Shown: piece by piece, positions 1-35,368 of the stretch
How the letters are laid out: each line of letters begins with the position of its first letter
How positions within the stretch are numbered: position 1 is the stretch's first letter
Origin: a virus
Direction: 5' to 3' (one strand)
Virus record (IMG/VR): IMGVR_UViG_3300037193_001819
Span: 1 to 35,368 of that record
Length of the DNA: 35,368 nt
Position numbers and translations under genes: made by a program
Notes under the pieces: generated by a model
Databases searched by the model: none
What the model was told of the DNA's origin: nothing
What the model saw: only the letters and a program-made list of their open reading frames with translations

Positions 1-2
1 AC

Positions 3-32
3 TTCAACTCCTCGCTCGTCGTCGCCCCCTAG
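3..32 (+). CDS. C-terminal end of an upstream gene, probably major tail protein (partial)
   Basis: Only the last nine codons (reading FNSSLVVAP) and a TAG stop at 30-32 are inside the window. They are followed directly by a strong terminator and then by the tail assembly chaperone gene. In siphoviruses the gene at this place is usually the major tail protein, which is expressed to high level and often followed by such a terminator. The identity is inferred from position only; the fragment is too short to recognise. Confidence 0.35.
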   Translation, partial: FNSSLVVAP

Positions 33-35
33 ACC

Positions 36-73
36 CCGTGGCGGCGGCGCCGCGCGGGTCACCGCCGCCACGG
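36..73 (+). terminator. Strong hairpin between upstream tail gene and tail chaperone
   Basis: A perfect 12-bp inverted repeat, CCGTGGCGGCGG (36-47) and CCGCCGCCACGG (62-73), encloses a 14-nt loop. There is no U-tract, which is common for actinobacterial terminators. It begins 3 bases after a stop codon and ends 37 bases before the next start, so it probably lowers readthrough from the upstream tail gene into the chaperone and tape measure genes. Confidence 0.7.
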
Positions 74-110
74 CCTACACCAACCCGCGCAACAGGAAGG
101 AACCCCGCGC

Positions 111-473
111 ATGTCCAACAACCGCAACCGGAACCGCAACCGAGGCCGCGGACCCCGCCCCCAGGAACACAGCGACTCCCACGTCAAGCGCATCCTGCCG
201 TTCCGGTTCCAGCACGAGGGCAAGACGTTCGAGCTGCCGCCGGCCACCGGCGGCACCGAGGCCCTGACCGGCGGCGACCTGATCGACGCCGCCATGGGCG
301 ACGAGCTCGGCCAGGTCCGATTCTTCATCAAGATGCTCGAGGCCGCCGGCCCCTCCCGAGAGGCCATGGCCGCCCTGCGCGCCATGCCGATCCCGAGATT
401 CTCCAACGTCATGAGCGAGTGGATGAAGCGGTCGGGAGCTCACCCGGGAAAATCCGGGCCGTCCTCCGACTGA
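111..473 (+). CDS. Tail assembly chaperone, short form (gpG-like)
   Basis: A 120-residue protein with a basic, Asn/Arg-rich start (SNNRNRNRNRGR) and a globular domain with motif 'LPFRFQHEGKTFELPP', typical of actinophage tail chaperones. It lies just before the tape measure gene, as lambda gpG does, and should coat the tape measure protein during tail assembly. AGGAAGGAA about 9 bases upstream serves as ribosome site. The zero frame stops at 473; a slippery site at 446-452 leads into the longer form. The call rests on position, size and the frameshift, all of which agree. Confidence 0.85.
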   Translation: MSNNRNRNRNRGRGPRPQEHSDSHVKRILPFRFQHEGKTFELPPATGGTEALTGGDLIDAAMGDELGQVRFFIKMLEAAGPSREAMAALRAMPIPRFSNVMSEWMKRSGAHPGKSGPSSD

Positions 474-880
474 TCGAGGACCACCCCGTCGAAGCGGCCT
501 ACGACTGGCGGACCCGCTTCGGTCTCCCCGTCGCCGCGGTCTTCGACGGCCGCATGTCCTGGGACGAGGCATACGACCTCGCCCGCGGCCTCCTCGCCGA
601 CCCCACCAGCCGGCTCGCCGCCGCGCGCGCCGGCTGGGACCACCCCCTCAGCCGCGAGGCCATGATCTTCGCCGACCTGTACGACCTCACCGTCGCCGCC
701 AACACCGACCGCCGCAAGGGCAAGCCCAAGCCCTACCCACGGCCCTTCAAACCCAAAGGCAAGGGCGCACGGCATGCGACGGCGGCGCCGACCGTCACCC
801 AGGCCCAGATCGACGCCGCGCTCCGCGCCCGCGGCCACCACATCGGAAAGGAGCGCCGTGACCAAGGCCGAAATCGCTAG
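111..880 (+). CDS. Tail assembly chaperone, long form (gpGT-like) by -1 frameshift
   Basis: The open frame that overlaps the end of the short form and runs to the TAG at 878-880 has no start of its own with a ribosome site. Slipping back one base at 446-452 joins the two frames: the zero frame reads HPGKSG, the -1 frame reads HPGKIRAVLRLIEDHPVEAAYDW and onwards. The added part holds the usual T-domain features (DHPVEAAYDWRTRF near the junction, WDEAYDLARGLL, then a Lys/Pro-rich tail). A small fraction of long form is needed for tail assembly in lambda-like phages. Written here as one span; the actual product needs one base read twice near 452. Confidence 0.82.
446..452 (+). promoter_or_regulatory. 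-1 programmed frameshift slippery heptamer GGGAAAA
   Basis: The heptamer is in the correct phase, G GGA AAA, for the zero frame that begins at 111, with XXXYYYZ form. It sits 22 bases before the zero-frame stop. The site is flanked by CCCGG (443-447) and CCGGG (454-458), so a small stem could form around it. The shift direction and the two joined frames match tail chaperone frameshifts of lambda-like siphoviruses. Confidence 0.82.
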
Positions 881-2939
881 CGCCTATGTGTCGCTGATTC
901 CGACGTTCAAGGGCGGCCGCAAGGCCATCGAGGACGAATTCGAGGGACCCGCCGAGGACGGCGGCAAGAAGTCCGGCGAGGCCTTCGGCGAAGGCTTCGG
1001 CGGCGCCTTCAAGGGCATGCTCGCCGCGGGCGCGATCTTCGGCGGCGCCACCCTCCTCGCCGGCGCGTTCAGCCTCGCCATGGAGCAGGCCGACCTGCCC
1101 GGCATCATGAAATCCCAGTTCGGCCTCTCCGAGGAAGCGGCAGCCGCCTCCGCCGAGACGGCCGCCGCCGTCTACGCGAACGGGTGGGGCGCCTCCCTCG
1201 GCGAGGTCGGCAAGGCCGTCGGCGAGGTCCAGCGGGCACTCGACCAGCTCGGCCAGACCGGCGACGTCGAGTCCCTGACCAGCAACGCGCAGGCGCTCGC
1301 GGACACGTTCGGCCAGGACGTCACCTCGGTCATCAACTCCGCCTCCCAGCTGGTCAAGACCGGCCTGGTGCCCGACATGACCTCGGCGCTGGACCTCATG
1401 GCCGTGGGATTCCAAAAGGGACTCGACTCCGGCGGCGACCTGCTCGACACGCTGACCGAGTACTCGGTCCAGTTCCAGACCCTCGGCCTCGACGCGCCGA
1501 CCGCGCTCGGCCTCATGAACCAGGGCCTCGCGGCCGGCGCCCGCAACTCGGACCTCCTCGCGGACGCCATCAAGGAGTTCGCGATCCGCAGCATCGACGG
1601 GTCGGAGACCACCGCGGCAGGGTTCGAGGCCATCGGCCTGTCCGCCGAGGAGATGACGGGCATCTTCGCGCGCGGCGGCCCCGAAGCTGCCGCAGCTTTC
1701 GACACCGTCCTCGACCGGCTACGCGAGATGGAGGACCCGGTCGCCCGCGACGCGGCCGCCGTCGCCCTGTTCGGCACGCAGGCCGAAGACCTGAACGAGA
1801 GCCTCTACGCCCTCGACCCGTCCGAGGCCGCCACCGGCCTCGGCGAAGTCGCCGGCGCCGCACAGGACGTCTCCAACACCGTCGGCGGCGGCCTCCAGGC
1901 CCAAGTCGACACCCTCAGCCGCTCCTTCAACGACGGCCTGGCCGACGCCCTGTCGATCCTCATGCCGCTGTTCGAGGTGCTGCTGGCCATCATCAAGCCG
2001 CTGCTGCCGCTGCTGATCCCCCTGGCGATCGCCATCGGCGTCCTCGTCGTCGTCCAGTGGGCGTGGAACGCCGCGCTGGCGGCCTCGCCGATCACGTGGA
2101 TCATCCTCGGCATCGTGGCGCTGATCGCCATCATCATCCTGCTCGTCGTCCACTGGGACACGGTCGTCGCCGCGCTCGGCGTCGCCTGGGACTGGATCAA
2201 AGAGAAGGCAATCGTCGTCTGGGGAGCCATCAAGGACTTCTTCGTCATGATCGGCACCGCCATCGCGGACTTCTTCATCATGATCTGGAACTCCATCAAG
2301 GACTTCTTCGTCGGCATCTGGAACGCGATCGTTGCCTACGTGCAGCTCAAGATCGCCCAGTTCCTGGCGATCGTGGAGTTCCTGGGCTCCCTCCCCGGCA
2401 AAGTCGGCGCGTGGTTCCAGGGCGTCTACAACGCCGCGAAGGAGAAACTGAACTCGCTGGTCAACTGGGTCAAGGACATCCCCGACAAGATCATGTCCGC
2501 CCTCGGCGACCTCGGCTCGCTGCTCAAGGACGCGGGCCGGCAGATCCTCCAAGGCCTGCTCGACGGCATCGAGTCGATGTGGAACTCGGTCCAGTCGAAG
2601 TTCTCCGACCTCACCTCCTCCATCCCCGACTGGAAGGGACCCGAAGACACCGACAAGCGGCTCCTTCGCCCCGCCGGCCGCTGGATCATCGGCAGCCTCG
2701 AAGACGGCATGGACGACGAGATCCCCAACATCGAATCGAAGCTCGCCGGTCTCACCACCGACATCGGCATGTCCATGACGCCCCACCGCAGCGTCTACGG
2801 CGGCCAGACCGCCGCGCTCGCGGATGAGGACCGCGCCCTCCTTCGCGATCTCGCGCAGCAGCGCAACCGCGTCGACGTCCGCCTCGGCGCCAACCTCACC
2901 TCAGCAACGCAACGCGAGTACGCAATGGACGTGTCCTAA
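858..2939 (+). CDS. Tape measure protein
   Basis: A 693-residue protein that sets tail length and is ejected with the DNA. GTG at 858 is chosen because GAAAGGAG lies 5 bases before it and the following residues (TKAEIASAYVSLIPTFKGG) are the usual N-terminus of actinophage tape measures. Residues about 40-75 are Gly/Ala-rich and hydrophobic. Two strongly hydrophobic segments follow at about 365-395 and 410-435, then Trp-rich amphipathic repeats of the type WxxIKDFFVxIxxAI. The start overlaps the end of the long chaperone form by 23 bases. By the usual 0.15 nm per residue the tail would be roughly 100 nm, which is short for the group; this is inference. Confidence 0.93.
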   Translation: MTKAEIASAYVSLIPTFKGGRKAIEDEFEGPAEDGGKKSGEAFGEGFGGAFKGMLAAGAIFGGATLLAGAFSLAMEQADLPGIMKSQFGLSEEAAAASAETAAAVYANGWGASLGEVGKAVGEVQRALDQLGQTGDVESLTSNAQALADTFGQDVTSVINSASQLVKTGLVPDMTSALDLMAVGFQKGLDSGGDLLDTLTEYSVQFQTLGLDAPTALGLMNQGLAAGARNSDLLADAIKEFAIRSIDGSETTAAGFEAIGLSAEEMTGIFARGGPEAAAAFDTVLDRLREMEDPVARDAAAVALFGTQAEDLNESLYALDPSEAATGLGEVAGAAQDVSNTVGGGLQAQVDTLSRSFNDGLADALSILMPLFEVLLAIIKPLLPLLIPLAIAIGVLVVVQWAWNAALAASPITWIILGIVALIAIIILLVVHWDTVVAALGVAWDWIKEKAIVVWGAIKDFFVMIGTAIADFFIMIWNSIKDFFVGIWNAIVAYVQLKIAQFLAIVEFLGSLPGKVGAWFQGVYNAAKEKLNSLVNWVKDIPDKIMSALGDLGSLLKDAGRQILQGLLDGIESMWNSVQSKFSDLTSSIPDWKGPEDTDKRLLRPAGRWIIGSLEDGMDDEIPNIESKLAGLTTDIGMSMTPHRSVYGGQTAALADEDRALLRDLAQQRNRVDVRLGANLTSATQREYAMDVS

Positions 2940-3796
2940 TGGCGCTCATCGACGGTCAGATCCAGATCGCCCGCGAGGGCCTGCCCACGATCACCCTCAA
3001 CCAGGGCACGCCCTACGAGGTCACCAGGTTCAACCCGTGGGACCGCGGCGTCCGGGCCGACCAGGGTGGCGACATCCCATGGGGCGACGGCGAATGGTCG
3101 GGCGCCGAATGGCGCACCGCCGCCTCCATCCCCCTCGAGGTGGAGATGGACGAGGGGACCTGGGCCGCCCTCATGCAGGTGTACTGGCCCCTCGACGCCG
3201 CCCTGGCCCCCGTCAGAACCGGCCCGGAATGCGAGATCACCTGGGGCGCTGGCGGCACCGAGTACCTGATGTACGGGCGCCCGCGCGGCGCCACCATGGT
3301 CGCGCACAGCCTCGCGCATGGCACCGCGCGCGTGACCTCCTCGCTGTTCTGCCTCGACCCGGCCATCTACTCCGCGGTCGAGCACTCGGTCGAGATGGGC
3401 CTGCTGTACCGCACCGGAGGCGTGTCCATTCCGATGCTCGTCCCGGTCGTGTCGACCTCGGCCGTCGCCGATGGCGAAGTCGCCGTCACCAACGCCGGAA
3501 CGGGCCTCGCGCGGCTGCTGCTGCGCATCACCGGGCCTGTATCGCGGCCGCGCGTCTCGGTGGTCACCGACACGACCGTCCAGACGCTCTACCTCGACAC
3601 CGTGCTCGGCGAAAACGACTGGATCGACATCGACACCGTCCGCAAGTCCATCGTGCTCAACGGCTCCGTGACGCGCCTGGCAGACCAGTACGGGGACTGG
3701 CCGCTCCTGCTACCCGGCGCCTCGCTGATCCGCTTCGAGTCCGACGTCTACGAACCCCTCGCTCGACTCACCGCGCGCTGGCGCGACACCTATTAG
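2939..3796 (+). CDS. Distal tail (Dit-like) minor tail protein
   Basis: A 285-residue protein whose ATG shares a base with the TAA stop of the tape measure gene (TAATG). First gene after the tape measure, the normal position of the distal tail protein that links the tube to the tip. The N-terminal part (residues 1-140: ITLNQGTPYEVTRFNPWDRGVR, later IPWGDGEWSGAEWR) and the beta-rich C-terminal part (SIVLNGSVTRLADQYGDWPLLLPGAS) match the two-domain plan of Dit proteins, where the second domain is a galectin-like insertion. No catalytic motif is visible. Confidence 0.78.
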   Translation: MALIDGQIQIAREGLPTITLNQGTPYEVTRFNPWDRGVRADQGGDIPWGDGEWSGAEWRTAASIPLEVEMDEGTWAALMQVYWPLDAALAPVRTGPECEITWGAGGTEYLMYGRPRGATMVAHSLAHGTARVTSSLFCLDPAIYSAVEHSVEMGLLYRTGGVSIPMLVPVVSTSAVADGEVAVTNAGTGLARLLLRITGPVSRPRVSVVTDTTVQTLYLDTVLGENDWIDIDTVRKSIVLNGSVTRLADQYGDWPLLLPGASLIRFESDVYEPLARLTARWRDTY

Positions 3797-3804
3797 GAGG
3801 AACT

Positions 3805-5112
3805 GTGCCTGACGCTGCATGGATGCTCACCGGACCCACGACCCCCGTGGGGACCGCGACTGTGACTGACGCGGGCGACCTGCTCTCGATCACCGCGCAC
3901 GGTCTAGTGAACGGCCAGCTGGTCTACACCTCGTCGCCCACCGGCGGCGCCTCCGGCGTGCTCGTGAGCGGCGCGCCGTACTGGGTCGCGTCCGCGACAG
4001 CGAACACGTTCCAACTCCGCCCCTCGCAGGGCGGCCCCGTCATGAACTTCACCGCGGACGGGACCGTGGCGGTTCAACTCGCGGGCGCCGAGTACGCCGA
4101 CGACGAGCTGCGTCGCCTCGACCTGCCGCTCATGTGGCCCGGCTCGACTGGCGCGAGCACCGTCTCCGGTATCCGCCCCGGCAACCCGGCCGTGTCGCTC
4201 GCGGGCTACACCGTCACCTTCGGGCCGTGCGCGGGCATCACCTCGGTCACGAGCGCGCCGTGGACGGCCACCTCCGGACCCTACCGCTGGATGCTCACCA
4301 CCGACAGCACCCAGTCCATCGCCCCCGCCGACGGCTCCCAAACCCGCGTCGACCGGCTCGTGGCCCGCATCCAGGACACCGTCGTCGACTCCCTCGGCTT
4401 CCGCCGCGCCGTCGGCGCCATCAAGACCGGTACGCCCGGCAGCGGCGCGCCCGGCCTCGACGCCGGCGAAGTCTCCCTCGGCACGGTATCCACCGGCCCC
4501 AGCGGCACCCCGCCCCCGGAGCTCACGCTCGCGCTGGCCGACCTCACCGCCCTTGGCGGGACCCGGCCAGTCGCCAACTTCGCTTCGTTGCCGACCGCGG
4601 GCCGCTACGCGGGCATGCGCTGCTACCTCATCGACGAGGCCACCGAGGTCCTATGGAACGGCTCCGCCTGGGTCCGAGTCGCCTCCGCCGCCGCCTACGG
4701 CTCCACGCGCAGGATCGCCACCCACCGGCGCGAGTCGAACGTCTCGCCGTTCTCCTCCGAAGTGGTAATCCAGACGATCAGCAACGTGCCCGTCGTCGCC
4801 GGCCGGACCTACCGCATCAAGTGGGTCACCGACGTCGCCTCCTCGGCCGCCTCCTCCACCGCCGTCGAGAGCGCGCGCTGGCGCATCCGCGACACCAACA
4901 TCGCCGGGGCGGTCCTCCAGTACGGCCACACGGCGATCTCCATGGCCAACAACGACTTCCTGGCGGTCGTGGAGACGGAATGGGTCGCGCCGAGCACCAC
5001 TACCAAGACCTTCGTCGGCACCTGCCACCGAGCCTTCGGCACCGGAAACTTCAGTTGCAACGCCAACGCCAACGAACCGTCCATCTTCTCCGTGGACCAG
5101 GTGCTGCTGTAG
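3805..5112 (+). CDS. Minor tail protein, probable tip or receptor-contact component
   Basis: A 435-residue protein starting at GTG 3805, with AGGAGG 6 bases before it; the start lies just after the stop of the Dit-like gene. Composition is rich in Thr, Ser, Gly and Ala and poor in Lys, as in fibrous tail parts. Residues about 250-290 (VANFASLPTAGRYAGMRCYLIDEATEVLWNGSAWV) resemble short phage fibre modules; the last 130 residues look like a beta-sandwich carbohydrate-binding domain (VRVASAAAYGSTRR to FSVDQVLL). No enzyme signature was found. The exact role cannot be read from sequence. Confidence 0.65.
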   Translation: MPDAAWMLTGPTTPVGTATVTDAGDLLSITAHGLVNGQLVYTSSPTGGASGVLVSGAPYWVASATANTFQLRPSQGGPVMNFTADGTVAVQLAGAEYADDELRRLDLPLMWPGSTGASTVSGIRPGNPAVSLAGYTVTFGPCAGITSVTSAPWTATSGPYRWMLTTDSTQSIAPADGSQTRVDRLVARIQDTVVDSLGFRRAVGAIKTGTPGSGAPGLDAGEVSLGTVSTGPSGTPPPELTLALADLTALGGTRPVANFASLPTAGRYAGMRCYLIDEATEVLWNGSAWVRVASAAAYGSTRRIATHRRESNVSPFSSEVVIQTISNVPVVAGRTYRIKWVTDVASSAASSTAVESARWRIRDTNIAGAVLQYGHTAISMANNDFLAVVETEWVAPSTTTKTFVGTCHRAFGTGNFSCNANANEPSIFSVDQVLL

Positions 5113-7173
5113 ATGGTCCTCCCCGACCCCACCCAGGTCTCCGGCCCGGTCGGCACCCGCCTCCAGATCCCGACCGAGGAGGGCAACGACGGCCAGGTGG
5201 TCCACCCGGCCGTCGTCCACACTCCCGACCTGCCCGGCGGCTACCCGTACTGGATGGCCGCGAACCCCTACCCCGGCAGCAACGACGCGTTCGAGGACCC
5301 CTGGATCTACGCCAGCTTCGACGGCATCAATTGGGTCGTCCCGCTCGGCACCTCGAACCCGATCGACGACCAGCCGGGCTCACCGAACGCCTACAACTCG
5401 GACGTCGACCTCCGCTACTACGACGGGGTCCTGTACCTGTTCTGGAGGTACTACGACAGCTCCGGCGGCTCGCCCGGCACCGAGGAGCGGCTGTACTACT
5501 CCACCAGCCTCGACGGCCGCACCTGGACCCCGAAGGCCCTGGTCTACAGCAGCGACCACACCGTCCGGCGCCTCCTCTCCCCATGCTTTCTGTTCGAGGA
5601 CGGCGCCTGGGTCATGTGGGCCGTCGACATCACCCCCGCCCCCAACCAGGTCGTCAGGGTCCAGGGTTCGGCGACGCCGACGGGACCGTGGGCCGACCCG
5701 GTCGGCGTCTCCATGGGTCCGTTGGCGGACGAGCGGGAGGCCTGGCACCTGGGGATCACGAAGGTCGCCGACGGGTACATCGGCCTGCTCAACGACCGCC
5801 TGATCGGCGGCAGCTCTAACGAACTGCTCATGATCGTCTCCGCCGATGGGCTCAACTGGGTCAACTCCGGCAGCACCGTGATCCCGCGCGATCAAGCCGG
5901 CGAGCACACCGCGCTCTACCGCGGGGTCCTGCTACCCGACACCGAAGGCCTCATCCCTGGATGGCGGGTCTGGTACAGCGGGTTCAGGACCGAGTCCGAC
6001 GCGATCTGGCACATCTACCGGACGTTCCTCCACGAGGCAAGCGCCATCCCCGAGGTCCCCGAAACCGGCCCGCAGGTCGGTAACGCCGTCGTCCGCGCGA
6101 CCGTCGAATGGATCGCCTGCGACGTCGTCACCGGCGACAAGGTCGCCTACCTGCACGGCCTCAGCGGCCAGATATCGCGGGCACTCGGACAGTACACAAG
6201 CGACACACTTACCATTCCCGCGCCGCTGGCCGGCCCGCTCGCGCTCGGCGGTCTGCTCGACCAGGCCATCGGCCCTGACCAGCTCCCGACACGCATGGTC
6301 GTCGCCGTCATCAACGACATCCCCGCCTGGGCGGGGATCATTTGGAAGGTCCGAGGGGGATCGGTCGGCACCATTGAGTTGGGTTGCGCCACACCGGAAA
6401 GCTACCTCGACCGACGGTTCATTGGGGACATGGCGTTCACCCAGACCGACCAAGCCGCGCTCGCCGCCGCCCTCATCCAGGCCGTCAACACCGAGGGCAT
6501 CGGCCTCGCCATCGACACGCCCCTGACCGGGATTCCTCGCGACCGAGAGTACTGGGACGACGAGGACGCGACGTACTACCAGCGGCTCACCGAGCTCATG
6601 AACATCCAGAACGGCCTCGAGTGGACCATCGACCTCGACTGGCGCACCACACGGCAACAGTCGGTGCAGTTGATCTTCCGGGCGCGCAACAGGATCGGGT
6701 CGACCGCCCCGCGCGGCCCTCTCGCGACCGCCTCCGAAGCCGTCGTCACCTACGAGATCATCCACGACTACGGGAAGGGGATGGGGGCTAACGACGTCCT
6801 GGCGTACAGCTCGGGTCAAGGCGCCGACCGGCCCCAGTCGCAGCACATCCGCGACAACTTCGCGCTCGAGTCCGGGGTCCCCCGCATCGAGCACCGCTGG
6901 TCACCCTCGTCGTCCATCAAGGAGACGGCGATCCTCAACGCGCACGCCACCTCCGAATTGATGCGCCTCAACGGCGGTACCACTTCGCTCGCCATCAAGT
7001 CCCGATGGAACATCGAGCCCGCGAGATTGGGCGTCGACCTCGCCCTCGGCGACGACGTCGCTTACAGCGTCGTCGGCCATATGCACCCGACCGGCCTGTC
7101 CGGCGTCGGCCGCATGATCGGCTACCGCCTGGACACTACCGCGGGCACCTTCGAGCCCGTCCTAAGGATCTGA
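5113..7173 (+). CDS. Tail protein: GH43-like beta-propeller fused to a Gp37-like tail domain
   Basis: A 686-residue protein with two clear parts. Residues 1-310 carry repeated blade motifs: YPYWMAANPYPGSNDAFEDP, IYASFDGINW, SDVDLRYYDGVLYLFWRYY, RLYYSTSLDGRTWTP, CFLFEDGAWVMWAVD, SADGLNWV. These are typical of five-bladed propellers of the glycoside hydrolase 43/sialidase-like type. Residues about 325-686 (ATVEWIACDVVTGDKVAYL, LNIQNG-like 'LTELMNIQNGLEWTIDLDW', LALGDDVAYSVVG) look like the Gp37-like minor tail protein of actinophage ReqiPepy6, a tail-tip part. ATG at 5113 follows the previous stop directly; the ribosome site (AGGTG) is weak, suggesting translational coupling. A role in binding or cutting host surface glycans is inferred; catalytic residues cannot be assigned safely. 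Confidence 0.78.
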   Translation: MVLPDPTQVSGPVGTRLQIPTEEGNDGQVVHPAVVHTPDLPGGYPYWMAANPYPGSNDAFEDPWIYASFDGINWVVPLGTSNPIDDQPGSPNAYNSDVDLRYYDGVLYLFWRYYDSSGGSPGTEERLYYSTSLDGRTWTPKALVYSSDHTVRRLLSPCFLFEDGAWVMWAVDITPAPNQVVRVQGSATPTGPWADPVGVSMGPLADEREAWHLGITKVADGYIGLLNDRLIGGSSNELLMIVSADGLNWVNSGSTVIPRDQAGEHTALYRGVLLPDTEGLIPGWRVWYSGFRTESDAIWHIYRTFLHEASAIPEVPETGPQVGNAVVRATVEWIACDVVTGDKVAYLHGLSGQISRALGQYTSDTLTIPAPLAGPLALGGLLDQAIGPDQLPTRMVVAVINDIPAWAGIIWKVRGGSVGTIELGCATPESYLDRRFIGDMAFTQTDQAALAAALIQAVNTEGIGLAIDTPLTGIPRDREYWDDEDATYYQRLTELMNIQNGLEWTIDLDWRTTRQQSVQLIFRARNRIGSTAPRGPLATASEAVVTYEIIHDYGKGMGANDVLAYSSGQGADRPQSQHIRDNFALESGVPRIEHRWSPSSSIKETAILNAHATSELMRLNGGTTSLAIKSRWNIEPARLGVDLALGDDVAYSVVGHMHPTGLSGVGRMIGYRLDTTAGTFEPVLRI

Positions 7174-7175
7174 CC

Positions 7176-7925
7176 ATGGGTGAAGCTGACGGCATGTTCA
7201 CCGGCGACCTGCAGCGGCGCCTGACCGAGGTGGAGCGCCAGCTCCGCAACCTCACCTCCGGCCGCAGCCTCGAGGACGCCTCGATCGGCGCCAGGGGTCT
7301 ACGACTCCTGCAGGGTGGCAGCCTGACCGTCTTCGGCGGCGCGATCCGCATGACCGACGAGACCGGCAGCGTCGGGCTGTTGTACTTCGGCCCTAGCAGC
7401 GCTGGACAGCCCGTCTGGCTCTTCTCCTTCGACGACGGCGAGATCGCCGGCGGTCTCTTTGGCACCCCCGGGTCAACGTACTGGTCGTGGCGCGACCGCA
7501 GCCAGAACGAGGTGTTCGCCGTCGACGGCCAGACCGGTGTCGGGCTCTCCAGGCCGTACGTGCCTCTGATGCTCGTCCCGTCCTCTGAGGCGCAGACCTT
7601 CGGTACCTCGTTCTGGCCATCCCACACCTCGACGAGCTTCGTAAGGCTCATGGGCGCGCGCCACCCGATCTTCCACCCGAAGATCGAGATCGGCGTCGGA
7701 GCGACCACCGCTGGCGGGGGTACGGCCGAATGGCGGCTGCTCATCAACGACATCGACGTCACCGGCACGGTCGCCGGAAGCGCGACCAAGATTGCCGAGA
7801 TCCCCGGCTGGGGCGACACGATCAAACCGGGCCATGTCGTGGAGTTCAAACTCCAGGCCCGCATCGCTGGCGGCGGCGCAAACGTCCTCGTCCAGTGCGA
7901 CAAGCTCTTCGCCCGCCAGTCCTGA
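7176..7925 (+). CDS. Minor tail or fibre protein
   Basis: A 249-residue protein. The start ATG 7176 is 2 bases after the previous stop. Residues 10-30 form a short coiled coil (LQRRLTEVERQLRNL) followed by 'SLEDASIGARGLRLLQGGSLTVFGGAIRM', a motif seen in many actinophage fibre-type proteins that follow the Gp37-like gene. The C-terminal 80 residues are beta-rich (KIEIGVGATTAGGGTAEWRLLINDIDVTG, VEFKLQARIAGGGANVLVQCD) and probably trimerise or bind the host. Last gene of the tail module; a hairpin follows. Confidence 0.68.
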   Translation: MGEADGMFTGDLQRRLTEVERQLRNLTSGRSLEDASIGARGLRLLQGGSLTVFGGAIRMTDETGSVGLLYFGPSSAGQPVWLFSFDDGEIAGGLFGTPGSTYWSWRDRSQNEVFAVDGQTGVGLSRPYVPLMLVPSSEAQTFGTSFWPSHTSTSFVRLMGARHPIFHPKIEIGVGATTAGGGTAEWRLLINDIDVTGTVAGSATKIAEIPGWGDTIKPGHVVEFKLQARIAGGGANVLVQCDKLFARQS

Positions 7926-7945
7926 GCCCCTAAACACCGCGACAG

Positions 7946-7967
7946 CGGGCACCGAAGCGTGCCCGCG
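7946..7967 (+). terminator. Hairpin between tail and lysis genes
   Basis: GCGGGCAC (7946-7953) and GTGCCCGC (7960-7967) form an 8-bp stem with a 6-nt loop. It sits after the last tail gene and 3 bases before the AGGAGG of the endolysin, so it may be a weak terminator or an mRNA structure that affects endolysin translation. Confidence 0.5.
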
Positions 7968-7981
7968 GACAGGAGGCACCC

Positions 7982-8887
7982 ATGGCCCGATGGACCGACC
8001 TCGCCCGATGGCGAGGCCCCTCACCGAACATCGGCGAGGGCGACCAGACCGAAGTGCGCGGCCTCGTCGTCCACATCGCCGCCGGCTGGTTCGAAGGCAC
8101 GATTGCCTGGCAGAGGAACCCGGACTCGAACATCTCCTCGCACTTCGTCGTCTCCCGCAGCGGCGAGATCGCGCAGATGGTCGACACCGACGACGCCGCC
8201 TGGACCCAGCGCTCCGGCAACGGCGAATGGCTCTCGGTCGAGTGCGAAGGGTTCATCGCCAGCGACAGCAAGAACCCCGGCGGCTGGGAGCGGCTGAGCG
8301 ACAAGCAGCTCGACGCCGTCGCGCGCCTCCTCCGCCGCTGCCACGAGGAGTACGGCGTCCCACTCCAGACCACCACCTCGCCGACCGGCCGCGGCCTCGG
8401 CCACCACTCCATGGGCGCCGACTGGGGCCACCGCCAATGCCCCGGCGAACCCATCATCCAGCAGAAACCCGCGATCGTGGCCCGCGCGATCGCGCTCACG
8501 AACGGAGACGACGACATGCCGACCCCCAACGAGTTCTGGAACACCGACGGCGCCGTCCAGGCCCCGCCCTACGCCCTCAAGACCGACCCCAAGAACACGC
8601 ACTGGAGCGCTGGCAACTACCTGCGCTCCACCCGCGAACGCGTCGAGACGCTGGTCGCCGAGACCCGCGCCGTCCGCGCCGGCCAGGCCGCAATCCTCGC
8701 CGCCGTCCAGGGCCTCGACACCGAGAGCGTGATCGCCGCGATCGACGCCGCAGCCGCCGCCGACGCGACCCGCGACACCGCACTGCTCGAGGAGCTGCGC
8801 GAGCTCGCCTCCGGCGGCGCGACCGCCGACGAGGTCATCGACGTACTCATCGAGCGCGCCGCGCGGCTGTCCGGGGCCGGCGAGTAG
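7982..8887 (+). CDS. Endolysin, N-acetylmuramoyl-L-alanine amidase (Amidase_2 type)
   Basis: A 301-residue peptidoglycan amidase that would cut the bond between MurNAc and L-Ala at the end of infection. The catalytic domain is residues 20-170: zinc ligands are H31 (LVVHIAAG), H141 or H142 (GLGHHSMG) and C153 (HRQCPGEP). Residues about 175-300 have no recognised cell-wall domain; the part from 205 on is Ala/Glu-rich and helical (VETLVAETRAVRAGQAAILAAV), perhaps a coiled coil for oligomerisation or wall contact. ATG 7982 has AGGAGG 5 bases upstream. First gene of the lysis cassette. Confidence 0.92.
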   Translation: MARWTDLARWRGPSPNIGEGDQTEVRGLVVHIAAGWFEGTIAWQRNPDSNISSHFVVSRSGEIAQMVDTDDAAWTQRSGNGEWLSVECEGFIASDSKNPGGWERLSDKQLDAVARLLRRCHEEYGVPLQTTTSPTGRGLGHHSMGADWGHRQCPGEPIIQQKPAIVARAIALTNGDDDMPTPNEFWNTDGAVQAPPYALKTDPKNTHWSAGNYLRSTRERVETLVAETRAVRAGQAAILAAVQGLDTESVIAAIDAAAAADATRDTALLEELRELASGGATADEVIDVLIERAARLSGAGE

Positions 8888-8891
8888 TCGT

Positions 8892-9200
8892 GTGGGCGCA
8901 CTGGAGCCACTGCTCGGCGCCGGCGGCCTGGGCGTCCTCGCCATCGTCATCATCAACCTGCTCGTGGCGGACTTCCGCAACCGACGGCACGTCGGCACCG
9001 AGATCGGCGACGCCGAGGAACGGGCGAACAAGGCTGAGCAGCGCGCCGAGGCGCTGCAGCTACGCCTTGATGAGGAGCGCGCGCAGCGGCGAGCTGCCGA
9101 GGACCGGGAGGCGAAGCTCGGCCGTGCGCTGGCCGCACAGTCGGAAAAGGTCGCCGCGCTCAGCACTGAGATCGCGAAACTTCGGGAGTCGCTGACATGA
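8892..9200 (+). CDS. Membrane-anchored coiled-coil protein of the lysis cassette
   Basis: A 102-residue protein, GTG start, 4 bases after the endolysin stop. One hydrophobic segment at about residues 8-26 ([18 protein letters not shown]) is followed by a long charged heptad-type helix ([33 protein letters not shown]). This is the shape of spanin-like or Rz-like and of some holin-accessory proteins, but actinobacterial phages usually lack true spanins. The stop overlaps the next start by 4 bases (ATGA). Role in lysis is inferred from position. Confidence 0.72.
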
Positions 9201-9742
9201 CCGGCCCCCCGAAGTTCCGCATGGTCGTATCGGTTGCGGCGCTGGTGATCGCGGTCGCCGCGTGCGGCATCGCATTGTTCAGCCTGTCGAAGCGCGCCGA
9301 GGAGACCGAGGCGCAGCGAGACGAGGCCGTGGCAGCCGCCGAGGCGAACTGCGCACAGGTGGAAGCACTTGGGTGGGCCTGCGTCGAAGACCCCGAGGAG
9401 CTGCGCGGCGACCCCGGCGAGGTAGGCCCACAGGGGCCGCCTGGCGAGCCCGGTCCGACCGGTCCTCGAGGCCCGGAAGGTGACCCCGGCCCGACCGGGG
9501 CCGTAGGCCCGACAGGGGCCGTAGGCCCGACCGGCCCGGCCGGCGCTGACGGATCGGACGGCGCCGACGGTGAAGACGGCCAGGCCGGCCCCGCAGGCCC
9601 GCAAGGCGAACCTGGCCCGACCGGTCCCGCAGGGCCGCCCGGCCCCACCTGTCCGGAGGGCTATACGACCGAAACCCACACCGTCGTAACCGCGGACGGT
9701 CCCCGGGAGGCCGTGGTCTGCGTCGAGGACTCCGAGCCCTAG
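9197..9742 (+). CDS. Membrane-anchored collagen-like protein
   Basis: A 181-residue protein. Residues 9-31 form one membrane segment ([20 protein letters not shown]) preceded by a short basic end. Residues 35-60 are a coiled-coil-like linker with two Cys. Residues 71-150 are about 26 Gly-X-Y triplets ([16 protein letters not shown] and on), which would form a collagen triple helix. A short C-terminal domain with two Cys (C152, C175 region) ends the protein. Collagen repeats are known in phage fibres, but here the protein carries a membrane anchor and lies in the lysis cassette between a membrane coiled-coil protein and the holin. It might span the cell wall; this is inference. Confidence 0.8.
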
Positions 9743-10029
9743 CCGACCACGGGGACCTCGACGAATTCGCGGTCTCCGTCGAGCAGCGGAAGCGTAGCGG
9801 CCATGACCGCCTCGGCGACGGCGAGGGCGTCCTCCTCGGTCGCGTATAGCTCGGCTCGGTAGGGGCCGGTCCTGGGGTGGATATAGCGCTCGACGTACCA
9901 GCGGCCGTCCCGCAGCCGCCCGACCAGGACCGCGGCCGTGTCCCACGCGTAGAAACCCGCCGATTCCCACCGGCGCGTCGAGCTGCGAACACGGTGATCA
10001 CGAATCAAAATCCCAACATGTTCCGACAC
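9739..10029 (-). CDS. Small unknown protein on the opposite strand inside the lysis cassette
   Basis: A 96-residue protein (GTG start at 10029) not recognised. It looks like a compact alpha/beta domain: [51 protein letters not shown]. Its stop overlaps the stop of the collagen-like gene (convergent), and it is divergent from the holin. No ribosome site precedes the GTG, but TAGATT, a fair -10 box, lies 7 bases upstream (10037-10042 on the + numbering), so a leaderless mRNA beginning at the start codon is likely. Being antisense to the late genes suggests expression in the lysogen. Coding is favoured over chance by the even Trp/Tyr content and clean fit between neighbours. Confidence 0.6.
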
Positions 10030-10055
10030 GTGTACGAATCTACAAGGAGACCATC

Positions 10056-10253
10056 ATGCCCAAGAAGACCCGCCTCTTCGTCTACGCCCTCGTCATCATC
10101 GGCGCCCTCACCGTCACCGGCATCGAGGGCGTCGAGCCCGGCACGGTGGACCTGTGGGTCGACCAGGCCGCGAAGCTCGCCGGCGCGGCTGGCGCGATCC
10201 TCGCGACCCTCAACCTCAAGGACGACGAGCCGAAGCCGCCTCCGGCCGAGTAG
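10056..10253 (+). CDS. Holin
   Basis: A 65-residue membrane protein. After a basic start (MPKKTR) come a membrane helix at about 7-23 (LFVYALVIIGALTVTGI), a short loop (EGVEPGTVDLWVDQAA) and a second helix at about 38-53 (AKLAGAAGAILATLNL), then a charged Pro-rich end (KDDEPKPPPAE). Size, two helices and place in the lysis cassette fit actinophage holins, which make the pores that let the endolysin reach the wall. AAGGAG lies 7 bases before ATG. A terminator follows the stop. Confidence 0.78.
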   Translation: MPKKTRLFVYALVIIGALTVTGIEGVEPGTVDLWVDQAAKLAGAAGAILATLNLKDDEPKPPPAE

Positions 10254-10268
10254 ACCATCTCCGGCATT

Positions 10269-10309
10269 GAAACGCCCCCGCCTCCCATTCCGGGAAGCGG
10301 GGGCGTTTC
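10269..10309 (+). terminator. Intrinsic terminator ending the late operon
   Basis: A perfect 13-bp stem, GAAACGCCCCCGC (10269-10281) and GCGGGGGCGTTTC (10297-10309), with a 15-nt loop. The A/T pairs at the base give TTTC at the end of the + transcript and, on the other strand, the same for the convergent membrane gene. It stands between convergent genes and probably works in both directions. Confidence 0.88.
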
Positions 10310-10358
10310 GTCGTGCCGCTGAAACCGACCCACCATCAGGAGGACCACGGCAGCATGG

Positions 10359-11249
10359 TCACCGTACCGGCACCGCCGGAACGACAACGGGATCGACACG
10401 GTTCGGGTAGTCCTCGGCTCGCACCATGTGGGCGAGCGCGGCGCCGAGGCCGACGACGCCGACCGGGAGGCAGGCGACGGCCGCCGTGATCCACCATGGC
10501 GCGACGCCGACCCCCGCGGCTTCGAGAATGTGGTAGGCCACCTGTCCGAGCGCGCCCACGAGGAGTGCGATGATCGCTGAGAACCTCGCGAACCTCAATG
10601 CGCGCCCGCGGGTCTTGCCCGAGAGCCACACGTAGAGCGCGTACGCGCTGTACACCTCCATGCCGATCGGCAGCGTGATCGCCGTGTTGATCTCCACGTC
10701 CGCGATGCCTGGCAGCAGCTGCACGGGGCCGAACCCCGCCTTGCTGCCGAGGCCCACCCAGCCCGACCAGATCGCGACACTCGCGGGCAACAGCAACAGC
10801 CACACCGGCCAGACGACCGGCGGCTGGCGCGCAGCCGAGGTACCGCTGTCGTTCCGCTCCGGTTCCGCCGATTCCGCGGTCTCGGCGTCCTCCCCGACGC
10901 CCTCTTCGGCGATCGCCGAGGGCTCGTCCGCGGCCGGCGGCGTCACCATGGGCGGCAAGCTGCGCGTCTCCGGCAGTGCCGCGGGGCTCGTCGCCTGCCG
11001 CTCGGGTTCCGCCGCTTCCGGCTCCGATGACGGAACGGGGGATGTCGACGGCGGCAGCAGCGAGGCCTTGATCTCGCGGATGCGGCCCCGGCCCCAGCTG
11101 TCGCTGAGGCCCCCGCACGCCTCCCCGAGCTCCTTGCCGGTCATCTGGTGGCCGAGCGCGAGGCTCGCGAGGTAGACGGTCCGGGCCTTCTCGTTCAGCT
11201 CCTGGGCCTCGCGCTCGCGGGTGCTGGTGGGGGTGGAGGTGTCTATCAT
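10359..11249 (-). CDS. DUF2637-type integral membrane protein with cytoplasmic N-terminal domain
   Basis: A 296-residue protein. Residues 1-65 form a soluble helical region (REREAQELNEKARTVYLASLALGHQMTGKELGEACGGLSDSWGRGRIREIK), possibly a DNA-binding fold. Residues 66-140 are an acidic, Pro-rich linker. Residues 147-275 hold four membrane helices with the phrases IWSGWVGLGSKAGFGP, NTAITLPIGMEVYSAYALYVWLS and ALGQVAYHILEAAG, which I recognise from the DUF2637 proteins common on Streptomyces plasmids and integrative elements (often called Spd or transfer-spread proteins, or wrongly ABC permeases). ATG 11249 is chosen for the AGGAGAG 5 bases upstream. Such a plasmid-type protein is unusual cargo for a phage. 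Divergent from the next HTH gene. Confidence 0.8.
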   Translation of the reverse strand: MIDTSTPTSTREREAQELNEKARTVYLASLALGHQMTGKELGEACGGLSDSWGRGRIREIKASLLPPSTSPVPSSEPEAAEPERQATSPAALPETRSLPPMVTPPAADEPSAIAEEGVGEDAETAESAEPERNDSGTSAARQPPVVWPVWLLLLPASVAIWSGWVGLGSKAGFGPVQLLPGIADVEINTAITLPIGMEVYSAYALYVWLSGKTRGRALRFARFSAIIALLVGALGQVAYHILEAAGVGVAPWWITAAVACLPVGVVGLGAALAHMVRAEDYPNRVDPVVVPAVPVR

Positions 11250-11367
11250 GGGTCTCTCCTGTTCTCGCGGATGGGAGAGGGAGGCCCGGGAGCTACTTGG
11301 CGGTGGAACCCGGGCCGCCCGACTAGGCGTTTCGGCAGGCGTTCTGGATGACGTATTACTCAGATTA

Positions 11368-11401
11368 CAGGGTACCCTGCACCTTTGCAATAGGGTACCC
11401 T
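11368..11401. promoter_or_regulatory. Two palindromic operators containing GGTACC upstream of a small HTH gene
   Basis: CAGGGTACCCTG (11368-11379) is a perfect 12-bp palindrome; AGGGTACCCT (11392-11401) repeats it, centre to centre 23 bp. The second one ends 6 bases before the ATG of the HTH gene, over the likely transcription start. The spacing of about two helical turns suits two dimers on one face of the DNA. They lie in the intergenic region shared by the divergent DUF2637 and HTH genes. The binding protein is not known; autoregulation by the HTH protein is inferred. Confidence 0.7.
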
Positions 11402-11407
11402 GTAGGA

Positions 11408-11644
11408 ATGAGTGACGATCTTGAAGGCCTGTCCCTGGCCGAGGCCGACAAGCTGCTGCGCACCCAGATTGAGGAGCACCGAGACGCAATGAGCGAGCTC
11501 GGCCGGCGCCGGGCCGCGCTCATCGGGGCCGCGGTTCAAAGCCGCGGACGCTCAGGCGTGGCCGAGGTGGCGGAGCTGCTTGGACTCTCGCAATCGGCAG
11601 TGCGTCGCGTGCTCGTGGAGGCCAAGAAGCTGGATCAGAGCTGA
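11408..11644 (+). CDS. Small helix-turn-helix DNA-binding protein
   Basis: A 78-residue protein. The first half is a charged helix (LSLAEADKLLRTQIEEHRDAMSELGRRRAALIGAAV); the second half is a helix-turn-helix of the sigma-region-4/HTH type (GVAEVAELLGLSQSAVRRVLVEAKKL). Proteins of this plan are common on actinobacterial plasmids and integrative elements next to spread or replication genes. ATG 11408 is preceded by GTAGGA. Palindromic sites lie directly in front. It probably regulates itself and perhaps the divergent membrane gene; no partner is proven. A terminator follows. Confidence 0.78.
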   Translation: MSDDLEGLSLAEADKLLRTQIEEHRDAMSELGRRRAALIGAAVQSRGRSGVAEVAELLGLSQSAVRRVLVEAKKLDQS

Positions 11645-11674
11645 GGCGCGACGGCACTCGATGACACGACGTGA

Positions 11675-11707
11675 AGCGGCCATCCCCGTTTGACGGAGAT
11701 GGCCGCT
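11675..11707. terminator. Bidirectional terminator between convergent genes
   Basis: AGCGGCCATC (11675-11684) and GATGGCCGCT (11698-11707) make a 10-bp stem with a 13-nt loop, about 30 bases after the HTH stop. The DUF397/XRE genes run toward it from the right, so it may end both transcripts. Confidence 0.78.
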
Positions 11708-11772
11708 ACTCTAATTGGGATACCAAGCCGATGAGGCGTCGTCCGGTTTGCCGCTGATGGGGTCAGAGGTCA

Positions 11773-11952
11773 CTACCGGACGGCGCCCAACAGCCTCTCG
11801 AACTCCTTGGCGTCGATGCTGAAGATCGGCGATCCGTCGCCGAGCTTCGAGTCGCGAACGTCGAACCCGGCCTCGGTGGCGCGGGCCTCGACGCAGTTCT
11901 GGTCTCCCGAGTTGCTGCTTCTGCTGGACTTACGCCAGCTGGTCGTTTTCAT
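11773..11952 (-). CDS. DUF397 protein, partner of the XRE regulator
   Basis: A 59-residue protein, beginning MKTTSWRKSSRSSNSGDQNC and ending FSIDAKEFERLLGAVR. The phrases WRKSSRS, NCVEAR, VRDSK and FERLLGAVR are the signature of DUF397. Its ATG lies inside the end of the XRE gene in another frame (overlap 23 bases), so the two are translationally coupled. In Streptomyces such XRE-DUF397 pairs (Scr1/Scr2 type) behave like toxin-antitoxin-like regulatory modules that affect antibiotic production and development. Short size and overlap make it easy to miss. Confidence 0.88.
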   Translation of the reverse strand: MKTTSWRKSSRSSNSGDQNCVEARATEAGFDVRDSKLGDGSPIFSIDAKEFERLLGAVR

Positions 11953-12763
11953 CCATGAACTCCTTGATCGGGACAGCCAGGGCTGGCTGTCGCGTCCGTT
12001 GGAAGGCCGCTTCGTACTGCCGAACGTCTTTCTCGGCGTTCTCGTAGTGGCTCCCGTGGAGTGATTCTAGATAGACCGTCGTGGGGAAGGCACCGTCGAA
12101 GTACATGAGCCTGAATGCGCCGTCCATCGACGGGTGTGCGCCTGCGCTGAACGGCATCACGAAGATGTCGATGTGGTCGCGCTCGTCCATCGCGACGAGG
12201 CGGTCCACCTGCTCGCGCATGACCTTCTGGCCACCAACGGCTCGACGGAGCGCGGCCTCGTCGGTGACGTACACGATCGCCGGCGGATCGGGGCGGTTCA
12301 GGACGGCCTCCTGGCGCTCGATCCTGAGGCCATCGTCCGGGCCGCCCTTCGTGTCGGGCCGGGACTCGCGGAGCGCCGCGACGTAGAGCTCGGTCTGAAA
12401 GAGCCCGTCGATGTACGCCTGCTGGTAGATGTGGAGGGCGCTGGCGGCGCCCTCCAGCTCGAGGAAGTTCGCGAACTCGCGCGGCACGTCGTAGGGGTGG
12501 AACCAGGACGGTGAGTCAGCGCCCTTGGCGAGGCCGATGAGATGGTTCGTCTCCTCGCTGGTGAGCTTGTAGACGGCCGAGCAGGCGTAGATGTCGGGGA
12601 GCTTGACGGAGTCGTTGACGGCGCGCTCGAGCTTTGAGAGCTTCGATTCGGAGATGTCGGTGGCCGCTGCGGCCTGTGCGAGGCTGAGGCCCCTTGCCTG
12701 CCGGGCCTCCCGGAGGCGCTTGCCGAGCAGGTCCCGCGTGAGATGCCGAGGATAACTGGACAT
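11930..12763 (-). CDS. XRE-family regulator with DUF5753 domain
   Basis: A 277-residue protein from ATG 12763. Residues about 5-70 are a Cro/C1-type HTH (LGKRLREARQARGLSLAQAAAATDISESKLSKLERA). Residues about 85-265 are DUF5753: FLELEGAASALHIYQQAYIDGLFQTELYVAALRE, IERQEAVL, IVYVTDEAALRRAVGG, FVMPFSAGAHPSMDGAFRLMYF, VYLESLHGSHYENA. With the overlapping DUF397 gene it makes the actinobacterial Scr1-type pair. A GTG 13 codons upstream (12802) is possible but has no ribosome site; repeats that look like operators reach close to the ATG. It may be a moron carried by the phage; the main immunity repressor is more likely the gene ending at 16041. Confidence 0.88.
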   Translation of the reverse strand: MSSYPRHLTRDLLGKRLREARQARGLSLAQAAAATDISESKLSKLERAVNDSVKLPDIYACSAVYKLTSEETNHLIGLAKGADSPSWFHPYDVPREFANFLELEGAASALHIYQQAYIDGLFQTELYVAALRESRPDTKGGPDDGLRIERQEAVLNRPDPPAIVYVTDEAALRRAVGGQKVMREQVDRLVAMDERDHIDIFVMPFSAGAHPSMDGAFRLMYFDGAFPTTVYLESLHGSHYENAEKDVRQYEAAFQRTRQPALAVPIKEFMDENDQLA

Positions 12764-12767
12764 GCCA

Positions 12768-12832
12768 TCAGTGTGACATGCTTCTCGTCTGAAATCACGC
12801 ACCGCGACAGTACGTCAGTGTGATGGCATCAA
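12768..12832. promoter_or_regulatory. Repeated operator-like motif between the XRE gene and a divergent gene pair
   Basis: TCAGTGTGA occurs twice (12768-12776 and 12815-12823). The first is preceded by ATGCCA, the second followed by TGGCAT, so the outer parts also form an inverted repeat (ATGCCA/TGGCAT). The nearer copy is 5 bases before the XRE start codon. TTGATG (complement of 12827-12832) could be the -35 of the leftward promoter. Probably the autoregulatory site of the XRE protein; inferred from place and symmetry. Confidence 0.5.
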
Positions 12833-12995
12833 ATTGAAAGTTGCAGGCATCCTTCACGCAGAGCGCCCAATGTCCTACCTTCGAGATATGGCCACCGCCA
12901 CAACGTGGGGGAACGGCTGAGAATCGGCGGGGCGCCGGTTCGGCTTGGTATCTGGCCGGCGTCCCGCCCCATCGCCACAAGAGGTTGGAGCTCTC

Positions 12996-13304
12996 ATGGC
13001 AGCACCCAGCGTACGGGCCGAGAGCCCACCCGAGCAAGACGACCGCCGCCTCATCGCCGAGCGGTTCGACCGCCCCCACTGGCTCCGCATCTACGAGACC
13101 GACGACCCAAGCGTGGCAGTACTGCGCCGCTACCGAGTCGCCGCCTCTCCGCCCTACGATGTCGTCGCCGAGATCGCGCACGCCGGCGGCGTCGTCTCCA
13201 AGTTCTCGTGGGACGAATGGCACCGGGTTAAGGCCTTGAGCGACTGGCGCGCTCCCGTCGAGGCATGGATCAGAGCCAAGATCGCCGAGGACTGGGCGTC
13301 ATGA
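12996..13304 (+). CDS. Unknown small protein, first of a two-gene unit divergent from XRE-DUF397
   Basis: A 102-residue protein not recognised. It reads as a small alpha/beta fold: HWLRIYETDDPSVAVLRRYRVAASPPYDVVAEIAHAGGVVSKFSWDEWHRVKAL. ATG 12996 has GGAG 7 bases before it. The stop overlaps the next start by 4 bases, so the pair is co-translated. The 230-base gap to the XRE gene must hold promoters for both directions. Linked function with the XRE-DUF397 pair is possible but not shown. Confidence 0.7.
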   Translation: MAAPSVRAESPPEQDDRRLIAERFDRPHWLRIYETDDPSVAVLRRYRVAASPPYDVVAEIAHAGGVVSKFSWDEWHRVKALSDWRAPVEAWIRAKIAEDWAS

Positions 13305-13537
13305 TCGCGCGCGTGTCGAAGGCGACCGCGAGCCTGGCCGAGGACGTCCAGCACCGACACCGGGCCGACGACGAAGGACTGTGCGCGTTCCACCGGAAGT
13401 ACTTCGGAGTTCGCATCCCCTTCGGCGAATGCGCGCCGTGGCGGCTCGCCCAGAAAGTCATCGTCGCCTACGACGAGCAGCAGGTCCGGTCGCTGCCGCA
13501 GGGGCCGGTGGCAGGCCAGTTCTGGGCCAAGACCTAA
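13301..13537 (+). CDS. Unknown small basic protein
   Basis: A 78-residue protein, ATG overlapping the previous stop (ATGA). Sequence features: SKATASLAEDVQHRHRADDEGLCAFHRKYFG and FGECAPWRLAQKVIVAYDEQQVRSL, rich in His, Arg and Trp; one pair of Cys. No family is recognised. Two hairpins follow the stop, so the unit ends here. Confidence 0.65.
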   Translation: MIARVSKATASLAEDVQHRHRADDEGLCAFHRKYFGVRIPFGECAPWRLAQKVIVAYDEQQVRSLPQGPVAGQFWAKT

Positions 13538-13542
13538 CCCAG

Positions 13543-13572
13543 GGCCGCCGCGCCGGTGGGGGAGCGGCGGCC
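13543..13572. terminator. Hairpin directly after the small-gene pair
   Basis: GGCCGCCGC (13543-13551) and GCGGCGGCC (13564-13572), 9-bp stem, 12-nt loop, 6 bases after the stop codon. Probable terminator of the rightward pair. Confidence 0.65.
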
Positions 13573-13625
13573 TACCTGGACCCGGGAGCTGGCTCTCCCG
13601 ATGAGGGCGGCACGCCACCGCCCGA

Positions 13626-13660
13626 GGGCCGCCGCGCTTTGGAAGCGGGCGCGGCGGCCC
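13626..13660. terminator. Second GC-rich hairpin
   Basis: GGGCCGCCGCGC (13626-13637) and GCGCGGCGGCCC (13649-13660) form a perfect 12-bp stem with 11-nt loop. It shares the core GGGCCGCCGCG with the hairpin at 13543. The region 13538-13800 holds no convincing gene, only these structures. Confidence 0.65.
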
Positions 13661-13756
13661 GAACTCCATCTCACCCTATGTAAACAAGTCGATGCCTGAA
13701 AGTCCGATCTCGAGGGAACCCACGACTCGAACGCTTCGGCGCTTCGGCGTCGGAGA

Positions 13757-13794
13757 AGCCCGGCCGCAACGGTCCCACCCTGCGCGGCCGGGCT
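13757..13794 (+). terminator. Third hairpin, followed by CTTTCG
   Basis: AGCCCGGCCGC (13757-13767) and GCGGCCGGGCT (13784-13794), 11-bp stem, followed by CTTTCGTG. It is the last strong structure before the attachment site and may protect attP and the integrase gene from rightward transcription. Confidence 0.7.
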
Positions 13795-13810
13795 CTTTCG
13801 TGCCTCCGGG

Positions 13811-13838
13811 CGTTGCAGATCCGTTGCACATGAGACCC
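13811..13838. repeat. Integrase arm-type repeat, left of attP core
   Basis: A 28-base element built of two CGTTGC units 11 bases apart followed by a TGAGA box. The same arrangement, with 23 of 28 bases equal, is found on the other side of the core at 14039-14066. Paired repeats flanking a tRNA-derived core are the hallmark of arm-type binding sites of tyrosine integrases. Confidence 0.68.
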
Positions 13839-13930
13839 AGATACCCACTGACATAGGCATACACGAGCGTACAGATTCCCCAGGTCATTGGGAGTGCGGC
13901 GACTTCCACCGCAGGCCAACAACCCAGGCA

Positions 13931-13973
13931 TTCATAAGAAAAGGTCAGGGGTTCGAATCCCCTAAGCTCCACA
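13931..13973. other. attP: attP core: 3' end of a tRNA-type gene
   Basis: 13947-13971 reads as a T-arm (stem AGGGG, loop TTCGAAT, stem CCCCT), acceptor 3' strand AAGCTCC and discriminator A, with GGTC before it. No matching 5' half is present upstream, so this is not a complete gene but the part that a phage carries to rebuild a tRNA (or tmRNA) after integration. It lies just beyond the end of the integrase gene and between two matching arm repeats. Which tRNA is the target cannot be said; the acceptor end AGCTCCA also resembles tmRNA. The crossover region is expected inside this segment. Confidence 0.82.
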
Positions 13974-14015
13974 CATATCGACCCGGACCGCAGGTCAGGC
14001 TCGTATAGAGACACA

Positions 14016-14044
14016 GCAACGGCCGGGCAATGCCCGGCCGTTGC
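14016..14044 (-). terminator. Long palindromic hairpin after the integrase gene
   Basis: GCAACGGCCGGGC (14016-14028) and GCCCGGCCGTTGC (14032-14044) form a perfect 13-bp stem with a 3-nt loop (AAT). It lies 28 bases after the integrase stop in the leftward direction and would end the int transcript before it crosses attP. Its right side overlaps the start of the right arm repeat. Confidence 0.75.
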
Positions 14045-14066
14045 GCATTCGTTGCACCTGAGAACC
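14039..14066. repeat. Integrase arm-type repeat, right of attP core
   Basis: Second copy of the element at 13811-13838, in the same orientation: CGTTGC, then TCGTTGCAC with 11-base phase, then TGAGA and CC. It ends 6 bases from the integrase stop codon. Together the two copies define the outer arms of attP. Confidence 0.68.
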
Positions 14067-14071
14067 GGCCA

Positions 14072-15295
14072 TCAGGCCGCAAGCGCCATCTCCCGCGCCC
14101 TCCCGAGCGCGCTGGCCACCTCCCCGATCCGGGCCGGGAACAGGTCGGTGTACACGTCCAACGTCATCGTCGCGGTCGCGTGCCCCATCGCCGCCTGGAG
14201 GGTCTTCACGTCGGCGCCCTCGGCCACGCTCAGGCTCGCGAACGAGTGCCTGAGCGTATGCGGGGTAGTCCCGGCTGGGAGCTTCGCCGCCTTCACGGCC
14301 GGCCGGAAGACCCGCTCGCGCCAGTTGTACGCCACGATCAAGTCGCCCTTGGGGGAGGGGAACATGAGATCCTCCTCGTCGAGCCCGGACCTGAGCACCT
14401 TCAGCTCCATCACCAAGAACTCCGGGATGCCGACCACTCTGATCTTGCCGCCCTTCGGCAGGCCGAGGGTCGGCCTCCCGTCCTCCCCTTCGATCACGGC
14501 CTCGGTCACGTGCAGCTCGTGCGCGTCGAGGTCGACCGATCCGGCGCGCAGCGCGATCGCCTCACCGATGCGCAGACCGCAGTACGCCAGCGTCAGGACC
14601 ATGACCCGGTAGACGTTCGCCATCGGCTTCGGCTTGCCGTAGGCGGTCCTAAGGCCGGCGACCGCGTCCGCCAGTGCAGTGATCTGCCGGTGGTCGAGAT
14701 ACAGCCGCTTGCCCTTGGCGACGGTCGGCAGTGTGTCGAGCGCCCGGATCGGGTTCTCCGCGATCCGTTGTGACTTCACCGCCCACGTCATGACGCCGAG
14801 CATCACGTGGTGGATGCTCTGCACCCGCGAGGCGCCGACGACGCGTTTCTTGGACCCTTGCAGGCCAGGCTGTTTGTGGAGACTCGAGAGCCATGTCGCG
14901 TAGTCGCCGTAAGTCACCGCACCCACGGAGGTCAGCCCCCAACGGGGGAGTACGTAGCCGTCGAGGATCTGTCGGTACAGGCGCTTGGTCTTGGGCGCCC
15001 ACTTCGGCGTCTTCGCCGTGAACCACTCCTCGGCGACCTCAGCGAGTTTGGTCCTGGCGGCCTTGGGGTCGCGGTAGATTCCGGCCTCGAGGTCGGCGGC
15101 GATCTTGTCACGCAGCGCCTCCGCTTCGGGGACCGTGCGCCGAAGCTCGGAACGGGTCTTCCCCGGGTTGTCGGGGTCAGGCCACCGCACCTGCCACCGC
15201 ATCGGCGGCATCCGCTTTGCCTTCTTCGCCTCGGTGACCTTCTTCCGGTAGGCGGCCTCTTTCATCCTGTCGTGGATCCAGGCCCTCGCCATCAT
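14072..15295 (-). CDS. int: Tyrosine integrase
   Basis: A 407-residue site-specific recombinase. Residues 1-75 are the arm-binding part (RWQVRWPDPDNPGKTRSELRRTV, Arg/Lys-rich start). Residues 85-190 are the core-binding SAM-like domain (EVAEEWFTAKTPKWAPKTKRLYRQILDGYVLPRWG). Catalytic residues: R242 (YCGLRIGEAIAL), H346-x-x-R349 (TPHTLRHSFAS), H372 (MGHATATMTLDVY) and nucleophile Y382. All key residues are present, so it should be active. GAAGGAG lies so close to the first ATG that the second ATG (15292) is the more likely start. The start overlaps the stop of the upstream membrane gene; both are one leftward operon. attP lies just downstream. Confidence 0.95.
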   Translation of the reverse strand: MMARAWIHDRMKEAAYRKKVTEAKKAKRMPPMRWQVRWPDPDNPGKTRSELRRTVPEAEALRDKIAADLEAGIYRDPKAARTKLAEVAEEWFTAKTPKWAPKTKRLYRQILDGYVLPRWGLTSVGAVTYGDYATWLSSLHKQPGLQGSKKRVVGASRVQSIHHVMLGVMTWAVKSQRIAENPIRALDTLPTVAKGKRLYLDHRQITALADAVAGLRTAYGKPKPMANVYRVMVLTLAYCGLRIGEAIALRAGSVDLDAHELHVTEAVIEGEDGRPTLGLPKGGKIRVVGIPEFLVMELKVLRSGLDEEDLMFPSPKGDLIVAYNWRERVFRPAVKAAKLPAGTTPHTLRHSFASLSVAEGADVKTLQAAMGHATATMTLDVYTDLFPARIGEVASALGRAREMALAA

Positions 15296-15876
15296 GCTCC
15301 TTCGTAGTCGTCGTTGCGCTGGTTCCGGAGCCGGCGGACACCGCGCGCTGGGGTGTTGGCGGCGAGGGAGTGCAGCGTGGTGCTTCCCATCGCGGCCGTG
15401 TCGTCGTGTTCTCCGCCGAGCTGGCGGTTGATGCCCTCGATGGCCCGGCTAGCTTCTCCCAGTCGGCGCTCCCGTTCGTTGGCGTCGAGCCGCGCCGCGA
15501 GGTCGCGCAGCGCTTCCTCGAAGTGCTTCGAGGCATCCGTGATCGCGGCTCGCTGCTCATCGCGGAGGTCGTCGACGGCGGCCAGCACGATCGCCAGCGT
15601 CTCGGCGAGCGCTCGGTTCTGCTGCCGCAGCCGGTGGTGTTCGTGTCCGCTCCCGCAGTGCCGCATCCATGAGATGAGGCCGACGCCGGCGAGAATCCCG
15701 ACGGCAAGGTAGACGCTCTCGATGCGATCGGGGGCGAGGGCGACGAAGATCGCGAGCGGCGCGAGCATCGCGATCGCGATGAGGACGCCGATGCCGGTGC
15801 GGTGCCGCAGGTCTCGGCGCTCACGTTCGGCGAGAATGGACGGGTCGGGGGTCGATGTTGGACTGAAGTCACTCAT
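15292..15876 (-). CDS. Membrane protein with C-terminal coiled coil, co-transcribed with int
   Basis: A 194-residue protein not assigned to a family. Residues 28-47 (GVLIAIAMLAPLAIFVALAP) and 53-70 (SVYLAVGILAGVGLISWM) are two membrane helices; residues 80-150 form a charged helical region (RQQNRALAETLAIVLAAVDDLRDEQ, FEEALRDLAARLDANERERRL). The N-terminus and the long C-terminal part would be cytoplasmic. The last codons overlap the integrase start, so it should be made together with integrase, that is, when lysogeny is set up or kept. Superinfection exclusion is a reasonable but unproven idea. Confidence 0.75.
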   Translation of the reverse strand: MSDFSPTSTPDPSILAERERRDLRHRTGIGVLIAIAMLAPLAIFVALAPDRIESVYLAVGILAGVGLISWMRHCGSGHEHHRLRQQNRALAETLAIVLAAVDDLRDEQRAAITDASKHFEEALRDLAARLDANERERRLGEASRAIEGINRQLGGEHDDTAAMGSTTLHSLAANTPARGVRRLRNQRNDDYEGA

Positions 15877-15903
15877 GGCTCACCCGCATGTGTTGACGTG
15901 TAC

Positions 15904-15931
15904 TAGCTATCTGGTCCCACCCATCCGTAAA
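15904..15931 (-). promoter_or_regulatory. Possible leftward promoter for membrane protein and int
   Basis: On the minus strand TTTACG (complement of 15926-15931) and TAGCTA (15904-15909) are 16 bases apart, 28 bases before the start of the membrane gene. Match to consensus is moderate. The rest of the gap 15877-16040 shows no gene. Confidence 0.35.
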
Positions 15932-16040
15932 CCGTAATCAATCGTCCACAGAGGGTGAAATTATCCAAACGGGCGTTCCAAAACGACCGGTCAGAGGATG
16001 GACAGGCACACGTAAATGTGATAGACGTCACTCAAATGGG

Positions 16041-16502
16041 TTAGTTTTCGCGATCCCGGCGGCGTCGAGCCGCTCGTTCGCGTAGCAGCGATTCCAGCAA
16101 CTGGAGCTGTGCCACGACTTCTCTGGCGTCGTCGGCGTCGGTGTCCTCGTCCCGAAGGACGCCCATTAGAGACCTGACCGCAGAGCGGATCTCAGCGTCG
16201 CCGGCGACTGGCACGGAACCGTCCCAGCCCAGGATGCGCAACGGCTCCTCCGGGGGCCAGCCGTTGCCCTCGCAGACGGCGAGAAGGTTGTCGGCGTCGG
16301 GGATCGACTGCGGGCCGGCGACGCCCCTCCAGCGGTTGAACTGTGTGCGACTGATGCCGCCGGCCTTCGCGATCTTGGTGATGCTCCGGCCGCGCGCACG
16401 CTCTTCTTCGACGCGTTGGTTGAGGTAGGCGACGAGTTCAGGGTTGCGAATCCAGGGGACCCCGTCCGGGTCCTCGCTGGCGGTGGCAGCCTCATGCGTC
16501 AC
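16041..16502 (-). CDS. Immunity repressor candidate (HTH protein)
   Basis: A 153-residue DNA-binding protein. An HTH lies at about residues 35-57 (RSITKIAKAGGISRTQFNRWRGVAG), followed by a domain with LGWDGSVPVAGDAEIRSAVRSLMGVL and a basic C-terminus (LLRERAARRRRDREN). GTG 16502 is taken as start because TATACT (a near-perfect -10) lies exactly 7 bases upstream, predicting a leaderless mRNA; longer upstream readings would run through the operators. It is divergent from the excisionase-like gene with palindromic operators between them, the classical layout of a temperate switch. The XRE-DUF5753 protein is the alternative repressor. Confidence 0.75.
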   Translation of the reverse strand: MTHEAATASEDPDGVPWIRNPELVAYLNQRVEEERARGRSITKIAKAGGISRTQFNRWRGVAGPQSIPDADNLLAVCEGNGWPPEEPLRILGWDGSVPVAGDAEIRSAVRSLMGVLRDEDTDADDAREVVAQLQLLESLLRERAARRRRDREN

Positions 16503-16508
16503 CGCCTC

Positions 16509-16531
16509 AGTATAGATGTCATATACATCTA
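16509..16531 (-). promoter_or_regulatory. Repressor promoter with overlapping palindrome
   Basis: TATACT (complement of 16509-16514) is the -10; the -35 (TTGGTA or GATTGG, depending on spacing) is weak. A perfect palindrome, TAGATGT and ACATCTA with a 5-base spacer (16513-16531), covers the space between the two boxes. A protein bound here would block the repressor promoter. The arms differ from the TTGACGTAT-type operators nearby, so another regulator may be used. Confidence 0.6.
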
Positions 16532-16551
16532 CCAATCGATCGTCACGGACA

Positions 16552-16571
16552 CTGGCATACACATACGTCAG
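16552..16571. promoter_or_regulatory. Weak fourth copy of the immunity operator
   Basis: CTGGCATACACATACGTCAG keeps one good half-site (ATACGTCAG) and a degenerate second half of the 20-bp operator seen at 16649, 16684 and 16715. It lies 50-70 bases upstream of the repressor start, between the two promoters. Confidence 0.45.
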
Positions 16572-16648
16572 CCTAGAGCAAGTTGTCGACATTAGGAAGC
16601 CCTCAGATGGCCTTTTGTCGCGTACCCGACTCAGCCGAACGGTCAGAA

Positions 16649-16734
16649 CTGACAGATCGATACATCAACTTGGCCCGGAGCTCTTGACAGATCGATACGT
16701 CAACTGCCTATGCTTTGACGTATGGATACGTCAA
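16649..16734. promoter_or_regulatory. Three 20-bp palindromic operators before the excisionase-like gene
   Basis: Sites: 16649-16668 (CTGACAGATCGATACATCAA), 16684-16703 (TTGACAGATCGATACGTCAA) and 16715-16734 (TTGACGTATGGATACGTCAA). The last is a perfect 9-bp inverted repeat with a 2-base spacer. Start-to-start spacing is 35 and 31 bases. The middle site covers the -35 box and the last covers the start codon of the excisionase gene, so binding would shut the early operon. The likely ligand is the repressor of this window. Confidence 0.8.
16684..16714 (+). promoter_or_regulatory. Early rightward promoter
   Basis: A consensus -35 (TTGACA, 16684-16689) and a -10 TATGCT (16709-16714), 19 bases apart (17 if CCTATG is taken). 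The expected start of transcription is at or one base before ATG 16722, so the first gene would be leaderless. Operators overlap both the -35 and the start site. Confidence 0.65.
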
Positions 16735-16949
16735 CGCCCGTCGAGCTCGCGGCCAAGGAGCTTTTGACCCCGGCCGAGGTCGAGATCGTCTTCGGTTTCA
16801 AGCCCAACACGCTCCGGCAGTGGCGCTATGAGGGCCACGGTCCCCGCTACGTGAAGACGATGCCGGGCCGATCGGGCCTGGTGATGTACCGCCGCAGCGA
16901 CATTGACGCGTGGCTGGACGACTGCACCGTCCAGCCGGCCGCGGCCTGA
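16722..16949 (+). CDS. xis: Excisionase-like winged-helix protein
   Basis: A 75-residue protein with a MerR/Xis-type winged helix: LLTPAEVEIVFGFKPNTLRQWRYEGHGPRYVKT then VMYRRSDIDAWLDD, the standard form of actinophage excisionases (HTH_17). Such a protein bends attP DNA and turns integrase toward excision; as first gene of the early operon it could also act as a Cro-like regulator. No ribosome site is present; the start codon coincides with the predicted transcription start and lies inside an operator. It is far (about 1.4 kb) from int and on the other strand, so the two are separately controlled. Confidence 0.82.
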   Translation: MDTSTPVELAAKELLTPAEVEIVFGFKPNTLRQWRYEGHGPRYVKTMPGRSGLVMYRRSDIDAWLDDCTVQPAAA

Positions 16950-16953
16950 AACG

Positions 16954-17030
16954 TCCCGGCTGGCGCGGAGGGGTGGCCAGCCGGGATCAGGACCCGCCCG
17001 CATAGGGCACCTGGGCGGGTCCACCCCTCG
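16954..17030 (+). ncRNA. Structured RNA element: two hairpins with long-range pairing
   Basis: Hairpin 1: TCCCGGCTGG (16954-16963) with CCAGCCGGGA (16977-16986), perfect 10 bp, 13-nt loop. Hairpin 2: GGACCCGCCC (16990-16999) with GGGCGGGTCC (17013-17022), perfect 10 bp, 13-nt loop. The loop of hairpin 1 contains GAGGGGTGG (16968-16976), which is complementary over 9 bases to CCACCCCTC (17021-17029) just after hairpin 2. This allows a pseudoknot, or a switch in which one pairing opens the other by two bases. It starts 5 bases after the xis stop and ends 1 base before a tRNA-like fold. It may be a terminator, attenuator or processing signal; no known RNA family is recognised. Confidence 0.6.
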
Positions 17031-17031
17031 A

Positions 17032-17110
17032 CGCGACGTAGAGCAGCACGGTAGCTCGCCGACTACTCCACATAGGTCGGAGGTCGCCGGTTCAAATCCG
17101 GCCGTCGCTA
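17032..17110 (+). tRNA. tRNA-like cloverleaf with expanded anticodon loop
   Basis: All arms can be drawn. Acceptor CGCGACG/CGTCGCT: 6 of 7 pairs, first pair C-T. TA at positions 8-9. D-stem GAGC/GCTC with loop AGCACGGTA, including the conserved GG. Anticodon stem CCGAC/GTCGG. Variable loop AGGTC. T-stem GCCGG/CCGGC with loop TTCAAAT. Discriminator A followed by CGA instead of CCA. The anticodon loop is 12 nt (17064-17075, TACTCCACATAG) instead of 7. If TA and TA pair with one G bulged, a 7-nt loop CTCCACA with anticodon CCA (Trp) remains. It may be a decayed or unusual phage tRNA, or a tRNA mimic that guides RNA processing. Not an attachment core, since no copy of it exists elsewhere in the window. 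Confidence 0.55.
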
Positions 17111-17196
17111 CGACAGAACGAGAGATGCCCCGGCCGATGCCACGGCGCGGGGCTGATCTCCAGGACAGCAGAAACCTCTTGAAAGGAAAAGTCCTG

Positions 17197-18096
17197 ATGA
17201 TCGACATCGACACTACCGAACTCGCCGCCGAGGCGGCCACCGAGCCCGTTGAGGACCGCCACACGCGGCAGCGCCGCGAGCGGCACGTCGCGCTCATGGC
17301 CGGCCTCGAAGAGCTGACCGATCTCCTCGCCGACGCCGGCCCCGGCTCGGACATGGCAGGCGACTGGGGACGCGTGACCGTCCACGTCGGCATCTACGAC
17401 GGCACCATCGAGGAACGGATCGCCCGCCTGATCACGGTCGGCCACGCACTCGATGCCGAGATCATCGAGCGCGAGCACCACGACACCGTCCACTTCCGTG
17501 CTGATCGGGAGTTCTCGGAGGAGCTGGAATACACCTGCGCGATCATCGCCACCGGTGACGAGATCGCCGTGGCCCGCGCGGCGCTGGCCGCCGACGCTGC
17601 CACCGAGCGGATCACCGTCGACTACCGCGTCGACCACGGCGCCTCGCGCTATACCGTCATCGCTGCCCTCGCGCAGTTCGGGGTCGACGCGATCCTCGAG
17701 TCCCCCGCCGGCCTCAGCGACGACGCCGCGAACCGCGCCGACGTGATCGTCACCGAGACCGGCGACAAGATCAAGGTCGAGCGCTACATCGAGCACTACC
17801 TCCTGCCCGCGCCCGCCGACTGCGTCTCGGTCGATGCGTACGCCGAGGCCCTCGCCATGTGGGTCAAGGGGACTCCCGAGTTCGAGATCCCCTGCCCGGC
17901 CCGGCCGGTCCACGCAGCGCGCGCGATCCGATCCGATGGGTCGGTCCTCACCGCGTACTCGTGCGGCCACTGCTCCGACGACGCCGCGAAGCTGACCGAT
18001 CAGGGCTACACCGTCGTGTGGCTCAACCCCGGCCAGGTCCCCACGGGACCCGAGATCGCGTGCGGCCTGCACGCCGAGATGGCAGGTGCCCGATGA
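17197..18096 (+). CDS. Unknown early protein
   Basis: A 299-residue acidic protein without a recognised family. ATG 17197 follows GAAAGGAA by about 9 bases; upstream codons in the same frame run through the tRNA-like element and are not coding. Residues 20-60 are helical (HTRQRRERHVALMAGLEELTDLLADA); the middle is alpha/beta (VTVHVGIYDGTIEERIARLITVGHALDAEIIEREHHDTVHF, IAVARAALAADAATERITVDYRVD); a short Cys pair stands near the end (YSCGHCSDDAAKL). First gene of the long early operon after xis. It may be an early regulatory or host-takeover protein; this is only position-based. Confidence 0.78.
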   Translation: MIDIDTTELAAEAATEPVEDRHTRQRRERHVALMAGLEELTDLLADAGPGSDMAGDWGRVTVHVGIYDGTIEERIARLITVGHALDAEIIEREHHDTVHFRADREFSEELEYTCAIIATGDEIAVARAALAADAATERITVDYRVDHGASRYTVIAALAQFGVDAILESPAGLSDDAANRADVIVTETGDKIKVERYIEHYLLPAPADCVSVDAYAEALAMWVKGTPEFEIPCPARPVHAARAIRSDGSVLTAYSCGHCSDDAAKLTDQGYTVVWLNPGQVPTGPEIACGLHAEMAGAR

Positions 18097-18368
18097 TGCT
18101 GCGCCGCAACCCCAACCGCCGTCACCCGCGCGCGACCGCGCGCGGCCCGGTCATCACCGTCGCGCCCGCCGAGCACTACGCGGGCGAGATCGTGCGCATC
18201 ACCCGCGACGACGGCAGCATCGACACCGTCCGGATCATCGCCGTGTGGACCGCGGCATCCTCGTGCATCCGCATGCTCACCGTCGCCCACCACCCGCACT
18301 CGATCCGCACCTTCGCCGTCCGCGCCGACTCGGTCGTTACCGACGATGCCTCCGGCGGTGAGCGATGA
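18093..18368 (+). CDS. Unknown small early protein
   Basis: A 91-residue protein; ATG overlaps the previous stop (ATGATG, the second ATG is also possible). After a basic, Arg/Pro-rich start (LRRNPNRRHPRATARG) comes a small beta domain (GEIVRITRDDGSIDTVRIIAVWTAASSCIRMLTV) ending in VRADSVVTDD. Not recognised; could be an SH3-like fold. Confidence 0.7.
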   Translation: MMLRRNPNRRHPRATARGPVITVAPAEHYAGEIVRITRDDGSIDTVRIIAVWTAASSCIRMLTVAHHPHSIRTFAVRADSVVTDDASGGER

Positions 18369-18685
18369 GCACCCAGACCCCCGAAGCGACCGCGACCCCG
18401 ACCGAGCTGGCACAGCTGATCTATTCGGGCGGCCTGGCCGTCCGCCGCCGCGTCGCCCACATCGAGACGCCGTCGGCCTCGGCCAACCTCGTCGCCGTCC
18501 TCGACGGCATCATCACCGCCGCCCAGGAACTGCGGGGCGTCGCCGCCCACCTCGCCGGGGCCGCGCAGCCCACGGACGCCGAGGAGCCCGAACCGCCCGT
18601 CGACGCCGAGGAGCCCGAACCGCTTACGGGCGCATGGCTCGAGGTCACCGAGGGCCGCACGTACGGGATCGGCGGTGTGCAGTGA
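18365..18685 (+). CDS. Unknown small early protein with DAEEPEP repeat
   Basis: A 106-residue protein; start overlaps the previous stop (ATGA). Residues 12-67 are helical and Ala-rich (PTELAQLIYSGGLAVRRRVAHIE, ANLVAVLDGIITAAQELRG); the acidic stretch holds the tandem repeat DAEEPEPPV/DAEEPEPLT. No family recognised. Confidence 0.7.
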   Translation: MSTQTPEATATPTELAQLIYSGGLAVRRRVAHIETPSASANLVAVLDGIITAAQELRGVAAHLAGAAQPTDAEEPEPPVDAEEPEPLTGAWLEVTEGRTYGIGGVQ

Positions 18686-18786
18686 TCGCCTTCGCCGTCG
18701 CGGCCGCCGCCGTGCTCACCGTCGCCGGACCCGCCGCCCTCCTCGCCGCCGTCCTGTGGCCGTCCTACACCGGGAGGCACCAGTGA
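18682..18786 (+). CDS. Very small membrane protein
   Basis: A 34-residue protein starting at GTG 18682 (overlaps the previous stop, GTGA) and ending at the TGA that overlaps the next start. Almost the whole chain is one membrane helix (IAFAVAAAAVLTVAGPAALLAAVLW), followed by PSYTGRHQ. The tight fit between two genes and codon phase support it; no function is known. Confidence 0.55.
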   Translation: MIAFAVAAAAVLTVAGPAALLAAVLWPSYTGRHQ

Positions 18787-19046
18787 TCTCCCCGATTGCA
18801 TTCACCACGTTGTACGCGGTCCTGGCCGACGTGCCCGCGCACATGTTCGTCCTGGCCTGCCTCGCCTCGCTCGCGCTCGGCTTCATCCTCGGCGTCGCCG
18901 CCGAGTGGCAGCTCATCAAGCCGTGGGTCAACCTCGCACTTCTGCAGTCCGCTGTCCTCCACGGCCCGTTGAAGCGCACCGGCTTCGCCGCCGGCCCCGA
19001 CGACGCCGCCGAGCGCGACCGCCTCGCGCACCGACACCAGACCTGA
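18783..19046 (+). CDS. Small membrane protein
   Basis: An 87-residue protein, GTG start 18783 with GGGAGG 6 bases upstream. A hydrophobic segment spans about residues 9-40 (LYAVLADVPAHMFVLACLASLALGFILGVAAEW), followed by a soluble tail (QLIKPWVNLALLQSAVLHGPLKRTGF). Not recognised. Confidence 0.68.
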   Translation: MISPIAFTTLYAVLADVPAHMFVLACLASLALGFILGVAAEWQLIKPWVNLALLQSAVLHGPLKRTGFAAGPDDAAERDRLAHRHQT

Positions 19047-19054
19047 CACCCACG

Positions 19055-19083
19055 CGGGGCGCGCGCTGGCGCCGCGCCCCGCC
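19055..19083. terminator. GC-rich hairpin inside the early operon
   Basis: GCGGGGCGC (19055-19063) and GCGCCCCGC (19075-19083), 9-bp stem, 11-nt loop, in one of the few gaps of the operon (19047-19105). May be a partial terminator or an RNA processing site. Confidence 0.55.
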
Positions 19084-19105
19084 ACTCCCGAACGGAGACA
19101 ACGAC

Positions 19106-19621
19106 ATGAACGACAGCAGCCGCCCCCGATTCGCCTCCTGTGAGGACACCGTCGGCGCCCGCCACCACGAGCTTGCCTCCGCATGGGGGGTGACCTGGTG
19201 CGAGTGCCGCCACGCCTTTGTCGTGGAGCAGCACGACCCCGGCCACGACGGCATCGACGCCGACAGTCTCCCCGTGTGGTGGAACCGCGCCCTGCGCGAG
19301 GCCATCGACGCCAACCCCGATGCGGGCTTCGACCTGGCCATCGCATGGGCGCACCTGCGTATCCTCGCCCGCGATCTCGCGTCCGATGGTGAGCACGAGC
19401 GGTGGGACGAGTTCGCGCCCCGCGTGCTCGAGCTGGACGAGGCCCGCGCCGAGCAGTTCCTGCGCCTCCTCGCCACCGCGGGCATCGCCTCCGTCATCCC
19501 CTCAGCCTGGGACTACCGCGACGGCAAGGACTACTGGCACTCAGGCGACCAGTGCGGCTGCACTCTCCTGGCCGTTCGCCTCAACGCGGAGGAGTCCTCT
19601 CTCTCGCAGGCGGGGGCGTAG
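19106..19621 (+). CDS. Unknown early protein
   Basis: A 171-residue protein; ATG 19106 with CGGAGA about 8 bases upstream. Sequence is mixed and well folded in look: WGVTWCECRHAFVVEQHDPGHDG, LPVWWNRALREAIDANPDAGFDLAIAWAHLRILARDL, YWHSGDQCGCTLLAVRL. Two Cys pairs (CEC, CGC) could bind a metal. No family recognised. Starts a new group after the hairpin. Confidence 0.72.
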   Translation: MNDSSRPRFASCEDTVGARHHELASAWGVTWCECRHAFVVEQHDPGHDGIDADSLPVWWNRALREAIDANPDAGFDLAIAWAHLRILARDLASDGEHERWDEFAPRVLELDEARAEQFLRLLATAGIASVIPSAWDYRDGKDYWHSGDQCGCTLLAVRLNAEESSLSQAGA

Positions 19622-19623
19622 CC

Positions 19624-19776
19624 ATGCCCGACACCTCCACCTGCGACATGCCGGAGGGCTGCGGCGTCGCGCACGGCACCTGCGGCAGCTGCGGACAGCC
19701 CCTGGAGTTCTGCGGCGACCAGTGGTCCGGCGAGTGCGCCGACTGCCACCACGCCCACACCGAGCCGAACGGATAG
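19624..19776 (+). CDS. Small zinc-ribbon protein
   Basis: A 50-residue protein with eight Cys, among them CGSCGQP and CADCHHAH, a zinc-ribbon arrangement. ATG 19624 is 2 bases after the previous stop. The role is unknown; small zinc-binding proteins recur in this operon. Confidence 0.7.
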   Translation: MPDTSTCDMPEGCGVAHGTCGSCGQPLEFCGDQWSGECADCHHAHTEPNG

Positions 19777-19781
19777 CAGCC

Positions 19782-20033
19782 ATGGCCGACACGTACCAGC
19801 ACCACGTCGACCGTGCGCACGAGCTCCTCGACGACGTCGACCGCCTGCCCCGCCGGGATACAGACCTCAAGCGCATCGTCGTCGGCGCTGCCCGGGTGCA
19901 TGCCGCACTGGCGCACGCCGCCGCGACCCGTGAGGCCGGCGACGCGATCGTTGCCGTCCTCGACCAGATGGGCACCGCCCGCCCGCGTCGCGGCTTCATC
20001 GCCGAGGAAGTCAGGAAGGAGACTCGGCCGTGA
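19782..20033 (+). CDS. Unknown small helical protein
   Basis: An 83-residue, mostly helical protein (YQHHVDRAHELLDDVDRLPRRDTDLKRIVVGAARVHAALAHAAATREAGDAIVAVLDQM) with basic end. ATG 19782; the stop overlaps the next GTG start. Not recognised. Confidence 0.7.
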   Translation: MADTYQHHVDRAHELLDDVDRLPRRDTDLKRIVVGAARVHAALAHAAATREAGDAIVAVLDQMGTARPRRGFIAEEVRKETRP

Positions 20034-20872
20034 CCACCGCTGCACACGGCACGTACGCCAGCTACAAAGCCCGTGGCGCGGGCTGCTGCGCGCCGTGCCG
20101 CAAGGCCGGCTCCAAGTACGTCACGAACCGCGAACGCCAGATCGCCTACGGCCGCTGGAACCCCTGGACTGACGCCGCACCCGTCCGCGCCCACATCGAG
20201 CAACTGCAGGCGTCCGGTCTCGGATGGCGCAGGATCGCTGACCTCGCGGGCGTCTCCCGGAACACCGTCAACAAGATCATCTACGGCCGCAAGGGGAAGC
20301 CTCCGTCGCAGCGGGTACGGCCCGAGACGGCAACGAAGATCCTGGCCGTCGTCGCAGACCTCACGACCCTCGGCGACCATGCCCGCGTCGACGCGACCGG
20401 CACCCACCGGCGCCTCCAGGCCCTCGTCGCCATCGGGTGGTCGCAGACGAAACTCGCCGCGCGACTGGGCATCGACATCGGCAACTTCAACACGATGCTC
20501 CACCAGCGTGATGCCGTGCTGGTGGAGACCGCGCGAGCCGTCCGCGACCTCTACGAACAGCTCTGGGACACACCGCCGCGCGAGGCAACACATGGAGAGC
20601 GGCAGGCGGCGAGCCGATCGCGGAACTACGCCGCGGCCCGCGGGTGGGTGAAGCCCATGGGGTGGGACGACGACGCCATCGACAACCCCGCCGCCGAGCC
20701 GCAGAGCACCGGACCCGCCGCCCGCGTCCATCTCCCGCAGGGCGAGGAGCTCCTGACGCTCGTCCGCCTGGGCGAGACCGACGAGGCGCTCGCGATGCGT
20801 TTCGGCGTCGAAGTCATCACCGTCCAGCAGGCCCGCTACCGCGCCGCGAAGAAGGAGGCCGTAGCCGCATGA
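20030..20872 (+). CDS. Multi-HTH DNA-binding protein of actinophage type
   Basis: A 280-residue protein, GTG start with AAGGAG upstream. The start (GTYASYKARGAGCCAPCRKAGSKY) has CCxxC. HTH 1 at about residues 60-88 (LGWRRIADLAGVSRNTVNKIIYGR), HTH 2 at about 135-160 (IGWSQTKLAARLGIDIGNFNTML), and a third possible one near the C-terminus (GETDEALAMRFGVEVITVQQARYR). I recognise this plan from many actinophage 'helix-turn-helix' proteins in early operons. Likely an early transcription regulator; its sites are unknown. Confidence 0.82.
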   Translation: MTTAAHGTYASYKARGAGCCAPCRKAGSKYVTNRERQIAYGRWNPWTDAAPVRAHIEQLQASGLGWRRIADLAGVSRNTVNKIIYGRKGKPPSQRVRPETATKILAVVADLTTLGDHARVDATGTHRRLQALVAIGWSQTKLAARLGIDIGNFNTMLHQRDAVLVETARAVRDLYEQLWDTPPREATHGERQAASRSRNYAAARGWVKPMGWDDDAIDNPAAEPQSTGPAARVHLPQGEELLTLVRLGETDEALAMRFGVEVITVQQARYRAAKKEAVAA

Positions 20873-21198
20873 ACGACATAGCAACTGCCGACGACACTGC
20901 CGAGCGGGTCACGTACCCCGAGGTCGGCGCTGGCCTGCGCATCACCGTGCTCTGCCCGTGCGACACGTGGGTCGACTTCAACTTCAGCGTCGAGTCCTAC
21001 CCGCAGGAGCCCTGGCACATCATCCACCACGGTGCGACCGAAGGCTGCTGCCCCGATTGCGGTGGACCGGTCGCGGTCCCATCGTGCTCCACGACGGGGC
21101 ACGCCTGGCGCGAGTTCCGAACCCGAAGCCGCGGACCCATCACCGTCTGCCTCGTCTGCGGCCAGAAGCCGCATGTCCCCGCCAGGAGGGCCGCATGA
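20869..21198 (+). CDS. Zinc-binding early protein
   Basis: A 109-residue protein, ATGA overlap with the previous gene. Cys pairs CPC, CCPDC and CLVC, with GHAWREF between, suggest one or two zinc ribbons. Its last part (CLVCGQKPHVPARR) resembles that of the next gene (CRICGVKPHVRL), so the two may have arisen by duplication. Confidence 0.72.
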   Translation: MNDIATADDTAERVTYPEVGAGLRITVLCPCDTWVDFNFSVESYPQEPWHIIHHGATEGCCPDCGGPVAVPSCSTTGHAWREFRTRSRGPITVCLVCGQKPHVPARRAA

Positions 21199-21578
21199 GC
21201 ATCACCGAGATCGACCGCGAGGTCACCACCACTATCCGCTACCAGGCGACCTGCACCAGCTGCAGGAAGCGCACTGTCGAGTTCACCGTCGACACCGACA
21301 TCGCCGACATGTTCTCTGGCGGTTACGAGGCCGAGCGCGTCGCCGAGCTCCTCACCGACGACGAATGGACCGTCGTCGGCGACATCACCGATCTCGAGCG
21401 CGCCAGCGTGCTGTGCCCCGAGTGCCCGACCTGCGATGAGGTCGGGCACTCCTGGGCTCCCACCGTGGCCGGCGACCGGATCGGCTGCCGCATCTGCGGT
21501 GTCAAGCCGCATGTCCGGCTCACCGGCGGCGCGACCGCCAAGGGCATGGCCGAGCTGAGGATGACCGCCAGTGTCTGA
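21195..21578 (+). CDS. Zinc-binding early protein, possible paralogue of the preceding one
   Basis: A 127-residue protein; AGGAGG 6 bases before ATG 21195. Cys pairs CTSC, CPECPTC and CRIC; the C-terminal segment GHSWAP to CRICGVKPHV mirrors GHAWRE to CLVCGQKPHV of the upstream gene. The N-terminal half differs (FTVDTDIADMFSGGYEAERVAELLTDDEWT). Function unknown. Confidence 0.72.
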   Translation: MSITEIDREVTTTIRYQATCTSCRKRTVEFTVDTDIADMFSGGYEAERVAELLTDDEWTVVGDITDLERASVLCPECPTCDEVGHSWAPTVAGDRIGCRICGVKPHVRLTGGATAKGMAELRMTASV

Positions 21579-21987
21579 TCTCAAGGGACCGTGGCGGTTC
21601 CAGATCCCCGCGCCCGACGTCTGGATCGAATCCAACGGCGGGCACGGGCACTGGGCCACCACCTCCGGCGCGATCGCGTCCTGGAGGACCGCCGGGAAGC
21701 TCTACGCGCACAAGGCCCGCCTGCCGCACATCCTCCTGCCGGTCACCATTACCGCGCACGTCCACCGGACCGACAACCGCCGCGCCGACGCCGCGAACCG
21801 CTACCCGACTGCGAAGGCCGTCATCGACGGCATCGTGGACGCGGGCGTGCTCGACGACGACTCCGACCGGTACGTCACCGGCGTGATGATGAAGGCCGGC
21901 GCTCGCGTGCTGCCGCGTGAGCACCCGCGGGGGCTGCTCACCGTCGTGATCGCCATCGACCCCTCCCCGGAACGGGAGGCCGCATGA
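21571..21987 (+). CDS. RusA-like Holliday junction resolvase
   Basis: A 138-residue protein, GTG start 21571 inside the end of the previous gene. The RusA pattern is present: a beta strand with basic residues then RRADAANRYPTAKAVIDGIVDAGVLDDDSDRYV, with acidic residues D73, D86, D90 and the D95-D97 cluster standing where the catalytic Asp residues of RusA lie. The N-terminal half is more diverged (FQIPAPDVWIESNGGHGHW). It would cut branched DNA during replication or packaging. Directly before the replication initiator gene, a usual neighbour. Confidence 0.83.
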   Translation: MSDLKGPWRFQIPAPDVWIESNGGHGHWATTSGAIASWRTAGKLYAHKARLPHILLPVTITAHVHRTDNRRADAANRYPTAKAVIDGIVDAGVLDDDSDRYVTGVMMKAGARVLPREHPRGLLTVVIAIDPSPEREAA

Positions 21988-22931
21988 CGACGAAGTGGGA
22001 AGTGGTGGCGGCGCTCAAGAATTCGGGCCTGCTGCCCTCGGACCGGATCATCATGATGATGCTCGTCGACGTCGCCGACGCCGAGACCGCGTACGTCGCC
22101 GAGCAGTGGTCGCCGTCGCTCACGGAGCTGGCGAAGTGGACCGGCCTGGGCCGCTCCACCGTCGCTGCCCGCCTGGACGAGCTCGAGCGCCTGGGCTGGG
22201 TCAAGCGCGAGCGCCCCCCGACCGCGGAGGCGATCGCTCGCGGCGCCCGCACCTGCTACCACCTCGCGATCGGCGAAGCCGTCGAGAAGGTCAAGCCGCA
22301 GCGTCCCGCGAACCCGACTCGGACTAGTCCAACCGCTGGACCCGTCCAGGTATCGGACCAGGTCACGGCCGGTAGTCCAGAAGCGGGACTAGTCCAACCG
22401 CTGGATGAGGGTAGTCCAGCCGTTGGACTACCCCTAGTCCAGCCGTTGGACTCGGCTAGTCCAGCCGTTGGACACAAGAACCACCCTCCTACGGAGGGTG
22501 GTTCACCCACCAGTTCCCACCAAGAGCCCACCACTCCACCGCCTGCGGCTGCCGCCGCCGAGGAGACCCAGGCGCCGACGAAGCGAGCGAAGCAGCCCGA
22601 ACCGCACCGCGAGGACGTCGAACGGCTCTGCGCCGCACTCGCCGACCACCGCGTCCGCCTCGGCTGCAAGCGCCCCACCGTCACCGACGCGTGGCGCAAG
22701 GACGCCCGGCTCCTCATCGACGCCGACGAGGTCGACCTGGACACCGCGCTCGCGGTCCTCGACTGGTCCCAGGCCGACGACTTCTGGAAGGCGAACATCC
22801 GCGGCATCCCGAAGTTCCGCAAGCAGTTCGACACGCTCCGGCTGCGCATGGAATCGAGCCGCGGCCGCCGCCGCGCCGCCTACCAAGACCCACCGAACCG
22901 CGACGTCTCCGGCTACCGGAAGGACTTCTGA
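21984..22931 (+). CDS. Replication initiator / helicase-loading protein with internal origin repeats
   Basis: A 315-residue protein. Residues 1-95 form a winged helix (IIMMMLVDVADAETAYVAEQWSPSLTELAKWTGLGRSTVAARLDELERLGWVKRE). Residues 100-210 are a low-complexity linker encoded by repeated DNA. Residues 215-315 end with ALAVLDWSQADDFWKANIRGIPKFRKQFDTLRLRM, the C-terminal domain of phage replisome organisers that binds a DnaC-type loader. The loader gene follows directly. As in lambda O, the origin seems to lie inside the gene: seven 15-bp iteron-like repeats fall in the linker. Start ATG overlaps the RusA stop. Confidence 0.83.
   Translation: MTTKWEVVAALKNSGLLPSDRIIMMMLVDVADAETAYVAEQWSPSLTELAKWTGLGRSTVAARLDELERLGWVKRERPPTAEAIARGARTCYHLAIGEAVEKVKPQRPANPTRTSPTAGPVQVSDQVTAGSPEAGLVQPLDEGSPAVGLPLVQPLDSASPAVGHKNHPPTEGGSPTSSHQEPTTPPPAAAAAEETQAPTKRAKQPEPHREDVERLCAALADHRVRLGCKRPTVTDAWRKDARLLIDADEVDLDTALAVLDWSQADDFWKANIRGIPKFRKQFDTLRLRMESSRGRRRAAYQDPPNRDVSGYRKDF
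22327..22473. repeat. ori: Seven iteron-like repeats, candidate phage origin of replication
   Basis: Repeats of GTCCAGCCGTTGGAC (five-base inverted arms GTCCA/TGGAC around five bases) start at 22327, 22344, 22375, 22392, 22414, 22437 and 22459. The last three are identical; those at 22327 and 22392 read GTCCAACCGCTGGAC/T; those at 22344 and 22375 are degenerate. Spacing is 17, 31, 17, 22, 23 and 22 bases, near two helical turns for the last ones. Several are preceded by CTA or GTA. A perfect 11-bp inverted repeat follows at 22479-22503. Layout inside the initiator gene matches lambdoid origins. Confidence 0.82.
22479..22503. promoter_or_regulatory. Perfect 11-bp hairpin next to the iterons
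   Basis: AACCACCCTCC (22479-22489), loop TAC, GGAGGGTGGTT (22493-22503). It begins 5 bases after the last iteron and lies within coding sequence, so it is kept in addition to protein needs. It may be a cruciform or single-strand element of the origin, or a pause site. Confidence 0.62.
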
Positions 22932-22932
22932 C

Positions 22933-23751
22933 ATGGCCACCAACCCGAACATCACCGTCGGCGCCTCCACCGCCCCGCGCGGCGCCCGCTGCCCCGACCA
23001 CCCCAGCGAAACCGCCGCGCACTGCGGCCCCTGCCGCTCCGAACTCCTCGGCGGCCTCACCGCCGGCGACGAGCAGTCCGGCTTCGCCGCGCTGGCCGCC
23101 GACGAGCGCGAATCCCGCCTCGTGGCCCGACTGCGCCGGTTCGCCACGAACCGCTGGAAGGCCCAGTGCGACCCCGAGTTCGCCGACGCCTCCATGGACG
23201 ACGTCCCCGACCTCGTCACCCAGGACGCGGCGGTCATCTACGCGTGGGTCGACGCGTGGAACGCCGGCGCTGACCCGCTCCCGTGGCTGGCGATCTCCGG
23301 ACCCACCGGCACCGGGAAGACTCACCTCGAGCACGCCGTCGTCGGCGCCGTCGTCACCGGCCCCAACCCGGCCGAGTGCATCGTCATCACCGCGCCCGAG
23401 CTGTTCGATTCCCTCCGGCCCGACGCTCCCGAGCGCGCGGTCCGCCTGTTCCAGTACCAGACCACGCCGCTGCTCGTGATCGACGACCTCGGCGCGAACG
23501 GCCACTCTCCCTGGGTTGAGGAACGCACCCACCTGATCCTCAACTACCGGTACAGCAAGGGTCTCCCGGTCGTCTTCACCACGAACCTCGAGCCCGACGA
23601 GCTCCGCGTCGCCATCGGCGGCCGCATGGTCTCCCGGCTCCGCCAGCGGTGCCTGCGCGTCGTCCTCGAAGGCGAGGACCGCCGCAAGCCCCCCACCCTG
23701 CAGGGCCTCGCGCTCGCCACCGCCGCCGCGCTGGAGACGAGCGGCCGATGA
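22933..23751 (+). CDS. DnaC-like helicase loader ATPase
   Basis: A 272-residue AAA+ protein. An N-terminal Cys cluster (CPDHPSETAAHCGPC, residues 20-34) may bind zinc. Walker A is GPTGTGKTH (123-131), Walker B is LLVIDDLG (180-187); further motifs are TTNLEPDELR and RMVSRLRQRC (sensor/arginine region). It would load the host DnaB helicase at the phage origin together with the upstream initiator. ATG 22933 is 1 base after the initiator stop. No phage helicase is seen, so the host helicase is presumably used. Confidence 0.9.
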   Translation: MATNPNITVGASTAPRGARCPDHPSETAAHCGPCRSELLGGLTAGDEQSGFAALAADERESRLVARLRRFATNRWKAQCDPEFADASMDDVPDLVTQDAAVIYAWVDAWNAGADPLPWLAISGPTGTGKTHLEHAVVGAVVTGPNPAECIVITAPELFDSLRPDAPERAVRLFQYQTTPLLVIDDLGANGHSPWVEERTHLILNYRYSKGLPVVFTTNLEPDELRVAIGGRMVSRLRQRCLRVVLEGEDRRKPPTLQGLALATAAALETSGR

Positions 23752-24083
23752 GCGACTACGACATCCCGCCGCGCGTCGTCGCCCAGCTCGACCAGGACCA
23801 CGCTGACGCCGACGGCCGCCTCGCCGTCCTGCTCGACGTGCTCGTCTGCAACGGCGTCGCCGGCCTCGCCGCCCCCGAGCGCGCGATCGGCGTCGCCCTC
23901 GAGCTTCGCGACCTCGACCGGGCCAACCTCGTCGAGATCGCCGCGACCGCCGTCGCCCGCCTCCTCGGCGAGCCCTGCGCCCGCTGCAGCGGGCGCGGCA
24001 TCGTCCTCGTCACCACCTACGGCAACCACACCGTCCCCTGCGGCATGTGCCGCGGCACCGGCACGACAGGAGCCCCGCAGTGA
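23748..24083 (+). CDS. Small protein with DnaJ-type zinc motif
   Basis: A 111-residue protein, ATGA overlap with the loader gene. Residues 1-75 are helical (VVAQLDQDHADADGRLAVLLDVLVCNG); the end holds CARCSGRG and CGMCRGTG, two CxxCxGxG repeats as in the zinc centre of DnaJ. Function not known; may bind proteins or nucleic acid. Confidence 0.75.
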   Translation: MSDYDIPPRVVAQLDQDHADADGRLAVLLDVLVCNGVAGLAAPERAIGVALELRDLDRANLVEIAATAVARLLGEPCARCSGRGIVLVTTYGNHTVPCGMCRGTGTTGAPQ

Positions 24084-24910
24084 CCGAGAGCGTGCGACCG
24101 CCCGTCGCCTACTACGGCGGCAAGATGACCATCGCCGACCGCATCGTGTCCTACCTGCCCCCACACGAGCACTACGTCGAGCCGTACTGCGGCTCCTGCG
24201 CCGTCCTGCTCGCGAAGCCGCGCAGCCGCATGGAGACCGTCAACGACATCGACACGCGCCTCATGCAGTTCTGGCGGGTCCTGCGCGACCACCCCGCCGA
24301 GCTCGCCCGCGTCATCGACGCGACCCCGCACTCACGAGCCGAATTCGCCGCCGCCCGCGACCGCGCCGACGACGAGCTCGAAGACGCCCGACGAGTCTGG
24401 GTCCTGCTCACCCAGTCCCGCACCGGCACCATGCGTCCCTCCGGCTGGCGGCACTACCAGAACCCGACCGGCTCCACGTTCGGCATGCCCGCCTACCTCG
24501 AGGCCTACCGCGACCGCTTCCCCGGCGCCGTCCGGCGGATGCAAGGCGTCTCCCTCGAAGCACTCCCCGCCCTCGACCTCATCGCCAAATACGGGCGCCA
24601 CGCCGGCGTCCTGCTCTACGTCGACCCGCCCTACCTCGGATCAACCCGCACCCGCGGCTACCTCCACGAAATGCAGGCCGACGCCGACCACGAGGCGCTG
24701 GCCGAGGCACTGCACGCCTGCAAGGCCGCCGTCGTCCTCTCCGGCTACCCGTCCGAGCTGTACGACCGGCTCTACACCGACTGGGACCGCGTCGACATCC
24801 ACACCGGCACTGGCCAGTCCGGCACCTGGGAGGCCCGAACCGAGGTCCTGTGGTCCAACCGCGCCCTCACCCAGCAGACCACCCTCTTTGAACTGGAGAC
24901 CGCCCGATGA
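24080..24910 (+). CDS. DNA adenine methyltransferase (Dam/D12 class)
   Basis: A 276-residue N6-adenine methylase, GTG start overlapping the previous stop. Motifs: YYGGK (11-15) and YVEPYCGSCAVLL (SAM-binding motif I, 32-44), NDID (55-58), and the catalytic DPPYLGSTR (DPPY, 182-185), with VVLSGYPSELYD after it. This is the D12-class order. No restriction enzyme gene is next to it, so it is a solitary methylase, likely protecting phage DNA from host restriction or marking it. Target site unknown. Confidence 0.9.
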   Translation: MTESVRPPVAYYGGKMTIADRIVSYLPPHEHYVEPYCGSCAVLLAKPRSRMETVNDIDTRLMQFWRVLRDHPAELARVIDATPHSRAEFAAARDRADDELEDARRVWVLLTQSRTGTMRPSGWRHYQNPTGSTFGMPAYLEAYRDRFPGAVRRMQGVSLEALPALDLIAKYGRHAGVLLYVDPPYLGSTRTRGYLHEMQADADHEALAEALHACKAAVVLSGYPSELYDRLYTDWDRVDIHTGTGQSGTWEARTEVLWSNRALTQQTTLFELETAR

Positions 24911-25419
24911 AGACCAACGACCTCGACGCCGCTGGCGTCGTCGCTTCCTGGAACAGCCTGTACCCGATCGGCACGCACGTCCGGTACTGGAAGGGCATCC
25001 GTGCTGGCGAAGGGCGCACCGGTGTCACCCGCTCAGCCGCGATGCTCCGCGGCGGCAACATCCCGGTCGTGAAGATCGACGGCGCCTTCGGCGCCATCGC
25101 CCTCTCCAACATCGAGGTAGTCGTCCCGCGGATCGTCGCCCCGTGCGACATCTGCCGCCACCCGCGCGAGGGCCACGGCATCCGCTACGTCGCCCTCCAA
25201 GGCGAGCACGAATGGCGGAACCCCTACGCGCGCACGGCCGCGCTCTCGCCCCGGAAGCCGCCCGAGCCCACCGAACCCGAACCCTGCACCTGCACGGCCG
25301 ACGAGTTCTGCGCACGCTGCGACCCGTGGCGCCACCAGCGCCCCGCCGCCGTGCCCCCCGACCCCGCCCGGCCGGGCCGCCTCTCCCACATCGCCAGCGC
25401 CCCCAGGAGGACCGCATGA
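24907..25419 (+). CDS. Unknown early protein with zinc-type Cys clusters
   Basis: A 170-residue protein, ATGA overlap with the methylase. Residues 10-80 look like a small beta-barrel (YPIGTHVRYWKGIRAGEGRTGVTRSAAML, VVKIDGAFGAIALSNIEVV). Then CDICRHPREGH and a second cluster CTCTADEFCARCDPW follow. Pro/Arg-rich end. Not recognised. Confidence 0.7.
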   Translation: MKTNDLDAAGVVASWNSLYPIGTHVRYWKGIRAGEGRTGVTRSAAMLRGGNIPVVKIDGAFGAIALSNIEVVVPRIVAPCDICRHPREGHGIRYVALQGEHEWRNPYARTAALSPRKPPEPTEPEPCTCTADEFCARCDPWRHQRPAAVPPDPARPGRLSHIASAPRRTA

Positions 25420-25760
25420 ACACCGACAGCATCCGCATCTACGGCGCGTCCGACGACCTCATCGAGACCCGAGGCGCAGTAGACGAGGAGTTCGGCGCCG
25501 TCTACGGAGGGACCACGAACATCACCGTGCTCGCCCACCGCGACACCGAGGAGATCGAGGTCCGACTCACCGCCGAATACGACCCCGATAACTCCGGGGA
25601 ATGGCGCATCAAGGAGACGACCTCGACCGGCCTCGTCACCATCACCCCGGCCCGCGGCGAAGACCAGCCCGACGACGAGGACGGCTGCCCCGGCTACTCC
25701 GACAAGGCAACCGTGTCCGGCGGGGTCGCCGTGCGCCTGGAGGAGGACGACCGTGGCTAA
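25416..25760 (+). CDS. Unknown early protein
   Basis: A 114-residue acidic protein; CAGGAGG 5 bases before ATG 25416. Beta-rich pattern (ITVLAHRDTEEIEVRLTAEYDPDNSGEWRIKETTSTGLVTITPA) and acidic middle (GEDQPDDEDGCPGYSD). No family recognised. Confidence 0.7.
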   Translation: MNTDSIRIYGASDDLIETRGAVDEEFGAVYGGTTNITVLAHRDTEEIEVRLTAEYDPDNSGEWRIKETTSTGLVTITPARGEDQPDDEDGCPGYSDKATVSGGVAVRLEEDDRG

Positions 25761-26004
25761 GTCCGAGGAGTCAAGAGCTGTCACCGCCAACGCCCAGGTG
25801 AAGATCGCGAGTATCCACGCAGTTGGTCACTGGGGTTGCACACTCGGCGATCTGCGCAAGCTCGTTGCGGCCGCCGACGGCATTCCCGACAGCGCCGAAG
25901 TCCTGATAGAAGACCTCCAGAAGCACTACGCGCGGGTCGACACCTTCCTGGCGGAGACCATCTCGGTTCGAAGCGAGCAGGACGAGGCTGGAAGCGACCG
26001 ATGA
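25753..26004 (+). CDS. Unknown small early protein
   Basis: An 83-residue protein, GTG start 25753 inside the end of the previous gene, with GGAGGA upstream. Sequence: KIASIHAVGHWGCTLGDLRKLVAAADGIPDSAEVLIEDLQKHYARVDTFLAETISV, a compact alpha/beta look. Not recognised. Confidence 0.68.
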   Translation: MAKSEESRAVTANAQVKIASIHAVGHWGCTLGDLRKLVAAADGIPDSAEVLIEDLQKHYARVDTFLAETISVRSEQDEAGSDR

Positions 26005-26327
26005 GCGAGCCCCAGACCCTCATGCAGCCCGACCTGTTCGGCGAGGCCACCTGCCCCCGTTGCTGCACCACCGAACCCAACGGGCACCTGCTGGACCTCA
26101 ACCACGGCGCCGAGCCCGGCAGGGACACCATTCACGGGGCCGAACGAGGCGAGCACTCGATCTACGGCGACTACTGCGAGGCGCAGCTCCTCGTGGCGAA
26201 CCACATCCACTACGAGGTCTTGCACGGCATGGACGAGGACCTGGCGCGGTCCGTCGACGAGGGTCGCGCCCTCGGCCTCGACACCGACGCGATCATCGCC
26301 GAGGCGCGAGCGGAGGAGACAGCATGA
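26001..26327 (+). CDS. Unknown small early protein
   Basis: A 108-residue protein, ATGA overlap. Begins SEPQTLMQPDLFGEATCPRCC, with one Cys cluster (CPRCC); the middle is rich in His and Gly (HLLDLNHGAEPGRDTIHGAERGEHSIYGDYCEAQLL). 'QPDLFGE' near the start is a motif resembling clamp-binding (DLF) boxes: it might contact the DNA polymerase sliding clamp, which is speculation. Confidence 0.66.
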   Translation: MSEPQTLMQPDLFGEATCPRCCTTEPNGHLLDLNHGAEPGRDTIHGAERGEHSIYGDYCEAQLLVANHIHYEVLHGMDEDLARSVDEGRALGLDTDAIIAEARAEETA

Positions 26328-26644
26328 GCGACCAGCCGCTCACCGAAGCCGAGGAGACCGTAGCCCGCATCCTGGCCAGCGGCGACTGGGAAGCGGGCGT
26401 GCGCAACTGCGACATCGGCTCCCGCGAGACCGTCGCCCAGTACTCCCGCGACATCGTCGCCGCGCTCCGGCCGATCCTCGCCGCCGAGGCCCTGCGTGAG
26501 GAAGCTGCCGCGCTCGAAGCCGCCATCGACGGCGGCCCCGATCTCCTCGTCGTCCCGGCTCACCTCTGGCTGCACCAACGCGCAGCCGACCGGCTCCGCG
26601 CCGCCCCCTGCGAAACCGGAGGCACCGATGCCGATCCGTCCTGA
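26324..26644 (+). CDS. Unknown small early protein
   Basis: A 106-residue protein, ATGA overlap, GGAGGA 7 bases upstream. Mostly helical (EAEETVARILASGDWEAGVRNCDIG, YSRDIVAALRPILAAEALREEAAALEAAI). The next gene starts inside its end in another frame. Not recognised. Confidence 0.66.
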   Translation: MSDQPLTEAEETVARILASGDWEAGVRNCDIGSRETVAQYSRDIVAALRPILAAEALREEAAALEAAIDGGPDLLVVPAHLWLHQRAADRLRAAPCETGGTDADPS

Positions 26645-27002
26645 GAATCGAGCCCGCTACCCGAAGAACTGGAAGGCGATCTCGGCCGAGATCCGCTTCG
26701 GACGTGCCGGAAGCCGCTGCGAGTGCAAAGGCGAATGCGGCCGCGGTACCCACGAAGGCCGCTGCCCGAACGTCCACGGCAAGCCCGCCTACGGGACCGG
26801 CTCCGAAGTGATCCTGACCGTCGCTCACCTCGACCACACCCCGGAGAACTGCGACCGCAGCAACCTGCGCGCGATGTGCCAGGGCTGCCACCTGCACTAC
26901 GACAAGGACCACCACGCCGAAACCGCAAGCCACACACGGGCGCTCGCCGCGACAGCGGATATGGAACCGCTGTTCCCCATCACCGGAAGTACCGATGCTT
27001 GA
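26628..27002 (+). CDS. HNH-type nuclease-like zinc protein
   Basis: A 124-residue protein; GGAGG 6 bases before ATG 26628. Cys-rich knuckles (CECKGECGRG, CPN, CDRSN, CQGC) and an HNH-like core: TVAHLDHTPENCDRSNLRAMCQGCHLHYDKDHH, with His before Asp-His, Asn in the middle and His at the end. It may be a homing-type or repair nuclease. A second HNH protein lies near the terminase (30754). Confidence 0.8.
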   Translation: MPIRPENRARYPKNWKAISAEIRFGRAGSRCECKGECGRGTHEGRCPNVHGKPAYGTGSEVILTVAHLDHTPENCDRSNLRAMCQGCHLHYDKDHHAETASHTRALAATADMEPLFPITGSTDA

Positions 27003-27276
27003 CCCGGCCTCCGACAAGCTCCACTACGCCGGCGAGTTCCACGACCCGCGCGGCTGCACCGCCTGCTCCCTGGCCACCCTCTCCGATGCAGGTCGCCGCG
27101 CCAACGGCCCCACCGTCGTCACCTTCACCGACCCCGACGGCACCACGACCGTCATGCAGGCCGAATCGGTGACCTGGAACTACAACACGGAGCCCTTCAT
27201 CCCCGAGGAAGTCTGGTTCGCCTGCACCGAAACCCACCCCGAGCAGGCCCTACTGCGGAAGGAAGACGCCGAGTGA
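26995..27276 (+). CDS. Unknown small early protein
   Basis: A 93-residue protein overlapping the previous end by 8 bases. Contains CTACSLATL and ETHPEQALL; beta-type middle (VVTFTDPDGTTTVMQAESVTWNY). Not recognised. Confidence 0.66.
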   Translation: MLDPASDKLHYAGEFHDPRGCTACSLATLSDAGRRANGPTVVTFTDPDGTTTVMQAESVTWNYNTEPFIPEEVWFACTETHPEQALLRKEDAE

Positions 27277-27551
27277 ACCTGGCCCTGATCGCCGCCACCG
27301 CGTACCTCCTCGGCGCCGTCATCACATACGGCGTCCTCATCGACCGCCCCGAGGTGTTCGGGCTCAACGAGATCGCCGACGACATCCGCGCCGCCCAGCC
27401 GCGCCTTACCGAACGCCAGATCGAGTACGCCATCCAGCGAGGCCACCAGCGCGTCAGCGTCATCGCCGCCGCCCTCTGGCCCCTGCTGCTCATCGTCCTC
27501 GCCGGCGCCGCACTCCTCGACCTCCCCAACCACGGAAGGAACCGACCATGA
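27273..27551 (+). CDS. Small membrane protein
   Basis: A 92-residue protein, GTG start overlapping the previous stop. Two membrane helices: about 2-22 (NLALIAATAYLLGAVITYGVL) and 63-83 (VSVIAAALWPLLLIVLAGAAL), with a charged segment of about 40 residues between. Function unknown. Confidence 0.68.
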   Translation: MNLALIAATAYLLGAVITYGVLIDRPEVFGLNEIADDIRAAQPRLTERQIEYAIQRGHQRVSVIAAALWPLLLIVLAGAALLDLPNHGRNRP

Positions 27552-27976
27552 AGTACCGCAAGAAGCCCGTCGAGATCGAGGCCATGCAGGTCCCGGTCAA
27601 TGCGACCCCGCCCGAGGCCATGGCCGTCTACCAGTGGGTTGAGTCCCACATCGGCTCTGTCCCCCCGCCCGGCTACGAGGCCACCCAGGAGGACCGCACC
27701 GGCGTCACCATCGACCCGGCCGACGGCCTGATGACCATCCGGACGCTCGACGGCGACATGAAGGTCTCCCTCGGTGACTGGGTGATTCGAGGTGTCCAGG
27801 GCGAGTTCTACCCCTGCAAGCCCGACATCTTCGAAGCCACCTACGAGCCTGTTGAGCGCTCGAAGGGCGGCATCTTCCTGGACGTCCAGTGCCCCCCGCG
27901 CACATCAACGAACGAGACGTTCGCGGCCGGCCGCGCGTCCGTAATCCGCGACCTCCGCCGCCGCGGCACTCTCTGA
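27548..27976 (+). CDS. Conserved phage protein (MKYRKKPV family)
   Basis: A 142-residue protein; GGAAGGAA upstream of ATG 27548. The start KYRKKPVEIEAMQV and the segment KVSLGDWVIRGVQGEFYPCKPDIFEATYEPV are a widespread phage protein signature of unknown function. The last 40 residues (GGIFLDVQCPPRTSTNETFAAGR) are not part of the usual family and may be a local extension. A hairpin follows the gene. Confidence 0.8.
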   Translation: MKYRKKPVEIEAMQVPVNATPPEAMAVYQWVESHIGSVPPPGYEATQEDRTGVTIDPADGLMTIRTLDGDMKVSLGDWVIRGVQGEFYPCKPDIFEATYEPVERSKGGIFLDVQCPPRTSTNETFAAGRASVIRDLRRRGTL

Positions 27977-27984
27977 CCGCCCCC

Positions 27985-28011
27985 GCGGCGCGGGACCGGC
28001 ACTCGCGCCGC
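27985..28011. terminator. Hairpin between early genes
   Basis: GCGGCGCG (27985-27992) and CGCGCCGC (28004-28011), 8-bp stem, 11-nt loop, in a 71-base gap of the operon. Possible partial terminator or processing site. Confidence 0.5.
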
Positions 28012-28047
28012 CCACCACGTCAACACCCGAACACCCAGGAGGACACC

Positions 28048-28983
28048 GTGAACACCCAACACCCATGCACCCGCTGCAGCAAACCCGTCCACGACAACGC
28101 CCCCTGCTGCACCGAATGCACCGCCGAAGCCGTGCGCGGCCTCGCCCACCTCGTCAACCTCGGCCCCCACCTGGAGACCACCCGCACCCGCCAAGACCAC
28201 CACGGCACCCCCGGCCCACGCTCCAACACCGACGAGGTCCCCCTCCCCATCAACCTCCGCGCCCGAACCGTCAGCGACAACGCCCACCGCACACTCGGAC
28301 GCTGGGCACGAATCGCCAACCACTACAAGACCGCGGCCGCCCCCCTCAACGGACCCGCCTGCCTCGGCTCCACCCTCACCAACTGCCCACACAGCAGCTG
28401 CCGCACCCTCGAACAACAGCAGAAACCGAAGACACCCGCGCTGGCGGACCTCGCGACCGCCGTCGCCGACCACCTCGACTGGCTGCGAGGCCGCGACGAC
28501 GCCGCGCTCCTCATCGGCGACATCGCGCGCACCCGCGAGGCCATCGAGCGCGTCTGCGACTCCCCGCCGACCATGATCGAGCTCGGCCGGTGCGAAGAGT
28601 GCGCTGCGTGGCTGCGCGCCGCCCGCGACACCGTCATGGTCGACTGCCGCGGCTGCGGCACCTCGTACGATGTCGCCACCCGGAAAGCGTGGCTGATCAA
28701 CCAGATCGACCTCCACAAGGCCCCGCCACCCGTGATCGCCGCGGTCCTCACCGCCTGGATGGAGGTCCCGCTGCCCGTCGCCACGATCCACACGTGGATC
28801 AACCGGAAGCTCCTCCGCTCACGCGGCTGCACGGTATGCGGCCAACCCGACCACGACCACCTGCCGTGCAACGGTCAGCTCACCTACCGGATCGGCGATG
28901 TCCGCGTCCGGCATCTAGCCTCGATCAAGAGGAAGCTCAAGGCCGCCGCCGCGGCCTCGAACAGGGAGGTCTCGGCAGCATGA
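28048..28983 (+). CDS. Zinc-ribbon/HTH DNA-binding protein
   Basis: A 311-residue protein; GTG 28048 with AGGAGG 5 bases upstream. Zinc clusters: CTRCSKPVHDNAPCCTEC at the start, CEECAAW and CRGCGTSYD in the middle, CTVCGQPDHDHLPC near the end. Between the last two lies an HTH-like part (VIAAVLTAWMEVPLPVATIHTWINRKLL). This layout is familiar from actinophage early proteins and suggests a DNA-binding regulator. No known site. Confidence 0.75.
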   Translation: MNTQHPCTRCSKPVHDNAPCCTECTAEAVRGLAHLVNLGPHLETTRTRQDHHGTPGPRSNTDEVPLPINLRARTVSDNAHRTLGRWARIANHYKTAAAPLNGPACLGSTLTNCPHSSCRTLEQQQKPKTPALADLATAVADHLDWLRGRDDAALLIGDIARTREAIERVCDSPPTMIELGRCEECAAWLRAARDTVMVDCRGCGTSYDVATRKAWLINQIDLHKAPPPVIAAVLTAWMEVPLPVATIHTWINRKLLRSRGCTVCGQPDHDHLPCNGQLTYRIGDVRVRHLASIKRKLKAAAAASNREVSAA

Positions 28984-29252
28984 ATCACCTCGAAATCGTC
29001 CATGTCGACCGCACTAATTGCATTCTTCCGCCCCGTCAGTCCAGGGGACCAGACGAGTACATCGTGCACTTCGACGGCGAGGCCCAGGAGTGGATGCGGC
29101 ACATAGAGGTCTACGAAGTCACGTTCGGCGAATCCACAACGAGCGACGGCATCTCCGAAGTGCGGTTCACCGGCGCCTTCGGCGAACTCCGTCTCGATAC
29201 CCGCTACGTCACCGTCACCATGAGGACCGAGGCGGAGGCATGGACGCTGTGA
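28980..29252 (+). CDS. Unknown small early protein
   Basis: A 90-residue protein, ATGA overlap. Beta-rich (EIVHVDRTNCILPP, VYEVTFGESTTSDGISEVRFTGAFGELRLDTRYVTVTMR). Codon use is slightly less GC-rich at its start (CATGTCGACCGCACTAATTG), but no sign of a separate origin beyond that. Not recognised. Confidence 0.66.
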   Translation: MNHLEIVHVDRTNCILPPRQSRGPDEYIVHFDGEAQEWMRHIEVYEVTFGESTTSDGISEVRFTGAFGELRLDTRYVTVTMRTEAEAWTL

Positions 29253-29686
29253 CCCCCTCCATCGTCGACTTCCTCAACTCCCGGCTTGACGAGGACCAGG
29301 CCGTCGCCGAGAACGCTTCACAGGACTCCGATGAGGGCAACGCATGGTCCGTCGGTGCGCGCCAGGGCTCGTGGAAGCAGGAGGCCCGGATCGGCGACGA
29401 CCGCGAAGACCTCGTCTTCGACATCAAGGACGGCGTCTGCGTCGACTTCGACGGCCTGCTGGCCCACCTCACCCGCTTCCATCCCGCCCGCGTCCTCCGC
29501 GAGGTCGCGGCCAAGCGCTCGATCGTGGAGCTTCACGGCCTGTCGCATGAGTGCTCGGTCATCGACCACACGGGGGAGGTCGACAACTGCCACTGGGTCA
29601 TCAACCCAGAGGGGTGTTCCACGCTCCTCGCCCTCGCCGCCGTCTACAGCGACCACGCCGACTACCAGCAGGACTGGGGGACATGA
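29240..29686 (+). CDS. DUF6221 family protein
   Basis: A 148-residue protein. The family marks are IVDFLNSRLDEDQAVAENA at the start, LAHLTRFHPARVLREVAAKRSIVELH in the middle and LALAAVYSDHADYQQDW at the end, which I recognise as DUF6221, common in actinobacteria and their phages. Function not known. Start could be ATG 29240 or GTG 29249 (overlaps the previous stop); the ribosome signal does not decide. Confidence 0.82.
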   Translation: MDAVTPSIVDFLNSRLDEDQAVAENASQDSDEGNAWSVGARQGSWKQEARIGDDREDLVFDIKDGVCVDFDGLLAHLTRFHPARVLREVAAKRSIVELHGLSHECSVIDHTGEVDNCHWVINPEGCSTLLALAAVYSDHADYQQDWGT

Positions 29687-29976
29687 TGGCGCTCGACCCG
29701 ATCAAGGCCATGTACGGCAGCGAAGCCAAACACCGGAAAGCGCGCGGCGCGAGCGATCTCATGGTGAGGCTCAAGGAGCTCGAGCGCGAGATCGACGCCA
29801 TGCGGGCGCGACGGCAGAGTGAAGCCCGTGCGGCTGAGTTCGGCTACCCGCCATGGGTCCAGGAAGCTCTGGAGTTCATCGAGCGCGAGACAGCCGCGTA
29901 CGAGCTTCGGGAGCAGGAGGCGGGCCGCAAGGGGGAGACCGGAAGCTCCGCACCTGACTCACGCGCCGAGCTGTAG
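29683..29976 (+). CDS. Unknown small charged protein, last of the early operon
   Basis: A 97-residue protein; two ATG codons in a row, the first overlapping the previous stop. Highly charged and helical (HRKARGASDLMVRLKELEREIDAMRARRQSEARAAEF, ALEFIERETAAYELREQEAGRKG). Not recognised. Confidence 0.65.
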   Translation: MMALDPIKAMYGSEAKHRKARGASDLMVRLKELEREIDAMRARRQSEARAAEFGYPPWVQEALEFIERETAAYELREQEAGRKGETGSSAPDSRAEL

Positions 29977-29987
29977 AACACACGTGC

Positions 29988-30021
29988 TTGACATCGACAA
30001 GATGATGTGAAAGTGTTGTCA
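29988..30021. promoter_or_regulatory. Possible promoter or operator before the DUF732-like gene
   Basis: TTGACA (29988-29993), a consensus -35, and TTGTCA (30016-30021), part of an inverted TTGACA/TGTCAA pair, lie just after the early operon. No good -10 is seen at the right distance, so this is weak. The gap 29977-30263 holds no other recognisable feature. Confidence 0.3.
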
Positions 30022-30263
30022 ACCGTAGGGTCGCGTGAACCATGTTCCGCGGCCCACGGTCATTTCCGGGGATAGGGACCTGGCTGCCGCGACCGAACCC
30101 TGCGAGACCAGCTCGTAGCGTCTGCCAGCCGCGCTCGCAACGTGGTGCCGGACGGCAGGTAGCTCCTGCGCATCGCCGCGGCGGCCAGACCCTCCGGGAC
30201 ACTCCACTCCGTCACCAGTCGGTACCGTGGTCGGGAACCTCCACGCGACCGATTGGAGCCCCC

Positions 30264-30677
30264 ATGCACCCCCCGCAGCGCCAGCGCCCGAAGTGGAAAA
30301 AGGGACACAAGATCGCCATGGCCATCATCGGCGGCCTTTTCGGCCTGCTCCTCGTCATCGTGGTCATCGCCGCCATCGCCAGCGGCGGCCAGGAGGAGCC
30401 CGAAGACAGCGGCATCCCCGAAGGCTTCGACGCCTACCTCGCCGACCTCGACGCCATCGACCCCGGCATCCGCGCCGGCCGTGAAGACGAACCCGTCTTC
30501 AACGACGCCAACAACACCTGCGCCGACATCGAGGCCGGCACCGAGGACGACGTACTCCTCGACCGCACCATGCAGCGCTTCGGCGTGAACGAGGCCGAGG
30601 CCATCGTGACCGAAGACGTCGCACAGCAGATCCTCGACGTCACCCGCGAGCACTGCGGCACCATCCGGCCCGAGTAG
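30264..30677 (+). CDS. Membrane-anchored DUF732-like protein
   Basis: A 137-residue protein; TTGGAG 5 bases before ATG 30264. After a basic start (HPPQRQRPKWKKGHK) comes one membrane helix at about 17-40 (IAMAIIGGLFGLLLVIVVIAAIA). The outer part (FDAYLADLDAIDPGIRAGRE, NNTCADIEAG, VTEDVAQQILDVTREHCGTI) has two Cys that would form the DUF732 disulfide. DUF732 proteins are exported in mycobacteria and relatives. Sits alone between early and packaging genes, closed by a terminator; it may alter the lysogen surface. Confidence 0.75.
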   Translation: MHPPQRQRPKWKKGHKIAMAIIGGLFGLLLVIVVIAAIASGGQEEPEDSGIPEGFDAYLADLDAIDPGIRAGREDEPVFNDANNTCADIEAGTEDDVLLDRTMQRFGVNEAEAIVTEDVAQQILDVTREHCGTIRPE

Positions 30678-30688
30678 GACTGCACAAC

Positions 30689-30713
30689 GCCAGCGCCCCC
30701 GGCTCGCGCTGGC
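30689..30713 (+). terminator. Terminator after the DUF732-like gene
   Basis: GCCAGCGC (30689-30696) and GCGCTGGC (30706-30713), 8-bp stem with 9-nt loop, 12 bases after the stop. Confidence 0.68.
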
Positions 30714-30753
30714 CCACCCCATACGAACACCCCCCTGGTTGGAGGTCCCCCCT

Positions 30754-31047
30754 ATGGCATGGGACCGCCCCCGGAAGCTGGCCTTCCCCCCGGCAGTGAG
30801 GCGCGCGATCCTCAAGCGCGACAAGTGGTGTGCTCACTGTGGCGAACGTCGAGCCACCCAGGCCGACCACATCAAGCCGGTGGCCGAAGGCGGGGGCAAC
30901 ACCATCGAGAACGGCCAGGGTCTATGCGACCCATGCCATGACGCCAAGACCGCCGCCGAAGCGCGACGAGGCTACAGGCGATGGAACACCGAGAAGCGGC
31001 CGATGCAACGGCATCCAGGCGAACGTCATCCGGGCATCCTCGACTGA
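30754..31047 (+). CDS. HNH endonuclease associated with packaging
   Basis: A 97-residue protein; GGAGG 8 bases before ATG 30754. ββα-metal fold: CAHC and CDPC zinc pairs, ADHIKPVAEGGGNTIENGQGLCDPCHDAKT with the catalytic Asp-His, the middle Asn and the last His. In many cos-type siphoviruses a free HNH protein next to the terminase is needed for cutting at packaging. The position before the small terminase fits that role. Confidence 0.9.
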   Translation: MAWDRPRKLAFPPAVRRAILKRDKWCAHCGERRATQADHIKPVAEGGGNTIENGQGLCDPCHDAKTAAEARRGYRRWNTEKRPMQRHPGERHPGILD

Positions 31048-31123
31048 TGGGTGGGGGACCACCCCTCCCCCGGGGCCTAGTTCGTCGGGGAGGTGCTGCG
31101 GACGCCAATCTGTACGGGTCTGG

Positions 31124-31176
31124 GGATTCTGGGCGGCGGGCCGCCTCAGCGGCCTCCAGACGGCCTCCCAGAATCC
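31124..31176. repeat. Nested inverted repeats in the gap before the packaging genes
   Basis: Outer arms GGATTCTGGG (31124-31133) and CCCAGAATCC (31167-31176) are a perfect 10-bp inverted repeat. Inside lies a second perfect stem GGCCGC/GCGGCC (31139-31154, loop CTCA). A third, bulged stem runs from GTAGG (31181) to CCTAC (31208-31212). The gap 31048-31277 has no gene. It may be a terminator, or part of the cos/pac site, since it lies between HNH and terminase genes. Confidence 0.6.
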
Positions 31177-31255
31177 GCCGGTAGGTCCAGGTACCGCAGC
31201 CGGACCTGCCTACAGAGTCAAACATAACCCCAGGTCACAAGCTAGAAAGTGTGAC

Positions 31256-31270
31256 AGTCTATGGTAGACT
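31256..31270 (+). promoter_or_regulatory. Palindromic promoter for the primase-polymerase gene
   Basis: AGTCTATGGTAGACT is a perfect 6-bp inverted repeat with a 3-base centre. Its right half, TAGACT, is a fair -10 box placed 7 bases before ATG 31278, so transcription should start at the start codon. The -35 region is weak (CTAGAA). Could be an operator-promoter. Confidence 0.5.
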
Positions 31271-31277
31271 TGAGGGT

Positions 31278-31850
31278 ATGAGGACCTGTGTGGAGTGCGG
31301 CGGCCAGCTGGCCACGACCGCCCGATCACACGCCCGGACGTGCTCGGCGGCCTGCCGCAAGCGACTCTCGCGCCGTCGGCTTCCTGCCGAGCTGACCGAA
31401 CGGCCCCGCTGGGTCCGCCACAGCGCAGCCAAGGTCCCGCTGCGGTCCGACACCGGCTCCGCGGCCAGCTCCACGAACCCGCGCACCTGGTCGACGTACG
31501 CCGCCGCGCGCCGCTCCCGCCACGGGACCGGCCTTGGCGTCGTCCTCGACGGCGACGGCATCGTCTGCATTGACCTCGACCACTGCCTCACCGGCGGCAC
31601 GGTCGCTCCCTGGGCTCGAGCGGTCCTCGATCGCTGCCCACCCACCTACATCGAGGTCTCGCCCTCCGGCGACGGCCTCCACATCTGGGGCAGCGGCACA
31701 GTCCGACACGGACGCCGCATCCCCACCGGGACCGGCACCGCCGAGGTGTACGGGACCGGCCGCTACATCACGATCACCGGGCGCCGACACGGCGACTCCC
31801 CGGCGGTCCTCGCTGACCTCTCCGAGGTCATCACCCACCTGATCGCCTAG
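31278..31850 (+). CDS. Bifunctional primase-polymerase (Prim-Pol) N-terminal domain protein
   Basis: A 190-residue protein. Residues 4-27 have a zinc knuckle (CVECGGQL to CSAAC). Residues 40-190 are an archaeo-eukaryotic primase-type domain: GLGVVLDGDGIVCIDLDHCL with metal-binding Asp at 99 and 101, YIEVSPSGDGLHIWG with His135, and AEVYGTGRYITITGR. No helicase domain follows, as in many actinophages that carry only this part. ATG 31278 is chosen because the -10 box stands 7 bases before it (leaderless). It lies with the packaging genes and not with the replication genes at 22-24 kb, so its role in replication is open. Confidence 0.85.
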   Translation: MRTCVECGGQLATTARSHARTCSAACRKRLSRRRLPAELTERPRWVRHSAAKVPLRSDTGSAASSTNPRTWSTYAAARRSRHGTGLGVVLDGDGIVCIDLDHCLTGGTVAPWARAVLDRCPPTYIEVSPSGDGLHIWGSGTVRHGRRIPTGTGTAEVYGTGRYITITGRRHGDSPAVLADLSEVITHLIA

Positions 31851-31862
31851 CGCTCCCGGCAC

Positions 31863-31880
31863 GGGTCGCTGCGGCGACCC
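31863..31880 (+). terminator. Small hairpin before the small terminase gene
   Basis: GGGTCGC (31863-31869) and GCGACCC (31874-31880), 7-bp stem, 4-nt loop, between the Prim-Pol stop and the CGGGAGG ribosome site of the next gene. Weak terminator or mRNA structure. Confidence 0.45.
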
Positions 31881-31898
31881 CGACACGGGAGGCACACC

Positions 31899-32354
31899 AT
31901 GGCAGGCAACGGACCTCCACCGAAAGACCCCGCACGCCGCCGCCGACGCAACGCCGACCCGATGGGCCGCACCACCCTCGAAGCCGACGGCCGTGTCCGC
32001 GGCCCGAAGCTCCCGCCCGACGGCGCCCCGATGGGCATGGAGTGGCACCCCCAGACCGTGAAGTGGTGGGAGAACTGGCGTCGCTCGCCGATGGCGCAGC
32101 AGTTCCTCCCTACTGACTGGGACTTCCTCCTCGACACCGCGGTCATGCACCACATCATGTGGATCACCGGCAAGCCCGACGGCGCCGCCGAGATCCGCCT
32201 GCGCGTCGCCAAGTTCGGCGCCACCGTTGAAGACCGCGCCCGACTCCGCCTGGACATCCAGCTCCCCGAGCCGAAGTCGTCGAAGACGAAACAGCAGCAG
32301 GGCCTGGCCGAGGTCACCGACCTCGACTCCCGCCGCCAGCGACTCACGGGCTGA
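31899..32354 (+). CDS. terS: Terminase small subunit
   Basis: A 151-residue protein; GGGAGG 7 bases before ATG 31899. The start MAGNGPPPKDPARRRRRNADP and the phrase MEWHPQTVKWWENWRRSPMAQQFLPTDWDFLLDTAVMHH are typical of actinophage small terminases. It would bind the packaging site and hand the DNA to the large subunit, whose gene follows 3 bases later. The C-terminus is Lys/Gln-rich. Confidence 0.88.
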   Translation: MAGNGPPPKDPARRRRRNADPMGRTTLEADGRVRGPKLPPDGAPMGMEWHPQTVKWWENWRRSPMAQQFLPTDWDFLLDTAVMHHIMWITGKPDGAAEIRLRVAKFGATVEDRARLRLDIQLPEPKSSKTKQQQGLAEVTDLDSRRQRLTG

Positions 32355-32357
32355 GGC

Positions 32358-34043
32358 ATGCCGCGCACCCTGGTGCGCGCCCCCGAGCACGACCGCAACC
32401 GGTCCCTCGGCTGGCTCGCCGTCGCCTGGATGGAGTACTTCACCCGGCACGGCCCCGGCGACGTCCAGGGCGAGGAGGTCGTCCACGGCGACGAGTACAC
32501 CGGCTTCATCGTCGACTGCTACGCCCTCGACGCCGTCGGCCGGATGCTCTACGACTCCGCGTTCCTCTCGCGCCCCAAGGGCTGCGACAAGTCCGGCCAG
32601 GGCGCCCGCTTCGCCATGTTCGAAGCGCTCGGCCCCTGCCGCTTCGACGGCTTCGCCGAAGGCGGCGAGGTCTACGAGGACCCCTGGGGCATGGGGTTCG
32701 AGTACGTCTACCAGCCCGGCGAGCCCATGGGCCGCCCGGTCCAGGTTCCCTACATCCGGATCATGGCCACCGAGGAAGGCCAGACCGGCAACGTCTACGA
32801 CACGATCCACTACAACACCACCGACGAGGAATGCCCGCTCTCCCACGTCCCCGGCCTCGACGCCGGCCTGACGCGGATCTTCCTCCCCGGCGGCGGCGAG
32901 ATCACCCCCTCCACCGCCTCGTCCGCATCAAAGGACGGCGGCAAGGAGACCTTCGTCGTCTTCGACGAGTCGCACCTCTACAACCTGCCCGAGCTGCGCA
33001 CCATGTACGCCACCGTCACCCGCAACATGCGCAAGCGCAAGAAGATCGCCGGGACCTGGTACCTCGAGACGACCACGATGTTCGCCGCCGGCGAGCAGTC
33101 CGTCGCCGAGGCCACGTACGCGCTCGCCGAGCAGATCGCCGAGGGACGCTCGCGACGCTCGCGCCTGCTGTACGACCACCGCTGGGGAGAGTGCGAAGAC
33201 CTCTCAGCCGAGGAGATGCTGCGCGCCGCGATCGCCGAGGCCTTCGGCGAGGCGATCGAGTGGAACGACATCGACGCGATCGTCGACGAGTTCTACGACA
33301 CCCGCAAGGACCCGGCCGACTCCCGCCGCTACTTCCTGAACGTGCGCGAGTCCGCCGGCGACGCGCTCCTGCGCCACCACGAGTGGAAGGGCTGCGCCGC
33401 ACCGGACAAGGTCGTGGGGCTCGGCGAGGCAATCACGCTCGGCTTCGACGGATCGCGCGGCCGCGCCCGCGGCAAGCCCGACGCGACCGCCCTCATCGGC
33501 TGCCGCGTCTCGGATGGTCACCTGTTCGAGCTCGGCGTCTGGGAGGCCCCCAACGGCCCCGGCCAGGACGGCTGGATGCCGCCGCTACCCGAGATCGAAG
33601 CGGCCGTGGCCGACGCGTTCCGCAAGTACAAGGTCGTCGCCGCCTACATGGACCCTGCGAAGGACTGGCGTTCCTACGTGAACGCGTGGGAGGCCAAGTA
33701 CGGCCGCCGCCTCAAGGTCCGCGTGAAGGCCGACCACCCGATGGAGTGGTGGATGACCGGCGGGCGCACCCATATCAACGAGGTCGCCATCGAAAGCTTC
33801 CTCGGCGCGGTCCTGAACGGCGACCTGACACACGACGGGTCGTTCAAGCTCACCCAGCACGTGCTGAACGCGCGCCGGCGCATCCGGCGGCAGAAGCTCG
33901 CGCTCGGCAAGGAACACGACTACAGCCCCAACAAGATCGACGCGTGCGTGGCGGCCGTGCTCGCCTGGCAGGCCCGCCTCGACGCGGTCGCCAAGGGCGT
34001 TGGTCGCCGCCGCTCCGGCGCCGTACCAAGACGAGTCAGATAG
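32358..34043 (+). CDS. terL: Terminase large subunit
   Basis: A 561-residue packaging motor and nuclease. ATPase part: Walker A in variant form RPKGCDKSG (72-80), Walker B FVVFDES (199-205) with catalytic Glu204, coupling motif near LETTTMF (236-242). Nuclease part, RNase H-like: Asp364 in LGFDGSRGR, Asp432 in AAYMDPAKDW and Asp528 in NKIDACVAAVLA. Full length for the family and all key residues are present. First of the structural operon with the portal gene 12 bases downstream. Confidence 0.96.
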   Translation: MPRTLVRAPEHDRNRSLGWLAVAWMEYFTRHGPGDVQGEEVVHGDEYTGFIVDCYALDAVGRMLYDSAFLSRPKGCDKSGQGARFAMFEALGPCRFDGFAEGGEVYEDPWGMGFEYVYQPGEPMGRPVQVPYIRIMATEEGQTGNVYDTIHYNTTDEECPLSHVPGLDAGLTRIFLPGGGEITPSTASSASKDGGKETFVVFDESHLYNLPELRTMYATVTRNMRKRKKIAGTWYLETTTMFAAGEQSVAEATYALAEQIAEGRSRRSRLLYDHRWGECEDLSAEEMLRAAIAEAFGEAIEWNDIDAIVDEFYDTRKDPADSRRYFLNVRESAGDALLRHHEWKGCAAPDKVVGLGEAITLGFDGSRGRARGKPDATALIGCRVSDGHLFELGVWEAPNGPGQDGWMPPLPEIEAAVADAFRKYKVVAAYMDPAKDWRSYVNAWEAKYGRRLKVRVKADHPMEWWMTGGRTHINEVAIESFLGAVLNGDLTHDGSFKLTQHVLNARRRIRRQKLALGKEHDYSPNKIDACVAAVLAWQARLDAVAKGVGRRRSGAVPRRVR

Positions 34044-34055
34044 GAAGGAGGACAC

Positions 34056-35368
34056 GTGGCGATTGAAATCGGCGACGTCGGCTCGCCCGGCTGGTGGCTG
34101 CAGCGGCTCTCGAAGGACCTCCAGGCCAAGCAGGCCCGCGTCCGCGGCCTCCGTAACTACCTCCAGGGCAACCCCCCGCTGCCCGAAGGAGCCGAGGGAT
34201 GCCGCGAGGCGTATCGGAAGTTCCAGGCACTCAGCCGCACCAACTTCGCCGAGCTCGTCGTCGAAGTCGTGGCCGAGCGCATGATCCCCAGCGGGTTCCG
34301 TACCGGTGCCGATGGGGACGACCTCGACGACGCCGAAGCTCGCCGCATCTGGAACGCGAACAACCTCGACATCGTCGCCCCTGACGTCCACACCGACATG
34401 CTCGGCCTGGCCGACGGCTACGTCATGGTCGGACCTCCCGACCCGCAGACCGGCGTCCCCGTCATTACCCACGAGGACCCCGCCACCATCATCACCGCGC
34501 ACGACCCGCGCCGCCCCCAGAAGATCATCTCGTCCCTCAAAGTCTTCCGCGACGACGTCACCGGCCGCGGCTTCGGCTACCTCAACCTGCCCGGCCAGGT
34601 GTGGGTAGCCACGAGCGACAACGTGCCTGACACCGAGCACGTCCCGTCCATCGACGTCGGCTCCTGGAACTGGGACACCGCCCTCACGCGCCCGCTCCCC
34701 GAGGGCTTCGATGACGTCATCCCCGTGGTGCGCTTCGCGAACCGCCGCGGCCTCGGGGAGTTCGAGCCCCACACCGACATCCTCGACCGAATCAACTACG
34801 TGACGCTGCAGCGCCTCGTCATCATCGCCATGCAGGCCTACCGACAGCGGGCGACCAAGGGCGACCTCCCCGAGGTCGACGAGGACGGCAACACGATCGA
34901 CTACTCAGCCGTGTTCGCGCCCGGCCCCGGCGCGCTGTGGCAGCTCCCCGAAGGCGTCGAGCTGTGGGAATCGCAGATCACCGACGTGCGACCGATCCTC
35001 GACGCCGCCAAAGACGACATCCGCGACCTCGCGGCCGTCACCCGCTCCCCGCTCCCCGCCTTCGTGCCCGAGGGCATGAACCAGACCGCCGAAGGCGCCG
35101 GCACCGCCAAGGAAGGCCTCATCTTCAAAGCGGGCGACCGCATCCGCCGCGCCAGTTTCGGCTGGAACAGCGTCATGTCGCTCGCGTTCCGCTTCGCCGG
35201 CGACCTCGAGCGCGCTAACATCCTCGACCTCGAGACCCTGTGGCGCCCGCCCGAACGACTCACCCTCTCCGAGCGCGCCCACGCCGCATCGAAGGCACAG
35301 CAGGACTACCCCCGGAGCCCGCGGGTGCCGGCGAGCTGGGGCGAGCACCCCCAGGCCATCGACCGACA
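34056..35368 (+). CDS. Portal protein (5' part, cut by the window end)
   Basis: 437 complete codons from GTG 34056 to the end of the window without a stop. GAAGGAGG lies 5 bases before the GTG. Features of SPP1/HK97-type portals of actinophages: RVRGLRNYLQGNPPLPEG, KFQALSRTNFAELVVEVVAERMIPSGFR, RRIWNANNLDI, VIPVVRFANRR, INYVTLQRLVIIAMQAYRQRA, and LPAFVPEGMNQTAEGAGTAKEGLIFK. It forms the ring at the capsid vertex where terminase docks. The rest of the gene and the capsid genes lie outside. Confidence 0.93.
   Translation, partial: MAIEIGDVGSPGWWLQRLSKDLQAKQARVRGLRNYLQGNPPLPEGAEGCREAYRKFQALSRTNFAELVVEVVAERMIPSGFRTGADGDDLDDAEARRIWNANNLDIVAPDVHTDMLGLADGYVMVGPPDPQTGVPVITHEDPATIITAHDPRRPQKIISSLKVFRDDVTGRGFGYLNLPGQVWVATSDNVPDTEHVPSIDVGSWNWDTALTRPLPEGFDDVIPVVRFANRRGLGEFEPHTDILDRINYVTLQRLVIIAMQAYRQRATKGDLPEVDEDGNTIDYSAVFAPGPGALWQLPEGVELWESQITDVRPILDAAKDDIRDLAAVTRSPLPAFVPEGMNQTAEGAGTAKEGLIFKAGDRIRRASFGWNSVMSLAFRFAGDLERANILDLETLWRPPERLTLSERAHAASKAQQDYPRSPRVPASWGEHPQAIDR

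Follow-up and report, generated by a model that had tools for sequence, protein, structure and literature searches.

The question raised by this locus is what two strong hairpins do directly behind the first early gene of a phage, and whether the complementarity between the loop of the first and the tail of the second has any part in it. The window, which here means the whole stretch of DNA that was analysed, comprises the 35,368 bases of virus record IMGVR_UViG_3300037193_001819 and probably belongs to a temperate, GC-rich actinobacterial phage. Its early region is laid out as follows, with replication genes (DnaD/O-like, DnaC-like and RusA-like) lying beyond the excisionase-like gene, here called xis.

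14072-15295, minus strand: integrase gene (int)
16041-16592, minus strand: divergent gene in repressor position, without family match
16651, 16686 and 16717 (span 16651-16734): three operator-like repeats, GACRKATSGATACRTCAA-like, between the divergent gene and xis
16722-16949, plus strand: xis, encoding an excisionase-like HTH protein of 75 aa (Pfam HTH_17, E 2.6e-8; PHROG 66, excisionase and transcriptional regulator, E 3e-9)
16953-16987, plus strand: hairpin H1, 16954-16964 with 16976-16986 in 11 Watson-Crick pairs, plus G16953-U16987; 11-nt loop GCGGAGGGGTG at 16965-16975
16968-16974, plus strand: 5' side of a possible loop-tail helix, GAGGGGT, inside the H1 loop
16990-17022, plus strand: hairpin H2, 16990-16999 with 17013-17022 in 10 Watson-Crick pairs; 13-nt loop GCATAGGGCACCT at 17000-17012
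17023-17029, plus strand: 3' side of the possible loop-tail helix, ACCCCTC, in the tail past H2
17032-17110, plus strand: initiator-tRNA-like gene (ARAGORN, tRNA-??? at 17032-17111; Rfam RF00005, 47.2 bits, above the gathering threshold of 29; alignment with tRNA-Met(cat) of other loci)
17124-17160, plus strand: weaker hairpin past the tRNA, with a GCCCCG...CGGGGC core (from the sequence and the fold of 17112-17200)
17197-18096, plus strand: next early gene, 299 aa, without family match, with an AAAGGA ribosome-binding site in front

The xis-like reading frame was annotated from the ATG at 16722, which is overlapped by the third operator-like repeat; the true start is possibly slightly downstream. 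Next to int, at about 13940-13975 on the plus strand, lie the T arm and acceptor of a tRNA, its 3' part; a whole tRNA was not found there, and this 3' end is likely the attP core. At 11366-11404, elsewhere in the window, TACAGGGTACCCT and AGGGTACCCTGTA form a perfect inverted repeat of 13 bp around a 13-nt spacer, possibly an operator.

The hairpin element takes up 70 nt (16953-17022) of the 82-nt gap between the xis stop at 16949 and the tRNA-like gene. H1 starts at most 5 nt from the stop codon, a linker of 2-3 nt separates it from H2, and H2 ends 9 nt before the tRNA-like gene. Folded alone, H1 reaches -26.3 kcal/mol and H2 -23.1 kcal/mol, while the fold of the spacer as a whole reaches -51.9 kcal/mol (z -2.5) and ranks in the most stable 0.5% of the record's 90-nt windows. 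Perfect hairpins of at least 10 bp (loop 3-20) occur 16 times in the window, where 30 dinucleotide shuffles gave 2.0 on average, and none of these shuffles gave two such hairpins at most 20 nt apart. Given this excess, the absence of a close pair in the shuffles and the high stability rank, the adjacent hairpins are not a product of chance. The original prediction had described two perfect 10-bp hairpins with equal 13-nt loops. Two perfect hairpins do stand side by side and H2 has the form described, but H1 has 11 pairs and an 11-nt loop, its innermost C-G pair having been left out. A known Rfam family was rejected for the element, which matched none; only weak minus-strand matches to Pseudomon-1 and sX13, far below threshold, were returned. 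A repeat family within the phage was rejected as well, since a second copy is absent from the window.

Directly behind the element, from 17032, lies the tRNA-like gene, which had been overlooked in the original prediction and was also missed by a fast Rfam scan of the whole window. CCA is not encoded, and the gene ends in ACGA. Alignments placed the gene among initiator tRNA-Met genes and revealed some features of bacterial initiator tRNAs, namely A11-U24 in the D stem (G10A11G12C13/G22C23U24C25) and the C1 x U72 mismatch, while the anticodon arm lacks the three G-C pairs that adjoin the loop in such tRNAs as well as the 7-nt loop with a CAU anticodon. The anticodon stem is CCGAC/GTCGG and the anticodon loop, TACTCCACATAG, has 12 nt, 5 nt extra. 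This stem differs from the CCGGG/CCCGG of other initiator-like tRNAs at two pairs, each of which is altered on both sides with pairing kept, which argues against simple decay of the tRNA. Alternatively, it is possible that the anticodon stem-loop was replaced as a block. Phage tRNAs have been proposed to evade host anticodon nucleases via changes in the anticodon loop (PMC10264068). The tRNA with the 12-nt loop might resist nucleases, serve as a decoy or be a remnant, and it may be non-functional. With its enlarged anticodon loop, it may be an odder item than the hairpins themselves.

Homologues of the region were sought with several of its parts. For the spacer DNA, none was found among related records (where only the tRNA matched), phages or plasmids. 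Searches with xis found no homologue in viral contigs or in 50 related records, those with the integrase none in viral and genome contigs, and those with the repressor-position gene none in phages; none was found for the 299-aa gene or the DnaC-like gene either. A terminase search led to 50 related loci, in which nothing beyond the tRNA matched the xis region; relatives whose terminase is 93-95% identical do exist. A scan for the H1 stem that allowed any 3-30-nt loop returned 49 stretches, none of which held a homologue of the spacer. The closest match to the H1 stem (L082) has a similar loop and was rejected as a homologue, being without H2 and without the tRNA.

The arrangement itself, strong hairpins followed by an initiator-like tRNA, was met again in other loci. 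Intact initiator-like tRNAs were found in Micromonospora phage pMLP1 (L059) and in the IMG/VR records L054/L061, L062 and L064; in L065 the tRNA is cut at the end of the stretch, and 64 of 71 RF00005 positions are matched. Four GC-rich loci, pMLP1, L054, L064 and L065, have strong hairpins that end a short distance before the initiator-like tRNA. Their spacers are unrelated in sequence, and by inspection the loop-tail match does not recur in them. Within its own locus, the stability of the 90 nt upstream of the tRNA ranks near the very top in pMLP1 (0%), L064 (0.9%) and L065 (3.7%); in L054 the rank is an unremarkable 24%, yet the hairpin is plain. The gene upstream encodes an HTH-like protein in pMLP1, L054 and L062, as read from the sequences without a family search. 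The arrangement is not universal, because L062 has the HTH-like gene and the initiator-like tRNA without strong hairpins between them. Compared with the initiator-like tRNAs of the pMLP1 type, the window copy has the same initiator-like D arm and acceptor, with strong hairpins and an HTH-like gene in front, but it differs in its 12-nt anticodon loop and in an anticodon stem that is altered yet paired. The arrangement thus recurs in several GC-rich phages without sequence conservation.

Some of these loci showed details of their own. In pMLP1 (L059, 3880-4000), three consecutive strong hairpins (z -4.4) separate tRNA-Met from the HTH-like gene, and terminase-like genes follow downstream. In L054 (IMG/VR 3300022917_000001, 2150-2390, minus strand), an RNA structure of about 190 nt with many branches, closed by a long stem (z -3.7), is placed between the HTH-like gene and the initiator-like tRNA, and the tRNA is its only Rfam match. 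A further initiator-tRNA-like sequence in L063 (IMG/VR 2511231052_000006, 3690-3760) was not called by ARAGORN and is possibly degenerate.

The element is real, and in our best reading its form is of a known type, a two-hairpin 3'-end cluster. We give a probability of about one half to the reading that the two hairpins are a compact 3'-end unit of the xis-like message, acting as a partial terminator and/or a stabilising cap, before a phage-borne tRNA-like gene. Observed here are the two hairpins and where they lie, a sequence resembling a tRNA, and strong hairpins that recur just upstream of initiator-like tRNAs elsewhere. A U-run directly past the stem, as in a canonical intrinsic terminator, is absent: the tails of the two hairpins are TCAGGACC and ACCCCTCG. 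A terminator scan likewise found no plus-strand terminator-like site in 13000-22000. Poly-U is rarely present at clusters of hairpins and is not needed there (PMC8355165). Two thirds of the identified terminator units are such clusters, whose hairpins are separated by less than 15 nt, and pairs are the commonest form; about 97% lie within 80 nt of the stop codon, and clusters are favoured at high GC, with 880 of 1187 in Mycobacterium gilvum (PMC8355165). For clusters without U, termination was in turn deduced computationally from RNA-seq data (Gupta and Pal 2021, PMC8355165). The element resembles these units in the distance between its hairpins (2-3 nt, where less than 15 nt is expected), in its position 4 to 73 nt past the stop (within 80 nt), in the lack of poly-U and in being GC-rich. 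It differs from them in that it lies in a phage and has a tRNA-like gene directly behind it.

The 9 nt between H2 and the tRNA are too few for a separate promoter, and no sigma-70-like site was found in 13000-22000; the tRNA is thus probably reached by readthrough. Since a promoter for the tRNA alone would not fit there, a complete stop at the hairpins is unlikely, and a partial terminator with a 3' cap is therefore favoured. Transcription would start at the operator-controlled promoter upstream of xis and cross the gene, after which the two-hairpin cluster, although without U, might slow or partly stop RNA polymerase. Readthrough transcripts would reach the tRNA and the remaining operon. A cut by RNase P at the 5' end of the tRNA could leave the hairpins as a cap, which would shield the xis mRNA from 3' exonucleases; if the tRNA is non-functional, which it may be, such a cut is doubtful. 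It had been claimed earlier that the hairpins stand between the first early gene and the operon and affect readthrough. Their place was borne out, the first gene being excisionase-like and downstream of the three operator-like repeats, and stable hairpins after xis could affect readthrough into the early operon. A role in deciding between lysis and lysogeny, claimed together with this, was not supported. If the 3'-end reading is true, the hairpin cluster and the tRNA jointly punctuate the early operon of the phage, and this would be cheap to test.

Among the other explanations, the hairpins might do no more than give the tRNA precursor a structured 5' leader, for spacing and processing, with no role in termination. 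The 9 nt between H2 and the tRNA, together with the similar placement in pMLP1, L054, L064 and L065, agree with such a leader. Against it, H1 begins at most 5 nt past the stop codon in the manner of terminator clusters, the altered-looking tRNA is perhaps inactive, and in L062 the tRNA has no such leader. On balance, this explanation is unlikely.

By analogy, the main rival, and still a live one, would be an antiterminator like the put sites of phage HK022, i.e. an RNA of about 70 nt with two stem-loops that binds RNA polymerase during its synthesis and lets terminators further along the early operon be ignored. HK022 putRNA has about 70 nt and two stem-loops, and about 270 nt separate putR from its upstream promoter start (PMC9378689). 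The element, with 70 nt and two stem-loops, shares this gross form, though only the form, as well as the location in an early operon, some hundreds of nt away from the promoter, and it begins about 230 nt past the last operator-like repeat before xis. On the other hand, no match to the element was found in 50,697 phage records, a collection that includes HK022, where put is unannotated in the stretch examined. The stems of putRNA carry bulges and a triple helix (PMC9378689), whereas those found here are perfect with large loops. The lack of an Rfam match and a different host polymerase also count against it, and we regard it as rather improbable. If true, it would be, to our knowledge, the first known protein-free antiterminator RNA in an actinophage. 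Another known RNA with two consecutive hairpins in the nascent transcript is the ANTAR dual-hexaloop antiterminator (PMC8934654); it was rejected because the loops here have 11 and 13 nt, as compared to six-nt loops with A at position 1 and G at position 4. Together with the two-hairpin terminator clusters and HK022 putRNA, it was already described, contrary to the statement that no RNA family has this form.

The loop-to-tail complementarity was at the centre of the original prediction, in which the H1 loop pairs with the tail past H2, as a pseudoknot or a regulated switch controlling readthrough. The reported 9-base match, GAGGGGTGG (16968-16976) with CCACCCCTC (17021-17029), is present in the sequence, but it borrows one base from the 3' arm of H1 and two from that of H2. 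Its full length thus costs three stem pairs, and only 7 pairs (16968-16974 with 17023-17029) are compatible with both hairpins. These form a perfect, G/C-rich duplex of -12.0 kcal/mol. When the letters of this loop and tail were shuffled, 1.1-3.7% of trials gave a match of at least 7 nt (about 1-4% by chance given the letters); pieces drawn at random from the window gave one in 0.2-0.9%, and 2 of 88 loop/flank pairs taken from unrelated hairpins with an identical 10-bp stem also had one. The match is weakly significant, and weak for a 35-kb scan. H1 with H2 has -49.4 kcal/mol against -33.9 kcal/mol for the loop-tail helix with H2, a comparison that covers the nested alternative and not a pseudoknot keeping both stems. 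A free two-state switch is unlikely because this exclusive fold is about 15.5 kcal/mol worse, and it was rejected on energy. As for the pseudoknot, H-type pseudoknots likewise have a hairpin loop complementary to a downstream sequence; here a second long hairpin lies between the two sides, and the compatible pairing has 7 nt. With H2 inside the crossing loop almost no free nucleotides are left, 2-3 single-stranded nt having to span a helix of 11-12 bp, so the three-helix form looks strained in such a model. No similar pairing was noticed in the spacers of the other four loci. The match is most likely fortuitous, and a pseudoknot or regulated switch is improbable. A separate hairpin in L073 (IMG/VR 3300042982_000054, 2576-2625), of which the loop TGGGGATGA can pair through 9 nt with a sequence a few nt downstream, just before a ribosome-binding site, is by its sequence a much better candidate H-type pseudoknot than the window element.

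We hold it still less probable that the 70-nt double hairpin and the loop-tail helix together form a new compact actinophage RNA element, whether pseudoknotted or a put-like antiterminator, which would decide with the odd tRNA whether early transcription passes xis. Least probable of all is that the inverted repeats work at the DNA level, being bound by Xis, the repressor or another protein: inverted repeats are abundant in phage early regions and operator-like repeats do lie upstream of xis, but H1 and H2 have no motif in common with each other or with those repeats, the window holds no other copy of the hairpin sequence, and GC arms of 10-11 bp placed 11-13 bp apart are unlike the form of the operators found here.

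Follow-up and report, generated by a model that had tools for sequence, protein, structure and literature searches.

Within the gene for its replication initiator, the phage analyzed here carries an array of seven 15-bp dyads that we consider, with high confidence, to be a lambda-type origin bound by dimers of the initiator in whose gene it lies. The array is located in a window of 35,368 nucleotides (the whole stretch of DNA analyzed, IMG/VR record IMGVR_UViG_3300037193_001819). An intragenic origin bound by its own initiator had been proposed in the original prediction, and it is the reading best supported by the sequence comparisons: the dyads have been kept as DNA, and their half-site co-varies with the recognition helix.

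In the mechanism that we propose, the N-terminal winged helix would bind each 15-bp dyad as a dimer, each GTCCA half-site being contacted by one recognition helix, and the array would be covered by several initiator dimers. To the right of it, the flanking DNA would open, the C-domain together with a DnaC-like loader would bring in the host helicase, and replication would start at the array. A hairpin to the right of the array would act as an accessory origin element, most likely as single-stranded or cruciform DNA.

The initiator gene, the iteron array and the flanking hairpin

The virus record includes genes for tape measure, minor tail, endolysin, integrase, primase, and terminase. The initiator matched phrog_391 ('replication initiation O-like') over residues 9-297, i.e. 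across both the N- and the C-domain (E = 2.8e-27). A PF13730 (HTH_36) winged helix-turn-helix was recognized at residues 18-73 (29.0 bits, gathering cut-off 25); at E ≤ 0.01, neither PF04492 (Phage_rep_O) nor the RepA_N domain PF06970 was among the Pfam matches. AlphaFold2 predicted a confident winged helix at residues 1-99 (N-domain pLDDT 95.4, recognition helix at residues 57-70) and a confident helical C-domain at residues 210-300. Residues 106-196 mostly had pLDDT below 50, and both the array and the hairpin are encoded within this linker. The phrog_50 loader gene lies directly 3′ of the initiator gene (Table 1). Thus, the arrangement originally predicted, i.e. repeats in the low-complexity linker of a winged-helix initiator followed by a DnaC-like loader, was borne out by the matches to phrog_391, PF13730, and phrog_50.

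Foldseek against the PDB matched only winged helices of the generic MarR/Fur-like kind, with no match at E ≤ 0.001, and no sequence relative was found in the PDB. The sole megablast match of the window to named phages was to a 362-bp part of the Streptomyces phage VWB endolysin gene. Few or no matches resulted from tblastn of the N-domain against phages and plasmids.

As predicted, seven 15-bp GTCCA/TGGAC repeats, three of them identical, are spaced at steps of 17-31 bases (17, 31, 17, 22, 23, and 22) between positions 22327 and 22473. They comprise four perfect GTCCA-N5-TGGAC dyads and three with one mismatch. Outside the array, a scan for this dyad at up to one mismatch gave a single match in the 35-kb window, at 8705, and no second cluster. 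A tandem-repeat finder reported only two further arrays in the window. Three 21-nt repeats (TGACAGATCGATACATCAACT) at 16650-16736, with steps of 35 and 31 bases, are possibly operators of a control region (integrase gene at 14072-15295, minus strand). Perfect 13-bp inverted repeats were also seen at 21420-21451 (6-nt loop), upstream of the RusA-like gene, and at 14016-14044 (AAT loop), adjoining the end of the integrase gene.

Table 1. Features in and around the initiator gene, with positions in the window
Feature	Position	Strand	Remarks
RusA-like Holliday junction resolvase, upstream neighbor	21571..21987	+	phrog_34, E = 1.9e-16
Lambda-O-like initiator gene, 315 aa	21984..22931	+	N-terminal winged helix, disordered linker, O-like C-domain
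Recognition helix codons, residues 56-70 (G56-R57-S58-T59-V60-A61...)	22149..22193	+	AlphaFold2; half-site co-variation
Iteron 1, GTCCAACCGCTGGAC	22327..22341	+	Perfect dyad, codon offset 1
Iteron 2, GTCCAGGTATCGGAC	22344..22358	+	1 mismatch, codon offset 0
Iteron 3, GTCCAGAAGCGGGAC	22375..22389	+	1 mismatch, codon offset 1
Iteron 4, GTCCAACCGCTGGAT	22392..22406	+	1 mismatch, codon offset 0
Iteron 5, GTCCAGCCGTTGGAC	22414..22428	+	Perfect dyad, codon offset 1
Iteron 6, GTCCAGCCGTTGGAC	22437..22451	+	Perfect dyad, codon offset 0
Iteron 7, GTCCAGCCGTTGGAC	22459..22473	+	Perfect dyad, codon offset 1
Candidate unwinding region	22460..22509	.	GC 0.60 vs 0.689 for the record; AT peak there in relatives
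Hairpin, GAACCACCCTCC-TAC-GGAGGGTGGTTC	22478..22504	.	12-bp perfect arms, 3-nt loop; minus-strand loop GTA (GNA triloop)
DnaC-like helicase loader (AAA+)	22933..23751	+	phrog_50, E = 3.2e-36; PF01695 / PF00308

In 45 relatives, AT content peaked at 0.47 in the first 40 bp past the last iteron, compared with about 0.31 around it. The window's own dip toward AT is shallow (GC 0.60 vs 0.689). GC skew of the window displayed no switch at 22.4 kb and was uninformative.

The perfect hairpin announced after the array is present, with arms of 12 bp instead of the predicted 11 bp. Folded as single-stranded DNA, it reached -14 kcal/mol (z about -6), which no shuffled sequence equaled. Within the 70 bp after the arrays, 13 triloop stems of at least 7 bp were detected in 3,150 bp, at distances of 4-44 bp from the array, and the loop is TNC in 12 of the 13; outside these stretches, the loci contained a single TNC stem in 179,653 bp. 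A TNC loop on the plus strand is a GNA loop closed by C-G on the other strand, and C(GNA)G DNA mini-hairpins have been described as extraordinarily stable (PMC4686876). When the 12 stems were aligned at the loop, 99% of cells were paired with 27 two-sided changes, compared with at most 62.5% and at most six in slid control registers; these changes are not all independent, since the aligned stems represent four clades of the tree. Such a hairpin occurs in 13 of 45 array-bearing relatives. As most of them lack one, the hairpin is to be regarded as an accessory element, not as one essential to the family. Similar hairpins lie just before the C-domain in two loci reached via that domain (L251 and L252).

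The plus strand of the hairpin spells CUNCGG, the hexamer that forms the stable UNCG tetraloop in RNA, and the hairpin is transcribed within the gene. It could hence be an RNA element (terminator, attenuator, or mRNA structure) instead of an origin element, with the iterons still forming the origin. However, no T run follows it, the covariation supports the triloop register, unlike the register of a UNCG tetraloop, and the hairpins cluster next to the array and are nearly absent elsewhere. We consider an RNA element rather unlikely on these grounds. As a DNA element, our preferred reading, the hairpin may for instance signal priming or loading at GC-rich phage origins. A role of the GGAGG in the hairpin as an internal Shine-Dalgarno sequence was considered as well.

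Co-variation of half-site and recognition helix

Relatives of the initiator were collected via the N-domain, irrespective of repeats, with the exception of L198/L339, first met in a repeat scan. N-domain relatives were found for 42 of 355 in the family of the Catellatospora hit and for 11 of 396 in the Streptomyces family sample; an even sampling of the phylum recovered the seed genome alone. An alignment of very diverse N-domains was rejected as a search model because it was too divergent. Dyads were detected by a script accepting any 5-bp arms; three rows (L256, L376, and L330) were added with half-sites set by hand, and those of L256 and L376 rest on few copies.

The half-site was found to go with the recognition helix of its own gene. 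These pairs include (i) GRSTVA with GTCCA or GTCCC; (ii) ARST[VI] (e.g. ARSTVA) and ARSSV with GTCCG; (iii) GRSTVK and AKSTVK with GGCCA; (iv) SRRAVA with GTGCA; (v) SRSALT with TACCG; (vi) xK[SG][SAT][FL]L with GGTC[AG]; and (vii) GKATVA with GTCTC. Across 33 dereplicated arrays, half-site and helix showed a partial correlation of 0.55 once the rest of the domain was controlled for (none of 5,000 permutations was as high), and half-site and the rest of the domain one of 0.09 once the helix was controlled for.

Two residue-level rules became apparent. Arginine at helix position 7 coincides with C at base 5 (10/0/0/38 genes), with six changes of each on the tree and agreement in all five starred independent pairs. 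K, Q, R, or L at helix position 6 coincides with G at base 2 (10/0/0/38 genes; three of three starred pairs). The tree was built without the helix columns and has 86 columns only. Both counts are descriptive, because they were made on the very data from which the rules had been derived. The position 7 rule is broken by L027, a gene outside the family.

A natural swap is provided by L353, the window's sister in the tree (support 99/96, with a long branch and few columns), whose genome belongs to the same family as the Catellatospora hit. Its helix reads GRSTVK against GRSTVA in the window (A61 to K), and its array, at the corresponding place with steps of 17, 22, 17, 22, 23, and 22, is built on GGCCA-N5-TGGCC against GTCCA-N5-TGGAC. 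The common copies, GGCCAGCCGTTGGCC in L353 and GTCCAGCCGTTGGAC in the window, differ solely at base 2 and its partner; the T to G change at base 2 is present in 12 of 14 half-sites of L353 and in none of the 14 of the window.

The C-domain of L353 is not O-like, and the gene next to it resembles the window's loader. Among the 12 genes whose C-domain is O-like, eight different half-sites were counted, and GTCCA occurs both with an O-like C-domain and with another one (L339). Taken together with L353, this indicates that the half-site travels with the N-domain. The C-domain is not a predictor of the iteron: relatives found by it alone carry other linker repeats, e.g. GGGAACAGG. Direct repeats of the GGGAACAGG type were seen in the linkers of O-like initiators with another N-domain from Streptomyces and Gordonia phages (L012, L013, L016, and L017).

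Because the half-site follows the recognition helix of its own gene, the initiator itself very probably binds these dyads. Tandem 15-bp dyads would also suit a repressor or a ParB-like protein, whose operators or partition sites would then merely be located in the initiator gene. A second cluster is absent from the window, however, and the half-site tracks the helix encoded by the surrounding gene, as opposed to the remainder of the domain, which makes sites of another protein very improbable. If the initiator is the binding protein, each gene of the family combines lock and key, i.e. a DNA-binding domain with its own sites. With the binding sites present in every gene, the recognition code becomes readable, and specificity can be deduced from sequence alone across many genomes. 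How initiators recognize origins, and how this recognition evolves, can thereby be tested directly, and the origins of uncultivated phages can be located and typed.

When viral contigs were scanned for GTCCA-N5-TGGAC dyads in tandem pairs, 49 stretches were obtained. An iterated N-domain profile, trained partly on the same array-bearing ORFs, placed about 22 of these arrays within winged-helix ORFs. Independently of this profile, 12 out of 20 ORFs submitted to Pfam (18 of them viral) matched PF13730 or PF04492 above cut-off. The scrambled dyad CTGAC-N5-GTCAG proved a poor negative control, with 9 of 27 matches also overlapping winged-helix ORFs. Since it behaves alike, dyad arrays appear to be general in such genes, with GTCCA one word among many; the idea that GTCCA is special because it is common to many phages was dropped after this control scan. 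The CTGAC-N5-GTCAG arrays in winged-helix ORFs comprise L223-L249, and in the ORFs examined the helix R or K tends to lie one position later than in GTCCA genes. Triple GTCCA-N5-TGGAC dyads, mostly GTCCAGACCTTGGAC at 21-bp steps, were also noted on many contigs of a PVC-group MAG (L190, L195-L197, L201, L205, L217, L219, L221, and L222), where they form a dispersed element.

Selection on the repeats as DNA

Successive iteron copies alternate between two codon frames, so that the peptides SPxxG and VQxxD (VQPLD) are encoded in turn. Codons that are rare in the reference set of ten window genes occur in the repeats, namely AGT (0.03 of Ser), CCA (0.05 of Pro), and CTA (0.02 of Leu). In 20,000 synonymous-codon resamplings of the linker, at most four dyads with up to one mismatch and at most two perfect dyads were obtained, compared with seven and four observed. 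Since the observed counts were never reached, a chance origin of the seven dyads is excluded. Among related genes, 44 of 57 linkers contain at least four dyads, compared with 3 of 1,140 resampled controls, and all 44 family arrays use two or three codon frames. Dyad arrays thus recur at the linker in these 44 genes, and the half-site word varies between genes. The case named beforehand as refuting the origin, a conserved linker peptide with no repeats at the DNA level, is the opposite of what was seen, as the dyads are kept, the frames alternate, and the peptides differ.

The repeats are thus selected as DNA, as evident from one word in two codon frames, the rare codons, and the failure of resampling. 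Although the region does encode a disordered low-complexity linker, the notion that selection acts on a repetitive Ser/Pro-rich peptide, with the repeats arising as a side effect, is for practical purposes refuted by this two-frame use of a single DNA word, which gives unrelated peptides, as well as by the rare codons, by synonymous resampling that cannot reproduce the array, and by the linker of L353, where V to G, S to R, and D to A changes left the dyads in place.

Comparison with known systems

In the limited set of literature searched, no description of a residue-level code or of a post-array hairpin was found. The chances appear about even that this winged-helix initiator family has such a recognition code together with a recurrent C(GNA)G hairpin acting as a single-stranded or cruciform origin element. 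In GC-rich hosts, in which AT-rich DNA is scarce, the hairpin would, if it acts as DNA, provide lambda-type origins with an additional structural element. GNA-triloop mini-hairpins of the d(GCGAAGC) type share the C(GNA)G loop that the window's hairpin has on the minus strand; those described are isolated hairpins used in aptamers (PMC4686876), whereas here they recur past iterons on long, co-varying stems.

In plasmids with RepA_N initiators such as pSK41, the Rep boxes lie centrally in rep, are bound by the N-terminal wHTH, and form an ori that encodes the linker, according to the passages of PMC5703833 drawn on here. The same passages describe the staphylococcal plasmid pPR9 as a replicating chimera with a phage-type PF13730 N-domain that differs from pSK41 just across the N-domain and the origin region, a precedent for a PF13730 initiator arriving with its own origin. 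Unlike the window, these are Firmicutes plasmids, and RepA_N is a different Pfam family; neither residue-level co-variation nor a hairpin is described in those passages. In Vibrio, PLE RepA and ICP1 Odn likewise have semi-palindromic iterons, and origin and RepA_N domain co-vary as modules (PMC8263062); there, however, the origin is non-coding, the initiator is of the RepA_N family, and co-variation is at the level of modules and not of residues.

Close parallels exist with phage lambda ori and its O protein (PF04492, phrog_391), which share with the window a winged-helix N-domain, dyad iterons placed centrally in the initiator gene, a related C-domain, and an adjacent helicase loader gene; the AT-rich stretch beside the lambda iterons has a counterpart in the clear mean AT peak of the 45 relatives. 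The original prediction had regarded the inverted-repeat form of the iterons as less usual than direct repeats, which is incorrect, as lambda O is a dimer and the individual iterons of lambdoid phages are themselves imperfect inverted repeats (PMC7466680). In contrast to lambda, the window's N-domain matches PF13730 and not PF04492, its 15-bp dyads have another half-site, its loader is DnaC-like, a hairpin follows the array, and the AT dip is shallow. With these differences, the window's origin would work like lambda ori and O, and is probably best described as a variant of the lambda-type intragenic origin.
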